From: Empedobacter tilapiae
GTDB taxonomy: Bacteria; Bacteroidota; Bacteroidia; Flavobacteriales; Weeksellaceae
Assembly: GCF_004785645.1 (NCBI RefSeq)
Contig: NZ_SRPE01000008.1
Span: 1-64,000, forward strand
Length of the DNA stretch: 64,000 nt
Reading direction: 5' to 3'
The first letter of the stretch is position 1. Each line of letters opens with the position of its first letter. The notes under the pieces are model-generated. The model saw only the letters and a program-made list of their open reading frames with translations. It was not told where the DNA came from and made no database searches. Below are positions 1 to 64,000 of this stretch, piece by piece. Made by a program: the position numbers and the translations under genes.

Positions 1-48
1 TAATAATGTCAAGATATACTAGGAACTAAAACCTATTTAAAAATATTA

Positions 49-153
<105 letters not shown>

Positions 154-161
154 TTTTTATT

Positions 162-194
162 AAAAGCCTCAAGTGAACAACTTGAGGCTTTTTT
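162..194 (+). terminator. rRNA operon terminator
   Basis: Perfect stem aagcctcaag / cttgaggctt with a 7-base loop, followed by a T run. It directly follows the 5S rRNA, so it ends the rRNA operon. Confidence 0.92.
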
Positions 195-218
195 GTGTTT
201 ATACTTTTTTGTACAATG

Positions 219-299
219 TATTAAGTATTAAGTATTAAGTATTAAGTATTAAGTATTAAGTATTAAGTATTAAGTATTAAGTATTAAGTATTAAGTATT
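219..299. repeat. 7-bp tandem repeat (TATTAAG), about 11.6 copies
   Basis: The heptamer tattaag is repeated head to tail without a single mismatch for 81 bases, immediately after the rRNA terminator. A perfect array of this kind is prone to slippage and probably varies in copy number between strains. No coding role is seen. Confidence 0.97.
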
Positions 300-300
300 G

Positions 301-664
301 AACATCTTATACTCTCAGAACAAAAAGCTTCCTTTATAACTCTCAGAACTCACTAGTTTAAAAGGAAATCTTACGGGTTATAGCCGGCGAGTTCACGGAT
401 GGGCATGCGATGATTGTCCGATGCGCTTAGGAGTAAAAGAATGGTTTTTTTTGTATTTCTGCTCGAAAGCAATTGAGTGTGTTGGGTAGTGTTTATCTTT
501 TTAGAAGTCGTTTGATTAAGTTGAATAGAATCATATAGAAGACTATTGATATGATCATTAATTCTATATTGCTAGTGAGGTAAGTTAATGTTTCTTTTAA
601 TATTTTAGATAAAACTTTTATTAATCTTATCTTATATACTATTTTTATATAAAATAGATAGTAT
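301..664. other. Non-coding spacer between rRNA operon and Nudix gene
   Basis: No convincing gene. Positions about 385-427 form a more GC-rich patch (ttcacggatgggcatgcgat) that resembles the 22-bp repeat units at 9536-9601. The remainder is AT-rich. A short minus-strand reading frame that runs into the Nudix gene is not supported. Confidence 0.6.
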
Positions 665-1093
665 ATGAAACCATTTAATGTGCGTGTATATGCGTTATTA
701 GAACACAAAGGAAAAGTATTGGTGATTCATGAGCCTTTTCAAGGAAAGTTAATTTATAAGTTTCCTGGAGGTGGATTGGAGTTTGGTGAAGGGACGAAAG
801 ATTGTATAAAGAGAGAGATAAAAGAGGAATTGAATTTGAAAGTAGAAGTTCATGAACATTTTTACACACAAGATTTTTTTGTGTTGAATGCTTTTGATCC
901 GACAGAACAGGTTTTATTGATTTATTACAAAGCAACAATTACAGATAAAGCATTGGCTGAGTTGACAGTATTGGATGCGGATATCAATGAATTGTTGTGG
1001 TTATCCAAAGACGAATTGAGAGCTGAGAAATTTACGCTGGATGCAGATAAAGTGGTGGTTAATATGTATAAAAAAGAAAACTTCGAATCTTAA
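665..1093 (+). CDS. Nudix hydrolase
   Basis: 142-residue single-domain Nudix protein. The Nudix box is clear at about residues 36-58: GGGLEFGEG, then REIKEELN, matching GX5EX7REUXEEXGU with the metal-binding glutamates present. Such proteins hydrolyse nucleoside diphosphates linked to another group, often damaged nucleotides or cofactors; the substrate cannot be read from the sequence. The protein starts in the usual way for the family, with the first beta strand (VRVYALLEHKGKVLVIHE) right after the Met. Its stop overlaps the 3' end of the convergent gene by 4 bases. Confidence 0.92.
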   Translation: MKPFNVRVYALLEHKGKVLVIHEPFQGKLIYKFPGGGLEFGEGTKDCIKREIKEELNLKVEVHEHFYTQDFFVLNAFDPTEQVLLIYYKATITDKALAELTVLDADINELLWLSKDELRAEKFTLDADKVVVNMYKKENFES

Positions 1094-1473
1094 GACTCGA
1101 AGTTTATTATTTTTTGATCATCAAAATACTGTATAACGGCGTATTTCATTAACAAAGTTTGCTCATTTGTTTTAAGCGGTGGTAAATCTTCCAACAACTC
1201 AAAATGTGGCCAACCATCTGGATCTAATCCGTCGAAACGATAAAAACCAAAAGGTTCTAACACGCGACAAACTGCAATATGTAATAAATTGAGTTTATCA
1301 TCTTTTTTAAATCGTTTTTTTCCTTGTCCTAATTCTTGAACACCGATTAAAAATAGAATTGTATCTAAATCTGGTCTTTCACCATCTGTGAAATTTTGTT
1401 GAAAGAATTCTTCAATCTGTTTCCACTTGTTGGTGTTTGATGACGATTCTTCGGTAAATTTTGATATATCCAT
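1090..1473 (-). CDS. Conserved hypothetical protein
   Basis: 127-residue soluble acidic protein with no signal peptide or membrane segment. Notable stretches are the middle GVQELGQGKKRFKKDDK and the C-terminal FDGLDPDGWPHFELLEDLPPL. I believe this is a conserved flavobacterial family without a known role, but I cannot assign a function. It starts one base after the stop of the upstream membrane gene, in a run of minus-strand genes from greA onward, so it is probably co-transcribed with that gene and the HIT gene. Confidence 0.7.
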   Translation of the reverse strand: MDISKFTEESSSNTNKWKQIEEFFQQNFTDGERPDLDTILFLIGVQELGQGKKRFKKDDKLNLLHIAVCRVLEPFGFYRFDGLDPDGWPHFELLEDLPPLKTNEQTLLMKYAVIQYFDDQKIINFES

Positions 1474-2043
1474 TTAAAATTTACGTCCTTTGTGACGCAT
1501 ATGTGGGTTTTGTAATTGCGAATTGCTTACGTTGAAACGTTTCATTTGATCGTTCATCATTTTGATTTGATCTGTAAACATTCCTTTCGAATCGTTTTTC
1601 TTCGCTTCTTTAATATAACCTTCAGCTTCTTTCTTTTTACCTTTTGCCATTGCAGCTCCAGCCAAAGATAAGTTTGCCATAGCTTTGTCATGATCAAAAG
1701 ATAAACCGTAATTTAAAGCTTCTTTCATGTATTTTTCTGAAACAGCAACATTGTCTTGTGCTTCAGTAATTCCCATCATGTAGTGGTAATAACCCATTTG
1801 CTTAGGAATTAACTCTGATGATGGATTCTTGATCTTTTGTAACCATTTTTTCGCTTTTGCCATATCCTCTTTACGTAAAAACCAGAAAGCTAATAGAATG
1901 TTTTCGTTTCTGAAATAGAATAAAATTGGAAATACAGCGACTAATAACGAAACAAATCCCCAACCGTATTCGCGAATGGTAAACAAAAAGATTGCTAAAG
2001 CGATTAATACAGCGGCGATTACTAATTTAATGTATTTGTTCAT
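1474..2043 (-). CDS. Membrane-anchored TPR-like protein
   Basis: 189 residues. Two hydrophobic segments near the N terminus (about 5-22 and 28-44) are followed by a helical soluble part with paired-helix repeats (KAMANLSLAGAAMAKGKKKEAEGYIKEA) resembling tetratricopeptide repeats. The C-terminal tail is basic (MRHKGRKF). It is probably an inner-membrane protein with a cytoplasmic scaffold domain. It begins 3 bases after the HIT gene stop, which suggests one operon. The exact role is unknown. Confidence 0.75.
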   Translation of the reverse strand: MNKYIKLVIAAVLIALAIFLFTIREYGWGFVSLLVAVFPILFYFRNENILLAFWFLRKEDMAKAKKWLQKIKNPSSELIPKQMGYYHYMMGITEAQDNVAVSEKYMKEALNYGLSFDHDKAMANLSLAGAAMAKGKKKEAEGYIKEAKKNDSKGMFTDQIKMMNDQMKRFNVSNSQLQNPHMRHKGRKF

Positions 2044-2046
2044 CGA

Positions 2047-2439
2047 TTATAAATATGATTTGATATTATCTGCAATTTCGATCATTTTCTCGGCAGATAA
2101 TTGAAGTTTTGGATTTGAGAAATTGATATCTTGCATTGTATTTAGAGGAACCAAATGCACATGTACATGTGGTACCTCTAAACCAACAACAGCTATGCCA
2201 ATGCGTAAACAAGGTATTGCTTTTTCTATAGCTTGTGCAATTTCATAAGAAAAGTCCATTAGACCCAAATATGTTTCTTTATCTAAATCGAAGATTTTAT
2301 CGACTTCTTTTTTCGGGATAACCAATACATGACCTTCTACCAAAGGAAAAGCGTCCAAAATAGCGATGTACTTTTCGCTTTCGGCAATTTTGTATGAAGG
2401 TATTTCTCTGTTTATAATTTTAGTGAAAATGCTTGCCAT
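2047..2439 (-). CDS. HIT family protein (histidine triad hydrolase)
   Basis: 130 residues, full length for a bacterial HIT protein. It shows the N-terminal IFTKIINREIPSYKIAE, the middle GHVLVIPKKEV, and the catalytic triad VPHVHVHLVP (HxHxH) near residues 109-117. HIT proteins hydrolyse nucleotide phosphoramidates or dinucleotides using the central histidine as nucleophile. It sits between greA upstream (21-base gap) and the TPR-like gene downstream, all on the minus strand. Confidence 0.94.
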   Translation of the reverse strand: MASIFTKIINREIPSYKIAESEKYIAILDAFPLVEGHVLVIPKKEVDKIFDLDKETYLGLMDFSYEIAQAIEKAIPCLRIGIAVVGLEVPHVHVHLVPLNTMQDINFSNPKLQLSAEKMIEIADNIKSYL

Positions 2440-2460
2440 ATGTTTTTAATTTTTGAAATC

Positions 2461-2940
2461 TTAGTCCAAAGATATTTCTAAAATTTCAAAATTTAAAGTC
2501 ATTCCGTTAGGTAATGTAATTTCTGCAATTTCTCCTAAAGATTTTCCTAATAATCCCTTTGCGATAGGAGTATTTACAGAAATACGCATTTTAGCTAAAT
2601 CAGCTTCAGACTCGGGTACTAAAGTGTAAACTAATTCTTGTCCGTTCGCTGTGTTTTTTATTTTAACTTTTGATAATATAGATACTTTAGAATGATCTAA
2701 TTTAGATTCGTCAATTACACGAGCATATGCAATAACTTCTTTTAATTTAGCAATTTGCATTTCTAACATACCTTGAGCTTCTTTTGCAGCATCGTATTCT
2801 GCATTTTCAGATAAATCACCTTTATCACGCGCATCAGCAATTTGTTGCGAAATTTTTGGACGCTCAAAAGTTTCTAACTGATGAAGCTCTTCACGCAACT
2901 TTTCTAATCCTTCTTTCGTTACATATTGTATATTTGCCAT
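2461..2940 (-). CDS. greA: Transcription elongation factor GreA
   Basis: 159 residues, typical GreA length. The N-terminal coiled coil (about 1-75) contains the conserved ARDKGDLSENAEYDAAKEAQG tip region; the acidic DLSENAEYD loop inserts into the RNA polymerase secondary channel and stimulates cleavage of backtracked RNA. The C-terminal FKBP-like domain includes TPIAKGLLGKSLGE. A -7 box (TATCTTTG on the minus strand, 3049-3042) predicts a leader of about 95 bases carrying a large hairpin. Confidence 0.97.
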   Translation of the reverse strand: MANIQYVTKEGLEKLREELHQLETFERPKISQQIADARDKGDLSENAEYDAAKEAQGMLEMQIAKLKEVIAYARVIDESKLDHSKVSILSKVKIKNTANGQELVYTLVPESEADLAKMRISVNTPIAKGLLGKSLGEIAEITLPNGMTLNFEILEISLD

Positions 2941-2988
2941 AACAACAATGTTTAATTAATTTTATTATTTAAATAGTCTTATAAAAGA

Positions 2989-3027
2989 AATAATCCTACA
3001 CATATCACTGATATGCGCAGGACTATT
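2989..3027 (-). promoter_or_regulatory. Large hairpin in the predicted greA leader
   Basis: An imperfect inverted repeat pairs aataatcctacacatatc with gatatgcgcaggactatt around a 3-4 base loop. It lies between the predicted greA start site and the greA start codon and is followed in the greA direction by a U-rich stretch (ttatttctttta). It could be an attenuator or an RNA processing or binding site. It could also serve as a DNA operator shared with the divergent gene at 3075. Confidence 0.5.
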
Positions 3028-3041
3028 TGATTTTCTACTTA

Positions 3042-3049
3042 CAAAGATA
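3042..3049 (-). promoter_or_regulatory. greA promoter -7 box
   Basis: On the minus strand this reads TATCTTTG, matching the Bacteroidetes -7 consensus TAnnTTTG. It predicts a transcript starting near 3035. Confidence 0.5.
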
Positions 3050-3074
3050 GTAAAAAATATATACGAAATTAAAA

Positions 3075-3524
3075 ATGAAAGAGTTTATTAAAATGATTCT
3101 AAATAAAGCTGTTCTATTACTAGCTTTTACATTGATTTTTCAATCATGTAATTCAGATGATGGTACAGTAAGTTGTGTGCCAATTACAACTGTTAGTGTA
3201 TCTATAAATACGGCTTTACCTTTATATTCAAATCTTAATAACCCTGGAGGTTGGGTATATGTAAATGGTCCAATGGCAGGAACAAGAGGTATTCTAGTTA
3301 TTCGTACTGCATCAGGATATAGGGCATATGATCGCAATGCTCCACATATTTGTCCTGCAGAAAAAACAACTTTGTACGTAAAAGATGATATTAAGATTGT
3401 TTGTGATGCAGATGGATCAGAATGGATGTTATTAACAGGACAACCTACAAAAGTAGCTAATCGTGCTCCGCGCATGTATCAGGTCTATGCAAATCCTAAT
3501 GGAGTAATTACAATTACAAATTAA
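3075..3524 (+). CDS. Rieske-like lipoprotein lacking cluster ligands
   Basis: 149-residue lipoprotein. The signal peptide ends in a lipobox (LIFQSC, Cys near residue 25), so the protein is lipid-anchored and probably outward of the inner membrane. The later half has the layout of a Rieske fold: a YDRNAPHICP loop and a VCDADGSEWMLLTGQPTK loop followed by the typical basic-proline turn. In true Rieske proteins these loops are CxH and CxxHGSxF and bind a 2Fe-2S cluster. Here one Cys and the second His are replaced (C-D-A-D-G-S), so a cluster is unlikely. An alternative start is Met7 at 3093. The function is unknown. Confidence 0.7.
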   Translation: MKEFIKMILNKAVLLLAFTLIFQSCNSDDGTVSCVPITTVSVSINTALPLYSNLNNPGGWVYVNGPMAGTRGILVIRTASGYRAYDRNAPHICPAEKTTLYVKDDIKIVCDADGSEWMLLTGQPTKVANRAPRMYQVYANPNGVITITN

Positions 3525-3634
3525 ATGGTTAATTAATTTTAAGCTGATAAAATAAATTATATTTCTTTATTATGCGTGCATAAATTTTTTAGATTATTTT
3601 TGAATCGATTTATTTTTAAAAAAAGATAATTTCG

Positions 3635-3665
3635 TTGTAAAGCTTATACAAATCCATTATTTTTG
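3635..3665 (+). promoter_or_regulatory. eno promoter
   Basis: TTG at 3635-3637, a 20-base spacer, then TATTTTTG at 3658-3665, matching the Bacteroidetes -33/-7 pattern. It predicts a leader of about 33 bases before the enolase ATG. Confidence 0.6.
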
Positions 3666-3669
3666 GTAA

Positions 3670-4995
<1,326 letters not shown>

Positions 4996-5074
4996 AATGT
5001 TTAAAACTGATTTTTATCAGTCTTGAATTAATAAAAAAAGTGTAAATTACGCAATAAATAATATAAACTATAAA

Positions 5075-6358
5075 ATGTCAGATAAGGTAATATTAAATTA
5101 CAATGGAAATGAGTTGGAGCTTCCTGTTTCAATAGGATCAATGGATGAAAAATCTATTGACATTTCTAAGTTAAGAAGTGCTACTGGATTAATTACAATG
5201 GATCCAGGGTATAAAAATACAGGGGCATGTGAGTCTAAAATCACATTTTTAGATGGTGAAGAAGGAAAATTGATGTACCGTGGATATCCTATTGAACAAT
5301 TAGCAGAAAAATCTTCTTTTGTAGAAGTTATGTATTTGTTAATTAAAGGAGAATTACCTACACAATCTGAATTAGATAAATTTATCACAGATATTAATGA
5401 GTATAACTATGTATCAGAAGATTTAATCAAAATCTTAGATGCTTTTCCTAGTTCAGCTCATCCAATGGGAGTTTTAACTTCTTTAACAGCTGCTTTATCA
5501 GCGTTCAACCCAAAAGTTGTTGATGTTACTTCTCCAGACGATATGTATAGAGCTGCAGTTACTTTATTAGGGAAATTCCCAGTACTAGCATCTTGGACAC
5601 AAAGAAAAATCAAAGGATTACCAGTTAATTACTCTAACGATAAATTATCTTACGTAGAAAACTTTTACCAATTATTATTCAAAAAACCAGGTCAAGAATT
5701 AGACTTAGATCCAGTTATTATTGATGCAATTGACAAATTATTAATCTTACACGCAGATCACGAGCAAAACTGTTCTACATCAAGTGTACGTTTAGTAGGT
5801 TCTTCTCACGCAGGTTTATTTGCTTCTATCTCTGGTGGTATTTCTGCATTATGGGGACCATTACATGGAGGTGCTAACCAAGCAGTATTAGAAATGTTAG
5901 AAGCGATCAAAAATGATGGTGGAGATGTCGAAAAATACTTAGCTAAAGCAAAAGATAAAAACGATCCATTCCGTTTAATGGGATTCGGACACCGTGTTTA
6001 TAAAAACTTTGATCCTCGTGCGAAAATCATTAAAGTTGCTGCGGATAACGTTTTAGAGAAATTAGGAATCAATGATCCTATTTTAGATATTGCGAAAAAA
6101 TTAGAGAAAGCTGCTTTAGAAGACGAGTATTTCAAATCAAGAAACTTATATCCAAACGTAGATTTCTATTCAGGAATTATCTACAAAGCGTTAGATATCC
6201 CAACTGAAATGTTTACAGTTATGTTTGCTGTTGGACGTCTACCAGGTTGGATTGCACAATGGATGGAAATGCGCGAAACGAATCAACCAATTGGTCGTCC
6301 TCGTCAATTATACACAGGAGCACCATTACGTGATTACGTTGAAATTGAAAAAAGATAA
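5075..6358 (+). CDS. gltA: Citrate synthase (type II)
   Basis: 427 residues, the length of the hexameric Gram-negative type. It condenses oxaloacetate and acetyl-CoA to start the TCA cycle. Catalytic regions are visible: the first histidine in LVGSSHAGLFASISGGISALWGPLHGG, the second in MGFGHRVYKNFDPRA, and the catalytic aspartate in NLYPNVDFYSG. It has the N-terminal beta-rich extension (KVILNYNGNELELPVSIGS) typical of type II enzymes. A perfect terminator follows. Confidence 0.99.
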   Translation: MSDKVILNYNGNELELPVSIGSMDEKSIDISKLRSATGLITMDPGYKNTGACESKITFLDGEEGKLMYRGYPIEQLAEKSSFVEVMYLLIKGELPTQSELDKFITDINEYNYVSEDLIKILDAFPSSAHPMGVLTSLTAALSAFNPKVVDVTSPDDMYRAAVTLLGKFPVLASWTQRKIKGLPVNYSNDKLSYVENFYQLLFKKPGQELDLDPVIIDAIDKLLILHADHEQNCSTSSVRLVGSSHAGLFASISGGISALWGPLHGGANQAVLEMLEAIKNDGGDVEKYLAKAKDKNDPFRLMGFGHRVYKNFDPRAKIIKVAADNVLEKLGINDPILDIAKKLEKAALEDEYFKSRNLYPNVDFYSGIIYKALDIPTEMFTVMFAVGRLPGWIAQWMEMRETNQPIGRPRQLYTGAPLRDYVEIEKR

Positions 6359-6379
6359 GAATATCTTATTCATCATACA

Positions 6380-6413
6380 AACCGAAAATCAAAATTTGAT
6401 TTTCGGTTTTTTT
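6380..6413 (+). terminator. Terminator after gltA
   Basis: Stem aaccgaaaatc / gattttcggtt with a short A/T loop followed by seven Ts, 21 bases after the gltA stop. Confidence 0.93.
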
Positions 6414-6487
6414 ATAATTAATTTTTAGAGATTGTTTGTTTAGAATGTACTAAAGCCTTATTTTTAAGTAAATTAAATTTTATAGCC

Positions 6488-7156
6488 ATGAAATTTGAGA
6501 AAATACATAATAAGGGACAAGCGCAAATATTTGAAAACAAATATCTCGAAATGTTGACAAAAGGTCATCCTGCAGTTATATGGGGAATGTACATTCCTTT
6601 GCTTTCTTATTGTATTTATTATGGAATTTCTCACTACGATTTATCTGTCTTAACAGTTGTTAGCCTATTTTTTGGTGCGATGCTATTTTGGACTTTGTTC
6701 GAATATTTTGCACATCGTTATCTTTTTCATTGGACAGCCGAACAACCAAGTCTAAAACGAATTGTTTATATTTTTCACGGAAATCATCATCATTATCCGC
6801 GCGATAAACAACGTTTGTTTATGCCTCCAGTTCCAAGTATTCTTTTAGCATCAATCATTTTCTTGATTCAATATTTAATTTTAGGGAAATACGCCTTTGC
6901 TTTCTTTCCTGGTTTTATGATTGGCTATTTATTGTATGCGTCTATGCATTATTTGATTCACGCGGTTGCACCACCTTTCAAGTTTATGAAACCTCTTTGG
7001 CGCAATCATCATTTGCATCATTATAAAGACGAAGAGTTAGGTTTTGGAGTGTCAAATACTTTTTGGGATCGTATTTTCGGAACAATGTTCGACTTAAAAA
7101 ATGAAAAAGAAGACAAAGAAAAAGTAAAAGAATTGATGTTTGAGAAGAAAAGTTAA
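6488..7156 (+). CDS. Fatty acid hydroxylase family protein
   Basis: 222 residues, integral membrane, with several hydrophobic segments. It belongs to the sterol desaturase / fatty acid hydroxylase superfamily, shown by the histidine clusters HRYLFHW, HGNHHHYP, HYLIH and HHLHHYKDEELGFGV that bind a di-iron centre. By similarity to fatty acid 2-hydroxylases it probably hydroxylates an acyl chain, for example in flavobacterial sphingolipids or ornithine lipids; the substrate is inferred. The M28 peptidase gene begins 39 bases downstream. Confidence 0.9.
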   Translation: MKFEKIHNKGQAQIFENKYLEMLTKGHPAVIWGMYIPLLSYCIYYGISHYDLSVLTVVSLFFGAMLFWTLFEYFAHRYLFHWTAEQPSLKRIVYIFHGNHHHYPRDKQRLFMPPVPSILLASIIFLIQYLILGKYAFAFFPGFMIGYLLYASMHYLIHAVAPPFKFMKPLWRNHHLHHYKDEELGFGVSNTFWDRIFGTMFDLKNEKEDKEKVKELMFEKKS

Positions 7157-7195
7157 TTTTTTGTATCTTCCGTCAAATTAATCACACATATAAAA

Positions 7196-8104
7196 ATGAA
7201 AAAATATACTTTACTTGCAATTGGATTACTTGCTTTCAATCAAGCAAAAGCGCAATATTCAAAAGAAAATCAAAAGAAATATGTCGAAGAATTAGCTTCT
7301 GATGCTATGCAGGGTCGAAAATTTGGAACGCCCGAAAATCGATTGGCTGCTGAACTGATTGCAGAAAAATTCAAACAAAATAATCTAAAACCATGTGTAG
7401 GAGATTCATATTTAATCGAATTCGAATATAAAGGGAAAACAGGACAAAATGTTTGCGGAATAAAAGAAGGTAAATCGTCTGATATTTACGCTGTAGGCGC
7501 GCATTTTGATCATGTTGGAACAGATGACAAAGGCGATGATAAAGTTTTTAATGGAGCAGATGATAATGCGAGTGGAACTTCAGCTGTAATGGCTTTGTCT
7601 GATTATTTCAAAAATAAAAAAGTTAAGCAAACCATGATGTTTATGGCTTTTGATGCTGAAGAAATAGGATTAATTGGTTCTAAAATGTTGGTAGAGAATG
7701 TAGATTTTCAAACGTATTTACCAAATATGAAAGTAATGCTAAATTTAGAAATGATAGGAACTGTTTCTGCTTTTGGTGAAGGAAAAGTATATATGACAGG
7801 AAGTGATCGTTCGGATTTGATGAGTTTAATGAATAAAAACTCTTCCAAAACATTCAAAGTAGAGAATGATCCTTACTTACAACAACAATTATTTTTTCGA
7901 TCAGATAATGTGAACTTTGTAAATCATAAAGTAGTATCGCATGCACTTTCATCAGTGAACATGGAAAATCAAAATCATTACCATCAAAAGAATGATGAAA
8001 TTTCAGTAATTAATTTCGATAATCTATCAGAAATTACACAAGGAATTGGATATTCTTTATATGAAATGATGAAGAAAAATATTCAACCAAAATATAACAA
8101 CTAA
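7196..8104 (+). CDS. Secreted M28 family zinc metallopeptidase
   Basis: 302 residues with a Sec signal peptide (residues 1-19, LLAFNQAKAQ). The M28 zinc-ligand motifs are present in order: VGAHFDHVG (His), FNGADDNASGTSAVM (bridging Asp), FMAFDAEEIGLIGS (catalytic and ligand Glu), LNLEMIG and the last histidine near NQNHYHQKND. It is probably a periplasmic aminopeptidase that trims peptides. The stop codon overlaps the next start by one base (TAATG), so the downstream membrane protein is translationally coupled. Confidence 0.93.
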   Translation: MKKYTLLAIGLLAFNQAKAQYSKENQKKYVEELASDAMQGRKFGTPENRLAAELIAEKFKQNNLKPCVGDSYLIEFEYKGKTGQNVCGIKEGKSSDIYAVGAHFDHVGTDDKGDDKVFNGADDNASGTSAVMALSDYFKNKKVKQTMMFMAFDAEEIGLIGSKMLVENVDFQTYLPNMKVMLNLEMIGTVSAFGEGKVYMTGSDRSDLMSLMNKNSSKTFKVENDPYLQQQLFFRSDNVNFVNHKVVSHALSSVNMENQNHYHQKNDEISVINFDNLSEITQGIGYSLYEMMKKNIQPKYNN

Positions 8105-8286
8105 TGGATAAAGCAATTAATATAGTTAGCGTAGCAGTTATTGTAATTTTATTATTAGCTTTTTTGTCAGAAAAATTTTTTCCCATAAAAGGTCTTGAAT
8201 TATTTTACGAAAAGAAATTTTATTTGGCAATTATCTATTTAATTTTAAGAGTTTCTAGAATTTATATTCTAAAAAAAACAAAATAA
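8104..8286 (+). CDS. Small two-TM membrane protein
   Basis: 60 residues with a strong hydrophobic helix at about 6-21 (IVSVAVIVILLLAFLS) and a second at about 40-55, then a basic tail (KKTK). It overlaps the M28 peptidase stop by one base and is followed by a terminator, so it is the last gene of that operon. I do not recognise a family. The overlap and terminator support it being real. Confidence 0.65.
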   Translation: MDKAINIVSVAVIVILLLAFLSEKFFPIKGLELFYEKKFYLAIIYLILRVSRIYILKKTK

Positions 8287-8291
8287 ATTTT

Positions 8292-8322
8292 AAATCCGTT
8301 ACAATTTCAGAACGGATTTTTT
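8292..8322 (+). terminator. Terminator after the M28 operon
   Basis: Stem aaatccgtt / aacggattt with a 10-base loop followed by Ts. Confidence 0.88.
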
Positions 8323-8351
8323 ATTATCTTTTGTTGTTTTAAAATAAATGT

Positions 8352-8870
8352 ATGGAAGGTTATTTAGAAATTGTCTTGCGTTGTGTTTCGGTTTATTTTT
8401 TCATGCTAATTGCGTTAAGGATTTTTGGAAAACAACAATTATCCCAATTAAATACGGCCGATGTAATCTTAATTTTATTAATTAGTAACGCTGTACAAAA
8501 TGCAATGGTTGGTTCAGATTCGAGTTTGCAAGGAGGATTAATTGCTGCTTTTATATTATTTCTTTTAAATTTTATTGTAAAAAGAATTATGCTGAAGAAT
8601 AATTTTTTAGGAAAATTAATCGAACAAAAACCTGAAATTTTAATAAGAAATGGTAAAGCTGATTTTACAATCTTGAGTAAATTAGGAATCAACTCCGAAG
8701 AGTTATATGAGGCAATGCGCGAGCATGGTGTAGAATATATAAAAGATGTGAAATTGGCAATGATGGAAATTGATGGGAATATTTCCATTGTTACAACAGA
8801 TAAAAATCAATTTAAAGAAACGCATTATAAGCGAAAACATAATCATAAAAATTTACAAGGTTCTAATTAG
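8352..8870 (+). CDS. DUF421 / YetF-type membrane protein
   Basis: 172 residues. Three N-terminal transmembrane helices (about 5-25, 33-50, 55-75) are followed by the DUF421 cytoplasmic domain with the recognisable KPEILIRNGK and later LREHGV-like stretch (MREHGVEYIKDVKLAMMEIDGNIS). The family is widespread in bacteria and linked to envelope and spore functions; the biochemical role is not settled. The next gene starts 2 bases after its stop region, suggesting an operon. Confidence 0.88.
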   Translation: MEGYLEIVLRCVSVYFFMLIALRIFGKQQLSQLNTADVILILLISNAVQNAMVGSDSSLQGGLIAAFILFLLNFIVKRIMLKNNFLGKLIEQKPEILIRNGKADFTILSKLGINSEELYEAMREHGVEYIKDVKLAMMEIDGNISIVTTDKNQFKETHYKRKHNHKNLQGSN

Positions 8871-8872
8871 GT

Positions 8873-9436
8873 ATGAAGAGTAATTTAATAAGCGGTATTC
8901 TAAAACAGTTTCAATATTATAAACAGCTAGGAGAAAAAACATTTTCGCAATTATCTGAAAAAGATCTGTTTTGGCAATACAATGAAAATTCAAATAGTAT
9001 AGCAATTATAGTGAATCATCTTTATGGAAATATGCTATCTCGTTGGACAGATTTTTTAACAACAGATGGTGAAAAAGATTGGAGAAATAGAGATGATGAG
9101 TTTGAAGATATAATAAAAACTAAACAACAACTTTTAGAGAAGTGGGAAAAAGGATGGAATTGTTTGTTTGACGCCTTACAACTAATAAAGACTGATGAAG
9201 ATTTGCAACAAATTATCTATATTAGAAATGAAGGTCATACTGTGATAGAGGCTATTAATCGTCAATTGGCGCATTACCCATATCATATAGGACAAATTGT
9301 TTTTATAGGAAAGATGTTAAAAGATACTGAATGGAATTCACTTTCAATTCCAAAGAATAAATCTTCAGACTATAATCAAATTAAATTTTCTACAGAGAAA
9401 AAGACACAACATTTTACAGATGAATTTTTAAAATAG
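8873..9436 (+). CDS. DinB-like protein (DUF1572)
   Basis: 187 residues, a four-helix DinB/YfiT superfamily protein. Diagnostic parts are the N-terminal FQYYKQLGEKTFSQLSEKDLFW, SIAIIVNHLYGNMLSRWTDFL and the late HYPYHIGQIVFIGKML. The histidines at NHLYG and HYPYH match the metal-binding positions. Some relatives are thiol transferases. It is placed directly behind the DUF421 gene and probably co-transcribed with it. Confidence 0.85.
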   Translation: MKSNLISGILKQFQYYKQLGEKTFSQLSEKDLFWQYNENSNSIAIIVNHLYGNMLSRWTDFLTTDGEKDWRNRDDEFEDIIKTKQQLLEKWEKGWNCLFDALQLIKTDEDLQQIIYIRNEGHTVIEAINRQLAHYPYHIGQIVFIGKMLKDTEWNSLSIPKNKSSDYNQIKFSTEKKTQHFTDEFLK

Positions 9437-9739
9437 ATTTAGGTGTTAGGAGAATAGAATCATCTATTAGCTCTCTTTTTTAATGTCTCTATTAATGCGA
9501 CTTCCAAGAGAGGTTATTTCTAAGCTATTCGGACGACTCACCGATGCCTATCCGTCAACTCATTGATGCGGTTCGGTTAACTCACCGATGCCCATCGAAT
9601 GAGTCACGCAATAGGACGTTTAAAATTTACGTCTGATAAAGTAAAATTATTTAATCATAATATTTTTCAGTTTCAGAGAAAAGCTTGTATTATCGTTAAA
9701 GTAAATTATATATAATACTATCTCTGTAGTAAGTAATTA
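9437..9739. other. Intergenic region with 22-bp repeats
   Basis: 303 bases between converging genes. It holds a GC-richer block at 9536-9617 built of 22-bp repeat units, listed separately. No gene or clear terminator was found. Confidence 0.6.
9536..9601. repeat. Three imperfect 22-bp repeats
   Basis: The word actca(c/t)(c/t)gatgc begins at 9536, 9558 and 9580, an exact 22-base period. The first and third units share actcaccgatgcc. The block is more GC-rich than its surroundings and resembles the patch at about 385-427. Confidence 0.75.
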
Positions 9740-10768
9740 CTATTCTTCAATGTGATTAGTTGAAGATCTGTAGGCTAAATTTGAATCTAAAACAATTGTT
9801 TTATTTTCAATTGTTGGGTTTTCAATTTTTTCTAAGGTTAATAAGGCGGCTTTTTCTCCCATTTCTTCTAAAGGAGATTCTACAGTAGTTAATTGAGGAT
9901 GAAGCATAGAAGATAAGATTGTACCCGAAAAACTGGCTACAGCAACATCTTTAGGAATTTTATATCCCTTTTCTAATAAAAAATTCATCGCACCAATAGC
10001 TAAAATATCTGAGAAAGCGAAAATAGCATCAAATTGTATATTTTTATCAATAAGTTCTTCTATGGCTTTTTTACCTTCGAATATACTTAGTTGTTTTGCC
10101 TTTACTTTTAATTTTTTATCGTATAACTGATGTTTTTTTAATATCCTATCATAACCAATTTCTCTTTCTTTAGCATTTCGAATTGTATCTGGTCCTAATA
10201 TGTGGACAATCTTTTTTTTGCCAATACTTACCAAATGCTCAACCATTAATGATGAATAAATAGCATCTTTAACGATAACTTTTGGTACTTCTAATTTGAT
10301 ATTAGGAATGCGATCATAAAAAATAATAGGAGTACCATTACTTATAAGTTTTTGGTATAAATCAATATTTTCAGCTTCATTAGTTGTAGAGACAATCAAG
10401 GCGTCTACTTTAAGATTTTCGAGAAATAAAATATTGTCTCTTTCTTTATCTTTGTCTTCATCAGAAACTTTTATAATAATTTGATAATCTTTCGGATATA
10501 CGATGTTTTCTATTCCTCGAATAACAGATATAGCATAGGGTGTTACCATCTCTGGAACAATTACTCCAATATTTTTAGTTTGGCCTGATTTCAGATTTAA
10601 AGCTAATCTATTAGGCTTATAATCAAACTTTTCAGCAGCTTCTAATATTCTTTTTTTAGTATTAGGATTAATGTTTTGATTTTCTGAAAATGCTCGTGAT
10701 ACGGTAGATGTAGATAACGAGAGGTATTTTGATAAATCTTTAATCGTAATTTTTTTATTCTTTTTCAT
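9740..10768 (-). CDS. LacI family transcriptional regulator
   Basis: 342 residues. The N-terminal helix-turn-helix (IKDLSKYLSLSTSTVSRAFSENQNI) and hinge (YKPNRLALNLKSGQTKNIGVIVPE) are typical of LacI proteins, followed by a periplasmic-binding-protein-like sugar-sensing domain (FYDRIPN, AIFAFSDILAIGAMNFL, TTVESPLEEMG). LacI proteins bind palindromes with a central CG; such a site occurs twice at 13507-13552, upstream of the lectin operon that precedes this gene on the same strand. I infer that this protein controls that operon; the ligand is unknown. Confidence 0.93.
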   Translation of the reverse strand: MKKNKKITIKDLSKYLSLSTSTVSRAFSENQNINPNTKKRILEAAEKFDYKPNRLALNLKSGQTKNIGVIVPEMVTPYAISVIRGIENIVYPKDYQIIIKVSDEDKDKERDNILFLENLKVDALIVSTTNEAENIDLYQKLISNGTPIIFYDRIPNIKLEVPKVIVKDAIYSSLMVEHLVSIGKKKIVHILGPDTIRNAKEREIGYDRILKKHQLYDKKLKVKAKQLSIFEGKKAIEELIDKNIQFDAIFAFSDILAIGAMNFLLEKGYKIPKDVAVASFSGTILSSMLHPQLTTVESPLEEMGEKAALLTLEKIENPTIENKTIVLDSNLAYRSSTNHIEE

Positions 10769-11053
10769 TCGGTTAGGTTTAATTGGAGTAGAAAGAATAA
10801 AAATAGAGAATAGAAATCAAATAATAATAACTAAATAAATAGTGATGTGTTAAAATTGATTATCAGAATTCTACTTTTATTTATTTTTTTATCTAAATAA
10901 GATTACGAATAGTTCTACGTTTAAAAGTTCACATTGGGTTATTTTCTTTTTAGTCTTATTTTAGTTTTAGATAGATCAATTCTTTAAAAAACATTAGCCT
11001 TCATTATTCATACAACAATAAAAACTATTTTATTTAAAATGATTTTAGAAATT

Positions 11054-11239
11054 TTAATGACTGCACTTTTTTGTCTTGCAATTATTTAAATCTGTCGTAA
11101 GCTGAGCTATTTTGTTCTTTTGTCTTATAATCATCTTTTCTTGATAATCAATTTTAGTATTCAATTCATCAAGTTTTTTGTTTTTACAACTGAACAATAA
11201 AAACAAAAAAAGTAAACTAGAATAGATTAATAATTTCAT
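11054..11239 (-). CDS. Small lipoprotein with coiled coil
   Basis: 61 residues. The signal peptide has the lipobox LLFSC (Cys18). The mature part is a short coiled coil (KLDELNTKIDYQEKMIIRQKNKIAQLTTDLN) ending in KTKKCSH with two Cys in total. It lies 25 bases downstream of the lectin gene and may be the last gene of that operon. Function unknown. Confidence 0.6.
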   Translation of the reverse strand: MKLLIYSSLLFLFLLFSCKNKKLDELNTKIDYQEKMIIRQKNKIAQLTTDLNNCKTKKCSH

Positions 11240-11264
11240 TTAATTTACTTTTTTGTTTTAGGTT

Positions 11265-12797
11265 TTATTTAATGATTTTAGAAGTTACATTTTGATTCGA
11301 GATAATAAATGATTTGCTACACGTTTTATCATTTATAACCTGGACTTGAATTAAAGCAGGAAATGAACGATAATCTTCTTGATTAAATGGTACTTCATTT
11401 CCATCTCTTCCTCCTCCTTTTATATCATATCTTAAGTAAGCTATTCCTTCAAAATTTGAGACAGGTGTAAATTTTAATTCTCCTGTATTTATATTATAAG
11501 CCCAAGTTCCTTCTTCCGATGTATACGTATAATTTGGATTATTAGGGATGGATTCACCTTCTTTTGTTAAAAATCGAAACGATTTATAATCGATATATTC
11601 ATTTCCTTTTACAACTTCTCCATCAATTACTGCTGCTTTACCATATGGAAGAATAGAATATGCAATATCGTTGTCTAATGGTGTTGTTGTAATGGATTTA
11701 TTTTTACAAGTAGTATATAAATCATCCGTAGCTTCTGCAGCATAAGCTTTAGAAACACCTAAGTTTTTAAGTAAATGTATATTTGTTGCAGCGCCTGTAG
11801 AACCTGCAAAACCAATTCTTAATTTTTTAGGTGGAGAAGTGTCTAATTTTCGAAAAACGGAAGGTTTTACACTATTGTCTTCATAAGTTAATTGAATTGG
11901 ATAATAATAATTCTCAATTACAGTATGTAGTGTGTTTCCTGCTTTTACTTTTACAGTAATATTATAACCACCTAGTTGAGATGGTTCTAACGTTACAAAA
12001 GCTTTTCTATAGTTAGGATCTTCTTCGTTTAGGGGTATTTTACTACCATCTATATCAACTGAAAAGCTGTCAAAAGTATCATTCTTTTCATATTTAAATT
12101 TACCTGTATTAACATCTAAAGAAGCAACTCTATTGGAAGAGTTTTTAGAAGCTGTTGTGGAAACTGTATATAAAACAGGGTATCCTCTATATTGTGTATC
12201 TCGTTTACCTCTCAGTGTGATATGACTGTTATATTCTATTTTAGGATAATTAGAAATTCCATTTCTATTTTCTTCACTTTGATAAAATTGTTTTTTAAAA
12301 TTACCAAATTCATCAAATCCAATTCCTAAAAAAGCACCTCTTAGGCCTTCGGTAGTATACTTTTTGTTTGTAGCAGCATTATAACTGTAACCAAGTCCAG
12401 CTCCATTTGCTCCGATATTTAATTGTTCTTTCGGAATATCTCCATCTATTAAAAAGATAGAAAAACCATCACCTCTAGAACCATCAAATTTAGTCCCGTT
12501 ATAGGAAACGTATTCAAACTCGAATTTAATTCCTTCATCATTTTTGAAAATTTGATCAGAAAGTAAAATAGCACCAAATGATGACTTAATAGCGTCGGTT
12601 AGTTTCAAGCCGTCTTTGGTAAATGTAGCATTATTTACAGCGCCAGGAACAACAGGTTTATAGGCTTCTTTTGGTTGTGATCCTTTTGTAAAGTCTACGA
12701 AATAAGGAAAACCTGTTCCAGTTTCATTCTGAGCATACAATAAAGAAGAACTTCCAAATAGGAAAGCCAAAACGGAATACATGTATATTTTTTTCAT
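11265..12797 (-). CDS. Secreted L-type lectin-like protein
   Basis: 510 residues with a Sec signal peptide cleaved near LLYAQ/NE. The region about 30-200 looks like a legume (L-type) lectin sandwich: FSIFLIDGDIP, GANGAGLGYSYN and LRGAFLGIGFDEFGNF match the motifs of bacterial lectin_leg-like domains. The rest contains beta-rich modules, including a C-terminal cadherin- or Ig-like segment (LKFTPVSNFEGIAYLRYDIKGGG). It was probably exported to bind glycans. No clear T9SS C-terminal domain is seen. The VGINT protein gene lies 7 bases upstream, so the two share an operon. Confidence 0.75.
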   Translation of the reverse strand: MKKIYMYSVLAFLFGSSSLLYAQNETGTGFPYFVDFTKGSQPKEAYKPVVPGAVNNATFTKDGLKLTDAIKSSFGAILLSDQIFKNDEGIKFEFEYVSYNGTKFDGSRGDGFSIFLIDGDIPKEQLNIGANGAGLGYSYNAATNKKYTTEGLRGAFLGIGFDEFGNFKKQFYQSEENRNGISNYPKIEYNSHITLRGKRDTQYRGYPVLYTVSTTASKNSSNRVASLDVNTGKFKYEKNDTFDSFSVDIDGSKIPLNEEDPNYRKAFVTLEPSQLGGYNITVKVKAGNTLHTVIENYYYPIQLTYEDNSVKPSVFRKLDTSPPKKLRIGFAGSTGAATNIHLLKNLGVSKAYAAEATDDLYTTCKNKSITTTPLDNDIAYSILPYGKAAVIDGEVVKGNEYIDYKSFRFLTKEGESIPNNPNYTYTSEEGTWAYNINTGELKFTPVSNFEGIAYLRYDIKGGGRDGNEVPFNQEDYRSFPALIQVQVINDKTCSKSFIISNQNVTSKIIK

Positions 12798-12804
12798 ACA
12801 CCTA

Positions 12805-13368
12805 TTACTTTACAACAAATAGAATATTGATAAAGGTATAGTCTGTTGCATTCGAAGTTACATCATATGTCATTATACCATTATCATCAATTTTTATATT
12901 TTTAAATACGTTTGTATCCGCATCTAAAATATAATAAAACAGGTCTTGCTTATTTAAATAATAAGGAACAGAGGTAGGAGAGCTTGGGCTTTTTGCTAGA
13001 GGAGTTGCGAATTGTTTTACATATAAACTATGTAAATCTTTCTGTTGTGCTGTTTTTGTAGTACTCGTATCAAACGGAATACTCGGCATATAGAATGATT
13101 TATTTGTATTTACATTCATACAGAACCATTCAGGCGAATCTTTTGTGCCAATATTTTGGCTTAAACATTTTTTTGTTAGATCATAAACCATTAAAGCATT
13201 TGCAGGTTGTACTATATTTTTAATTTCACTAGAAGTGAGACGAGGAATTAAAATTCCAGTTGTAGAACTTTTAATATCTAGTGAAGAGCTTGAGTCAGGA
13301 TTTTTTGTATTAATTCCTACCTGTGCTAAGCTAATAGAGCTAATAAATAGTAAAAATAATTTTTTCAT
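12805..13368 (-). CDS. Secreted VGINT-type surface protein
   Basis: 187 residues with a short signal peptide (FISSISLAQ). The mature N terminus VGINTKNPDSSSSLDIKSSTTGILIPRLT is the hallmark of a large Bacteroidetes family of secreted or surface proteins, often called tail-fibre-like. It is the first gene of the lectin operon. The double palindrome at 13507-13552 lies about 140 bases upstream, which suggests LacI-type control. Its role is unknown; cell-surface adhesion is a guess. Confidence 0.75.
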   Translation of the reverse strand: MKKLFLLFISSISLAQVGINTKNPDSSSSLDIKSSTTGILIPRLTSSEIKNIVQPANALMVYDLTKKCLSQNIGTKDSPEWFCMNVNTNKSFYMPSIPFDTSTTKTAQQKDLHSLYVKQFATPLAKSPSSPTSVPYYLNKQDLFYYILDADTNVFKNIKIDDNGIMTYDVTSNATDYTFINILFVVK

Positions 13369-13506
13369 TATAATAGGTTTATTTTGTAATGATTGGTGAT
13401 CATTGTTGGTTAAAGCTAGTTAGGATGACTTTTTAGAAAATGATTAAAATTTGTTCGATAAAATTACTCGAATACAATTTTCTGAATATGATCTTGCTTC
13501 ATAAAT

Positions 13507-13552
13507 AACAATTGGGAACGTTCCCTTAAAAAAGGGAACGTTCCCAATTGTT
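13507..13552. promoter_or_regulatory. Double LacI-type operator (GGGAACGTTCCC twice)
   Basis: The 12-bp palindrome gggaacgttccc occurs at 13514-13525 and 13534-13545. The two copies form a larger perfect inverted repeat with 21-base arms around aaaa. Centre-to-centre distance is 20 bp, about two helical turns, so two dimers would sit on one DNA face. A central CG palindrome is the classic LacI-family operator type, and a LacI gene lies at the end of the neighbouring operon. Confidence 0.85.
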
Positions 13553-13760
13553 AAAAAATAATTTAGAAAAAATGTAAGAAATAATCAGTTATATAATTAA
13601 TTTAAAAGAGGATAGTAGTCTATAATGAGTCATGCAAACTTCAATTATAAGTTAAAAAAATAGAAGAGATATTAACAATGTTTATTCGTTGATAATATTA
13701 GGTATTTGTCTATTATGATATGAGTTTTTAATATCTGATTGATTGTGATTTTGTTAAAAT

Positions 13761-13791
13761 AAAAGTCCAGTTCAATTTGAACTGGACTTTT
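13761..13791 (-). terminator. Terminator after aqpZ
   Basis: Long stem aaaagtccagttcaa / ttgaactggactttt with almost no loop, 6 bases past the aqpZ stop; in the minus direction it ends in a T-rich run. Confidence 0.88.
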
Positions 13792-13796
13792 ATTTC

Positions 13797-14507
13797 TTAT
13801 ACTAAGTTTTCTTCTTTCTGTAGAAGTGTTTTATAAATTAATCCACCTACAATTGCGCCTGTAATAGGAGCAACCCAGAATAGCCATAATTGTATTAACG
13901 GTTCGCCTCCAACAAAAATAGCTTGTGATGTAGAACGGGCTGGATTTACAGATGTATTAGTGATTGGAATAGAAATTAAGTGAATTAATGTTAAGGCTAA
14001 TCCAATTGCGATTCCAGCAAATTTTCCGTTTGCAAATTTATCTGTTGCACCTAAAATAACAATTATGAAGAATGCTGTTAAGACAAATTCAATTAAAAGA
14101 GCAGATAACATACTATAACCATGCGGTGAAAATGCACCATATCCATTGGAAGCAAATGCACCAGCTTTAGTATTATCAATTACGAAATCAGCATTTCCTT
14201 TAGCAATAAAATATAGAATTCCAGCAGCAGCAATTGCTCCTAATAATTGAGAAATAATGTAAGGAAATAATTGTTTTCCATCAAATCGTCCTCCAGCAAA
14301 TAAACCGAAAGAGACAGCAGGGTTGAAATGTCCTCCAGAAATATGACCAACTGCATAAGCCATTGTTAGTACAGTAAGACCAAATGCTAATGCAACACCA
14401 GCGTAACCAATTCCTAATTCGGGAATACCAGCCGCAAAGATTGCACTACCACAACCTCCAAAAACTAACCAAAAAGTACCGAAAAACTCGGCAGCATAAT
14501 TTTTCAT
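13797..14507 (-). CDS. aqpZ: Aquaporin Z
   Basis: 236 residues with six transmembrane helices and the two NPA half-helices, [13 protein letters not shown] (first) and [14 protein letters not shown] (second). The text [33 protein letters not shown] closely follows E. coli AqpZ, so this is a water channel rather than a glycerol facilitator; the arginine after the second NPA is the selectivity-filter residue. It is monocistronic, with terminators on both sides. Confidence 0.96.
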
Positions 14508-14601
14508 AAATGTTTTAATATTAAAAGTTTAGTTAGAATGAATTTAAGGAAATTTTAAGAAATAAACGTATTTTTTATTGTTTAAATTATTTTAAATAAA
14601 A

Positions 14602-14629
14602 AAATCGCTCCGATTTCTCAGAGCGATTT
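14602..14629 (-). terminator. Terminator after gcvP
   Basis: Stem aaatcgctc / gagcgattt with a 10-base loop; in the minus direction it is followed by a T-rich tract. It lies 35 bases beyond the gcvP stop. Confidence 0.85.
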
Positions 14630-14663
14630 ATTATTTTGAAAAAGTTTATTTCTAAAACTTTTA

Positions 14664-17519
14664 TTAGTCCATATATGCTTCGATAGGAGCACAAGTACAG
14701 ATTAAGTTACGATCTCCGTAAGCATCATCAATACGAGAAACAGAAGCAAAGAATTTACGTTCGCGAACCCATTCTGCTGGATATGCAGCTTTAGAACGAG
14801 AGTAAGGATATTCCCACTCGTCTGCTGTAATCAAATGAATTGGGTGAGGCGCGTTATGTAATACATTGTTGTCTACTGGATAATCTCCGTTTGCAACTTC
14901 ATCAATTTCCTGACGAATAGAAATTAACGCATCACAAAAACGATCTAGTTCTGCTTTGTTTTCAGATTCTGTTGGCTCAACCATCAATGTTCCAGCAACA
15001 GGGAAAGATACTGTTGGCGCGTGGAATCCGTAATCAATCAAACGTTTTGCGATATCAGTTACTTCGATACCTGCTTTTTTGAATGGACGACAATCTAAAA
15101 TAAATTCATGCGCAACTACATTGTTTCCATTTGTATATAAAATATCAAAATGTTTCTCTAAACGAGTTTTCATGTAATTAGCATTCAAGATTGCACCTTG
15201 CGTAGCTTTCAATAAACCTTCTGCACCTAACATTAAAATGTAAGAGTAAGAAATAGGTAAAATGAATGCAGAACCATAAGGAGCCGCAGCAAATGTATTT
15301 GTAGCTTCTTTTCCTCCAGTTTCGATTAATGGAGAAGATCCTAAGAAAGGAGCTAAATGCGCTTTCACACAAATTGGTCCTACACCAGGTCCTCCACCTC
15401 CGTGAGGAATAGCGAATGTTTTGTGTAAGTTTAAGTGACAAACGTCTGCACCAATATTTCCTGGAGAAGTTAATCCAACTTGCGCATTCATATTTGCACC
15501 GTCCATGTAAACTTGACCTCCATATGCGTGAATCATTTCAGTAACTTCTTCGATATTGCTATCAAAAGCGCCATAAGTTGATGGATAAGTAATCATCAAT
15601 GCAGCTAAGTTATCTTTGTGTTTTTCACATTTTTCTTTCAAGTCAACTAAATCTGTTTCACCAGACTCTAAGTTTTTCACAACAACAACTTGCATTCCGG
15701 CCATTGCAGCAGAAGCAGGGTTAGTTCCGTGAGCAGATTGTGGAATTAAAGCAACATTTCTGTGTCCTTCTCCTCTTGCTTCAAAGTAAGAACGGATTAC
15801 CATCAATCCTGCATATTCACCTTGTGCACCAGAATTTGGTTGTAAAGAAGTTGCATCAAAACCTGTGATTACAGCTAAATAATCTTCTAAGTTTTGGATT
15901 AATGTTTGGTATCCTTCTACTTGTTCTTTTGGAGTGAAAGGGTGAACATTCCCCATTCTTTCCCAAGACATGTGCAATAATTCTGTTGCAGCATTCAATT
16001 TCATTGTACAAGAACCTAATGCAATCATCGATTGGTTAAGAGCTAAATCTTTACGCTCTAAACGTTTGATGTAACGCATTAATTCTGTTTCTGTATGATA
16101 TAAATTGAAGTTTTCGTGTGTTAAGAAATCAGAAGTTCTGATTAAATCTTGAGGTAAATAAGAATCATCTACTTCAAATTCGAAACCATCTTCCGTGTTT
16201 TTAATTGTTGCAAAAACACTTAAAATTTCGAAAATATCTTCTTCAGAAGTCATTTCATCAATTGTGATTGAAATTTTTCCGTCCTCGAATCCATTTACAT
16301 TAATTTCTTCTTCTGCAAAAATCTTCACAATTTCGTCAGAGTTCTCAACTTCAATTTGAATGGTATCGAAGAAATTAGTATTTACTAATTTAAATCCTAA
16401 ATGCTCTAAACCTCCGTGTAAAACAGCTGCTTTAGTATGGATTTGATCAGCGATATATTGTAAACCATCTTTTCCGTGGTAAACCGCGTAGAAAGATGCC
16501 ATAACCGCTAACAATACTTGAGCAGTACAAATATTAGAAGTTGCTTTTTCACGTTTGATATGTTGCTCACGTGTTTGTAAAGCCATACGTAACGCATAGT
16601 TTCCTAAACGATCTTGAGAAACTCCAATAATACGTCCTGGAATTACACGTTTGTATTCTTCTGTACAAGATAAGAAAGCCGCGTGTGGTCCACCGTATCC
16701 CATTGGAACACCAAAACGTTGAGAAGTACCAATTGCGATATCAGCTCCCCATTCACCTGGAGGTGTTAATAATGTTAAAGCTAATAAATCTGTTGCAACA
16801 GCAACTTTTACGTTAACCGCATTTGATTTTTCTACAAATGATCTATAATTATTGATTTGTCCTCCTTTCCCGATATATTGTACAATCGCTCCGAAGAATT
16901 CTTCTGTTAATTCAGTCGTTTCAAAGTTTCCAACAACTAATTCAATTCCTAAACCATGTGCTTTAGTTTCTAAAACCGCTACAGATTGAGGGAATAAATT
17001 ATCTGCTACAAAAAATTTGTTGACATTGTTTTTCTTTTGATCACGAGAACGAGATTCAAATAACATGTGCATTGCTTCACCACATGCAGTACCTTCGTCT
17101 AATAAAGAGGCATTGGCGATAGGTAAACCTGTTAAATCAGAAATAACAGTTTGGAAATTTAATAAAGCTTCTAAACGTCCTTGCGCAATTTCCGCTTGGT
17201 ATGGTGTATAAGCTGTGTACCAACCAGCATTTTCTAGTACATTACGTTGAATTGGTGCTGGTAAAATTGTACCATAATATCCATATCCAAGATAATTTTT
17301 TACTTTTTTATTTTTTGAAGCGATTTCAGCTAAATGATTAATAGCTTCAAATTCTGATAAAGCTTCTGGTAAATCCAAAGCATTTTTCAATCGAATGTTT
17401 TGAGGAACCGTTGCCTCAATTAAAGAATCAATAGAATCTTTCCCAATTACAGAAAGCATTTCAGCTGCTTGCTGCGCATTGTTTCCAATATGTCTAATGG
17501 AAAAATCGTTTGTGTTCAT
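14664..17519 (-). CDS. gcvP: Glycine dehydrogenase (P-protein)
   Basis: 951 residues, the full-length single-chain form of the glycine cleavage P-protein. It decarboxylates glycine with PLP and passes the aminomethyl group to lipoyl-GcvH. Both halves are visible: the N-terminal FSIRHIGNNAQQAAEML, the middle LALNQSMIALGSCTMKLNA, and the PLP-lysine region CHLNLHKTFAIPHGGGGPGVGPI. No gcvT or gcvH is adjacent, which is usual in this group. Confidence 0.98.
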   Translation of the reverse strand: MNTNDFSIRHIGNNAQQAAEMLSVIGKDSIDSLIEATVPQNIRLKNALDLPEALSEFEAINHLAEIASKNKKVKNYLGYGYYGTILPAPIQRNVLENAGWYTAYTPYQAEIAQGRLEALLNFQTVISDLTGLPIANASLLDEGTACGEAMHMLFESRSRDQKKNNVNKFFVADNLFPQSVAVLETKAHGLGIELVVGNFETTELTEEFFGAIVQYIGKGGQINNYRSFVEKSNAVNVKVAVATDLLALTLLTPPGEWGADIAIGTSQRFGVPMGYGGPHAAFLSCTEEYKRVIPGRIIGVSQDRLGNYALRMALQTREQHIKREKATSNICTAQVLLAVMASFYAVYHGKDGLQYIADQIHTKAAVLHGGLEHLGFKLVNTNFFDTIQIEVENSDEIVKIFAEEEINVNGFEDGKISITIDEMTSEEDIFEILSVFATIKNTEDGFEFEVDDSYLPQDLIRTSDFLTHENFNLYHTETELMRYIKRLERKDLALNQSMIALGSCTMKLNAATELLHMSWERMGNVHPFTPKEQVEGYQTLIQNLEDYLAVITGFDATSLQPNSGAQGEYAGLMVIRSYFEARGEGHRNVALIPQSAHGTNPASAAMAGMQVVVVKNLESGETDLVDLKEKCEKHKDNLAALMITYPSTYGAFDSNIEEVTEMIHAYGGQVYMDGANMNAQVGLTSPGNIGADVCHLNLHKTFAIPHGGGGPGVGPICVKAHLAPFLGSSPLIETGGKEATNTFAAAPYGSAFILPISYSYILMLGAEGLLKATQGAILNANYMKTRLEKHFDILYTNGNNVVAHEFILDCRPFKKAGIEVTDIAKRLIDYGFHAPTVSFPVAGTLMVEPTESENKAELDRFCDALISIRQEIDEVANGDYPVDNNVLHNAPHPIHLITADEWEYPYSRSKAAYPAEWVRERKFFASVSRIDDAYGDRNLICTCAPIEAYMD

Positions 17520-17749
17520 TGTGTTTGCGCTATGTTTATTTTCGCGTAAAAATACGTTTTTTTATCTTAAAATAAAAGTGAATAACAATGTTAAAAATTA
17601 ATTGAATGAATAGATTAGAATTTTATTTTTTTAGAAATAAATGTGAATAAAATCTTTCTTTTTTTTCAAAAAATAGTAATATTGGCAATAGAATTGAGAT
17701 AAATAATTCGGTAGAATTTCTTAAATTTATTCTACGTTTAAAAAAATCT

Positions 17750-18094
17750 ATGAAAACAAACGATTTTATGGAACTTAATGAAAATACTTCTGAAGTCAAA
17801 GAAGAGAAAAAATTTCCATTCTTAAAGAAATTGGAAATAATGATGGAAGAGGCGAAATTAGAGGATGCGAAAAAATCTAAAATGAAACGTGTTCATAAAA
17901 AAGGTAATTCGCAAATCGCTAAAAAAATGGGAGAAGAAGCTGTAGAAATGGTTATTGCTTCGGAACAAGATAACGACGAAAACTTTTTAGAAGAATCGGC
18001 AGATGTTTTCTTTTATTACCTAATGGCACTACATGCACGTGGCTTTGAATTGAAAGATGTTTTGGAGATTTTAAAGAAAAGGCACAAAAAATAA
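17750..18094 (+). CDS. HisE-like phosphoribosyl-ATP pyrophosphohydrolase
   Basis: 114 residues. The region 50-112 has the MazG/HisE helical pattern with metal-binding acids: KKMGEEAVEMVIASEQDNDENFLEESADVFFYYLMALHARGFELKDVLEIL, matching HisE GEEATE and ESADLLFH. HisE hydrolyses phosphoribosyl-ATP in histidine synthesis. The gene stands alone here, outside a his operon, and carries an extra acidic and basic N-terminal stretch. It could therefore be a MazG-type nucleotide pyrophosphatase with another substrate. Confidence 0.8.
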   Translation: MKTNDFMELNENTSEVKEEKKFPFLKKLEIMMEEAKLEDAKKSKMKRVHKKGNSQIAKKMGEEAVEMVIASEQDNDENFLEESADVFFYYLMALHARGFELKDVLEILKKRHKK

Positions 18095-18133
18095 TTAACA
18101 CCTTACACTGATATGCAAAAGGGCGGGACGTCG

Positions 18134-18889
18134 ATGAAATTAATAATTGCAGCAGCAATTGTTATTTTTTCTGTTATAAAATATTTTTCTTCTTCGGAAG
18201 TCAATGAAATTACAGGTGAAAAGCAATATATTTCATTAACCAAAGAAGATGAGATTGCGATGGGAATTAATTCGGCTCCGCAAATGGCTCAAGAGTTTGG
18301 TGGACTATCTCGGAATGCGCAATACCAAGAACTTGTAAAACGAGTAGGCGCGAAAGTGGTTAATAATAGTGATGCGCATAAAACGAATTATCCATTTCAG
18401 TTTTATGTATTGGCAGATAATCGTACTGTAAATGCTTTTGCATTGCCTGGTGGACCAATTTTTATTACCGAAGCCTTGTTGACACGTTTGCAAAACGAAG
18501 ATCAATTGGCTGGAGTTTTGGGACATGAGGTTGGTCACGTTATTGCGCGTCATAGTGCAGAACAAATGTCGAAACAAGAGCTTTCGCAAGGAATTTCAGG
18601 AGCGGCAGGTGTGGCAGCTGGAGATGCAAATTCGGCTTATTATGCGCAAGTTGTGGCGAATATGGTGAATATGAAATATGGTCGTGATGATGAATTGGAG
18701 TCTGATGATTTGGGCGTTCGATTTATGATTCAGGCAGGATATAATCCTGAAGCATTGATTGGTGTAATGGATATTTTGGAAGAAGCTTCAGGAGGAAGCC
18801 AAGTTCCAGAATTTCAGAGTACACATCCATCGCCATCAAATCGTCGCGAAAAAATAAAAGCTGCTATTGAGAAATATAGAAATCAGTAG
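18134..18889 (+). CDS. M48 family metalloprotease
   Basis: About 251 residues from the start chosen here at Met 18134, where the hydrophobic anchor MKLIIAAAIVIFSVIKYF begins; an upstream in-frame Met at 18113 would add an unlikely hydrophilic MQKGGTS. The HEXXH zinc motif is GHEVGHVIARH, with the third ligand in DDELESDDLGVRFM. The layout resembles periplasmic BepA/LoiP-type proteases that act on outer-membrane proteins. It probably works at the envelope. It is followed 16 bases later by the TPM-domain gene. Confidence 0.9.
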   Translation: MKLIIAAAIVIFSVIKYFSSSEVNEITGEKQYISLTKEDEIAMGINSAPQMAQEFGGLSRNAQYQELVKRVGAKVVNNSDAHKTNYPFQFYVLADNRTVNAFALPGGPIFITEALLTRLQNEDQLAGVLGHEVGHVIARHSAEQMSKQELSQGISGAAGVAAGDANSAYYAQVVANMVNMKYGRDDELESDDLGVRFMIQAGYNPEALIGVMDILEEASGGSQVPEFQSTHPSPSNRREKIKAAIEKYRNQ

Positions 18890-18905
18890 ATTTTAATTCA
18901 TTGTA

Positions 18906-19586
18906 ATGATAAGAAAAATACTTTTATCAGTTCTTTTATTCACAAATATTACATTTTCTCATGCTCAAGATTATGATCAAATCAGCAAAGGAATTTGTAA
19001 ATCAATTACAAAAGATCAATCATTATCAGGAAAAATAAAATTCCCTGATTTTATAGACTACATTAAAACTGATGCTGATAAATTTTTAATATCAGATGTA
19101 AATGTTTTTCAGTTCAATTTACAAAAGAGTTTGATTAAAAATTGTACTGAATTTCCTTTTATAGAGAATTATTCTTTGGTTCCGTTTTCAAATGTTGTTG
19201 ATTTAGAAAAAGTCTTTAATAGAGAAGATTTAGCAAAACTTGAAAAACAATTAAAGGAAATTCAAAAGACCAATCGTTTTCAGCTATTTATAATTTCTAC
19301 AGATGATTATTTTCCAAATGAAAATATAATAGATTATTCATTTTCAATTCTTAATAATAATAGTTCGGATCTGTTTCAAAAAGGAAGTATGATAATTGTG
19401 TTTAATTTAAAATCAAGAGAAGTTAGAATTTCGACGAATAAGATTGCTCGAAATATAATTTCTGACGAATTTTCTCAAAAGCTAATTGATGAGGTAGTTG
19501 TTCCAAAATTTAGTGAGGAAAAGTATTTTAAAGGAATCAATGAAGCTATTGTAAAAATTAATGAAAAAATAGTTGCAGAAGATTAA
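18906..19586 (+). CDS. TPM-domain secreted protein
   Basis: 226 residues with a Sec signal peptide (FTNITFSHAQ). A TPM domain lies at about 85-205: DLEKVFNREDLAKLEKQLKEIQKTNRFQLFIIST, then KGSMIIVFNLKSREVRISTNKIARNIISDEFSQKLIDEVVVPKF. TPM proteins have a Psb32-like fold and are periplasmic or membrane-tethered; some show phosphatase activity. It lacks the usual C-terminal membrane anchor. It is likely in an operon with the M48 protease and the following membrane protein. Confidence 0.8.
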   Translation: MIRKILLSVLLFTNITFSHAQDYDQISKGICKSITKDQSLSGKIKFPDFIDYIKTDADKFLISDVNVFQFNLQKSLIKNCTEFPFIENYSLVPFSNVVDLEKVFNREDLAKLEKQLKEIQKTNRFQLFIISTDDYFPNENIIDYSFSILNNNSSDLFQKGSMIIVFNLKSREVRISTNKIARNIISDEFSQKLIDEVVVPKFSEEKYFKGINEAIVKINEKIVAED

Positions 19587-19609
19587 ATAAATTAAACAGA
19601 GTTAATAAA

Positions 19610-20026
19610 TTGAAAGTCCATTTTTCATTTCTTGAAGTTTTATATCTTGCTCAAGTCATTTGTTGTTTTTTATTTATTAAATACACAGATGGATTAGGCT
19701 ATATGCAAGGAAATGATTTTTATTATACTTCCCAATTACAATCTTCTGGTGGTGAAGATGAAGTTTCAATTTATAGTTTAGGATTGATAACAATACTATT
19801 TTTATTCATTAGCATTCTTTCAAAAAGGAAATATAGAGTATTATCATTTTATTTGTTGTTTGCTTATTTTTCGCTTTTTTTAATTCAAATGGGAGAAATA
19901 GATTCAACAATATTGAATGGAAACTTTGTTCTCTTGATAATTGTAGTCATAAATCTTTTTTTGACTTTTTATTTTTGGTTAATGCTTTTCAAAAAAATAA
20001 AAAACTATTTGAATCAAGAAGTTTAA
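19610..20026 (+). CDS. Hypothetical membrane protein (TTG start)
   Basis: 138 residues from a TTG codon 23 bases after the TPM gene; no upstream ATG is available. Four predicted membrane segments (about 5-20, 55-72, 78-95, 100-125) and a short outside loop with YYTSQLQSSGGEDEVS. I recognise no family. The reading frame, the spacing and the hydrophobic pattern support a real gene that belongs to the preceding operon. Confidence 0.6.
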   Translation: MKVHFSFLEVLYLAQVICCFLFIKYTDGLGYMQGNDFYYTSQLQSSGGEDEVSIYSLGLITILFLFISILSKRKYRVLSFYLLFAYFSLFLIQMGEIDSTILNGNFVLLIIVVINLFLTFYFWLMLFKKIKNYLNQEV

Positions 20027-20029
20027 AAC

Positions 20030-20431
20030 TTAATCTAAAAACTTCGCTTTCAATTCTGGAGTGGGAAGCCAACAACTTTCTTGTTTTCCAAACCAACGAT
20101 AGCGATTCTTCGCAATAAAGCTATAAACCACATCACGCAAAGGTTTTGGAACAATCATAAAAATAGTCAACCAAGAAGTTATTCCGTCCAAATATTTCGA
20201 AATTTTAAGTGCAGCAGATGATTTGGTATAAAATTTATCATCTTCAATAAAAACGACAGAATCAAATTGAGTGGCGTCTAAATTATTTTCTTTCAAGAAA
20301 TTTTGTCCAAAATCAGATTGTAATGAAGCAAACTGAAATTGATTTTTATCGTCATGTTCAATTACAAACTGAACAGATTGATTGCATAAATTGCAAATTC
20401 CATCAAACAAAATAATTTTCCTCGTTTTCAT
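20030..20431 (-). CDS. DCC family thiol-disulfide oxidoreductase (DUF393)
   Basis: 133 residues. The N terminus KIILFDGICNLCNQSVQFVIEHD carries the DGxCxxC motif that defines the DCC family, followed by FASLQSDFGQ and a late RYRWFGK motif. These small thioredoxin-like proteins are found next to, or fused to, HTTM-domain proteins. The divergent neighbour at 20504 is exactly such a protein, so a joint role in a redox or carboxylation step at the membrane is plausible. Confidence 0.92.
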   Translation of the reverse strand: MKTRKIILFDGICNLCNQSVQFVIEHDDKNQFQFASLQSDFGQNFLKENNLDATQFDSVVFIEDDKFYTKSSAALKISKYLDGITSWLTIFMIVPKPLRDVVYSFIAKNRYRWFGKQESCWLPTPELKAKFLD

Positions 20432-20503
20432 ACAATAAATATACGCTAAAAGTAGCTAAACTCTAAAGGTTATTTTTAAATTAGCCAAAATTAACAATCA
20501 ATC

Positions 20504-21892
20504 ATGTTTAGTGAATATTTATTCCGAAAAGTTGATAATTCTCCACTTGTGATTTTCCGAATAATCTTTGGTTTATTAATTGTTGCAGAATGTTGGGGAG
20601 CCATTTTTACAGGTTGGGTACAAACAAATTTTGTTGAACCGCACATTACATTTTCGTTCATCGGATTCGAATGGACCAATGTTTTCTTGGGACAAAATAT
20701 GATTTATTTGTACGTACTCATGGGAGTTTTAGGCTGGTTTATCGTGTTTGGTTTTGCTTACCGATTTTCTATTATCGTATTTTCGATTCTATGGTCGTTG
20801 ACATATTTCATGCAAAAGACAAGCTACAACAACCATTATTATCTGTTTATGCTAGTTTCGTGGATGATGACAATAATTCCTGCGCATCATTTCTTTTCGA
20901 TTGATAGTTTAATTTTTCCAAAAATAAAACGCCTAACGATGCGCAATTGGGTACCAACTTTATTCATTATTCAGTTGTTGATAGTATACACTTTTGCCGC
21001 TTTTGCGAAGATTTATCCAGATTGGTTTAACGGTGTTTTTTTACAAATGAAATTCCATGAATATGGCGATTTATTGACGATAAAATATAATCTTGTTGGT
21101 TTAGGAAAAGTTGTAAGTAGTTTAGAGTTTGCACAAGTTTTTGCTTGGGGCGGATTCTTTTTCGATTTATTGATTATTCCTGCAATGTTAATGGATAGAA
21201 CACGTGGAACTGCCTTTAAATGTGCTATATTCTTCCATATTTTTAATTCTGCTGTTTTTGGAATAGGAATATTTCCTTTTTTTGCATTAGCAATGATGAT
21301 TTTCTTTTTCGATCCCGCTAAAATACAGGAAGTTGTCTTTCCTAAAAAATCATTTATGATGGATCGTTCAGATGATGATAATTTATTGACAACACGTCGT
21401 GTAATGTTCTCCTATTTGATATTTTTCTATGTGATTTGGCAAATATATTTACCTGTTCGTCATTATTTTATTCCAGGAAATGTTTTTTGGACAGAGGAAG
21501 GTCATCGTATGGCTTGGCGAATGATGTTGCGTAACAAATCTGGTGAAATTGAAGTTTATGTTTCGAAACCAGATCCACAGAAAAAAGGCAAATTTTTGAA
21601 ACGTGAAAAAGTAGATTTGACTAAATATTTAACCTTTAAACAAATGTCAAAAATGGCTGTTAGTCCGGATATGATGTGGCAATTTGCACGCTATGTAAAG
21701 TATGATTATGCGAAAAATGGTGTGAATGATGTCAAAGTTTTTGTGGATGCGAAAGTTTCTGTCAATGGCAGCGATTATTATCAATTTACAAATCCAAATT
21801 ACAATTTAGCTTACACAACTTGGAGTTATTTTGGACATCAAAAATGGATTCAGCCAACACCAAAAGAGTTGAATTTATCTTATTTTGAATAA
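20504..21892 (+). CDS. HTTM-domain membrane protein (VKD gamma-carboxylase-like)
   Basis: 462 residues with about seven to eight hydrophobic segments in the first 330, then a soluble C-terminal part. The start LFRKVDNSPLVIFRIIFGLLIVAECWGAI and the pieces SYNNHYYLFMLVSW and FAKIYPDWFNG match the horizontally transferred transmembrane (HTTM) domain related to vitamin K-dependent gamma-glutamyl carboxylase. The bacterial role is not established. Divergent from the DCC protein with a 72-base gap, so a shared promoter region is likely. Confidence 0.9.
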   Translation: MFSEYLFRKVDNSPLVIFRIIFGLLIVAECWGAIFTGWVQTNFVEPHITFSFIGFEWTNVFLGQNMIYLYVLMGVLGWFIVFGFAYRFSIIVFSILWSLTYFMQKTSYNNHYYLFMLVSWMMTIIPAHHFFSIDSLIFPKIKRLTMRNWVPTLFIIQLLIVYTFAAFAKIYPDWFNGVFLQMKFHEYGDLLTIKYNLVGLGKVVSSLEFAQVFAWGGFFFDLLIIPAMLMDRTRGTAFKCAIFFHIFNSAVFGIGIFPFFALAMMIFFFDPAKIQEVVFPKKSFMMDRSDDDNLLTTRRVMFSYLIFFYVIWQIYLPVRHYFIPGNVFWTEEGHRMAWRMMLRNKSGEIEVYVSKPDPQKKGKFLKREKVDLTKYLTFKQMSKMAVSPDMMWQFARYVKYDYAKNGVNDVKVFVDAKVSVNGSDYYQFTNPNYNLAYTTWSYFGHQKWIQPTPKELNLSYFE

Positions 21893-21934
21893 ATTTATGT
21901 AACTTTATAGGACAACAATCAAAGAAATACAATT

Positions 21935-22438
21935 ATGAAATATACATTATTCGCAATAGCTTTTTCGGCTTTATTATTTTCTTGTGGTAATAAGGAAGAT
22001 AATGGAGTAAGTGCTTACAAAGGTTTGGATAAGCAAAAGCAAGAACAAAAAGATTTGGATAGTATTGGGAAAGAAGCGCAACAAACGTTTGATGATTTCA
22101 AATTGGCGCTGTCGATGAAAGATACTACAACAACTAATTTTATTGTAAAACAAATGTATGATATTCCGAATGCGACACAAAAAGAGCATATTTGGATTCG
22201 TGATGTATATTCGGATAACGATCAATTAAAAGGAATTGTTGACAACGTTCCGCAATACACAAAATTGATAAAACACAATGATACAATTGTGATAGATCCA
22301 ACTAAATTATCGGATTGGATGTATTATAAAGGTGATAAAATGATTGGTGGATTTACAATAAAATATATGCGTAGTAAAATGACTGATGCGCAGAAAAAAG
22401 AGTTTGATAAACAATATAAAGTAAAATTTGAGGATTAA
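21935..22438 (+). CDS. DUF2314 lipoprotein
   Basis: 167 residues. The lipobox is ALLFSC (Cys17). The mature region matches DUF2314 (YegJ-type): FIVKQMYD, EHIWIRDVYSDNDQLKGIVDNVPQYTKLIKHNDTIVIDPTKLSDWMYYKGDKMIGGFTIKYMRSKM. The WM / GG.T. core is well conserved. It probably sits in the envelope with an unknown role. A bidirectional terminator separates it from the convergent lipoprotein gene. Confidence 0.85.
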   Translation: MKYTLFAIAFSALLFSCGNKEDNGVSAYKGLDKQKQEQKDLDSIGKEAQQTFDDFKLALSMKDTTTTNFIVKQMYDIPNATQKEHIWIRDVYSDNDQLKGIVDNVPQYTKLIKHNDTIVIDPTKLSDWMYYKGDKMIGGFTIKYMRSKMTDAQKKEFDKQYKVKFED

Positions 22439-22464
22439 TTTCTGCTCAAAAAATAATAAAATAA

Positions 22465-22496
22465 AAAAGGCAATCTAACGAAAGATTGCCTTTTAA
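22465..22496. terminator. Bidirectional terminator
   Basis: Stem aaaaggcaatct / agattgccttt with A and T runs on the two sides, between convergent genes ending at 22438 and 22505. Confidence 0.88.
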
Positions 22497-22504
22497 TTTT
22501 GAAA

Positions 22505-22936
22505 TTATTTTTTTGTTGGATCAAAACCATAAACATAATTATTGAGAAGTCCGTTTGAACTTTCTAATTCAACTATATCCATTAATTCTTCGATATAATT
22601 TGTAACTCTTGTTCGATCTTCTGTATCTAAATCATATTTTTCAATCGCTTTTAAACTACTTTCAATTGCTTTAAGATAAAAATCGCTACTGGAATTTTTA
22701 CTACTTTGAATAGATTCGAATGTTTTAGCAAGTTTATTTATTTCTTTTGTCAAATTAGATTGAATATTTTTATCCTCTAACCCAGGATAAAACAGAGATT
22801 CATCTTTATTAAACTTATCTTTTTGAGTAAATTCTGTAAACATTTTTTGAGAATCTTTGTTAATCTTTTTCTCTTGTGCACAAGAAAAAATACTTAAATT
22901 AAATAGTACAAAATATAGAATTGAAATTGTCTTCAT
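22505..22936 (-). CDS. Hypothetical lipoprotein
   Basis: 143 residues from the Met at 22936, chosen because it starts the signal peptide (MKTISILYFVLFNLSIFSC, lipobox IFSC) and lies just past the tex stop; an upstream Met at 22954 would overlap tex. The mature part is charged and helical (KAIESSLKAIEKYDLDTEDRTRVTNYIEELMDIVELE). No family is recognised. Probably co-transcribed with tex. Confidence 0.65.
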   Translation of the reverse strand: MKTISILYFVLFNLSIFSCAQEKKINKDSQKMFTEFTQKDKFNKDESLFYPGLEDKNIQSNLTKEINKLAKTFESIQSSKNSSSDFYLKAIESSLKAIEKYDLDTEDRTRVTNYIEELMDIVELESSNGLLNNYVYGFDPTKK

Positions 22937-22946
22937 ATTATTTTCC

Positions 22947-25079
22947 TTAATCAATCAAAGACAATTGAATTTTACGTTTTTCTGTATCAATTCCAATTAC
23001 AGTTACTTCAACTTGTTGACTTAAATGCACTTTTGAATTCACATCAGAAATAAATTCATTCGAAATTTTAGAAATATGAATTAAACCATTTTCTTTAATT
23101 CCAATATCTACAAAACAGCCAAAATTGGTGATATTATTAATAATTCCAGGAACTTTCATTCCCAATTGTAAATCTTCAAACTTGTTTAATCGTTGATCAA
23201 AACTAAAAACTTTGGCTGTAGAACGCGGATCTAAACCAGGTTTTTCCAATTCCTTTTTAATATCTTCCAAAGTCGGCAAACCTACTTTTTCGGTAATATA
23301 TTTGGGCAAATCAAGTTGATTAATCAATTCTTTATTCTGAATTAAATCTTTCAAATCAACTTTCAAATCTTTGGCCATTTTCTCTACAAGTGCATACGAT
23401 TCTGGGTGAACAGCAGAATTATCTAATGGATTTTTAGCATTCGGAATTCGTAAAAAAGCAGAAGCTTGTAAGAATGCTTTTTCGCCCAAACGAGGAACTT
23501 TTAATAACTCTTTTCTCGAATTAAACGCACCATTTTCGCTTCGATATTCTACAATGTTTTCAGCCATTTTTTCACCAATTCCAGCAACATAATTTAACAA
23601 ATGTTTACTTGCCGTGTTCAGATTTACACCAACTTTGTTCACACAGAAAGAAACAACATCATCCAACTCATTTTTTAATAATGTTTGATCGACATCATGT
23701 TGATACTGACCAACTCCAATTGATTTTGGTTCGATTTTTACTAATTCTGCCAAAGGATCTTGTAGACGACGACCTATAGAAATAGCACCGCGAACAGTAA
23801 CATCTTTATCTGGAAATTCGTCGCGTGCAATTTTAGAAGCCGAATAAACCGAAGCACCAGCTTCATTCACAACAAAAACTTTTAGCGGACGATCAAATGC
23901 AATGTTCTGAACCAAATTTTCTGTTTCGCGAGAAGCTGTTCCATTGCCAATCGAAATTGCATCTACATTATAAGCGTTGACAAGCGATTTTAATTTTTTG
24001 ATAGCTTGCGTTTTTTCATTTTGTGGCGCATGCGGATAGATGTTTTCGTTGTGTAACAAATCACCTTGCTCATCTAAAACTACAACTTTACAACCTGATT
24101 TGTAACCTGGATCTATTGCCAAAATTCTTTTTTCTCCCAAAGGAGGAGCTAAAAGCAATTGATTTAAGTTTTTTGAAAAAACATTTATCGATGTTTCATC
24201 TGCTTTTTGTTTTACTTCTTTCAACACTTCATTCGAGATTGAAGGAGCTAAAAGTCGTTTGTAAGCATCTTTTATCGCTTCCTCAATAATCCACGAAACT
24301 TCTGGTTGAATAGATTTGATCAACGTATACTCCAAAAATTTGAAGGCTTCTTTTTTATCAATTGATATATTTACTTTTAAAAAACCTTCGTTTTCACCTC
24401 TTAAAATAGCCAATAGACGATGTGAAGCAATTTTTTTTAAAGGCTCTTCGTATTCAAAATAATTCGAATATTTGGTTGAATCTTCATCTTCTATTTTAGA
24501 TTTTACAAGTTTACTTTCAATTAAAGCAGATTTTCTATAAATATCTCGTAAACGATGACGAACATACTCATTTTCATTAATCCATTCTGCAATAATATCT
24601 TGTACGCCCGCGAAAGCATCTTCGATACTTGTGACATCTTGATTTAAATATTTTATTGCTAAACTCTCTAAGTCAGGAATGTTATTTTGTTTCATTATGA
24701 TTTTAGCCAAAGGTTCTAAACCTTTTTCTTTAGCAATTGCAGCACGTGTTTTTTTCTTCTTTTTATAAGGAAGATATAAATCTTCTAATTGAATTGAATC
24801 AAAACTTTTCTGAATACGTTGTTGTAATTCATTTGTTAGTAGATTTTGTTCTTCTAAGGTTTTTAATATAAATTCCTTTCGAGAAACAATTTCTTCATAT
24901 TGAGATTGGAGCTTTTTGATAGTAGAAATTTGAACTTCATCTAAATTTCCAGTCAACTCTTTTCTATATCTTGCAATAAAGGGTATTGTATTATCGTCGT
25001 TTAAACAATTTATGGTATTGTTAATTGATTTTTCTGAAATAGAATTTATATGTTGGTGAATGTATTGAATCAAATTCAT
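22947..25079 (-). CDS. tex: Tex-like S1 RNA-binding transcription accessory protein
   Basis: About 710 residues from the Met at 25079 (MNLIQYIHQHINSISEK), the usual Tex N terminus; in-frame codons upstream encode an unlikely hydrophobic stretch. Domains in order: Tex_N helical domain, YqgF-like RNase H fold (RILAIDPGYKSGCKVVVLDEQGDL), a helix-hairpin-helix pair (LNTASKHLLNYVAGIGEKMAENIVEYR) and a C-terminal S1 domain (GMKVPGIINNITNFGCFVDIGIKENGLIHIS). Tex proteins bind RNA and transcription complexes and affect stress tolerance. Confidence 0.96.
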   Translation of the reverse strand: MNLIQYIHQHINSISEKSINNTINCLNDDNTIPFIARYRKELTGNLDEVQISTIKKLQSQYEEIVSRKEFILKTLEEQNLLTNELQQRIQKSFDSIQLEDLYLPYKKKKKTRAAIAKEKGLEPLAKIIMKQNNIPDLESLAIKYLNQDVTSIEDAFAGVQDIIAEWINENEYVRHRLRDIYRKSALIESKLVKSKIEDEDSTKYSNYFEYEEPLKKIASHRLLAILRGENEGFLKVNISIDKKEAFKFLEYTLIKSIQPEVSWIIEEAIKDAYKRLLAPSISNEVLKEVKQKADETSINVFSKNLNQLLLAPPLGEKRILAIDPGYKSGCKVVVLDEQGDLLHNENIYPHAPQNEKTQAIKKLKSLVNAYNVDAISIGNGTASRETENLVQNIAFDRPLKVFVVNEAGASVYSASKIARDEFPDKDVTVRGAISIGRRLQDPLAELVKIEPKSIGVGQYQHDVDQTLLKNELDDVVSFCVNKVGVNLNTASKHLLNYVAGIGEKMAENIVEYRSENGAFNSRKELLKVPRLGEKAFLQASAFLRIPNAKNPLDNSAVHPESYALVEKMAKDLKVDLKDLIQNKELINQLDLPKYITEKVGLPTLEDIKKELEKPGLDPRSTAKVFSFDQRLNKFEDLQLGMKVPGIINNITNFGCFVDIGIKENGLIHISKISNEFISDVNSKVHLSQQVEVTVIGIDTEKRKIQLSLID

Positions 25080-25254
25080 GTTAAATGTTTGGACTTGCAA
25101 ATTACTATTTTTAATAAATATAAAAAAGAGTAACATTTATTTATATAGGTCGTATTTTATAAAAGGAATTAATCACTAATTGTTCGAAGTTTTCAGTAAA
25201 AAAGTAAGAGTCTTGTTTTAAATAAAAAAAAAAAATAAAAATTTTCTAAAAAGT

Positions 25255-25403
25255 TTTGGAGTTTATTAAATTATTTCTAAATTTGACCTCAGGTAGTAGA
25301 GAGTAAGATTGATTTTTTTTAATGTTAAATTTATGCTTACTAGTGTAAGTTTTTTTTAAAAATCAATTGGGTTTAAGCTGAGGAGCTTAAACCCGTTTTT
25401 TTT
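25255..25403 (+). ncRNA. Candidate small RNA with own promoter and two terminators
   Basis: A textbook promoter (TTTG at 25255-25258, exactly 19 bases, TAAATTTG at 25278-25285) fires into a stretch with no reading frame. Two terminator-like hairpins follow: cttac/gtaag plus eight Ts (25336-25357) and gggtttaagct/agcttaaaccc plus eight Ts (25369-25403). The RNA would be about 65 or 110 bases, starting near 25292. It ends just before the promoter of the thioesterase gene, so a leader role is less likely. The coordinates include the promoter. Confidence 0.6.
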
Positions 25404-25415
25404 ATACAAGTTTCT

Positions 25416-25423
25416 TATCTTTG
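25416..25423 (+). promoter_or_regulatory. Thioesterase promoter -7 box
   Basis: TATCTTTG matches TAnnTTTG and lies 18 bases before the ATG at 25442, giving a very short leader. It rules out the in-frame TTG at 25421 as start, since that lies inside the box. Confidence 0.55.
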
Positions 25424-25441
25424 AGCAAATATATCTACAGA

Positions 25442-25864
25442 ATGGCTCGTATAAAATTAGATTTTTCAGACAAATTTTTATTTTCAACAATAATACCAGT
25501 ACGCATAACTGATCTCAATTATGGAAATCATTTGGCAAACGATAAAGTATTATCCATTATACATGAAGCACGAATTCAGTTTTTTCAACATTATGGTTAT
25601 TCAGAATTAGATTTTGCAGGTGTAAGTGTGATTATGGGAGATGTTGCGATTGAGTATAAAAATCAAGCTTTTTATGGCGATGAATTGTTGATTGAGATTG
25701 GTGTGCAAGATTTCTCTCGTGTTAGTTTTGATATTATTTATAAAATTTCTACAGAAGATAAATTAATTGCAAAAGCAAAAACAGGAATTGTAACCTTCGA
25801 TTATCAGCAAAATAAAGTGGTTGAGGTTCCTCAAAAGATAAAAGATCTTTTCGAAGTTGTATAA
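25442..25864 (+). CDS. Acyl-CoA thioesterase (hotdog fold)
   Basis: 140 residues from ATG 25442. A 4-hydroxybenzoyl-CoA-thioesterase-like hotdog domain: RITDLNYGNHLANDKVLSIIHEARIQFF contains the DxNYGxH active-site motif, and VIMGDVAIEYKNQAFYGDELLIEIGVQDFSRVSFDIIYKI is the second half. It hydrolyses acyl-CoA or acyl-carrier thioesters; the substrate is unknown. It starts close to its own promoter and is followed by the rRNA methyltransferase gene, which has a separate promoter. Confidence 0.88.
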   Translation: MARIKLDFSDKFLFSTIIPVRITDLNYGNHLANDKVLSIIHEARIQFFQHYGYSELDFAGVSVIMGDVAIEYKNQAFYGDELLIEIGVQDFSRVSFDIIYKISTEDKLIAKAKTGIVTFDYQQNKVVEVPQKIKDLFEVV

Positions 25865-25901
25865 TCTTATAAATTAATTACGCTAATCATTTAAGTCTTT
25901 G

Positions 25902-25909
25902 TAAATTTG
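25902..25909 (+). promoter_or_regulatory. RNA methyltransferase promoter -7 box
   Basis: TAAATTTG ends 10 bases before the ATG at 25919, so the mRNA would be nearly leaderless. Confidence 0.5.
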
Positions 25910-25918
25910 CACCGAGTT

Positions 25919-27124
25919 ATGAAGATTTTACCATATAAAAATTTATTTGTCGGAGTTACCGACACATTGCAACAAATTTTCTTCGAAGGAAAATATGCAG
26001 ATAAAGAAGTTGAGCGAACATTGAAATCGAACAAGCAATGGGGAGCGCGTGATCGTGCTTTTATTGCGGAAACGGTTTATGATTTAGTTCGTTGGAAACG
26101 TTTGGTTGAAGGTGCAATGAGCCGTCCGCTTTCTCCTGATACAATTTGGGAGTTTGTTGGAACTTGGTTTGCTTTAGATCCAGAACAAACGTTACCAAAA
26201 TGGGAAGAATTTCAAAAAATCTATCCAAAAGAAGTCTTGAAAAGACATCACAATTCGTCTAAAAATGTTGCGGTTGCAGAATCGTATCCAGATTGGATGT
26301 TCGAGTTAGGAGAGAAGTCTTTGGGAAATCGTTGGTTAGATGAAGTGCATGCAATGAACTCGCAAGCGCCAACAGTTTTACGTGTAAATTCATTGAAAAC
26401 GGATCGTAAAACTTTACAAAAAGCGTTGAAAGAGCGTAGAATAAAAACGAAAGTTTTATCGAAATATCAAGATGCTTTAGAGCTTGAAGAGAAAACAAAT
26501 ATTTTTCGTACAGATGAATTTCAGAATGGTTGGTTCGAAGTTCAAGATGCAGGATCGCAATTGATCGCGCCATATTTACGTGTTCAACCAGGAATGCGTG
26601 TGGTAGATGCGTGTGCTGGTGCAGGAGGAAAAACATTGCATTTAGCCGCTTTGATGGAAAACAAAGGACAAATTATTGCAATGGATTTGTACGATTGGAA
26701 ATTAAAAGAATTGAAACGTCGAGCAAAACGTAACAATGTGCAAAATGTACAAACAAAGGTGATTGAAGTAAAAACAATCAAGCGTATGGAGAATTCTGCT
26801 GATCGCTTGTTGATTGATGCGCCTTGTTCTGGAATGGGAGTTTTGAAACGTAATCCTGATGCAAAATGGAAATTAAGACCAGAATTTATTGACGAAATTT
26901 TAGCAACGCAAGAAAAAATCTTAGCTGATTATTCTAAGATTATTAAAGTTGGTGGAATGATGGTTTATGCAACTTGTTCTATTTTACCACAAGAAAATGA
27001 GCAACAAGTTGAGAAATTCTTGAAAAATCATCCAAATTATAAAATGGTTTCAGATAAAATGCATTATCCATCTCAAACTAATTATGATGGATTCTACATG
27101 GCTTTGATCGAAAGAATTTCTTAA
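25919..27124 (+). CDS. 16S rRNA m5C methyltransferase, RsmB/NSUN family
   Basis: About 401 residues from ATG 25919; an upstream in-frame TTG lies inside the -7 box. It has an N-terminal NusB-like region, then the SAM-binding fold VDACAGAGGKTLHLAALMENKGQIIAMDLY, and both catalytic cysteines in DAPCSGMGVLKRNPDAKWK and YATCSILPQENEQQ. It methylates cytosine C5, most likely in 16S rRNA, as RsmB does. RsmF-like specificity cannot be excluded. A terminator follows. Confidence 0.93.
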   Translation: MKILPYKNLFVGVTDTLQQIFFEGKYADKEVERTLKSNKQWGARDRAFIAETVYDLVRWKRLVEGAMSRPLSPDTIWEFVGTWFALDPEQTLPKWEEFQKIYPKEVLKRHHNSSKNVAVAESYPDWMFELGEKSLGNRWLDEVHAMNSQAPTVLRVNSLKTDRKTLQKALKERRIKTKVLSKYQDALELEEKTNIFRTDEFQNGWFEVQDAGSQLIAPYLRVQPGMRVVDACAGAGGKTLHLAALMENKGQIIAMDLYDWKLKELKRRAKRNNVQNVQTKVIEVKTIKRMENSADRLLIDAPCSGMGVLKRNPDAKWKLRPEFIDEILATQEKILADYSKIIKVGGMMVYATCSILPQENEQQVEKFLKNHPNYKMVSDKMHYPSQTNYDGFYMALIERIS

Positions 27125-27146
27125 GCTAATAATTATATAAGATACA

Positions 27147-27173
27147 AAACCTCGAATTTATTCGAGGTTTTTT
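27147..27173 (+). terminator. Terminator after the RNA methyltransferase gene
   Basis: Stem aaaacctcgaa / ttcgaggtttt with a 4-base loop plus Ts. Confidence 0.88.
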
Positions 27174-27227
27174 CTTAAATATAAATATGAAATCCAAGTA
27201 TAATTAATAACTCATCATTTATAACTC

Positions 27228-29462
27228 CTAATTAATCCTAAACCTCACTCGTCTATTCTCAAAATTTTTCCAATCAATACAATTTGTGGCAGGATCACAT
27301 TCTTTGTGTTTCAAATCCGAAAAGCCTTTGGCAGAAATTGAAAATCGATTTTTATTCAGACCTTTTTCTGCCAAATAATTCAAAACCGCATTTGCTCTTC
27401 GTTGTGATAAATCGAAATTGTAAGATTCTGTTCCAACTGCATCTGTATGACCTTCGATGATAAAATGATGTGATGGATTTCGTTTCATAATTGCAACAAC
27501 TTCATTCAATTTTGGATAATCAATAGCTCTGATTACTGCTTTATCAAAATCGAATTCGACTGTTTCCATCAAATAATTGGAATAATCTTGAACATAATTT
27601 CCGATCTTTTTATCATTTAAATTGCTTTCTGGACAACCATTTCCAAAACGATCTCCTTTTGTATAAGGACACTCATCTTCAACATCCATTACTCCATCGT
27701 TATCTGTATCATAATCATTGTTGAAGTTTTCTAAATTTCCTTTCTGGATCAATAAATTATAAGGTGTTGAAATGTTAAATTCAGTTCCAATTTTTTCAAT
27801 TTCTTTTCGATATCGTCCATCTTTTTTGCACATTTCACCGCAACGTTCTTCATCTTTTAAGAGATAATCGATCTTTTGTTTTGCCCAATAAAACTTAATA
27901 GCTTCTGTAAATTCACTCTGATTTGGTTGTTTAATCTCAAAATTTTGAGTGAAATTTTGGTTCGATTGATTGCCAATAATTTCAATCTTTTTTGGATAAC
28001 GACGATTACAATCACGCGAAACAAAATTGACTGAATTTTGAGCTAAATACGTATTAAAATTCTTCGGAAATGTTTCGTTAAGGTTGATTTGTGACGATTG
28101 AACTTTGAGATGATAAATAGAAGAATTCAAAACAGCTTGCTGAAATAGAAGAATTTTTTGATGCAATTCTTTTAATTCATTTATTGTAATAGGAAGCGTT
28201 CCTGTTGCCAAACTAATAAAATTCATCGCTTGATAATCCAATTCTTTTCCAATTCCTAAAGTTATAAATTGTGTATCTTTTGCATAATTTCGAAGAGAAT
28301 TATAAACATTTTCATTCAAATTCATTGCTCCATCAGAAATAATTGCAATTACTCGTTTATAATTTTTATCAAAAGGATTTTTCTGAATTTGTTCTATTGC
28401 TTCATCTAATAATTTCTCTCCATTTCCTTTCAAAGAGTTAATCTTTTCTAAAGCTAAATTGATGTTTTCTTTGGTTGGAAATTGAGAAGAATTAAAAAAT
28501 AATTCATTTTTCGTCGAATAAACCAACACATTAAATTTATCTGTTCCGTTTAGATTTGGAAGAAGTTGATGCATCAATTTTTTGGTGGTTTCAATTGGTT
28601 GATTCATCATCGAACCAGAAGCATCCAAAACGAACAAAAATTCTCGTGGAGCATTGTATTTAGAAGAATTATTTGCAGGTTCAATTGTTCCTAATATATA
28701 ATCACAACCATTTTCGGTAAATGTTTCAATTCCTGTTTGTAGCTCATTTTTTGTATAAGAATATTGAATAGTAGGAATCTTTTTATATGAAGTTTCTGAA
28801 ACATAATTTTTATCGTTTTCCTTTGAAAACTTTAAATCAGAAACAATTTTATCAATTGGGAAATTTCCAGAAAGATGAATGGTTGAATTTATATTTTTTG
28901 GAAAACCATTCAATTGATTGTTCCAACGATGAATTTGCGTAAAAGATTCTGTTCGTTTCACGATAAGTTCTGGAAATGAAACTTGGTAATTCAAACTATT
29001 TTCTTCAACAATTTTCGAAATTTTTAGTTGAATTTTAATTATTGCATTCGCAGGAATTCCTCCTAAATCTAATTGTAAAACTTGATTGTTTTGTTGATTT
29101 TTAAAAATTGTTGAAGCATCAATGTTTTTTAACTCTTTTCGAATATCTACGATCGATTTGGATTGAATTTCGAAAACTTTATCATTAACAAAAGCTTTTA
29201 ATTCGTACACATTTTGCGAAGGTTGATAAGGATAAATAAATTTAGCTGAAATTTCTTCAGAAGAATTGTTTTGAAAAGTAAAATTATGACCCAAATTTCC
29301 CAATAAATGATGAAAATTATAATTGTTTTCGAGAGTAATAGCCTCAATTTTTTCAAAATCTTCCTCGTTTTTAAGTTCCAAATACGGAAAAGTTTGTTGT
29401 GCTGAACAAAACGTATTCAGAATGAAAAGTAAAATTAAAAAATATAGATTTTTCGTAATCAA
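27228..29462 (-). CDS. VIT, vWA and OmpA domain outer-membrane protein
   Basis: 744 residues with a Sec signal peptide (LNTFCSAQ). In order: a VIT-like domain (about 30-230), a von Willebrand A domain with the MIDAS motif DASGSM (FLFVLDASGSMMNQPIE), a thrombospondin type-3 calcium loop (DTDNDGVMDVEDECPYTKGD), and a C-terminal OmpA peptidoglycan-binding domain (HHFIIEGHTDAVGTESYNFDLSQRRANAVLNYL). This points to a peptidoglycan-linked surface protein that displays an adhesion module. It is monocistronic. Confidence 0.9.
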   Translation of the reverse strand: MITKNLYFLILLFILNTFCSAQQTFPYLELKNEEDFEKIEAITLENNYNFHHLLGNLGHNFTFQNNSSEEISAKFIYPYQPSQNVYELKAFVNDKVFEIQSKSIVDIRKELKNIDASTIFKNQQNNQVLQLDLGGIPANAIIKIQLKISKIVEENSLNYQVSFPELIVKRTESFTQIHRWNNQLNGFPKNINSTIHLSGNFPIDKIVSDLKFSKENDKNYVSETSYKKIPTIQYSYTKNELQTGIETFTENGCDYILGTIEPANNSSKYNAPREFLFVLDASGSMMNQPIETTKKLMHQLLPNLNGTDKFNVLVYSTKNELFFNSSQFPTKENINLALEKINSLKGNGEKLLDEAIEQIQKNPFDKNYKRVIAIISDGAMNLNENVYNSLRNYAKDTQFITLGIGKELDYQAMNFISLATGTLPITINELKELHQKILLFQQAVLNSSIYHLKVQSSQINLNETFPKNFNTYLAQNSVNFVSRDCNRRYPKKIEIIGNQSNQNFTQNFEIKQPNQSEFTEAIKFYWAKQKIDYLLKDEERCGEMCKKDGRYRKEIEKIGTEFNISTPYNLLIQKGNLENFNNDYDTDNDGVMDVEDECPYTKGDRFGNGCPESNLNDKKIGNYVQDYSNYLMETVEFDFDKAVIRAIDYPKLNEVVAIMKRNPSHHFIIEGHTDAVGTESYNFDLSQRRANAVLNYLAEKGLNKNRFSISAKGFSDLKHKECDPATNCIDWKNFENRRVRFRIN

Positions 29463-29672
29463 TTTATTGGTTTATAGATTTACAATGTAAAGATAATGAA
29501 AGAATTGATGTGTTTTCTATCATTAGTTATTGTAAAGTTTAATGTATATTTAATAAATTATCAAATCAAAAATTAATTATTGAATCATATCTAAGAAAGA
29601 TTGGTTTAATAATTGCATAATTCAGATTTAACAAAAAAGTTAAGTAAATTTGCACTTTATTTTACATAAAAG

Positions 29673-30539
29673 ATGAATTTTAATTTCACAGAAGTTGAAA
29701 GAGTAGAAAGTATTTCTGCAAAAGATTTTCAGAAATATTACGTTAAACCTCAAAAACCAGTTGTAGTAGAGCGAATTACAGAGGATTGGCCTGCGTATGA
29801 AAAGTGGAATTTTGAGTATATAAAACAAGTTGCAGGAGACAAAATTGTCCCTTTATATAATAATGATCCGGTTGATTATACAAAGAAAGTAAATGAACCA
29901 ATTGCAAAGATGAAAATGACTGAATATGTAGATTTACTTCAAAATAAACCTACAGATTTACGAATTTTTCTATATAATTTAATGAGTCAAGTTCCTCAGT
30001 TGCAAAAGGATTATAAGATGCCTGATTTAGGATTAAATCTTTTTAAATCGATGCCAATGTTATTTTTTGGAGGAGAAGGATCTAATGTTTTTATGCATTA
30101 TGATATTGATTTAGCTAACATTTTACATTTTCATTTCGCAGGAGAAAAACGATGTATTATTGTTCCTCCAGAGGATACAAAATATATGTACAAAATTCCT
30201 CATTCAGTAATTTGTCGAGAAGATATTGATTTTGATAATCCTGATTTTGAAAAATGGCCAGCTTTGAAAAATATTAATCCCATGGTTGCTGATTTGAAAC
30301 ATGGAGAAATGCTTTACATGCCAGAAGGTTGGTGGCATTATATGAAATACCTGACTCCAGGATTTTCCATGAGTTTACGATCATTAGCACATAAACCAAA
30401 AAATTTATCAGAAGCGATTTATAACATTTTTTTGATGCGTACTTATGATAATATTATGCGTAAAATAAAAGGACAAGCGTGGATTGTAGAAAAAAATGAA
30501 CGAGCTATTACAAAAACAAATAAATTAATTACACGTTAA
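29673..30539 (+). CDS. Cupin-like (JmjC-type) 2-oxoglutarate oxygenase
   Basis: 288 residues of the cupin_8/JmjC group. Iron ligands are visible as HYDID (HxD, about residue 142) and the later histidine in PEGWWHYMKY; the motif KRCIIVPPEDTKYMY lies between. Such enzymes hydroxylate proteins or small molecules using 2-oxoglutarate. The N-terminal KPQKPVVVERITEDWPAYEKW is typical of the family. A TAAATTTG box at 29645-29652 fits a promoter. Substrate unknown. Confidence 0.88.
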   Translation: MNFNFTEVERVESISAKDFQKYYVKPQKPVVVERITEDWPAYEKWNFEYIKQVAGDKIVPLYNNDPVDYTKKVNEPIAKMKMTEYVDLLQNKPTDLRIFLYNLMSQVPQLQKDYKMPDLGLNLFKSMPMLFFGGEGSNVFMHYDIDLANILHFHFAGEKRCIIVPPEDTKYMYKIPHSVICREDIDFDNPDFEKWPALKNINPMVADLKHGEMLYMPEGWWHYMKYLTPGFSMSLRSLAHKPKNLSEAIYNIFLMRTYDNIMRKIKGQAWIVEKNERAITKTNKLITR

Positions 30540-30571
30540 AAATATTATTTATAGAAAAAAAATCTAAATTA

Positions 30572-30604
30572 AGGAATGTCTTATGAAAGATATTCCTTTT
30601 TTAT
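30572..30604 (+). terminator. Probable terminator after the cupin gene
   Basis: Stem aaggaat-gtc / gat-attcctt with a 7-8 base loop followed by Ts, 32 bases past the stop. Confidence 0.7.
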
Positions 30605-30703
30605 TATACTGTTCTAAAAACTTATAAATCAATAAATATTAAATTTTCATCTTATGAAATTTCGAAAGATATTTGCAGGATATTTTTCTGAATTTTAAGT
30701 AAA

Positions 30704-32020
30704 ATGATTATAAAAAAAGGAAATTTTTGGGCATTATTACCCTTGATTATTTTTATACTTGTCTATTTCTCGGCATCTATTTATTTAAATGACTTTTACT
30801 CAGTTCCAGCATTGGTTGTATTCATGTTGGCGTTGGTAATAGCATTTGTTCAGTTTCCGAAAGTATCTTTTCATACAAAAGCAGAAGCTTTTTGTAAGAA
30901 TGCAGGTGAAGAAACAATTATGTTGATGATTTTAATTTTTCTTCTAGCTGGCGCTTTCGGAAGCTTAGGTTCTACAATTGGAGCAGTAGAATCAACAGTT
31001 AATTTATTTTTGAATTATCTTCCAGCATCTTTTATTGTTGCAGGATTCTTTTTGTTATCATGTTTTATTTCAACAGCCTTAGGAACTTCAGTTGGTACAA
31101 TTGTAACAGTAGCACCAATTGCGGTGCAAATGGATAAAATGATTCCAGGTTCTATGCCTATTTTATTAGGAGCAGTAGTTGGTGGAGCCATGTTTGGGGA
31201 CAATTTATCGTTTATTTCTGACACAACAATTGCTGCAACTCGTACGCAAGAAGTAAGCATGAAATCTAAATTTCAAACTAATTTTAGAATAGTAGTTCCA
31301 GCAGCTATTGTTTCGACAATTATATATTTTTCGCTTTCTCAACATTTTGACACAAGCAATTTCCAAGGAAAACAGTTAGATTTTGATTTGATTTTAATCT
31401 TACCTTATTTATTAGTTTTTGGACTTGCAATGTCAGGAATTAATGTGATTTGGGCTTTGATTGTAGGAATTCTATCATTTTTTGGAATTGGCTTGTTTTA
31501 TTCTGGCATTCCATTATTAGATTTAGTTTCTTCAATTAATGAAGGTTTCAAAGGTATGTTTGAGTTGAGTATTATTTGTTTAATAATTGGAGGAATCGTT
31601 GGAATTATTCGCTTAAATGGTGGTTTAGATTTTATTATTTATCATTTAACTAAAAATATCAAAACAAAACGTCAAGCTGAGATGAGTATTGCATCACTTA
31701 CAGCTTTGGCGAATGCTTGTTTGGCAAATAACACGATTACAATTTTGATTTGTGGTAAAATTGCAAAAGATATTTCTGATCATCACGATTTAGAAGGCAG
31801 ACGTGTGGCGAGTATTTTGGATACAGTTTCGTGTTTTGTACAAGGAATCTTACCTTATGGAGCACAAGTTTTGGCTGCTGTTGCTGCTGCAAATACAATT
31901 TCAAGTGCAACAAGGGTTTCTTCGGTTGATGTGTTATCTAACTTATACTATCCATTTTTAACTGGAATTTGTACGCTTATTTTTATCTTATTTTTTCAAC
32001 CAAAATCATTCAAAAAATAG
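30704..32020 (+). CDS. NhaC-type Na+/H+ antiporter family protein
   Basis: 438 residues with about eleven to twelve transmembrane segments. The signature STALGTSVGTIVTVAPIAVQMDK and GAVVGGAMFGDNLSFISDTTIAATRTQ match the NhaC/YuiF antiporters, where the GDNLSFISDTT region holds conserved ion-binding Asp residues. It probably exchanges cytoplasmic Na+ for H+. Relatives can also carry organic acids or amino acids, so the substrate is not fixed. It is not obviously in an operon. Confidence 0.9.
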   Translation: MIIKKGNFWALLPLIIFILVYFSASIYLNDFYSVPALVVFMLALVIAFVQFPKVSFHTKAEAFCKNAGEETIMLMILIFLLAGAFGSLGSTIGAVESTVNLFLNYLPASFIVAGFFLLSCFISTALGTSVGTIVTVAPIAVQMDKMIPGSMPILLGAVVGGAMFGDNLSFISDTTIAATRTQEVSMKSKFQTNFRIVVPAAIVSTIIYFSLSQHFDTSNFQGKQLDFDLILILPYLLVFGLAMSGINVIWALIVGILSFFGIGLFYSGIPLLDLVSSINEGFKGMFELSIICLIIGGIVGIIRLNGGLDFIIYHLTKNIKTKRQAEMSIASLTALANACLANNTITILICGKIAKDISDHHDLEGRRVASILDTVSCFVQGILPYGAQVLAAVAAANTISSATRVSSVDVLSNLYYPFLTGICTLIFILFFQPKSFKK

Positions 32021-32084
32021 ATTGATGTAGGATAATCATTCGTCGGATATTATTTTATAACTTTGTAGACTGAAATTTTTTAAG

Positions 32085-33278
32085 ATGAAAAGAGTTGTCG
32101 TAGGACTTTCTGGAGGAGTAGATTCAAGTGTTACAGCCTATTTGCTAAAAGAGCAAGGTTATGATGTGATCGGATTATTTATGCGTAATTGGAACGATGC
32201 ATCGGTAACGTTGGAAGATGAATGCCCATGGATAGAAGATAGTGCAGACGCTTTGTTGGTAGCTAAAAAATTAGATATTCCTTTTCAGGTAATTGATATG
32301 TCTGATTCGTACAAAGAACGTATTGTAGATTATATGTTCAATGAATACGAGCAAGGAAGAACACCAAATCCTGATGTGTTGTGTAACCGAGAAATCAAGT
32401 TCGATTTGTTTTTGAAAACAGCTTTAGAGCTTGGTGCAGATTACGTAGCAACAGGACATTATGCACGAAAAACTTCTACAATTGATGAAAATGGAAAAGA
32501 GATTTTTCAATTGTTAAAAGGTAATGATAACAATAAAGATCAATCTTATTTCTTGTGTCAATTGTCGCAAGATCAATTAAGCAAAGCATTATTCCCAATT
32601 GGAGATATAGAAAAACCAGAAGTAAGAAGAATTGCGCAAGAGCAAGGCTTAGTTACAGCGAATAAGAAAGATTCGCAAGGTTTATGTTTTATTGGTAAAG
32701 TTAGTTTACCCGAATTTTTGCAGCAACAATTAAAACCAAAAGAAGGTGTAATTGTCGAAATAACCAAAGATTGGAAAGGGTATAAAAGAGAAATTCCAAC
32801 TTTTGCAAATAAATACGAAGCATTAGATTTCGAAGCAAAAGGTTTCTCATACAAACAAGAAGACGGAGAAATTGTAGGTAACCATCAAGGTGCACATTAT
32901 TTCACTCGTGGTCAACGTAAAGGATTAGGAGTTGGAGGAAAAGTAGAACCTTTGTTTATTATTGATACAGATGTAGAAACAAATGTTATTTACACAGGTC
33001 AAGGTGCTGATCACCCAGGTTTATTGAAGAAAGCCTTATTTATAAAAGAAGAGGAAGTACATTGGGTTCGCGAAGATTTAACTTTAAAAGCGGGCGAAAC
33101 AATGGAAGTGACGGCACGTATTCGTTACCGTCAACCTTTGCAAAAAGCAATTTTACACAAAGCCGAAAACGGAATGTATGTAGAATTTGAGAATCCTCAA
33201 TCTGCGATTACAGAAGGTCAATTCTGTGCTTGGTATGTTGATGACGAACTTTTAGGTTCTGGTGTTATTAATAATTAG
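32085..33278 (+). CDS. mnmA: tRNA-specific 2-thiouridylase MnmA
   Basis: 397 residues. The N-terminal PP-loop is [17 protein letters not shown]; the two catalytic cysteines are in [11 protein letters not shown] and [10 protein letters not shown]. It thiolates U34 in the tRNAs for Glu, Gln and Lys. The C terminus has the usual beta barrel ([35 protein letters not shown]). A TAACTTTG box at 32058-32065 may be the -7 element. A terminator follows. Confidence 0.98.
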
Positions 33279-33302
33279 AATTATAAATTTGATTATATTC
33301 TT

Positions 33303-33332
33303 AAACGCTCAAGATTTTCTTGAGCGTTTTTT
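33303..33332 (+). terminator. Terminator after mnmA
   Basis: Stem aaacgctcaaga / tcttgagcgttt with a short loop plus Ts. Confidence 0.9.
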
Positions 33333-33359
33333 GTACATTTATTTAAGAAATAAATAATT

Positions 33360-33842
33360 ATGGGTGAGATTCGACTAAAGCATACAGAACTGAAGCATTA
33401 TGAAGGTTTATTAAATTATACTTTATCAGACGAACAGAAAACTTTTACAGCATTGCCTGTCGAAACTTTCGAGCGGCTGAAAGAAAGAACAGATAATTAT
33501 GCAAAACCAATTACAATTTTATTAAATGATAAACCAATAGGCTTTTTTGTGTTAGATTATGGAGATGATAAATTAGAATTGACAAAGAATGAAAATTCGT
33601 TATTAGTTCGTTCATTGTCAGTTAATCCAATTTATCAAGGAAAAGGTTATGGAAAAATAGCAATGAAATTGGTTGATAACTTTGTAAGAGATAATTTCCC
33701 TACGATTGATGAATTGGTTTTAGCTGTTAATTTCAAAAATAAATCTGCTTACGATTTATATTTAAAAGTTGGTTATATTGATGATGGATCTCAACGCGAA
33801 TGGTATAATGGATCTCAACATCTGTTAAAGAAAAAACTTTAA
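33360..33842 (+). CDS. GNAT family N-acetyltransferase
   Basis: 160 residues. The acetyl-CoA-binding motif A is VRSLSVNPIYQGKGYGKIAMKLVDNF (Q/RxxGxG/A), followed by the typical NFKNKSAYDLYLKVGY at the C terminus. It transfers an acetyl group to an amine; the acceptor cannot be predicted. It converges with the DUF2071 gene, leaving 4 bases between the stops. Confidence 0.88.
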   Translation: MGEIRLKHTELKHYEGLLNYTLSDEQKTFTALPVETFERLKERTDNYAKPITILLNDKPIGFFVLDYGDDKLELTKNENSLLVRSLSVNPIYQGKGYGKIAMKLVDNFVRDNFPTIDELVLAVNFKNKSAYDLYLKVGYIDDGSQREWYNGSQHLLKKKL

Positions 33843-33846
33843 ATTG

Positions 33847-34569
33847 TTACAGTTTTTCTTTTCCCCAAGCTAAAACCTGAACACCTTCTGAATAATGAAT
33901 TAAATTTGGATTAGATTTAAGTTTTAAGTTATTTATTTGATAATCAATATTCAAAAAATCTAATTCAACTTGATTAATTTTCCAAGGTAAATGCTGAATT
34001 TCATAACGAAATAAGAAGTTATTTTCATTTAAATAAAGACAATAACGTTCTGTTAAAAATAAATCTAAATCAGTTTTATGCTTCATTTTCATTCCAACAT
34101 GAAAATCTGCTAAAAAAGAGAAATTTCGTTGTGGATGATTAGCTTGATAAGAATTTTCGGTTCTACTAATAATCGATTTTTCGTAAGGTAAACCTGATAA
34201 TGATTTTGCGATAATTGCAGATAATAATTTTCCTGCTTCAATTGATAAAAAATAAACACCTGGTTTTCCATCTTTTGTTACATAAGTTCTCAAATTAATT
34301 TCATCGAAGTCGGAAATAGGAGATAAAGGAGGTAAGAAACGAGGTCGAATTTTTTCCATTGTAAAAGCAACAAGTGAAATCCAAGCAGAACCATTTATTT
34401 CATCTATTTCTAAATTTTTTGGAACTAATTCTCTTAGAATACTAACATCAATTTTGTAATGAAAGAATAATGCTTTATTCCATTCTTGGTAATACTTCCA
34501 TCGTTTTGTTGGATAATTCCAACTACGATGTTTTGTTTCTTCTAAAATTTGTTTGATAGTATATTTCAC
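33847..34569 (-). CDS. DUF2071 (YqjF-like) protein
   Basis: 240 residues. The start SWNYPTKRWKYYQEWNKALFFHYKIDVSILRELVPKNLEIDEINGSAWISLVAFTMEKIRPRFLPP is characteristic of DUF2071/YqjF, which adopts an acetoacetate-decarboxylase-like fold. RTYVTKDGKPGVYFLSIEA is a further conserved stretch. The enzymatic role is unknown. It stands alone on the minus strand. Confidence 0.85.
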   Translation of the reverse strand: MKYTIKQILEETKHRSWNYPTKRWKYYQEWNKALFFHYKIDVSILRELVPKNLEIDEINGSAWISLVAFTMEKIRPRFLPPLSPISDFDEINLRTYVTKDGKPGVYFLSIEAGKLLSAIIAKSLSGLPYEKSIISRTENSYQANHPQRNFSFLADFHVGMKMKHKTDLDLFLTERYCLYLNENNFLFRYEIQHLPWKINQVELDFLNIDYQINNLKLKSNPNLIHYSEGVQVLAWGKEKL

Positions 34570-34659
34570 TTAAAACCTTGTTAAACTTCTGGTTGAAGAT
34601 ACTAAATCTATTGTGAAATAACGAAAAATGTAGTTACTTCGCATACCAATTTTTATCAT

Positions 34660-35694
34660 ATGAAAAACTTGTTTTATATCGTGATGATTAGTTTATTAAC
34701 ATCATGTGCTGCAATTCATAATGTTCCTACTTCGCAAAATCCTAATAATTTTATTCAACCAAATACAACAAGTTCATTTGTTGATCAAAATGGAAATTTT
34801 TATCCAGATAATTGGTTAAAGTCTTATGGGAAGCCACCTAAAAATGCAAGTAGAAGAGATTATTCGTTAATGAAAATTGCAACAGAAAATAATTTTCAAG
34901 ATCAATTGATTAATTATGAAGATTTGCGTTTGAAAAATATTGAAAAAAGAGTTAAAAATAAAAAACGTATAATCATTTTTGTACATGGGATTGATAATGA
35001 TTATTTATTTAGTTTAAAAAATTATAATAAGGCCAAAACTTATATGAATATTAACTCATCAAAAGATGAAGTGATTAACTTTTATTGGGATGGATTAGTG
35101 AACGAAAGTCTTTTTGGAGCTGCAAAAGTTTGGGTAAGTGCAACGACAAATAGTCAGATGGCAGGAGTTTTTGGACTTCGTAGAATATTAAATGTAATCC
35201 ATAATAAAGAAGTATATTTGATTTCGCATAGTCGTGGAGCTTCGGTAGTTCTAAGCTCATTAGTTAATCCATCGTTGAGAGGAAGTGAAATAAAACGAGC
35301 TGAAAATGCACATCATGTCGATTTTACGAATGCAAAAGTTTTGCTAGAAAATAACAACAAAATTTATAGTATAATGTTGGCACCTGCAATAGGAAAGATA
35401 GACTTTACAACAGATGCTAATCAATTGAAAGTTTTTTCACCACAGTTAAAACGAATGCATATTACAATCAATAATACAGATTATGTTCTAGGTAAAGGGA
35501 AGATTGGTTTTTTATCTGAAAATTTGATTGCAACAGATTTTGGTTACAAAAAAGATTTATTTAATGAGCTTTCTAAAAATTATACATTCTTAGAGGAAAC
35601 AGATTTTTCTGGACAAGATTCGCACGAGTTTAGAGAGTATATCATTAATCCGAAATTTATTTCTATCCTGAAAGAGTTTAAGTTAGCAAAGTAA
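34660..35694 (+). CDS. Alpha/beta hydrolase lipoprotein
   Basis: 344 residues. The lipobox is LLTSC (Cys16). The catalytic-domain features are IIIFVHGIDNDY (oxyanion strand) and the nucleophile elbow YLISHSRGASVVLS (S-x-S-x-G-type, SHSRG). It is likely an esterase or lipase of the DUF900/thioesterase-like group tethered to a membrane. Substrate unknown. The C terminus has a plausible acid and histidine (DSHEF) but I cannot place the triad with certainty. Confidence 0.75.
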   Translation: MKNLFYIVMISLLTSCAAIHNVPTSQNPNNFIQPNTTSSFVDQNGNFYPDNWLKSYGKPPKNASRRDYSLMKIATENNFQDQLINYEDLRLKNIEKRVKNKKRIIIFVHGIDNDYLFSLKNYNKAKTYMNINSSKDEVINFYWDGLVNESLFGAAKVWVSATTNSQMAGVFGLRRILNVIHNKEVYLISHSRGASVVLSSLVNPSLRGSEIKRAENAHHVDFTNAKVLLENNNKIYSIMLAPAIGKIDFTTDANQLKVFSPQLKRMHITINNTDYVLGKGKIGFLSENLIATDFGYKKDLFNELSKNYTFLEETDFSGQDSHEFREYIINPKFISILKEFKLAK

Positions 35695-35702
35695 AGTAAG
35701 TA

Positions 35703-36146
35703 TTATTTTTGTTTTAAATAATGTTTTCCGCCAAGAAATTCTAAGTGCATATAACTCATTGTCTCTTCGAAAGGTAAAAAGAATTTATCATCCAAATGAT
35801 TTCCAATAGAAGTTGTCATAACACGTACTTTTTTACCCATTAATTTTCGTCCAATAGTTTCTTGAGAACCAATTAAATCAGTTAGTCGATCAAAAAATAT
35901 TTTCATCAAACTGCTCATTGAATACCAATAAACTGGAGTTGCGAAAATTATTTCATCAAATTCTAAAATCTGGTTGATGATTTCTAAGAATTGATCTTTG
36001 TCAGAATAAGTTTCATCATAATTATAAATTTCAATAGTATAATCAATCAGTTTTAAAGTTGTTATTTCAGGATAAATTTCCTGAATTAATTTAGTTGTGT
36101 TTCCATTTTTATTATGAGAACCGTTTATAATGATTTGTTTGTTCAT
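35703..36146 (-). CDS. Flavodoxin-like NADPH-dependent FMN reductase
   Basis: 147 residues. The P-loop-like FMN site IIINGSHNKNGNTTKLI and the second loop IIFATPVYWYSMSSLMKIFFDRLTDL identify a flavodoxin-fold reductase of the NAD(P)H-dependent oxidoreductase family. Its start overlaps the stop of the metallophosphoesterase gene by 4 bases (ATGA-type), so both are translated from one transcript. Confidence 0.88.
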   Translation of the reverse strand: MNKQIIINGSHNKNGNTTKLIQEIYPEITTLKLIDYTIEIYNYDETYSDKDQFLEIINQILEFDEIIFATPVYWYSMSSLMKIFFDRLTDLIGSQETIGRKLMGKKVRVMTTSIGNHLDDKFFLPFEETMSYMHLEFLGGKHYLKQK

Positions 36147-36634
36147 TTCTTAAATTCAATTACTTCTAAGTTTTCAATTTTTCCTTCGTTTAATTCAAAA
36201 CGTAACATCGTACGAACCTTTTGAAATCCATGTTTACCAACTGCACCGGGGTTCATGTGAATTAAACCCAATTGTTTATCTGGCATTACTTTTAGAATGT
36301 GTGAATGTCCACAAATAAATAATTTCGGAGGATTTTCTGTGATTTCTTTTCGAATTGCAGGATTATATTTTCCTGGATAACCACCAATATGCGTAATCCA
36401 AACATTAACACCTTCTAACGTAAATCTATTGTTGAGCGGAAATTCTGCGCGAGCTTTATTATCATCAATATTTCCATAAACAGCACGCAATGGTTTTATT
36501 TCAGCCAATTTATCGGTCACAGAAATATCGCCAATATCTCCAGCGTGCCAAATCTCGTCTGCTTGTTGCGCATATTCCAAAATTCTATCGTCGATATAAG
36601 AATGCGTGTCCGAAAGTAAAAGAATTTTCTTCAA
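36143..36634 (-). CDS. YfcE-type metallophosphoesterase
   Basis: 163 residues from a TTG codon at 36634-36632, chosen because the family begins exactly MKKILLLSDTHS; in-frame codons further upstream read as unrelated sequence in the truA promoter. Metal motifs are SDTHSYID, WHAGDIGD, VYGNIDD and ICGHSHIL with MNPGAVG. Such enzymes hydrolyse phosphodiesters. A -7 box (TAAATTTG, minus strand 36662-36655) lies 20 bases upstream. Confidence 0.88.
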   Translation of the reverse strand: MKKILLLSDTHSYIDDRILEYAQQADEIWHAGDIGDISVTDKLAEIKPLRAVYGNIDDNKARAEFPLNNRFTLEGVNVWITHIGGYPGKYNPAIRKEITENPPKLFICGHSHILKVMPDKQLGLIHMNPGAVGKHGFQKVRTMLRFELNEGKIENLEVIEFKK

Positions 36635-36641
36635 AAGGTTG

Positions 36642-36662
36642 TATTTTTGTTGCTCAAATTTA
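36642..36662. promoter_or_regulatory. Interlocked divergent -7 boxes
   Basis: TATTTTTG (plus strand, 36642-36649) faces truA and TAAATTTG (minus strand, 36662-36655) faces the phosphoesterase. Each predicted start site falls on or next to the other box, and the two TTG start codons (36634 and 36669) are only 34 bases apart. No clear -33 element was found for either. Confidence 0.5.
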
Positions 36663-36668
36663 CAACAA

Positions 36669-37424
36669 TTGCGATATTTTTTAGAATTAGCATACAACGG
36701 AAAAAATTATTTTGGTTATCAAATTCAACCCAATCAAATTTCAGTTCAAGAAGTTATTGAAGATAGATTGTCTAAAATATTAAGAAAAGAAATTTCGATT
36801 GTCGGTGCAGGGCGTACAGATTCTGGTGTTCATGCAAAAAAGATGTTTATTCATTTTGATTATGATGATGAATTGTCGGTTGATTTAATCAAAAAATTAA
36901 ATTCTTTTTTACCAAAAGATATAGCCACTTATCGTTTATTTTTGATGGATGATGAAGCACATGCTCGTTTTGATGCAACTTCTCGTTCGTATAATTATTT
37001 TATTTCACCTTTCAAAGATCCTTTTGCTTTTGATAGCGCTTGGATATTTAATAGAGAGTTGGATGTGGAAAAAATGAATGAAGCAGCAAAATTGTTAATT
37101 AAGCAAGGAGATTTCGGAAGTTTTGCTAAATTACATACCGATGTGAAAACAAATATTTGCGATGTGAGAGAGGCTTTTTGGCGAAAAAATGAATACGGGC
37201 AATTGGTTTTTCAAATAACAGCTGATCGCTTTTTACGAAATATGGTGCGTGCAATTGTTGGAACATTAGTAGAAGTTGGATTAGAAAGAATTTCTATCCA
37301 CGATTTTGAAGAAATTATTGAACAAAAACAACGTTCTTCGGCTGGGGCTTCTGCGCCAGCGCAAGGATTGTATTTAGTAGATGTTCAGTATCCAAAAGAA
37401 TTATTTAAAAATGAGTTCAAATAA
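36669..37424 (+). CDS. truA: tRNA pseudouridine synthase A
   Basis: 252 residues from TTG 36669, which gives the canonical TruA N terminus (M)RYFLELAYNGKNYFGYQIQPN. An in-frame ATG at 36606 would put the start inside the opposite-strand gene and adds 21 unrelated residues. The catalytic aspartate is in GAGRTDSGVHAKKM, and DRFLRNMVRAIVGTLVEVG is conserved. It makes pseudouridine 38-40 in tRNA. The next gene starts inside its 3' end. Confidence 0.94.
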   Translation: MRYFLELAYNGKNYFGYQIQPNQISVQEVIEDRLSKILRKEISIVGAGRTDSGVHAKKMFIHFDYDDELSVDLIKKLNSFLPKDIATYRLFLMDDEAHARFDATSRSYNYFISPFKDPFAFDSAWIFNRELDVEKMNEAAKLLIKQGDFGSFAKLHTDVKTNICDVREAFWRKNEYGQLVFQITADRFLRNMVRAIVGTLVEVGLERISIHDFEEIIEQKQRSSAGASAPAQGLYLVDVQYPKELFKNEFK

Positions 37425-39171
37425 CGAAAATACATCGTTTGATTTTAATGGATTAAAACGTGTTTTACAAATTGGGGCGCAAAGCAAAGTGATGTTTTGG
37501 TCAGTAGTTTTTGTGGCGGTTTTTAGTGCGTGTTTTTCTGTTTATCGTCCGTATTTAACGGGAAATATTATTGATGATTATATTCAGACAAAAGATTTGC
37601 CTGGACTTCAAATGCAAATTGTAAAACTAGCTTTGGTATTAGTTTTCGAAGGAATTTTGTCCTTCTTTATGGTTTATTTAGCGAATGTTGTTGCACAGCG
37701 AGTTATCCGTTTATTACGTGTTCGTTTGTATAATCATTTGATCAAATTTAAACTTGGTTACTTTGATAAAACACCAAATGGAGTTTTAGTGACACGTTCA
37801 GTTTCTGATATTGAAACAATTGCTGAGGTTTTCAATGATGGAATTTTAGTGATGTTGGGCGATGTATTGAAAATAGTTTTCATCGTTTTTGTGATGTATT
37901 GGATGAACTGGGTTTTGGCAACTGTGGTGATTATTATTCTTCCATTGATGATGATTATTACACGATTATTCCAAAAAGCATTGAAAAATGTTTACCAAGA
38001 AGAACGTACAATTGTAGCGAAGTTGAATACGTTTGTTCAAGAACGATTAACAGGAATGAATATTATTCAGGTTTTTAATCGTCAGCAAGCAGAATACAAT
38101 AAATTCGTTTCAATTAATAATGATTTAAAGAAAAATTATTTAAAAACAGTTTTCTATTTTTCATTAATGTTTCCTGTTGTCGATATTATTTCGGCTTTAG
38201 CAACGGGAAGTTTGATTTGGTTTGGAGGTCTTAGAACAGCTGTTTATGGAGATGTTTCTGTTGGAGATTTGATTGCTTTTACACAATATGTAACGTTGTT
38301 AACTGCGCCAATGCGAGCAATTGCTGAGCGTTTCAATACCATTCAGCGTGGTTTGGTAGGGGCAGATCGAGTGTTCAAAATTATCGATGATGATCAAACG
38401 TTGCCAGATAATGGAACAATAAAATTAGATCATGTAAAAGGTAAAATCGATTTTGAAAATGTGAAGTTTTCTTATGTTCCGAATAATTTGGTATTGAAAG
38501 GAATTTCTTTTTCGACAAAACCAGGCGAAAAAATAGCAATTGTAGGTGCGACAGGAGCAGGGAAATCCACAATTATTAATTTATTGAGTCGTTTTTATGA
38601 TATTGATTCTGGTACGATAAAAATAGATGATGTCAATATTTATGACATGGATTTGAAAAATCTTCGTCAGCACGTAGCGGTTGTTTTACAAGATGTTTTC
38701 TTATTTAATACAACGATTTACGACAATATTGTTTTAGGAAATAAGAATATTTCGTTGAAAGAAGTTCAAAATGCAGCAAAAATTATTGGAATTGATAATT
38801 TTATCATGTCATTACCAAAAGGTTATTATAGCGAAGTAAGCGAGCGTGGTGCAACACTTTCTGTAGGTCAGCGACAGTTGATTTCATTCTTGCGAGCGTA
38901 TATTTACAATCCAGAAATTTTGGTTTTAGATGAAGCAACTTCTTCTATTGATACAGAGTCGGAAGAATTAATTCAGAAAGCAACGGATAAATTAACACAA
39001 GGTCGAACATCTATTATTATAGCGCATCGTTTGGCTACGATTCAAAACGCAGATAAAATTATTGTGATGGATAATGGAATGATTGTTGAACAAGGTACAC
39101 ATAACGAATTGTTGGCTCAAAAAGGTTATTATGCCAATTTATATGAAGTCCAGTTTTCGAAAGAAAATTAA
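37411..39171 (+). CDS. ABC transporter, fused permease and ATPase (exporter)
   Basis: 586 residues from ATG 37411 (MSSNNENTSFDFNGLKRVLQIG), which overlaps truA by 14 bases. Six N-terminal transmembrane helices (ABC_membrane) are followed by the ATPase domain: Walker A GATGAGKST, Q-loop VVLQDVFLFN, signature LSVGQRQ and Walker B ILVLDEATSSID, then H-loop IIAHRL. This is an MsbA/multidrug-type half transporter. The signature has V instead of the usual G at position 3, as in several bacterial exporters. Cargo unknown. Confidence 0.93.
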   Translation: MSSNNENTSFDFNGLKRVLQIGAQSKVMFWSVVFVAVFSACFSVYRPYLTGNIIDDYIQTKDLPGLQMQIVKLALVLVFEGILSFFMVYLANVVAQRVIRLLRVRLYNHLIKFKLGYFDKTPNGVLVTRSVSDIETIAEVFNDGILVMLGDVLKIVFIVFVMYWMNWVLATVVIIILPLMMIITRLFQKALKNVYQEERTIVAKLNTFVQERLTGMNIIQVFNRQQAEYNKFVSINNDLKKNYLKTVFYFSLMFPVVDIISALATGSLIWFGGLRTAVYGDVSVGDLIAFTQYVTLLTAPMRAIAERFNTIQRGLVGADRVFKIIDDDQTLPDNGTIKLDHVKGKIDFENVKFSYVPNNLVLKGISFSTKPGEKIAIVGATGAGKSTIINLLSRFYDIDSGTIKIDDVNIYDMDLKNLRQHVAVVLQDVFLFNTTIYDNIVLGNKNISLKEVQNAAKIIGIDNFIMSLPKGYYSEVSERGATLSVGQRQLISFLRAYIYNPEILVLDEATSSIDTESEELIQKATDKLTQGRTSIIIAHRLATIQNADKIIVMDNGMIVEQGTHNELLAQKGYYANLYEVQFSKEN

Positions 39172-39248
39172 AATTTTAACAAAAATAAATCGTTAGAATT
39201 GTTTAAATTGTACAATCAAAAATATTAACTATAAAACTCTAATTTAAA

Positions 39249-39665
39249 ATGAAAAAATTATTTTTAGCTGCTGCAGTATTAGGTGTAGTTTCTTTATCTT
39301 CTTGTAAATCTGAAAAAGAAAAAGTAGATGCAAAAGTAGAAAGCACTCAAGAAAATGTAGCAAATACAGTAGAAGAACAAGTTGAGGCAGGAAAAGAAAC
39401 GATGGATCAAGTTGCTGATGTAGCAAAAGATTTACCAACTTTTTCTGATCCAAAAATTACTGAATTTGTTGGAAAATATAACAAATGGGCTGCTGATATG
39501 AAATTAGCTGCGACTGCTGGTGACGCAAATAAATTAGCTGAATTGACAAAACAATCAGTAGATTTCCAAAAAGAATTACAAGGTTTTACACAAACATTGA
39601 AGCCAGAAGACGCAAAAAAATTACAAGATTGGACAGCTGAAATTCAGAAACAATTAAACAAATAA
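39249..39665 (+). CDS. Hypothetical lipoprotein
   Basis: 138 residues. Lipobox SLSSC (Cys19). The mature part begins with a charged helical segment (KSEKEKVDAKVESTQENVANTVEEQVEAGKETMDQVADVAKDLP) and ends in another helix pair; only one Cys is present. It is probably an abundant small envelope lipoprotein. No recognised domain. A terminator follows. Confidence 0.75.
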   Translation: MKKLFLAAAVLGVVSLSSCKSEKEKVDAKVESTQENVANTVEEQVEAGKETMDQVADVAKDLPTFSDPKITEFVGKYNKWAADMKLAATAGDANKLAELTKQSVDFQKELQGFTQTLKPEDAKKLQDWTAEIQKQLNK

Positions 39666-39686
39666 TTAAATTTATATTTAATGATG

Positions 39687-39712
39687 AGCTCGAATTTATT
39701 CGAGCTTTTTTT
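39687..39712 (+). terminator. Terminator after the small lipoprotein
   Basis: Stem agctcgaa / ttcgagct with a 4-base loop followed by seven Ts. Confidence 0.88.
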
Positions 39713-39801
39713 ATGGATTAAATTATGATTTATGATATAGATTGATAATATAATAATCCATATCTTTATCACAAAAATTTATAGATATCAATTTTTAATA
39801 T

Positions 39802-40752
39802 ATGACATTAGTACAATTACAATATGTGCTGGCTGTTGCTGAGCATAAGAACTTTACAATTGCTGCTGATAAATCGTTTGTAACTCAACCAACTTTGAGT
39901 ATGCAAATTCAGAAATTGGAAAAAGAATTGAATATTGATATTTTCGATAGATCATCACATCCAATCAAAATTACACAAATTGGAGAGAAAATAGTTGCTC
40001 AAGCGAAAACTATTTTAATGGAAGCTAACCGAATGAAACATCTTGTAAACGAAGAAAAAGGTTTATTAGAAGGTGATTTCGTAATAGGTGTTATTCCAAC
40101 TGTTTTACCTTCTTTGGTTCCTTTGTTTTATAAGACTTTCCAAAAAAATAATCCAAAATCAAATTTGATTATTAAAGAATTACAAACAGATAAAATTGTA
40201 AAAGGGATAAAAGATGGTTCCTTAGATTTTGGAATTGTTGTTTCACCTTTGTTTGAGGATCAGATAATTGAAAGACCGTTATATTATGAACCATTGGTAG
40301 GTTATGTACCAACTGGTCATCGTTTAGCAGATAAAGAAAGAATAAACGAAGATGATTTAGATACTTCCGATTTATTAATTTTGCAAGAAGGACATTGTTT
40401 TAGAAATAACGTTTTAGCTTTATGTGATACATCGAATATGAAGAATCGTCCGATAAAATTAGATTCAGGTAGTTTCGAAGCTTTGATTAAATTAGCGAAT
40501 GACGGTTATGGAATGACATTACTTCCTGCTTTAGTCGCTGATGATTTACCAGAAGAATATTTACGATTTGTAAAGAATTTTGAATCTCCTGTTCCAACTC
40601 GTGAAGTTTCATTAATTTTTCACCAATCTCAATTAAGAGATTCTTTTGAAAAAGAATTAATTAATACAATTCAAAGTATTTTGAGAGGCAAGATATTCTT
40701 AGAAAAAGATCAAAAAATTGATGCGAATATGGTTTCGTTACCAAAAAAATAA
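39802..40752 (+). CDS. oxyR: OxyR-like LysR family redox regulator
   Basis: 316 residues. The LysR helix-turn-helix is at the N terminus (FTIAADKSFVTQPTLSMQIQKLEKELNIDIFDRSSHPIKITQIG). The regulatory domain has the OxyR redox pair: EGHCFRNNVLALC, with the two cysteines 9 residues apart as in OxyR Cys199/Cys208. It senses peroxide and activates antioxidant genes. The upstream region (39730-39800) has several gatat/atatc half-repeats that might be an autoregulatory site. No target gene is adjacent. Confidence 0.92.
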   Translation: MTLVQLQYVLAVAEHKNFTIAADKSFVTQPTLSMQIQKLEKELNIDIFDRSSHPIKITQIGEKIVAQAKTILMEANRMKHLVNEEKGLLEGDFVIGVIPTVLPSLVPLFYKTFQKNNPKSNLIIKELQTDKIVKGIKDGSLDFGIVVSPLFEDQIIERPLYYEPLVGYVPTGHRLADKERINEDDLDTSDLLILQEGHCFRNNVLALCDTSNMKNRPIKLDSGSFEALIKLANDGYGMTLLPALVADDLPEEYLRFVKNFESPVPTREVSLIFHQSQLRDSFEKELINTIQSILRGKIFLEKDQKIDANMVSLPKK

Positions 40753-40766
40753 ATTTCTAAATGAAC

Positions 40767-40799
40767 AAAAAAGCGACCTATTTTTAGGTCGCTTTTTTG
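40767..40799. terminator. Bidirectional terminator between oxyR and chaA
   Basis: Stem aaaaaagcgaccta / taggtcgctttttt with a 4-base loop and A/T runs on both sides, between convergent genes. Confidence 0.92.
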
Positions 40800-40811
40800 T
40801 TTTTGTATATA

Positions 40812-41933
40812 TTATGGAACAATCGTCGTAAATAAATATGTAGCAAAAAGTGTTAGTAGAACGATTCCTTGTTGGATGTTTGTACGTCCTGAACTTAGTG
40901 ATAAATAAACTGTAAATAATGATAAAACTAATAATACAGATGATTTAGCATCGATTCCTAAAGTAACTTCTAATCCTGTAAAATAACAAACAATAGCAAC
41001 AGCAGGAATTGTTAATCCAATTGATGCTAAAGCTGATCCTAAAGCTAAATTAAGACTTGTTTGTAAACGATCTTTTTTAGCAGCTTTATAGGCTGCTAAT
41101 CCTTCTGGTAATAAAATTACAGTTGCAATTACAATTCCTACAAACGATTTTGGAGCACCTAAATCCATTACAATAGACTCTATTGTTGGAGATAGTTTTT
41201 TAGATAATAGAACAACAGCTACTAAAGCTATAATTAATAAAATTAAACTCGAAATAGTAGTTAGTAAGTTTGGTTTTTCTACGTGCAATTCAGAAGCAAC
41301 ATTATCAGAGCTATTAGGAGGAAGAAAATAATCTCTGTGACGAATAGTTTGAACGGAAATAAATCCACCATATAAGATCAATGAGATAATTGCTACAAAA
41401 ATTAATTGACTAGATGAAAATTCTCCTCCCTTTTCAGATGTTAATAAATTAGGTAAAATCAAAGTAAGAATAGAGATAGCTACTAACGTGATAAGGGCAG
41501 TAGAAACACCTTGTTTAATAAAGTTTTGTTCCCGATAACGTACACCTCCAGCTAGTAAACAAATACCTATTATTCCTGTTAGAATAATCATAACTGCTGC
41601 AAAAACGGTATCTCTAGCTAATACAGATGGAATTCCTGATGGTTCTGACATCATTAATGAAACAATAAGCGAAACTTCAATAACAGTTATGGCTAAGGCT
41701 AAAATAATAGTTCCAAAAGGTTCACCAACTTTATGCGCTACAACTTCTGCATGATGTACAGCTGCTAGAACTGCAAATATTAATATAACTCCTAAAACAC
41801 TTGAAAACCAAATATGTTCTTTAAAGCTATCAGAAAGTACTAATGAAATTATTGCAAGAATTGGACAAATAATAGTCCAATAAGGTAATGCTAAATTGAA
41901 TTTTTTTGAAATAAAGTTATTTACATGCATCAA
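40812..41933 (-). CDS. chaA: Cation/proton exchanger of the ChaA family
   Basis: 373 residues with about eleven transmembrane helices. The two Na/Ca exchanger alpha repeats are visible: HHAEVVAHKVGEPFGTIILALAITVIEVSLI and VATVILLPEGLAAYKAAKKDRLQTSLNLALGSALASIGLTIPAV. E. coli ChaA exports Ca2+ or Na+ (and K+) against protons at high pH. Two consecutive Met codons are possible starts. Its 5' side faces the divergent DUF3817 gene. Confidence 0.92.
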   Translation of the reverse strand: MMHVNNFISKKFNLALPYWTIICPILAIISLVLSDSFKEHIWFSSVLGVILIFAVLAAVHHAEVVAHKVGEPFGTIILALAITVIEVSLIVSLMMSEPSGIPSVLARDTVFAAVMIILTGIIGICLLAGGVRYREQNFIKQGVSTALITLVAISILTLILPNLLTSEKGGEFSSSQLIFVAIISLILYGGFISVQTIRHRDYFLPPNSSDNVASELHVEKPNLLTTISSLILLIIALVAVVLLSKKLSPTIESIVMDLGAPKSFVGIVIATVILLPEGLAAYKAAKKDRLQTSLNLALGSALASIGLTIPAVAIVCYFTGLEVTLGIDAKSSVLLVLSLFTVYLSLSSGRTNIQQGIVLLTLFATYLFTTIVP

Positions 41934-42063
41934 ATATATGAATTTAGATTAGTTGCAAAAATAATAAATAATATTGATAATTTATATATATAATTATCAT
42001 GAATATTAATAATCTTATTTTTTTTATGTTAAAATAAAACATTAAACTAATGATTGTCATAAG

Positions 42064-42090
42064 TTGACAATTAATAAAAAATTAAATTTG
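42064..42090 (+). promoter_or_regulatory. Promoter of the small membrane-protein operon
   Basis: TTGAC at 42064-42068 and TAAATTTG at 42083-42090 with a 16-base spacer. The ATG follows 4 bases later at 42095, so the transcript may be leaderless. Confidence 0.5.
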
Positions 42091-42094
42091 CAGT

Positions 42095-42400
42095 ATGTTA
42101 AATGTATCTGACGAGAAGTTAAAAAAATGGTTCAGTACAGCTTGTGTATGGGAAACAGTAAGTTGTGTGCTTTTATTCTTAGTGGCAATGCCAATGAAAT
42201 ATCAATTTGATTATGTCTTACAAATGCCTTTTGCAGGATGTTTTCATGGTTTTTGGTTCACAGCTTATTTGGTGTTACTTTTTAAAGTTAGAAAGATATA
42301 TAAGTGGGACGACGAGGACCTTATTTTTTATGTGATGTATGCATTTATACCATTTGCAACTTTAGCAGTTCATAAAGCAATTAAGGAGGAGAAAGAATAA
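42095..42400 (+). CDS. DUF3817 family membrane protein
   Basis: 101 residues with three hydrophobic helices. WFSTACVWETVSCVLLFLVAMPMKYQFDYVLQMPFAGCFHGFWFTAYLVLLFKV contains the HG..F pattern of DUF3817 (integral membrane proteins of unknown role). It is the first gene of a run of three small membrane-protein genes (42095-42945). Confidence 0.82.
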   Translation: MLNVSDEKLKKWFSTACVWETVSCVLLFLVAMPMKYQFDYVLQMPFAGCFHGFWFTAYLVLLFKVRKIYKWDDEDLIFYVMYAFIPFATLAVHKAIKEEKE

Positions 42401-42446
42401 TAAATTTGTTAGTTACTTTTATTGTTTAGCTCAATAATATCAGATT

Positions 42447-42563
42447 ATGAAGGAGAATAAAGACAAACGAAGTACTATGCAAAAGTTAGTAGATGATACT
42501 TTCTTCTTGTTTTTAATGATTCTTGGAGCTTTTTGTATTTTGATTATTCTTGTTGTAGTGTAA
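42447..42563 (+). CDS. 38-residue single-TM small protein
   Basis: ATG at 42447, stop TAA at 42561-42563. The hydrophilic N terminus KENKDKRSTMQKLVDD is followed by one strong membrane helix (FFLFLMILGAFCILIILVVV) that reaches the C terminus. A purine-rich gaaggagaa overlaps the first codons. The next gene starts only 1 base after the stop, so it is most likely translated as part of the operon. No family known. Confidence 0.6.
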   Translation: MKENKDKRSTMQKLVDDTFFLFLMILGAFCILIILVVV

Positions 42564-42564
42564 A

Positions 42565-42945
42565 ATGAAATTGTTTGATACTTATTTTTGTTTCTATATT
42601 TTGAGTTGGATTTTCATTAAACTAACGCGAGTTTATTCCATAGAAATTGAGTATCTAAACCATTATTTAACCGATTTTTTTGCAGTTCCTGCAATGACAC
42701 ATTTAGGAAGTTGTATTATTTCAAGATTAAAATACAATAATCAAGTTTATGTTTATCCAACAAGTTATTTGGTAATTACTGCTTTTGTTTTGAGTATTTT
42801 ATTAGAATTTATTATGCCAAAATTTTCTTCGAATTATACAGCAGATATAATGGATGTTGTCTGTTATTTTATGGGAATTGTTTTTTACTTAAAATTCCAT
42901 AAACCACATGTATTAGAATTTAAGAATAAGATTATTGAATATTAA
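42565..42945 (+). CDS. Small polytopic membrane protein
   Basis: 126 residues with three to four membrane segments (about 3-18, 38-55, 65-82, 92-108) and a basic tail. Flavobacterial proteins of this size and pattern are sometimes labelled as magnesium-citrate transporters, but it is far too short for one; I treat the function as unknown. It starts 1 base after the 38-residue protein and its 3' end overlaps the convergent ktrA-like gene by 14 bases. Confidence 0.65.
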   Translation: MKLFDTYFCFYILSWIFIKLTRVYSIEIEYLNHYLTDFFAVPAMTHLGSCIISRLKYNNQVYVYPTSYLVITAFVLSILLEFIMPKFSSNYTADIMDVVCYFMGIVFYLKFHKPHVLEFKNKIIEY

Positions 42946-43627
42946 ATTTCTTTAAGAATTTATAAATTTCTTGATTTGCTCCATAGATTACCAATACATC
43001 ATCTTTTGTAATTACTGTATTTGATGTAGGAAAACCTTGTACTTCTGGAACAATTTTATATTGACCTAAAAAACTAGCTTCTTCTTTGTTTTTAATGATT
43101 GTCATTACCAAAATATTATGTTGCTTTTTGAATTGGATTTCATCAAATGTTTTTCCAACCAATTCATTTGGTGTTACAACCTCTATAATACTAAACTCTT
43201 TGTTTAATTCAAAAGAATCTACAACTCCTTTTACATTTAGTTTTTTTGTCCAACGTTCTGCAGATTCAGCTTCGGGTCGAATAATTTCTGTAACTCCAAT
43301 TGCTTGCAAAACATTTTCGTGTAAAGAATTGATAGAACGACTAATCAAACGTTTTACATTTTTATTTTTAAAAATAGCAGTAGCCATAATATTGGCACCT
43401 TCATTTTCTCCAATACTTACAATTACAATATCTGTATTATTTAGTGGTAATTTATTAATTGATAACTCATCTGTTGCATCTAAACAAATGGTATAGGATA
43501 ACTTATCTTTCAAAGCTTCAACGCGTTGAATATTATTGTCAACACCGATAATTTCGTGACCAAGCTTTACCATTTTCTTACCAAGCGCTGCACCGAAATT
43601 TCCTAAACCTATAATTATTATTTTCAT
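42932..43627 (-). CDS. Potassium channel regulatory subunit (KtrA/TrkA, RCK domains)
   Basis: 231 residues. The Rossmann NAD-binding motif is MKIIIIGLGNFGAALGKKMVKLGHEIIGVDNN, followed by the RCK_N sheet and a C-terminal RCK_C domain (EFSIIEVVTPNELVGKTFDEIQFKKQHNILVMTII). It gates the K+ translocating subunit encoded 9 bases upstream, so the two form an operon. One RCK_N plus one RCK_C makes it KtrA-like rather than a duplicated E. coli TrkA. Confidence 0.93.
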   Translation of the reverse strand: MKIIIIGLGNFGAALGKKMVKLGHEIIGVDNNIQRVEALKDKLSYTICLDATDELSINKLPLNNTDIVIVSIGENEGANIMATAIFKNKNVKRLISRSINSLHENVLQAIGVTEIIRPEAESAERWTKKLNVKGVVDSFELNKEFSIIEVVTPNELVGKTFDEIQFKKQHNILVMTIIKNKEEASFLGQYKIVPEVQGFPTSNTVITKDDVLVIYGANQEIYKFLKKFNIQ

Positions 43628-43636
43628 AATTTTCTT

Positions 43637-45373
43637 TTAAATTAAAATATCATCTGATGGATAACGATAATTAGATGAAACAGTTTTCTTAAAAAAAGCC
43701 ATCAAAATTGTAATCATTGAAACACGACCAATAAACATCATTGTAATGACAACAATTTTACTTGGATCTGATAATGTAGGTGTTAAATTTAATGATAAAC
43801 CAACAGTAGAATAAGCTGAAAAAGCTTCGAATGCAACATCAATAAGATGTAAATGATTATCAAATTTTGTTATTAAAAATATTCCTATTCCAATGACTAA
43901 AAAAGATAAGGTCATTGTAGCAAAAGCTTTTTGTACATTGATAGGGCTTAATTCTCTTTTGTAAATTTCGATTTTATTTTTTCCGCGTGCAATATTAATA
44001 AAATTAAGAATTGCAATTGCAAAAGTACTCGTTTTAATTCCTCCTCCTGTTGATGCTGGTGAAGCGCCAATCCACATTAACAAAATAACCAAAAGTATGG
44101 AAGAGAATTGTAAGTGAGAAAAATCTATATTATTAAAACCTGCTGTACGAGGCGTTATGGCGATAAATAAAGCTGAAATAAACTTTCCGAAACCTTGATG
44201 TTGTCCTAATGTAGAATAATATTCTTCGAAGAATAATATGATTGTAGAGATAATTAGTATTGTTAATGAGGTGATTAAATTAACTTTAGAACTTAATGTA
44301 AAAACCCAATTCTTACGATTATTTTTATTATGGAGGATTTTTGAAATTAATTTTCTGATTAAATAATCTGTATAACGTAGAATATTAATCAAGATAGGAA
44401 AACCGATTCCTCCTAAGAATATCAATGTGATTAGAACAGATTGAAATCCATAATTGTGAACAAAACCTTTGTTCATTAATCCATTTGGCAATGTAGAAAA
44501 ACCTGCATTACAAAAAGCCGAAACTGAATGAAAAATACTAAAAAATAATTTGTCAACAATACTAATATTATAAGGTGCAATTGAAATATAAATTAATACA
44601 GCTCCTACTAATTCGATACCAAAAGTTAAATAGATAATCCTTTTTACAAAAGAAAAAACTTCACTCAAAGAATCGTTGTTTGCAATACTTCCTAATGCTA
44701 TTTGATTCTCATAAGAACTATTTCCTTTGAAAAAATAAGCAATATATCCAGCAAATGTCAAAATACCTAAACCTCCTGCTTGTATTAATAACATTAAAAT
44801 AAAATGACCAACAGGCGTATAAGTTATATAAGTATCAACAGAAGTTAATCCTGTTACACAAACTGCGCTCGTCGCTGTAAATAGTGCGTCTAGAAAAGAA
44901 ATCGGATGATATGTTGCTTTTGGCAACATCAGTAAACAAGCTCCTCCAAAAACTAAAATAAAAAAACTGAAAATAAATAATTGGGGAGGAGTAATTACAG
45001 AACGTTTGAAATTAAGGTTAGGTGTAGCAATTTCTCTTACTAATTTTAAAACAATAGCAAATTGCAAATATTTGCTGACAAAAAACCAACTATAATCGGT
45101 TATTTGGATTTTAATGCAATAAAGAATAAATAGTATACTTACTATATCAAAAATGATGACTCGCGGAATAATTTTTTCTTTAAAATAAAGATATTTAAGT
45201 ATTGTTCTTAAAATTCCGACAGATAGTAGAATGATAAAAAAAATGTTTATATAAAGTTTGTACTCAACAGGAAATCCAAATCCAAACATTACCAATAATG
45301 CTATAATAGCTAATGTGTACGATATTGAAAGGATTACGTTAAAAAACTTATTGTTTACTAAAATTCGAAACAT
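43637..45373 (-). CDS. K+ transport protein, TrkH/KtrB family
   Basis: 578 residues with four membrane-pore-membrane repeats. The selectivity loops are visible: ATSAVCVTGLTSVDTY, AFCNAGFSTLPNG, ITPRTAGFNNIDF and AFSAYSTVGLSLNL; the GGGIKTSTFA region is the intracellular loop. The N terminus carries about 130 extra residues with additional hydrophobic helices compared with KtrB. It imports K+ with the RCK subunit downstream. Confidence 0.93.
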   Translation of the reverse strand: MFRILVNNKFFNVILSISYTLAIIALLVMFGFGFPVEYKLYINIFFIILLSVGILRTILKYLYFKEKIIPRVIIFDIVSILFILYCIKIQITDYSWFFVSKYLQFAIVLKLVREIATPNLNFKRSVITPPQLFIFSFFILVFGGACLLMLPKATYHPISFLDALFTATSAVCVTGLTSVDTYITYTPVGHFILMLLIQAGGLGILTFAGYIAYFFKGNSSYENQIALGSIANNDSLSEVFSFVKRIIYLTFGIELVGAVLIYISIAPYNISIVDKLFFSIFHSVSAFCNAGFSTLPNGLMNKGFVHNYGFQSVLITLIFLGGIGFPILINILRYTDYLIRKLISKILHNKNNRKNWVFTLSSKVNLITSLTILIISTIILFFEEYYSTLGQHQGFGKFISALFIAITPRTAGFNNIDFSHLQFSSILLVILLMWIGASPASTGGGIKTSTFAIAILNFINIARGKNKIEIYKRELSPINVQKAFATMTLSFLVIGIGIFLITKFDNHLHLIDVAFEAFSAYSTVGLSLNLTPTLSDPSKIVVITMMFIGRVSMITILMAFFKKTVSSNYRYPSDDILI

Positions 45374-45461
45374 ATTTGTTTCATAATAATTAAAAAGGCA
45401 AATTTATAATTATGTATACTTCTTACAAGTTAATCATTACTTTTTTTTGAAAAGCTATAAA

Positions 45462-46637
45462 TTAGTTATTAATGTTTTTAAAGATTTTCATTCTACCAAC
45501 CATAAAAACCATAATCAACCCAAAGCAAGCAAATAACGCATAAGAATATCTCAAATCAAAAGCTTCAGCAATATATCCAATTAATGGTGGGCCCATCAAA
45601 AATCCTAAAAAAGATATGCTCGAAACCATTGCTAATGCAACACCTGGATTTACATTTTTGTTTTTTCCTGCTACACTATAAACTGTCGGAACATTACACG
45701 CAACGCCCAATCCAACCATCATAAATGCAATTGTACACACAATAAATTGAGGAAAAAATACCGAAAGCATCAAACCAGAAAACATCAAAATTCCACTAAT
45801 TTGTATTACATGTTGTTTTCCGTATTTGCTGATAAAATAATCACCAACGAAACGTCCTGTTGCCATCATCACCATAAACGAAGCATAACCAACGACAACT
45901 AAATTCTGTGGAGCTTTTACAATATCTTGGAAATAAACACCACTCCAATCGAACATTGCACCTTCTGTTGCCATGCTTAGAAAACCTATAATTCCTAGTT
46001 TAACCAAAACAGTATCTGGTTTAGAAAATATCGATTTCTTTTCTTTTACTGGAGCTGGTGTAGAATCGACTAAATATTTTTTATTAATGAACCAACTCAA
46101 AATAATTAGTGCATAAATTATTACAAAATGATAAAATGTATTAATATGTAAATTCATCATCAATAAACCTATCAAAGCACCAGTAAAACCAGCTATACTC
46201 CACGCACCATGAAAAGATGACATAATCGATTTTCCATATATTTTTTCGACTTCAACTCCTTGCGTATTCACCGAAATATTGCACATGTTTCCTATTACTC
46301 CAAAGAAAAACAATACAGCACCTAATTGATAAAAGTTTTGAGCTAAACCAATACAACAAAGTATCAAAGGATAAATTAATACAACAATTCGTAAGACATG
46401 TTTACTACCAAATTTTGCAACTAATTTTCCTGAAAGTGCCATTGTACACAATTGACCAATTGGCATTAACAACAACAAAGTTCCCAATTGTCCTTCGGAA
46501 ATTCCTAAATCCGATTTGATTGTTGGAATTCTACTTGCCCAAGAAGAAAATGCTAAACCTTGCGAAAAAAAGAATAGTGAAACAGCTAAACGAATACGAT
46601 TTTTTTGAACAGATGATAATTCTGTAGATATACTCAT
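45462..46637 (-). CDS. MFS transporter
   Basis: 391 residues with twelve predicted transmembrane helices. The N-terminal FFFSQGLAFSSWASRIPTIKSDLGISEGQLGTLLLLMPIGQL and the ATGRFVGDYFISKYGKQHV motif between helices are typical of MFS members in the YbjJ-like group. The substrate is unknown. It stands alone, with the GNAT gene 44 bases upstream on the same strand. Confidence 0.88.
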   Translation of the reverse strand: MSISTELSSVQKNRIRLAVSLFFFSQGLAFSSWASRIPTIKSDLGISEGQLGTLLLLMPIGQLCTMALSGKLVAKFGSKHVLRIVVLIYPLILCCIGLAQNFYQLGAVLFFFGVIGNMCNISVNTQGVEVEKIYGKSIMSSFHGAWSIAGFTGALIGLLMMNLHINTFYHFVIIYALIILSWFINKKYLVDSTPAPVKEKKSIFSKPDTVLVKLGIIGFLSMATEGAMFDWSGVYFQDIVKAPQNLVVVGYASFMVMMATGRFVGDYFISKYGKQHVIQISGILMFSGLMLSVFFPQFIVCTIAFMMVGLGVACNVPTVYSVAGKNKNVNPGVALAMVSSISFLGFLMGPPLIGYIAEAFDLRYSYALFACFGLIMVFMVGRMKIFKNINN

Positions 46638-46681
46638 GGCTAAAACAAAATGAATTGCAAATTTAAGCTTCTAATCTAAAA

Positions 46682-47104
46682 TTATAAACTTAAATGTAAA
46701 ATAGGGTAATCTTTGCCTTCTCCATCCTTTTCTGAGCGCGATTCAACGTTAAAACCTTGACTTAAATAAAAATCTGCGGCTTGTTTATTTTGTTCGTTTA
46801 CATCAACTGATCTTACGTCTAATTCTTGAATAGAATATTCTAACAAAGCTTTTCCTATTCCTTTTCTACGAAAATCATTATGAATAAATAACATTTCAAG
46901 ATTTTGTTCTGCTACACCAACAAATCCTACAATTTGATTATCGATTTCGAAACCAAATAATGTAACACATGGAAAATAGTTAGGTAAATTTTCTTTGTAA
47001 TATTCGAAATCTTCTTTCGCTAAGAAATCATGTGTATGTATAACTGCACTCTCCCAAATCTCTTTCAATCTTGAGAAGTCTTTCTCTCTTATTTTTCTAA
47101 TCAT
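46682..47104 (-). CDS. GNAT family N-acetyltransferase
   Basis: 140 residues, YjaB-like. IRKIREKDFSRLKEIWESAVIHTHDFL at the start and the acetyl-CoA loop LFIHNDFRRKGIGKALLEYSI (RxxGxG) are diagnostic; the C terminus has VNEQNKQAADFYLSQGF. It acetylates an unidentified amine. It is probably followed by read-through into the MFS gene. Confidence 0.87.
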   Translation of the reverse strand: MIRKIREKDFSRLKEIWESAVIHTHDFLAKEDFEYYKENLPNYFPCVTLFGFEIDNQIVGFVGVAEQNLEMLFIHNDFRRKGIGKALLEYSIQELDVRSVDVNEQNKQAADFYLSQGFNVESRSEKDGEGKDYPILHLSL

Positions 47105-47218
47105 TCCTAAATTTTATAGTTGCAAAGATATAAATGACTGCTTCAAAAAATTAAAAAAAAAATATTCTATTGAGAATCATTTTGTTAAAAAATATTTTAA
47201 AAATATTTGTTTTCAGAG

Positions 47219-47249
47219 TTTGGAAAAACGAAAAAGCGTTCTATATTTG
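47219..47249 (+). promoter_or_regulatory. tRNA-Ser promoter
   Basis: TTTG at 47219-47222, exactly 19 bases, TATATTTG at 47242-47249: a perfect Bacteroidetes housekeeping promoter. A small leader hairpin (cgcag/ctgcg, 47263-47276) sits between it and the tRNA. Confidence 0.8.
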
Positions 47250-47280
47250 CACTCGCAATACCGCAGTAGACTGCGTTATT

Positions 47281-47365
47281 GGAGAGTTGGCAGAGTGGTC
47301 GAATGCGGCAGTCTTGAAAACTGTTGAGGGTCACACCTCCGGGGGTTCGAATCCCTCACTCTCCG
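47281..47365 (+). tRNA. tRNA-Ser (UGA)
   Basis: Acceptor arms ggagagt / actctcc with discriminator G at 47365, a long class II variable arm (gagggtcacacctc), T loop gttcgaatc, and an anticodon loop cttgaaa with anticodon TGA at 47315-47317. CCA is not encoded. The accessory region begins directly behind it; tRNA genes of this type are common insertion sites. Confidence 0.96.
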
Positions 47366-47520
47366 CTGAAAGGGATTCTATCATTTAGAATCTCTTTTTT
47401 TTGTGTATATTAATAAGTTTTTCTCCTTTATTTTCAAATGGTTAATCGAAAATAAATCGATCATCGTAGGTGTTCGATAAATACCATTTTCATAGTATAA
47501 ATTGCTGTCGAACACCATGT

Positions 47521-47672
47521 TTACAAATTCTCTTTTCTGTAAAGTATTGCTTTAGAATAAACAAATTTCATATCCGTTAATTGATTCAGATTCTTTTCTA
47601 AGATTTTAAAAGCAATTTGTTGATTAGCGCTATATTGCTCTATTGCCCCTCTAAGAGTTATAATTTTGTCAT
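47521..47672 (-). pseudogene. Frameshifted gene fragment
   Basis: On the minus strand, a frame ending at 47521 reads ITLRGAIEQYSANQQIAF and continues KILEKNLNQLTDMKFVYSK to a TAA, with normal coding character. The only upstream ATG (47672) is one base out of frame, as if one A of a short A run was lost. It may be the remnant of an element gene. Function not recognised. Confidence 0.35.
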
Positions 47673-47872
47673 TTTAAACAAAAAAACAACGTTGATACGT
47701 ATCCTTGCTTACTTCGTTTTTAATACATTCTACTGCCACTATGTTGCCTTCATCTTGCCTTGATGTTGGGAGTATCCTGCTACTATTTATAAATAGATTA
47801 TTATATTATAGTTGAACGCAAAAAATAATAGGTCAACTAAAATGTATTTTTTGATGTATCTTCTTCGACAAT

Positions 47873-47924
47873 CCTTCGACCGTTGTTCGAGAAAACACCT
47901 TTTTTCTCGAACCATTGTCGAAGG
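47873..47924. repeat. Long interrupted hairpin
   Basis: ccttcgac pairs with gtcgaagg (8 bp), and gttcgagaaaa with ttttctcgaac (11 bp), separated by 4-base internal loops cgtt/catt and closed by a 6-base loop. No gene explains it. It could be a structured RNA, a recombination site or a remnant end of an element. Confidence 0.6.
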
Positions 47925-48013
47925 ACACTCGAACAAACCTCGAAAAATCTAGTTATTTTGTTACTAAAAAATATTGACTACAAAATAAGAAGTACACCTT
48001 GTTGAGTAAAACA

Positions 48014-48049
48014 AAAAACCTCCTTAAAATATCATCTAAAGAGGTTTTT
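48014..48049 (-). terminator. Terminator after the AIPR gene
   Basis: Stem aaaaacctc / gaggttttt with an 18-base loop; T run in the minus direction, 46 bases past the AIPR stop. Confidence 0.7.
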
Positions 48050-48094
48050 ATTTATACTATTCTGTGTTTTTGTACCTAAAAATGGAGTTGCGCA

Positions 48095-49942
48095 TCAGTT
48101 ACCCATGTTATACGCTGTATTATGTTTTAATTTAGATGTATTATTTTTATTTGTAATCAAACTATGTTCGAAATCCTTTTTTAATGATTTATAATACTCC
48201 TTACTTTTAAATAGAACAGAGTTAACTATTTTTGAATCATCTTTTTTTCTTTTTTCAAGATCAGAAAGAATGAAATCTGATATGTATTGATATTGTTTTT
48301 CTACCTTATCTAAAGTATTATTCTCAAAATATGTGATTAATTTTCCGTTAATTGAGTTTGCATTCTCATTTGTATGTAATAATAGAATCTTAAACAATGC
48401 TAATATTTCAAAGTTTGCATATTGTATGAAATCATATTTTAAATAGTCTTGTTCGTTATTTTTCAGATTATTCGTGTCTATTTTATCTATAATAGATTTT
48501 ATTGCTTTTCTTTTTCTATCTATTAATAGATGTAGTAAATATGCAACATACATGTTGTCATATTTAGTTTCATTATTAAATATTATTTCATACAAACCAT
48601 TATTTTTAATTTTATTTGAGACGAAAATTAATTTTCTATTTTGCTTTGCATTAAATGGGTCATTAATGAAGTAAGCTAAATATAATTGTCCAAAAGTTTC
48701 ATTAGTTATTACTGAAACCCCTTTAATCTTTTTTCTAAATTCTCCACGTCTAGTTTCGTACCAAACATTTGTGTTTTTTAGAAACTCTTTTTGAATATTT
48801 AGTTGAATCTCATCATTTGCATGAAAATCTCTTTCACTAATAGGATTTTGAGAGTTTGTGTATCTTGTAACTTTTAAATCAAAATCATCACCACCAGATT
48901 CTAATACCCTAAAGGTTATTAAAGCATTATGATCCATTTTTTTTCTTGTTTCATCATCAGCATACTTATAGGAATCATAAATGCTGTAAACTGTTTGTGC
49001 ACCATTTATAACCTGAATACCATTAATAGTTACAATATCTGAATCAGAATGAAAATCATCAATTCTGTCTGTTATTGCTGTTATTCCATTATTGAAGTAC
49101 CAAAAATTTATAGGATTATTTTTTACAGTATTCTTTATTTCTTCATTAAAATGAGATGATGTTAATGGGTTCCTAATATTTTTATAAAATAAAGATTGTC
49201 CGAATTTATCGAACATCAAATATATTTGAGAAGGTTTTATGATGAATATATTCGATTTAAATGGTTTATCTACGTATATAACTTGATTTTTTTCAAACTT
49301 TAATTCGAATTCTGACTTAGGGATATAAGGAGTTTCAATTGGATTATGAGTTTTTATACCTTTAAATTCAAGCTCAATATATTGTTGTTTCAAGGAATTG
49401 AAGTCAAGTAAATCAAAAGATATCAAGTTCGAAATAAAATCGTCTATATGCTCTTTTAGATTTACATCTCCATTGCATAAAGCTAGAAATAGAAATTTTA
49501 CTTTTCCATTTTTTCTTTTGTGTTTTAAAAATTTTTCATATTGAATATTAAAATTTTTATTTACTTCTGATTCTTTTTTTCCTGATAAAATTATTCGAAA
49601 ATCAGTTAGACAAGACTTTATTTCTTTGCTTAGCTCATTTGATTTATTTATATTTTTCTTAGAAAACCATTTTGCTTGAACTACATAATAAATCTCTTTC
49701 CCTTCTTGATCTGTATTTGAAAAAATTAAATCGCATGAAGAATCATCATTTCCTTCAGTTATGAATTTTTCTAGTTCTGATATCTCACAGTTTGGTAAAT
49801 ATCTTTTCAGAAACCAAATAAGAAATAAAAATGATTTTTGACCATTTTCATCTTGTTTTTGAAGATGCTCATTTTTCTTAAAAGTTGGTTTTAATTTATT
49901 GATTTCATTGTCAATAATATCGTAGAATATTTCATTCTTCAT
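48095..49942 (-). CDS. AIPR family abortive phage-infection protein
   Basis: 615 residues. The AIPR core lies at about 255-420: NFWYFNNGITAITD, then VTINGIQVINGAQTVYSIYDSY, and later LKVTRYTNSQNPISERDFHANDEIQ. The N terminus (about 35-95) looks like a PD-(D/E)xK nuclease: Asp71 in SSCDLIF and Gln89-x-Lys91 in YYVVQAKW. AIPR proteins were first linked to abortive infection; the nuclease reading is my inference. It is preceded by an XRE regulator on the same strand and ends in a terminator. Confidence 0.85.
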   Translation of the reverse strand: MKNEIFYDIIDNEINKLKPTFKKNEHLQKQDENGQKSFLFLIWFLKRYLPNCEISELEKFITEGNDDSSCDLIFSNTDQEGKEIYYVVQAKWFSKKNINKSNELSKEIKSCLTDFRIILSGKKESEVNKNFNIQYEKFLKHKRKNGKVKFLFLALCNGDVNLKEHIDDFISNLISFDLLDFNSLKQQYIELEFKGIKTHNPIETPYIPKSEFELKFEKNQVIYVDKPFKSNIFIIKPSQIYLMFDKFGQSLFYKNIRNPLTSSHFNEEIKNTVKNNPINFWYFNNGITAITDRIDDFHSDSDIVTINGIQVINGAQTVYSIYDSYKYADDETRKKMDHNALITFRVLESGGDDFDLKVTRYTNSQNPISERDFHANDEIQLNIQKEFLKNTNVWYETRRGEFRKKIKGVSVITNETFGQLYLAYFINDPFNAKQNRKLIFVSNKIKNNGLYEIIFNNETKYDNMYVAYLLHLLIDRKRKAIKSIIDKIDTNNLKNNEQDYLKYDFIQYANFEILALFKILLLHTNENANSINGKLITYFENNTLDKVEKQYQYISDFILSDLEKRKKDDSKIVNSVLFKSKEYYKSLKKDFEHSLITNKNNTSKLKHNTAYNMGN

Positions 49943-50141
49943 TTGCAGTTATGTTGATTTAATATAGCTTATAACATTGTTTTTTCACGAAACTGATCTA
50001 GCATTTATTTCGTAAAAAAACACCTATATCTTTATATCGCTAAATAACAAATATATAAATTAATCTAATTTATAACCATTATTGTATAATATATAAATAG
50101 AAAATACCTTTTTACTTTTTCTATTACTTTTTTAAGAAGTA

Positions 50142-50363
50142 CTAATCTATTAATTCTTTAAGACTAATATCTAAAGCGTTACAAATTTTTAATAAAGTAG
50201 AAAATAAAAAATCTTCCTTACCATTTTCTATATCACTGATTTTTGATCTATCAAATTTTGGAATTTTTTCAGCCACTTGTTTTTGAGTAAGTCCCTTCTC
50301 TTTTCTCTTTTTCTTTATTTTTTCGCCGATTATCTTATAATAAGTTGTATAATTTTCCTTCAT
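50142..50363 (-). CDS. XRE family helix-turn-helix regulator
   Basis: 73 residues, almost only the HTH_3 domain: IGEKIKKKRKEKGLTQKQVAEKIPKFDRSKISDIENGKEDFLFSTLLKICNALDISLKELI. It is oriented like the AIPR gene, 199 bases upstream of it, and probably represses it. An inverted repeat tgtgg-N8-ccaca at 50378-50395 just upstream is a likely binding site. Confidence 0.9.
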   Translation of the reverse strand: MKENYTTYYKIIGEKIKKKRKEKGLTQKQVAEKIPKFDRSKISDIENGKEDFLFSTLLKICNALDISLKELID

Positions 50364-50377
50364 TGTAAAAAAATAAT

Positions 50378-50417
50378 TGTGGTTTTATTGCCACATTAAA
50401 AAATATTATTATATTTG
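50378..50417. promoter_or_regulatory. XRE operator overlapping a rightward promoter
   Basis: Inverted repeat tgtgg (50378-50382) / ccaca (50391-50395). On the plus strand TTG (50388-50390), 19 bases and TATATTTG (50410-50417) form a strong promoter pointing away from the XRE gene into a region without a gene. XRE binding would cover the -33 element. Confidence 0.5.
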
Positions 50418-51093
50418 TATAAGCGAATTGATAATTAGACTTTTAATAGTCATTATTAAACGATGTAATCTCGAACCGTAACGACCAATTTTATCTTCGA
50501 GAGTATCGTGAAATCGCTCCATGTCTCAAAAGTTTTGTACTTTCGCATACGGCATGGGCGGTTTTCACATATGCTTTAGGAGATAACTTTTAAACTTTCG
50601 AGTTTATAAGCTGGGTTTGGTCGCCCACGGTACTAAAGTGTGAAGCCGCCTTGCTTTTTTTGCAAGTATTTCTTCATACACGAGAAACATCGTTCCATAA
50701 AACCCAACACAAAATGAGAACGAAACAATTTCCATTCATCCGTAAAAAACCACCAGACAAAGTCTGTTGGTGTTACTAATTCTTTTAAAGAACAATACTC
50801 CGTATTTATAGCATTTTTAAAACACGGATCGTAAAGCAAAGGGCTATCCTTTCTTTACACGCTCTCTATCAGAGCCTCGGTAATGAGACTTTGACAGTAA
50901 TTGTTATACTCTTTTTTTCGCACATTAAAAGTAAACCCTTTATTGCCATTTTCCAAATTTATTGGGGTTCTGCTACCTATTATTTAGATGTGAGACGTGA
51001 GATTTTAGTATAGAGAGGATTCAATTATGAACAAATTAGATTTCTTGAAATGAAAAAATATTAGAGAAATAATATGTTAAAAAGTGTTAAATT

Positions 51094-51210
51094 CCTGTAT
51101 CGGTGTATATCCAAAATGCCACTTTTCTGTATCGGTTGTGTATCCGCGCTGTATCCATTCTGTATCCATTGTATATGCGTTCCGTATGGTTTGTTCGGTG
51201 TTCGTGTATC
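51094..51210 (+). repeat. Iteron-like TGTATC repeats
   Basis: At least six copies of (c/g)tgtatc(c/g) and several near-copies (gtgtatatcc, ttgtatatg, ccgtatgg) within about 115 bases, all in the same direction at 8-24 base steps. Such direct repeats bind replication or partition proteins in plasmids, but no rep gene is in this window. Confidence 0.45.
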
Positions 51211-51594
51211 GGAAGGGATAGGATTTTTGATTTACGACGTGGGATTTATGATGTAAAAAGTACAGATTAGATGTTAGATATGAGAATTGAGAGTTTAGAG
51301 TTGTAAAATGTAGTATTTATGATGTACAAAGTATTAAGTAAAATGTAAAAAGTAGTATGTATTCAGATTAAGGATGAGGTTTTGAGATAAGTTCAGAATG
51401 ACAACGAATTTGAATATTGAAAAAGGATGAATAAACCGGCATTAAAACTCTCACGTTAAAAAGATTTTAGCCCGTAGGGTTTGTAAAATCTTTAGTGAAA
51501 TGAGAACATTTTTAGTAGAGAGGTTTACGGCCTTGACTTTTTGGTTACTTTTTAGTCAAGTAAAAAGTGACATTATTAAAGAAAAGGAATACCT

Positions 51595-51611
51595 GAGTCA
51601 CATCGTGACTC
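51595..51611. repeat. Palindrome GAGTCAC-ATC-GTGACTC
   Basis: Perfect 7-bp arms around a 3-base centre, about 240 bases upstream of the sigma factor gene. It could be a protein-binding site. Confidence 0.5.
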
Positions 51612-51851
51612 CTCCTCTTAATCTCAAATGTTATTAAAAATAAATTTGATTATTAATAAGAATAAAAATGCGTAAAACGTTAAGCGTAGATCGTAAACCG
51701 TAAAAAAATAAAACCCCTTTCCCAAAAACAAAGTTGGCGCGATGTACTGGAAAAGGAGAGGCTTTTAAAACTAATGTTGAATTTTAAAAACGATGTTAAA
51801 ACGTAGAACGTAATACGTATCACATAAAACATAAATAAAACCACCCTTATT

Positions 51852-52634
51852 ATGCTAGAAAAAGAATTTGAATTATTAAAAAAAGGCAATTCTACTGCTT
51901 TCGAACGTATTTATGTCAGATATAATAAACGCATCTTTTGGTTTGGAAAACAATTAATTATGGATGAATTTGTTGTGGAATGTTTGTTACAAGACGTGTT
52001 TCTGAAACTTTGGGAATATCGAGAGAAGATTGAATCTCCCGATCATATCTTTTTCTTTTTGAGGCTTGTAATGAAATACAGTTGCTATTCGCATTATGCT
52101 AAACCGAAGAATAAGTTTTTTAGAACTGTGAATTCGTTGGAGAATTATGAAAATTATCAAAGTTATTTGGCTGGATATGATCCCGCTGATGTAATAGAAA
52201 ACCTGAACGAACAAGAAACACAACAGCACTATTTTGATGAAATTATAAAAGTATTACCCTTATTAAGTACTGAAAGAAAGCATCTAATTGAACTCTGTTT
52301 AAAACATGGATTTCAGTACAAAGCCATTGCTCATGCAATGGGAAGAGGAATAACCGAAACAAGTAACGAAATTAAAAGTGCTATAGCGGATCTTAAGAAG
52401 ATTTTAAGTCATCAAGATAAGTTAATTATTAAAACCAAAACAGTCTCTACAGAAGAGAAGCTAGAAAAGATGACCAAAACACAATCGTTGATTTTACAAC
52501 TTCGATGCGAGCATAAACAATCTTTTTCAACAATAGCTTCAACATTACAATTGTCTCAAAAAGAAGTGCACAACGAATTTATAGTCGCTTATAAATTTAC
52601 CCAACAAAATAAAGCTCAATCCCTAAACTATTGA
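51852..52634 (+). CDS. ECF sigma factor paired with dead Cas12f
   Basis: 260 residues. Sigma-2 lies at about 12-75: GNSTAFERIYVRYNKRIFWF and then ECLLQDVFLKLWEYREKI, the core-binding part. Sigma-4 lies at about 126-186: LSTERKHLIELCLKHGFQYKAIAHAMGRG. After a linker, residues 203-250 look like a second sigma-4 helix-turn-helix (KMTKTQSLILQLRCEHKQSFSTIASTLQLSQKEVHNEF), which normal ECF factors (about 180-200 residues) lack. There is no anti-sigma gene. Its stop overlaps the start of the Cas12f-like gene (TGATG), so both proteins are made together. I infer that the Cas12f-RNA complex recruits this sigma to target promoters. Confidence 0.88.
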   Translation: MLEKEFELLKKGNSTAFERIYVRYNKRIFWFGKQLIMDEFVVECLLQDVFLKLWEYREKIESPDHIFFFLRLVMKYSCYSHYAKPKNKFFRTVNSLENYENYQSYLAGYDPADVIENLNEQETQQHYFDEIIKVLPLLSTERKHLIELCLKHGFQYKAIAHAMGRGITETSNEIKSAIADLKKILSHQDKLIIKTKTVSTEEKLEKMTKTQSLILQLRCEHKQSFSTIASTLQLSQKEVHNEFIVAYKFTQQNKAQSLNY

Positions 52635-53734
52635 TGATGGAAAAATCTACTTTAATACTCACTCGAAAAATACAGTTAATTGTTGATTTACCTACCCAAG
52701 AAGAACGTCAAGAGGTTTTAGAAACACTTTATAAATGGAGAAACAGGTGTTATAGAGCCGCCAATTTGATCGTTTCACATTTGTATATACAAGCGATGGT
52801 GAAAGAGTTTTTGTATCTCTCAGAAGGTATTGTACACAAGTTGGTTGATGAAAAGAAAGATGAAGCAGGAATCTTACAACGTTCGCGAATAAATACCACT
52901 TATCGGGTGATATCAGATCGTTTTAAAGGGGAAATTCCGATGAATATATTATCGTGTTTAAATAGTAGACTACAGAGTACTTTTAACAAAGATTACCAAG
53001 AATATTGGAGAGGAGAAGCTTCGTTAAAAAACTTTAAACGAGATATGGCATTTCCTTTTGGATTGGAAGGTATTAGTAAACTATCTTATCATCCCGAGAA
53101 AAAAAGTTTTTGTTTTCGATTGTTTCAACTTCCATTCAAAACCTATTTAGGAAGAGATTTTACAGGTAACAAAAAACTATTGGAACAAGTAGTAAATGGT
53201 GAAGTTAAACTTTGTACTTCGCAAATAAAAATAGAAAAAGGGAAAATATTTTGGTTAGCTGTTGTAGAAATTGAAAAAGAAAACCATCAATTACAACCAG
53301 AAACTATTGCAGAAGCTTCCTTATCATTAGAATATCCATTGGTTGTAAAAGTAGGTAAATCTAGACTTTCCATCGGAACCAAAGAAGAGTTTTTGTATAG
53401 AAGATTAGCGATACAAGCGTCCCGTAAACGAACCCAAGCAGGAGTAGCTTATGCGAAATCGGGCAAAGGAAGAACAAGAAAATTAAAAGCTCTCGAAAAA
53501 ATGAGTGAATTAGAACGTAATTACGTACATAATCGATTACATGTTTACAGTCGAAAGCTAATTGATTTTTGCATCAATAATAAAGCAGGAACACTTATTT
53601 TATTGGATCAAGAAGAAAAAATAGAACTAGCTAAAGAAGAAGAATTTGTACTAAGGAATTTGAGTTATTATGAATTGATAACCAAAATAAAATACAAAGC
53701 TGACAAAGCAGGAATTGAGCTTATTATAGCATAA
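52634..53734 (+). CDS. Nuclease-dead, truncated Cas12f/TnpB-like protein
   Basis: 366 residues from ATG 52634 (or 52637). The order fits Cas12f/TnpB: WED strand LTRKIQLIVDLP, REC helices from about 25 (LYKWRNRCYRAANLIVSHLY), second WED part (about 130-215, KLCTSQIKIEKGKIFWLAVVEIE), RuvC region, and the typical helix GRTRKLKALEKMSELERNYV with HNRLHVYSRKLIDFCINNKAGTL (about 280-320). Catalytic residues are missing: the RuvC-I strand reads SLEYPLVVKVGKSRLSIG with no Asp, and the RuvC-II strand reads TLILLDQ where IxEDL is expected (Leu324). The chain stops at KADKAGIELIIA, before the zinc finger and RuvC-III. It should bind RNA and DNA but not cut. Confidence 0.85.
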   Translation: MMEKSTLILTRKIQLIVDLPTQEERQEVLETLYKWRNRCYRAANLIVSHLYIQAMVKEFLYLSEGIVHKLVDEKKDEAGILQRSRINTTYRVISDRFKGEIPMNILSCLNSRLQSTFNKDYQEYWRGEASLKNFKRDMAFPFGLEGISKLSYHPEKKSFCFRLFQLPFKTYLGRDFTGNKKLLEQVVNGEVKLCTSQIKIEKGKIFWLAVVEIEKENHQLQPETIAEASLSLEYPLVVKVGKSRLSIGTKEEFLYRRLAIQASRKRTQAGVAYAKSGKGRTRKLKALEKMSELERNYVHNRLHVYSRKLIDFCINNKAGTLILLDQEEKIELAKEEEFVLRNLSYYELITKIKYKADKAGIELIIA

Positions 53735-53746
53735 ATTATAATTTTT

Positions 53747-53853
53747 GAGGGCGATTGTACACCCGTAAGGTGAGGTTGATTACGAACACTCACTAAATGT
53801 AATCAACATATACAACAGCTCACTTATCGTTCTTTCATCAACAAATAATGGCA
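53747..53853 (+). ncRNA. Guide RNA 1 of the dCas12f-sigma locus
   Basis: Begins 12 bases after the dCas12f stop, behind a -7-like box (taattttt g). The scaffold, aligned without gaps to copy 2, is 74 bases (53743-53816). It can form hairpin ttgattac/gtaatcaa (53776-53783, 53799-53806), a small hairpin cacc/ggtg, and a pseudoknot gtgag/ctcac (53770-53774, 53789-53793). It ends in tacaac, like a CRISPR repeat end. The next 15 bases, agctcacttatcgtt (53817-53831), differ fully from copy 2 and are the predicted guide. A conserved tail, ctttcatcaa and more, runs to 53853. Confidence 0.75.
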
Positions 53854-54064
53854 AGAAATGGCAATGGATTAGAAAGTATGTATTTCAAATGTTTTTATAC
53901 AAAAAACAATTTGAAGATAAAAAAAACTCGGATACAACTCTTAAGTCAGTTTTGGAAATGAATTTAAATAAATGAATTTTGAACAATATAAAAATTTTGT
54001 TTGTCTATGTTTAACCTTGATTGGGTAAATAATAGAAAATCAAATTTTAAAACACTATAATTTT

Positions 54065-54171
54065 GAGGGTGATTGTACACCCATAAGGTGAGGTTGGTAA
54101 TAAACACTCACTAAATGTAAATTACATATACAACGCGTGGGTTCACTTACTTTCATCAATAATTAATAGCA
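54065..54171 (+). ncRNA. Guide RNA 2 of the dCas12f-sigma locus
   Basis: Second copy, 318 bases downstream, aligned without gaps over 111 bases: scaffold 65 of 74 identical, tail 19 of 22 identical, but the 15-base window gcgtgggttcactta (54135-54149) matches copy 1 at only 5 of 15, as expected by chance. Scaffold differences keep structure: gtgag/ctcac remains and the hairpin becomes gtaat/attac (54097-54101, 54121-54125); gggtg/caccc is improved. TAATTTTG at 54058-54065 is a perfect -7 box. Confidence 0.72.
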
Positions 54172-55162
54172 GATACTCTTTGATGTTAAAAGCAAGATAA
54201 TGAGAACGTATATTTGTCTGAAATTCGTATTTCGGAATTGGAGTTCGTTTACAACAAAGTGAATTTGTGGGAAAACATTTTTCATCTATCTATATTCAAC
54301 TTAAAATAAAAAAATTAATAGAGATTCAATCCTCAAAACACTTTAATTTTCATCCACTATTTTCTCGGCTTATTAAAGAGTTTTTATCGGATAGGTGAAA
54401 GCATAACATCTGTCATCCTTTCAATGGCTGTGACAGCCAACTTTATTAAATATTTTTGATTATTCACTTTCATAAGTGATTTGATTAAAAAGGATAGATT
54501 TTCAATCAAAAGAAATAAAAAGGCAGCTAAGTTTGAAAGGACTCCCACGCTATAGCCAGCCAAAAGCTTACGGCATAATGAAACAGAAAAACAAAAATAA
54601 AGTTATTTTTTCTGTTTCACCCTTTGGGACTTAATCCGTTTCCTTTTGTCTCTGCACTGTCCTTTCCGATTTACTGCTTTCTTTTTCTCCTTTTTCTTTT
54701 GAAAACTAAATCTAAATAAAGATTTAGTTATTTTCAATTTCTTGTATATACATATAGTAAAATGCTTTTACATAAAAGCGTACAATTGTAATTACGTATT
54801 GATGTAAATATCTACTTACATATTTAAGTAAACATATATCCACTTGCTACTCTAAAAGCGTATTTAACTATCTATAAACATAATTCAGTAGTGTTATATT
54901 TCTTTTATACTATATATTCTGATTTTCTAACAGATTTGCAATCTTCATTTCTAAATGGTAGCATTTGGAATTTAGTGACATAATTTGTCTTATAATCAAT
55001 TCCTCATAGATACCTTACTTTGTAAAACTTAATACAGTATCCAAAAACTTATTTTTTTATAAGATAATAAACTTTTTAGAACGATTATTTTGGAGCGAAT
55101 GGTCAAAGTAAAATGTATTCATTTATACAATTATTTGGAAACATATAAATGTTTTGGAAAAA
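54172..55162. other. Non-coding region before the mobilization genes
   Basis: About 1 kb without a gene. It contains the palindromes ggctgtgacagcc (54426-54438) and tcactt-tcat-aagtga (54464-54479), a 13-bp perfect stem tgaaacagaaaaa/tttttctgtttca (54579-54591, 54607-54619), and an AT-rich stretch (54720-55140) with repeated aaaagcgta and acatat words. This could hold a replication or transfer origin. No rep gene seen. Confidence 0.55.
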
Positions 55163-55197
55163 GCAAGCGGGAGTTGGGCAGAGCCCTACTCGCTTGC
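55163..55197. other. Putative oriT hairpin
   Basis: Strong interrupted hairpin: gcaagc/gcttgc, gagt/actc and gggc/gccc stacked around an aga loop. It is much more GC-rich than its surroundings and lies about 140 bases upstream of the mobilization genes, where Bacteroidetes mobilizable elements keep their transfer origins. The nick site cannot be placed. Confidence 0.6.
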
Positions 55198-55224
55198 CTC
55201 TTTACTGCGTTACAGAGGATTTTC

Positions 55225-55241
55225 GTATACCAGAGGTATAC
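55225..55241. promoter_or_regulatory. GTATACC palindrome 1
   Basis: gtatacc-aga-ggtatac, perfect. Likely binding site for the mobilization accessory protein encoded at 55334, for oriT binding or self-regulation. Confidence 0.65.
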
Positions 55242-55277
55242 TTTTGATCATATAAGCTCTTTATAATCACAAAAATG

Positions 55278-55295
55278 GTATACCACCAGGTATAC
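55278..55295. promoter_or_regulatory. GTATACC palindrome 2
   Basis: gtatacc-acca-ggtatac, perfect, centred about 53 bp (five helical turns) from palindrome 1 and 39 bases before the mobilization gene. Confidence 0.65.
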
Positions 55296-55333
55296 ATAAA
55301 GAAAAGATGAATTGGATTTAGAAAATAAAGAAG

Positions 55334-55882
55334 ATGAAGCAGAATAATACCAACAGCATTCGTTATCCAAAAGAAACAGATGAAAAATTAGAGAAGCTGG
55401 CTGAAAATTTAAGACGAAGCAAAAAAGAATTGTTTTGTCAGATGGTGGATTATTTTTATCGATGTAAAAAAGATCCTTCAGATGCGGGAGATGAAATCTT
55501 GAAGAAAGAACTTTCTTCAGGAATCAGTCGCATTATAGCCTTCATTCGACAACAAGAAAAAGATTTCTTATTGCCTTTGTTTTCTGATACTGCTATTCTA
55601 AAAAATGCTTCAAATAGTCAAAAAGACTTGTTAGAAAAAATGGAACATTATTTAATAGAAGAAAATAAGCAAACTTCAATACTTACGAAACAAAATCTAC
55701 AGATCACAAATGCATTAAAATATTTACTATCCAAACAGAAAGAAAAAGAAGTTTTGAAGAAGCAATTTGCTCAATTATTGGATGATTATATCTACAAGCG
55801 TGAAGAAATGGGTTGGACAACTTCAGGATTAAAAAAAGAAGAACTTGTCAATCGCATTAAACAATCTCTTAAAAACCTATAA
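55334..55882 (+). CDS. Mobilization accessory protein (BfmA/BtgA-like)
   Basis: 182 residues. The N-terminal SIRYPKETDEKLEKLAENLRRSKKELFCQMVDYFYRCKKDPSD looks like a ribbon-helix-helix DNA-binding domain, followed by long charged helices, as in BfmA/BtgA proteins that bind oriT in Bacteroidetes mobilizable elements. Two palindromes directly upstream are its probable targets. The stop overlaps the next start by one base (TAATG), coupling it to the relaxase. Confidence 0.8.
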   Translation: MKQNNTNSIRYPKETDEKLEKLAENLRRSKKELFCQMVDYFYRCKKDPSDAGDEILKKELSSGISRIIAFIRQQEKDFLLPLFSDTAILKNASNSQKDLLEKMEHYLIEENKQTSILTKQNLQITNALKYLLSKQKEKEVLKKQFAQLLDDYIYKREEMGWTTSGLKKEELVNRIKQSLKNL

Positions 55883-56826
55883 TGATGTTTATTCATATTA
55901 CAGATTCTGAAACGGGTAATAATAAAGGAAGTTGCGGTCAATTGGTTAAATATTTAGAAAAAGAAAATCAACGATCAGAACAAAAGAAAGACCTTGAATA
56001 TTGGTTTAATCATCAAAATAAAACAATTTCACCTCAAGAAGTTCGTGTAAATATTGACCATAATATTTCTAAATTAAGTCGTAATGATGCCAAGTTTTTT
56101 CTAATTAATATTAGCCCAAGCGAGCAAGAAATTATGCATTTAAAGGAGTGTTTTGGAAATAAAGGTGCAGAAGAAAAGTTAAAAGAATATGTCAGTCATA
56201 TAATGGATGCTTACGCTCAAAATTTCAAACGCAATGGAATTGAAAATGCGAAAGATTTACTGTGGTATGGAAAATTAGAACAACATCGCTATTACCACCA
56301 TACGGATGAAGAAGTAAAACAAGGATTAGCTAAAATAGGAGAAACTAAATCTGGAGAACAAATGCATATTCAGATTATTGTCAGTCGAAAGGATCGTACA
56401 AATAAAATCAAACTTAGTCCAATGAATACCTCACGAGGTAGAAATCAAAGCCATTCTGCTAAATTGGGACAGTTTAATCGAGTAGCTTTTAAAGAATCAG
56501 GTGAACTAATTTTTGATAATATGTTTGAATTTAATCGTTCATTAGAAGATTCACTGCACTACAAACTCATTATGAAAAACGGCAATGTGGAGCAAAAAAG
56601 AACAATCCATTTATTCAATCAAATTGAAAATAAATTAAACGATTCAGACAGACAAACTATTTTCGATATAACAAAAGACATCTATAGAAATAACACTGTT
56701 GATTTTGAGAAAATAGTAAACAACCTAGAAGTATCAACTGAACTGATTAACTTACTATTTACCAATAATGTTCTAGAAAATGAAAATGTAGAAGAGCAAT
56801 CAGTTCAAAAGAAAAAAAAGGACTAA
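55882..56826 (+). CDS. DUF5712-type mobilization protein (putative relaxase)
   Basis: 314 residues. FIHITDSETGNNKGSCGQLVKYLEKENQ at the start, LLWYGKLEQHRYYHHTDEEVKQG in the middle and GEQMHIQIIVSRKDRTNKIKLSPM are the conserved parts of DUF5712 proteins found beside BfmA-like genes. The His-rich centre and the MHIQIIVSRKD strand suggest a relaxase fold that nicks oriT; the tyrosine nucleophile is not certain. The C terminus is helical and basic. Either Met at the start is possible. Confidence 0.75.
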   Translation: MMFIHITDSETGNNKGSCGQLVKYLEKENQRSEQKKDLEYWFNHQNKTISPQEVRVNIDHNISKLSRNDAKFFLINISPSEQEIMHLKECFGNKGAEEKLKEYVSHIMDAYAQNFKRNGIENAKDLLWYGKLEQHRYYHHTDEEVKQGLAKIGETKSGEQMHIQIIVSRKDRTNKIKLSPMNTSRGRNQSHSAKLGQFNRVAFKESGELIFDNMFEFNRSLEDSLHYKLIMKNGNVEQKRTIHLFNQIENKLNDSDRQTIFDITKDIYRNNTVDFEKIVNNLEVSTELINLLFTNNVLENENVEEQSVQKKKKD

Positions 56827-57124
56827 GCGTCGTTCAATATTATAAATAGTTAATATAAAATGTCTAATTTAATCAATCTTAATTATTTTCAATACTCTTC
56901 AAACTTTTATTTCTATTGAGATTTATTGTAAATTTGAAACCATTCTATCTGTTAACAGAATGTATATTTCTTATTAAAAGAACCATCTCAATAATTTGGG
57001 ATGGTTTCTATTTTTTACAAGATTATTTATTATTCAAATTAGTTCGTTTAATTAAATTATAAACTTAGAGTCGTTATTTAAGATTGTAGTATACATATAA
57101 TAATCTATTAAATTTTTAAAAAAT
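56827..57124. other. Intergenic region after the mobilization genes
   Basis: Nothing coding. It contains the hairpin cattct / agaatg (about 56941-56962) and a terminator-like stem aaccatctca / tgggatggtt followed by T-rich sequence (56981-57017), likely ending the mob transcript. Confidence 0.6.
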
Positions 57125-57159
57125 AAAAAAGGTTTAACTTATTTTAAGTTAAACCTTTT
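57125..57159 (-). terminator. Terminator after the lipocalin-like gene
   Basis: Stem aaaaggtttaactt / aagttaaacctttt with a 4-6 base loop, T run in the minus direction, just past the gene. Confidence 0.88.
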
Positions 57160-57162
57160 CCA

Positions 57163-57612
57163 TTATCTTTTTAATACAAGAATTTCAATCTCATTTTTTC
57201 CATCCCCATCCAAATCTTCACCATAATCAGATTTTATAATCAATTCGTTTTTAGTTAATTTGATAATTTCAGCTTCATAAATATCATTATTTCCCCAATC
57301 AATAACAAGATTTTTATTTGTGGCTTTATAGGTTGCATCAATATTATCTTCAAGAATACATTTACCACTATTGTCAGCGTAATAGGTTATAACAGAATAT
57401 TTATTGTCTTTTGTAAATGTCAAAGTATTTTTTTCTTCACATGTATCTAATTTCTCATCTTCCATATGATTATCTTTTGAAAACTGAGTTTGATATTTTA
57501 CAAAACTCCATGTTCCTACTATACTAGCATTGTCAATAGATGAATTATCATCATTATTACAACTAAATAGTGAACCAAAAGCAAAAACGCTAGGTAAAAT
57601 AAACTTTTTCAT
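57163..57612 (-). CDS. Lipocalin-like lipoprotein
   Basis: About 149 residues from the Met at 57612 (MKKFILPSVFAFGSLFSC, lipobox LFSC); in-frame codons upstream (MRNNLKTKKI) look like leader. The pattern IVGTWSFVKYQT, LTFTKDNKYSVITYYADNSGKC, ATYKATNKNLVIDW, and ELIIKSDYGEDLDGDGKNEIEILVL fits the Bacteroidetes lipocalin-like family. DLDGDGKNE is a possible calcium loop. Role unknown. Confidence 0.8.
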   Translation of the reverse strand: MKKFILPSVFAFGSLFSCNNDDNSSIDNASIVGTWSFVKYQTQFSKDNHMEDEKLDTCEEKNTLTFTKDNKYSVITYYADNSGKCILEDNIDATYKATNKNLVIDWGNNDIYEAEIIKLTKNELIIKSDYGEDLDGDGKNEIEILVLKR

Positions 57613-57689
57613 AATTTTTTTTGTTTTAAGATTGTTGCGCAAAAGTATAATAATTTTTGAAACATTAATAAATCATTAAGAAAAATTTA

Positions 57690-57697
57690 TATATTTG
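57690..57697 (+). promoter_or_regulatory. Promoter -7 box of the surface-protein operon
   Basis: TATATTTG matches TAnnTTTG; leader of about 110 bases to the gene at 57813. No clear -33 element. Confidence 0.5.
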
Positions 57698-57718
57698 CTC
57701 AACCCTAAACCAATTGAT

Positions 57719-57769
57719 ATGAAAACATTTATACTTTTATATACTTCTTATATATACTCTATACTGTAG
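57719..57769 (+). CDS. 16-residue leader peptide (possible)
   Basis: ATG at 57719 to TAG at 57767-57769 encodes MKTFILLYTSYIYSIL, rich in Tyr, Ile and Leu and resembling a cut-off signal peptide. It lies wholly inside the leader of the surface operon. It may be a remnant or a leader peptide; evidence is weak. Confidence 0.3.
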   Translation: MKTFILLYTSYIYSIL

Positions 57770-57812
57770 ATATATTACAACTTTTTAACTTTTTTATTAA
57801 ACCAGAAACTCT

Positions 57813-59900
57813 ATGAAAAGATTTTTATTCTTCTTCATGGTATTAATTATACCTATTTACCTATATAGTCAACAAGCAGTAGAATCAGAACTCCAACCTC
57901 ATGTTCGTGTAAAAACTGGCGTGAAACAAAATGAAGTTCGTTTGCGTTGGGCAGTCGATCAAGCAGTTGCATGGCAAAAAGCAAATATATTAGGTTTTAC
58001 ATTGAAACGTTATACACTTGTTCGAGATGGTAAAACCTTAACAACTCCAGAAATAAAAGATTTCGGACAATTTTTTCCTGCAAAGCAAAAAGAGTGGGAA
58101 GCTATTGTTAATAAAAATGATCATGCAGCAATTGTTGCACAAGCCTTATTTGGAGATAGCTTTGAGGTAGAATTAGGAAGCCAAAAACAAGGCAAACTTG
58201 AGTCTATTTTAAATAAATCTCAAGAATCAGAACAACGATTTGCTTATGCTTTGATGGCGGCTGATTTAGACTTTGATGTGGCAACATTAGCTGGTTGGGG
58301 ATATATTGATAAAACAATAAAACCAAATGAACGATATGTATATATTGTAGAAGTCAATCAAGAAAAGTCAATAGAAAAAGGGGAAGCATTGGCAATAATA
58401 GAAGATAAAGAATTTGAATTACCTAAGCCTTTAGATTTTATAGGAATTTTTCAGGATAAATCAGTGATATTATCATGGGAATATCTACAATTAAGAGATG
58501 TTTATACGTCTTATTTTGTAGAACGTTCTGAAGATGGGAAAAACTTTGCCACTTTAAGCGACTTACCAGTGATGAATATGAATAGTCAGCCCCAAAAAGA
58601 ATCTCATAATATGATTTTTGTTGACTCTTTACAAATTGCGAATAAACCTTATGCATACAGAATAAGAGGTAAAAATATTTTTGGAGATTTTGGACCATAT
58701 TCGAGTATTGTGTCAGGTAAAGGTCATAAAAAGTTAGAAGTTACCCCACGTATAAAAACTGCAAAAGTTAATGATGATAATAAGATAACTATTGGTTGGG
58801 AATTTCCTAAAGAAAATGAAGCTGAAATTCAGTATTTTGAATTATTGCATTCTCCTACAGATAAGGAGAATGATTATAAGGTTGTAAAGAATAAACTTTC
58901 AACTAATATAAGATCAGTTATTGTTAAAAGTGAATCATCATCTAATTATTATAAGGTTAAAGCTATTGGTAAGAATAATGATAACCGTGAGTCATTTTCA
59001 GTTCTTGTACAACCCGAAGATAGTACACCTCCTGCAATTCCTACACAATTAAAAGCGAAGATAGATTCGGCAGGTATTGCTCGAATTGAATGGAAACCAA
59101 ATACAGAAACAGATTTTGAAGGGTACCATATTTTTAGAGGAAATCAGAAAGGAGAAGAGTTAATGCGTATTACAACGCAACCCATTAAAGAAGCTAAATT
59201 TAATGATTCAGTACAATTGACTAATCTTAATAGAACTGTATATTATTATGTAACAGCTGTGGATTTTAGAGAAAATCAATCTGAACCTTCTGAAATTATT
59301 GAAGTTGAAAAGCCCGATATTATTCCTCCACAAATGCCAACATTTAGTAAATATGAAATAAAAGATGGTATTATTACACTTGAATGGTATAAAAGTGTGA
59401 GCGAAGATGTTGCTTTGCATCAATTGTACCGAATCGATATTGATGAGCAAAATGCTGTTGCAAAAAAGATATATGAAACGAAGGAGTTAAATCCTATATA
59501 TACGTATCAAGATAAAGAACTACAATCCGATAAACGTTATGTCTACTTTTTGAAAGCGATTGATAAAAATAATTTGGTATCAAAAGAATCGCAACATATT
59601 ACATTACGAAATATTGATTTGCGACCTAAAAAAGTGATTTCTAATTTAACAGGAATAGTAAATACTCAAAAAGGAAGAATCGATTTGATTTGGAAAAATC
59701 AAATGAATGATATCACAGAGATTGTGATTTATCGACAAAAGGATGGTGAGAAATCAAGTTTATTAACCACTTTGAATGGTCAACAGAATTATTTGGAAGA
59801 TAAAAATGTAACCGTAGGAACGAAATATACCTATTTGATTAAAGCCATGTTATCATCCAATCAACCATCAACAACCGAAAAAATAACCGTAGAATACTAA
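57813..59900 (+). CDS. Fibronectin type III repeat secreted protein
   Basis: 695 residues with a Sec signal peptide (LIIPIYLYSQ). At least four fibronectin-III-like modules can be followed from residue 210 on (for example DSAGIARIEWKPNTETDFEGYHIFRGNQ, VSEDVALHQLYRIDI and KKVISNLTGIVNTQKGRIDLIWKNQ). The N-terminal 200 residues are a separate domain. The next gene starts 17 bases later and encodes a T9SS-sorted repeat protein, so both are likely surface or gliding-type components. It has no T9SS domain of its own. Confidence 0.82.
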   Translation: MKRFLFFFMVLIIPIYLYSQQAVESELQPHVRVKTGVKQNEVRLRWAVDQAVAWQKANILGFTLKRYTLVRDGKTLTTPEIKDFGQFFPAKQKEWEAIVNKNDHAAIVAQALFGDSFEVELGSQKQGKLESILNKSQESEQRFAYALMAADLDFDVATLAGWGYIDKTIKPNERYVYIVEVNQEKSIEKGEALAIIEDKEFELPKPLDFIGIFQDKSVILSWEYLQLRDVYTSYFVERSEDGKNFATLSDLPVMNMNSQPQKESHNMIFVDSLQIANKPYAYRIRGKNIFGDFGPYSSIVSGKGHKKLEVTPRIKTAKVNDDNKITIGWEFPKENEAEIQYFELLHSPTDKENDYKVVKNKLSTNIRSVIVKSESSSNYYKVKAIGKNNDNRESFSVLVQPEDSTPPAIPTQLKAKIDSAGIARIEWKPNTETDFEGYHIFRGNQKGEELMRITTQPIKEAKFNDSVQLTNLNRTVYYYVTAVDFRENQSEPSEIIEVEKPDIIPPQMPTFSKYEIKDGIITLEWYKSVSEDVALHQLYRIDIDEQNAVAKKIYETKELNPIYTYQDKELQSDKRYVYFLKAIDKNNLVSKESQHITLRNIDLRPKKVISNLTGIVNTQKGRIDLIWKNQMNDITEIVIYRQKDGEKSSLLTTLNGQQNYLEDKNVTVGTKYTYLIKAMLSSNQPSTTEKITVEY

Positions 59901-59917
59901 ATCAATCCTATTTTACT

Positions 59918-62900
59918 ATGAAAAAAATTTTAATCTTTTTTATTTTATTACTGAATATTACTATCCAAGCTCAAAATTATTCTGTTAAATTACCTCGATT
60001 TTTGGCAGAACTTAAATATGATTCAAATGGAAATAAAGGATGTGGAACAAATGAATATACGATTGAAGTTATTACTGTCAATGGGGGAATTTATACGATA
60101 AAAGAAAGTTATAGTAATCGTCCGTTTATAGATAATAGTCCAATAGAAATTACTGTTCCAGATAAAGTAAGTAAAATTAAAATCCATTCTTTCCATCATG
60201 CGAATACTGGTATTGGTTGTAATGGAGGCACAGCAAGTATAGATGAAATTATTAATATTGATACCGATTGTCCATTTAAAACATTTGTAAAAGAAGTAAG
60301 TGGATCAAGAAATGGAAATAGAGTAACATTTAAATTAGATTTTGATTTATCAATTACCCCAATTCATATTCTTAAAAACGAATTAATAAATGGACTTTCA
60401 AATACCTATTTACCTTATGATTCAAAAGTTAAACTTTTAGATGTAGAAGGATTTTCTCCAGGATTATATCATTATCAATATAATATTTCAGATGAAAGTG
60501 GTAATATTACGGAAGCCAATTGGCAAGATATTGAAAGTAGTTTGTATGACAAACATATTCTTAGTGTATCAGGTAAAGATTTATTAGGAAATAATTATAA
60601 ACAATATTTAGGACGTAAGATATATTTCCGTACAGTTTCTTGTTTTGAAAATAACGAATACCTTTCAAAATCAAATCTTGTTTTGTTAACGTTAATATTA
60701 TCAGCTCCAAAAATCACAACAGCTTCATTTTTAGACATCACTTGTTTTGGGGACAATAATGGACAAGCAACCTTAAATTTTGATCGCCAATTAGAACAAG
60801 ATGAAATCTTAGAAGGCTCACTTATTAATACAGATAATGGTGGTGTTGTAGGTAATTACAATTTATCAGCTTTAGCTAACGCATCAAGTTATACCATCAC
60901 AGGATTAGCTAAAGGAAATTACAAATTAGATCTTATCGGTTCATATAAAGGAAATCCAACTTTTACGGATGGAGATGAATATTCGTATAAATTTACCATA
61001 AAAGAACCAAAACCTGTAGAATTTTCAGTCACTCAGTCAACCGATGTTTTTTGTTATGGAGGAGCTGATGGAACAATTAGCTTATCTGCAACAGGAGAAC
61101 CAGGTAGGACATTCAAATATTCTATTACAGATGCAAATAATTTAGTGGATAATTGGGTTGATTTTTCATCAGCAAGTACAACTAAAATAGAAAATTTACC
61201 AGCAGGAAAATACACGATAAAAGTAATGGATTCTAGTGGGTGTTATGCAAAAGATGGAGCTGTTATAAAAGAAGTAAAAGTTACAATAAATGAGCCTAAA
61301 GCACCACTGAGTCTACCTGATAACGAAATTACAATAGAACAACCAAAAGGTTATGGGTTATCGGATGGTTTCATTTCTGTTCGAGTTATTGGAGGAACTC
61401 CAAATTCTGACGGATCATATATCTATGAATGGCGAAAAGACTCTCCAACAGGAGAAATCATTGATGCTTCAAAAATTATAACAGATGCTACAAATAATCC
61501 TTTCACGATTGTTTTAAAAGACATTCCTGCAGGAAAATATTATTTAACCGTTAAGGATAAAAACTATGCTTTAGCATTAAATGGACAAGGAGGTTGTGGT
61601 CTTATTTCAAAAGAATTTATCGTCGAGCAACCCTTGCCTCTAACTGCAGAGATTAAAATACAAGAAGAAATTTTATGTCACATCGACAACGAGTATATTG
61701 GAAATTTTGATGCAGATGGAAATTTAATTCCTGATCAAGCAGAAAATGGAAAATTACAAGTGAATGTAACAGGAGGAGTTGGTGCTTATAAATACAAATG
61801 GTACAAAAAAGTAAATGGCATTTTTACAGAACTTACCAATGAAACAACACTTAACCTAAATAAGGTTACAGCTGGTACATATAAAATAGAAGTTTCTGAT
61901 CAAAATAATAACAAAACAGAAACCGAACTTGTATTTAATTCTCCAACAAAATTAGCAGTTGCTGTAGAAGCAAATGAATTAATTTGTAACAGTGATACTG
62001 GAGGAATTGTAAAAGCTACACCAATTGGTGGAACAGCAGGTTATACTTATACATGGAATACATCGGATACAACAAGTACTGTAACAGGATTAAGCGCAGG
62101 GAATTATTTTGTAACCATCAAAGATAAAAATAGTTGTATTGCAACAAATTCAGTAACCATCAAAGAACCATCAAGTTTTGAAGTAAATGTTATTGAACAA
62201 ATCAATCCAACTTGTTTTGGTGCAACAAATGGTGTAATTGAAATTACTGTAGCTGGAGGAACAGCTCCTTATCAAATCGAATGGTCAAATGGAGCAAAAG
62301 GTCAGCTTATTTCTGGTCTTTCAGCAGGAGATTACACCGTTACGATTACTGATACAAATGGTTGCCAAACGATCAAAACGTATACGTTGACGCAACCTGT
62401 AGAAACTAAAGTAGATTTAGGAAAAGATATTACACTATGTTTTGGAGATTCAATGGAATATGATGTCACAATAGCTGATAAAAATGCAAAATATCAGTGG
62501 TTTGATCAAAATAGACAAATCATTTCAACTTCACCTAAAATTTCGATCGCTTTACCTGGAGAATATACAGTAAAAGTTTTCAATGAAGCAGGTTGTTCTG
62601 CAACAGATAAAGTGATCATAAAAAGTTCATCCGCTATTTTACAACCCGAATTTATGATTGCTACACATGCTTTTGTTGATGCAAATGTGAAATTGGTGAA
62701 TACATCTAAAATAGTTCCAGAACGTGTTGAATGGATTTTACCAAAAACAAATGATTTCAATATCATTCAACAAACAAACGAGAACATCGAAATTAAGTTT
62801 TCTAAAACTGGAAAATATCAATTTGGTCTTAAAGGTTATCAAGGTGAATGTGAAAAAACATTTTACAAAGAGGTTTTGGTGGAAGAAAACATAAATGGAA

Positions 62901-63178
62901 TTGATACAAATCCTAAAACAGTTTCTAATATCAAAGAATTTATTGTTACACCAAATCCAAATAATGGCGTATATAAAGTGTTGGTTAAATTATATGAAGC
63001 CAAACCAATTCGAATAAGATTAGTTGATATGTTATCACAACAAATCTATGTTTCAAGTGACTTTAATCGCAATACAGAATTCGAAATCCCATTTAACCAA
63101 ACATTAGCTTCAGGTACTTACTTTGTCATTTTAGAAACCGAAAATGAGATGTTAGTAAGAAGAATGTTGACTAAATAA
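59918..63178 (+). CDS. SprB-repeat protein with T9SS sorting domain
   Basis: 1086 residues with a Sec signal peptide (LLLNITIQAQ). Several SprB-type repeats are visible: ITCFGDNNGQATLNF, VFCYGGADGTISLSATGEPG, then TCFGATNGVIEITVAGGTAPYQIEWSNGA with GLSAGDYTVTITDTNGC. The C-terminal 75 residues are a type A T9SS signal (VTPNPNNGVYKVLV, then LASGTYFVILETENEMLVRRMLTK). It should be exported by T9SS and attached to or released from the cell surface, possibly as a gliding or adhesion protein. In an operon with its neighbours. Confidence 0.93.
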   Translation: MKKILIFFILLLNITIQAQNYSVKLPRFLAELKYDSNGNKGCGTNEYTIEVITVNGGIYTIKESYSNRPFIDNSPIEITVPDKVSKIKIHSFHHANTGIGCNGGTASIDEIINIDTDCPFKTFVKEVSGSRNGNRVTFKLDFDLSITPIHILKNELINGLSNTYLPYDSKVKLLDVEGFSPGLYHYQYNISDESGNITEANWQDIESSLYDKHILSVSGKDLLGNNYKQYLGRKIYFRTVSCFENNEYLSKSNLVLLTLILSAPKITTASFLDITCFGDNNGQATLNFDRQLEQDEILEGSLINTDNGGVVGNYNLSALANASSYTITGLAKGNYKLDLIGSYKGNPTFTDGDEYSYKFTIKEPKPVEFSVTQSTDVFCYGGADGTISLSATGEPGRTFKYSITDANNLVDNWVDFSSASTTKIENLPAGKYTIKVMDSSGCYAKDGAVIKEVKVTINEPKAPLSLPDNEITIEQPKGYGLSDGFISVRVIGGTPNSDGSYIYEWRKDSPTGEIIDASKIITDATNNPFTIVLKDIPAGKYYLTVKDKNYALALNGQGGCGLISKEFIVEQPLPLTAEIKIQEEILCHIDNEYIGNFDADGNLIPDQAENGKLQVNVTGGVGAYKYKWYKKVNGIFTELTNETTLNLNKVTAGTYKIEVSDQNNNKTETELVFNSPTKLAVAVEANELICNSDTGGIVKATPIGGTAGYTYTWNTSDTTSTVTGLSAGNYFVTIKDKNSCIATNSVTIKEPSSFEVNVIEQINPTCFGATNGVIEITVAGGTAPYQIEWSNGAKGQLISGLSAGDYTVTITDTNGCQTIKTYTLTQPVETKVDLGKDITLCFGDSMEYDVTIADKNAKYQWFDQNRQIISTSPKISIALPGEYTVKVFNEAGCSATDKVIIKSSSAILQPEFMIATHAFVDANVKLVNTSKIVPERVEWILPKTNDFNIIQQTNENIEIKFSKTGKYQFGLKGYQGECEKTFYKEVLVEENINGIDTNPKTVSNIKEFIVTPNPNNGVYKVLVKLYEAKPIRIRLVDMLSQQIYVSSDFNRNTEFEIPFNQTLASGTYFVILETENEMLVRRMLTK

Positions 63179-63184
63179 CCTATT

Positions 63185-64000
63185 ATGAAAACAATATTAA
63201 ATTATATATTAAGTTTACTGATTGGTTTATCTTTTTTCCAATCCTGTGCTTCAGAAGAATCGATTGCAATTGAAGCTGATTTTGAAATCACAATTCAAAA
63301 TAATGACTATTCAGTACCTGTAAAAGTTGACATCAAAAATAAAACGATTGGTGCAGATACTTTCAATTGGACGTTTGATGGTGCAACAGAACCAACTTCA
63401 ACTCAAAAAAATCCAAAGACTGTTGTTTATACAGAGCCAGGAACGTATACTATCAAATTAGAAGCTTCTAATAAAGATGGAATAAAAGAAGAAAAGACTG
63501 TTGAGTTTAAAGTTGATGCAGCAATGAAAGTTGATTTTGAATGGATTCAAGAAGGAAGTGACACAGCTCCAGTTAAAATTCAATTGAAAAACTTATCAAA
63601 AGGTGTAACGAAGTATTTATGGGAATTTGAAAATGGAACTCCCTCTACATCCTCGATAGAAAATCCTATTGTTGTTTTTAATCAAGCTGGACAACATAAA
63701 ATTAAATTAACGATTCAGAATGGACGTGAAGAATATTCAGTTGAAAAAACTATTGAAGTGAAAAACGCCATGAATGTTGATTTTGATTGGACAGTTGATT
63801 TTATTGACCAAGATTATGAAACACCAGTTACATTAAATTTATCAAATAAAACTACTCAAGCAATATCGTACGAGTGGTACGTAAATAATTCTGCGACACC
63901 ATTTAGTACAGTACAACATCCTACAATTGTATTAACAACTATAGGTCTAAATACAATTAAATTGGTCGCTAAAAATGACAAAGAATCTAAAGTTTTAGAG
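63185..64000 (+). CDS. PKD-repeat lipoprotein (cut by window end)
   Basis: At least 272 residues, open to the window end. Lipobox SFFQSC. Repeated PKD-like units occur about every 87 residues: DTFNWTFDGATEPTSTQKNPK, KYLWEFENGTPSTSSIENPI and YEWYVNNSATPFSTVQHPT, each followed by a TIKL-type strand. It begins 6 bases after the T9SS protein and completes this surface operon. Extracellular display is likely. Confidence 0.9.
   Translation, partial: MKTILNYILSLLIGLSFFQSCASEESIAIEADFEITIQNNDYSVPVKVDIKNKTIGADTFNWTFDGATEPTSTQKNPKTVVYTEPGTYTIKLEASNKDGIKEEKTVEFKVDAAMKVDFEWIQEGSDTAPVKIQLKNLSKGVTKYLWEFENGTPSTSSIENPIVVFNQAGQHKIKLTIQNGREEYSVEKTIEVKNAMNVDFDWTVDFIDQDYETPVTLNLSNKTTQAISYEWYVNNSATPFSTVQHPTIVLTTIGLNTIKLVAKNDKESKVLE

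What the first reader, a model, noticed from the sequence alone, without database searches (positions are those of the whole stretch)
51852..54171. Sigma factor + nuclease-dead Cas12f + two guide RNAs: an RNA-guided transcription locus
Seen: an ECF sigma gene and a Cas12f/TnpB-like gene overlap as TGATG; the Cas12f-like protein lacks RuvC-I Asp and RuvC-II Glu and ends before the zinc finger and RuvC-III; two structured RNA genes follow directly. Known: ECF sigma factors direct RNA polymerase to promoters, and Cas12f binds a scaffold RNA plus guide. Inference: the RNA-guided DNA binder brings the sigma factor to chosen sites and turns on genes without a classic promoter. A similar dCas12f-sigmaE arrangement has, from memory, been reported recently in Bacteroidota; this locus seems an independent example on a mobilizable island.
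Basis: partly seen in the sequence, partly recalled or inferred. Interest (0 to 1): 0.97.

Follow-up and report, generated by a model that had tools for sequence, protein, structure and literature searches.

The report
RNA-guided sigma-factor switch and its targets
A bacterial gene pair (a sigma factor and a cutting-dead Cas12f) with two guide RNAs is another member of a recently solved RNA-guided gene-activation system, and its guides appear to point at a conserved hairpin leader found in front of sister copies of the system and of nutrient-import genes.

Summary
An ECF sigma gene (51852-52634) overlaps a nuclease-dead Cas12f gene (52634-53734), followed by two homologous RNA genes. Both proteins are orthologues of solved chains: 9n9c "Nuclease-deactivated Cas12f", E 9.7e-175, and 9n9q chain C "RpoE", E 7.1e-84. 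So this is a new member of a known kind, dCas12f-sigmaE RNA-guided transcription, not an independent invention.

What I add is a target candidate. Relatives' guides are conserved and match one arm of a strongly covarying hairpin ("E", model R1; no Rfam match in 8 loci). E lies ~110 bp before sigma in 17 of 23 relatives' loci (14 of the 17 helped build R1). In the window's genome 3 of 8 E copies precede sigma genes and 3 of 8 precede susCD operons. Of 20 non-self sites within 3 mismatches of guide 2, four are this arm (about 0.003 expected by placement).

The window's own sigma gene has a different leader without E, so its guides would act in trans, through imperfect matches. E is also common in genomes without dCas12f, so it has another role. 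That E is the working target, and that the effect is activation with feedback, is inference. Whether such targets are already published could not be checked.

The parts
51852..52634 (+). ECF-type sigma factor (RpoE-like), 260 aa
   Evidence: TIGR02937 4e-14; 9n9q_C RpoE 7.1e-84
52634..53734 (+). nuclease-dead Cas12f, 366 aa counted from the ATG at 52634
   Evidence: 9n9c 9.7e-175; Asp of the first catalytic motif replaced by Ser, Glu of the second in a gap, C-terminal part absent; dN/dS 0.05-0.15
53743..53816 (+). guide RNA 1, scaffold
   Evidence: homologues; consensus fold
53817..53836 (+). guide RNA 1, guide AGCTCACTTATCGTTCTTTC; first 12 nt match the E site at G000:C2:155635(-), after a G
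   Evidence: scaffold/guide boundary inferred by comparison with relatives
54061..54134 (+). guide RNA 2, scaffold
54135..54154 (+). guide RNA 2, guide GCGTGGGTTCACTTACTTTC; 12-13 of the first 15 nt match E sites at C1, C11, C6 and C2 of the own genome
50364..51851 (+). leader region of the sigma operon: operator-like palindrome TGTGG..CCACA (50378-50395), TATATTTG box (50410-50417; Bacteroidota -7 box from memory), a type-B leader without E, then mosaic repeats shared with susCD leaders
   Evidence: no R1 match worth the name, best 9 bits, E 1.1
50142..50363 (-). divergent Xre-type HTH regulator, in the place of the HTH genes beside E elsewhere
   Evidence: HTH_19 1.6e-14
48095..49942 (-). 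AIPR/AbiU-like abortive-infection gene behind the HTH gene
   Evidence: PF10592 4.9e-35; AbiU 2.4e-31
55334..56826 (+). BfmA/BtgA-type mobilisation protein (55334-55882) and MobB relaxase (55882-56826)
   Evidence: NF041200 3.7e-14 and NF041495 1.5e-73, both above cut-off

Best explanation
This is a dCas12f-sigmaE RNA-guided transcription system. dCas12f carries a guide RNA from the genes behind it, binds DNA without cutting, and brings its sigma partner and RNA polymerase to start transcription just downstream of the bound site. The guides are aimed at the 3' arm of a conserved hairpin leader, E. E stands in front of sister sigma-dCas12f operons and of susCD import operons, so the system probably switches on nutrient import together with sister copies of itself. 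Shown: membership by homology, the RNA genes, E, and the placement of guide matches in E. Inferred: that E is the functional target and that the result is activation.
For: Orthology of both proteins to solved chains. RNA genes behind dCas12f in 8 of 8 named relatives' loci. Guides conserved as GCGTGGGYT.. in several genera. Own-genome scan with the first 15 nt of guide 2 at up to 3 mismatches: 20 non-self sites, 4 of them the same arm of E; 8 E copies of ~125 bp in 3.71 Mb give about 0.003 by placement. Guide 1: first 12 nt exact at one E site, after G. R1 finds E upstream of sigma in 17 of 23 loci L022-L044 (14 of these 17 were in the model's alignment A1). In 14 of 18 E-bearing loci the guide's first 8-12 nt are contiguous in E, reached by 0-7 of 1000 shuffled guides. 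In Cytophaga sp. FL35 and Zunongwangia the only E found lies 372-507 bp before a SusC gene. The base before GCGTG/CCGTG is G in 34 of 35 E copies of A2 and in 4 of 4 more, as a 5'-G TAM (recalled) would ask.
Against: No perfect target for either window guide was found in the own genome. The reversed control pattern gives more loose hits than guide 2 (32 against 21 with self) and than guide 1 (25 against 18), so only the placement is unusual. Guide 1 has 1 of 17 non-self sites in E. The window's own leader has no E. E was found in 230 of 320 genomes, dCas12f in 76, and the arm is conserved without dCas12f too, so E has another role and the conserved G is no independent evidence. In 4 of 18 loci (L006, L024, L032, L034) guide and E share only 3-6 contiguous nt. 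The guides of copies C1, C11 and C14 have no E among their best sites in the stretches held.
Confidence: 0.72

Rival explanations
1. The guide acts on RNA. E is a transcribed leader whose big hairpin excludes a terminator-like pairing (GGCGTGG with CCACGCC before a T-run). The guide is complementary to the hairpin's 5' arm and could open it in trans, so the gRNA would switch readthrough instead of leading dCas12f to DNA.
For: E is a strongly covarying structure: 21 of 34 pairs have changes on both sides against 10.3 in shuffles, 0 of 500 as high. A TATATTTG-like box precedes many E copies and a T-run follows CCACGCC. The guide equals the 3' arm.
Against: The protein family is known as a DNA binder (from memory; the solved entries are only named). 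The G before the site in 38 of 39 E copies suits DNA targeting, though E is conserved anyway.
Confidence: 0.13
2. dCas12f at E represses (roadblock, negative feedback) rather than activates.
For: E lies downstream of a probable promoter in leaders of sigma-dCas12f itself, where a bound dCas12f would also block elongation; TldR proteins are RNA-guided regulators that repress (PMC13418256, abstract and passages).
Against: A sigma factor is co-operonic with dCas12f and is a chain of the solved entry 9n9q.
Confidence: 0.15
3. Guide and E resemble each other by common descent of sequence, with no targeting.
For: Perfect matches are missing, and E is found in more genomes than dCas12f.
Against: Guides stay E-like in several genera while the other arm of the hairpin is absent from the gRNA; E precedes sigma or SusC genes in the orientation that guided transcription needs.
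Confidence: 0.12
4. The locus is a decaying mobile copy.
For: The C14 copy has an in-frame stop, and C4 and C12 carry fragments; some guides have drifted.
Against: Intact ORFs and dN/dS of 0.05-0.15 for the window copy.
Confidence: 0.05

Closest known systems
dCas12f-sigmaE RNA-guided transcription system, PDB 9n9c/9n9m/9n9o/9n9q (preprints of the Sternberg and Chang groups and the source organism Flagellimonas taeanensis are recalled; no text seen)
   Same: Full-length orthologous dCas12f and RpoE; sigma-dCas12f-RNA gene order (recalled for the known system)
   Different: Two RNA genes with register-shifted guides; about five sister copies in one genome; guide candidates aimed at a conserved hairpin leader
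TldR (TnpB-like nuclease-dead repressors)
   Same: Dead RuvC, RNA-guided, regulatory (abstract and passages of PMC13418256)
   Different: Repressors; no sigma partner (recalled)
Cas12f and TnpB nucleases
   Same: Homologous over residues 86-363 (9nzr 4.3e-44)
   Different: Catalytic residues and C-terminal part missing; no CRISPR array at the locus

Membership tests
dCas12f-sigmaE RNA-guided transcription | Cas12f homologue with dead RuvC | tested here: met
   (motif names from memory)
dCas12f-sigmaE RNA-guided transcription | Partner ECF sigma of the 9n9q RpoE type, overlapping gene | tested here: met
dCas12f-sigmaE RNA-guided transcription | Guide RNA gene directly downstream | tested here: met
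   expression not tested
dCas12f-sigmaE RNA-guided transcription | Guide matches a genomic site after 5'-G (motif recalled) upstream of genes | tested here: inconclusive
   12-13 of 15 nt at four E sites, each after G; no perfect site
dCas12f-sigmaE RNA-guided transcription | Transcription start set by distance from the R-loop, no promoter motif | not testable with these tools
   needs an experiment
Cas12f nuclease, CRISPR type V-F | Catalytic RuvC residues | tested here: not met
Cas12f nuclease, CRISPR type V-F | CRISPR array | tested here: not met
   only two scaffold copies, 318 bp apart, in 47000-57600

The most novel reading that the evidence does not exclude
RNA-guided transcription in Flavobacteriia does not serve single genes. 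Its conserved guides address a whole class of hairpin leaders (E). These leaders are otherwise controlled by divergent HTH regulators, several of them beside defence genes, and closed by a terminator. Guided initiation about 46 bp from the TAM (distance recalled) would fall between the two halves of the terminator (second half at 58-60) and so bypass it. The result would be a self-amplifying switch that turns on susCD import operons and sister sigma-dCas12f copies together.
Probability: 0.4. Interest if true: 0.82.

Novelty: new member of a known kind. Interest (0 to 1): 0.58.

Why it matters
The kind of system is known, but what these systems regulate in their own hosts is, as far as I could see, not settled in the literature open to me (no hit; the original preprints are not held). 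A conserved target class that joins the regulator's own operon with susCD import operons makes the natural role directly testable. It would show RNA-guided activation of a regulon through a repeated leader element instead of one guide per gene. E itself looks like an undescribed structured leader shared by many Flavobacteriia.

Tried and rejected
Perfect or near-perfect genomic targets: the 20-nt guide 1 at up to 3 mismatches finds only itself. Targets next to the locus: a scan of each guide against its own locus gave chance-like matches in the window and in L002-L005, L008 and L009.

Mismatch counts as evidence: rejected, because reversed control patterns give at least as many hits; only the placement in E is used.

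E as a known RNA family: Rfam search of 8 E-bearing loci gave three weak hits (E 0.11-0.28), none overlapping E. E in the window: full-model scan of 47000-57500, best 9 bits, E 1.1.

Element integrated at tRNA-Ser 47281: no second exact copy of the tRNA 3' end (16-40 nt) in the window. Unknown client protein X: no Pfam, NCBIfam or PDB match of note.

A dN/dS value for sigma was discarded: the two genes differ by one codon and were compared without alignment. Structure prediction was not run, because a solved orthologue covers the protein. The genus of the unnamed G handles is not told by any search; in my notes 'Chryseobacterium-like' is a guess.

Full report
What is there. The window holds an ECF sigma gene (51852-52634, +) and a Cas12f-like gene (from ATG 52634 to 53734, +) that overlap as TGATG. 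phmmer against PDB sequences gives 9n9c 'Nuclease-deactivated Cas12f' at E 9.7e-175 over residues 2-365, then Cas12f and TnpB nucleases at 4e-44 and weaker. Against the nuclease 9nzr the catalytic Asp is Ser, the second-motif Glu lies in a gap, and the match stops at 416 of 508 (motif names from memory). The solved dead chain is 365 residues long, so nothing is missing by accident. The sigma matches chain C of 9n9q, named RpoE, at 7.1e-84, and 9n9q also contains the dCas12f chain. dN/dS of 0.05-0.15 between the window's dCas12f and six others shows purifying selection.

The RNAs. Two 111-nt copies, 80% identical, start at 53743 and 54061. 8 of 8 named relatives (E. brevis twice, Faecalibacter, E. 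stercoris, E. falsenii, Aequorivita MAG, Zunongwangia, Cytophaga sp.) have one or two homologues behind dCas12f. The scaffold fold has 15 pairs, two with changes on both sides. After the scaffold end (..ATATACAAC) comes the guide. Guide 2 is GCGTGGGTTCACTTAC.., and many relatives have GCGTGGGYT.. at this place. Guide 1, AGCTCACTTATCGTTC.., reads like the same sequence five bases further on.

Spread. dCas12f relatives were found in 76 of 320 genomes of the same family, including fragments (75 of 306 good genomes). The own genome has intact copies in the window, C1 and C11, a copy with one stop at C14, and two fragments. Sigma starts at the ends of C11 and C26 and a dCas12f end at the start of C4 suggest about five copies, some split by contig ends.

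Where the guides point. Guide 2 (15 nt, up to 3 mismatches) has 20 non-self sites in the own genome; the reversed control has 32. Four of the 20 (C1:272748, C11:1521, C6:47760, C2:155626) lie at the same place of one conserved element, each after a G. Element model R1 finds 8 copies in this genome, about 1 kb on one strand, so about 0.003 of 20 random sites would fall there. Guide 1 (16 nt, up to 3 mismatches) has 17 non-self sites against 25 for its control; one is in E at C2, where its first 12 nt match after a G.

The element E. R1 was built from 17 copies. On 35 copies from six sets of genomes, 96.6% of cells pair, 21 of 34 pairs change on both sides and the covariation score is 0.375 against 0.130 in shuffles (0 of 500). 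Sliding the partners destroys this. The alignment was fitted to the model, which favours it. The guide-like arm hardly varies (helix 6). No Rfam family overlaps E in 8 loci. E was found in 230 of 320 genomes (strict filters). By my reading of the two lists 71 of the 76 dCas12f genomes have E and 159 of the other 244 do; close kinship is not corrected for.

What E precedes. In 17 of 23 sigma loci L022-L044 E lies upstream of sigma, ending about 110 bp before the start codon; 14 of these 17 copies were in the model. Loci without it: L023, L027, L028, L033, L039, L041. In the own genome three E copies precede sigma (C1, C11, C26:192096) and three precede SusC/SusD genes (C6, C2, C25), at 0.8-2.5 kb; C12:109920 and C2:111833 precede neither. 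In E. brevis one copy precedes susC. In Cytophaga sp. FL35 and Zunongwangia the only E found precedes a TonB/SusC-type gene by 507 and 372 bp. Of 39 E loci tested with short flanks, 8 had sigma, 4 SusC, 13 an unknown protein X, and 14 none of these downstream. 34 of 39 have a divergent ORF starting 97-165 bp upstream of E. Of 13 such proteins searched, 9 pass a Pfam HTH cut-off, 3 match below it and 1 does not match.

Guide against E within one locus. In 14 of 18 loci the first 8-12 nt of the guide are contiguous in E (0-7 of 1000 shuffled guides do as well). L006, L032 and L034 share 6 nt and L024 3 nt. The base before the site is G in 38 of 39 E copies; the exception is L168. Since E is conserved without dCas12f, this fits a 5'-G TAM (recalled) but does not prove it.

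The window's own leader. Between the HTH gene (50142-50363, -) and sigma lie an operator-like palindrome, a TATATTTG box and a different leader (type B), shared at 86-92% with C14, L002, L003, L004 and L005. R1 finds nothing there. Further on come mosaic repeats that also stand before susC genes. So the window locus should act in trans if E is its target.

Mechanism. Shown by homology: a dCas12f, sigma and RNA complex. Inferred: binding at E starts transcription towards sigma or susC. If the start lies ~46 bp from the TAM (recalled), it falls before the second half of the terminator-like pairing, 58-60 bp from the site, so such transcripts would lack the first half and pass the terminator. This is attractive but untested. 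Rivals are RNA-level action on the leader, repression, and mere sequence kinship.

Known or new. The locus is a member of the dCas12f-sigmaE kind. Searches of the open library found no paper on it. The preprints are recalled only, and I cannot say whether they list these targets.

Noticed in passing
model R1; for example L046:1450-1575(-), L142:1501-1624(+): E is an apparently undescribed structured leader, found in 230 of 320 genomes of the family, usually with a divergent HTH gene 97-165 bp upstream (34 of 39).
   Followed up: partly
L068, L069, L113, window 48095-49942, L172:9188: Behind the HTH gene there are often defence genes: of 9 hand-picked proteins from 5 loci, 5 match PADLOC models (LmuB 3e-69, type II MTase 5e-103, PtuB-like HNH 1e-14, AbiU 2e-31, PD-Lambda-5_B 4e-118). 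In E. brevis a gene that looks like Cas9 (by eye) follows.
   Followed up: partly
   Followed up: partly
window 50364-51030: Type-B leader with the same architecture (HTH operator, TATATTTG box, structured stretch, T-run) but without E; shared with Empedobacter and Faecalibacter loci.
   Followed up: partly
window 51040-51851 and many places of G000: Mosaic repeats between leader and sigma or susC: 69 matches of the window leader in the own genome, suggesting recombination among sigma and susCD leaders.
   Followed up: no
L070:4191-5294(-): dCas12f copy at C14 with an in-frame stop and a diverged guide.
   Followed up: no
window 47281-47366: tRNA-Ser left of the AIPR-HTH-sigma-dCas12f-mob region; no integrase among the ORFs listed to 57.6 kb and no second copy of the tRNA end in the window.
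   Followed up: partly
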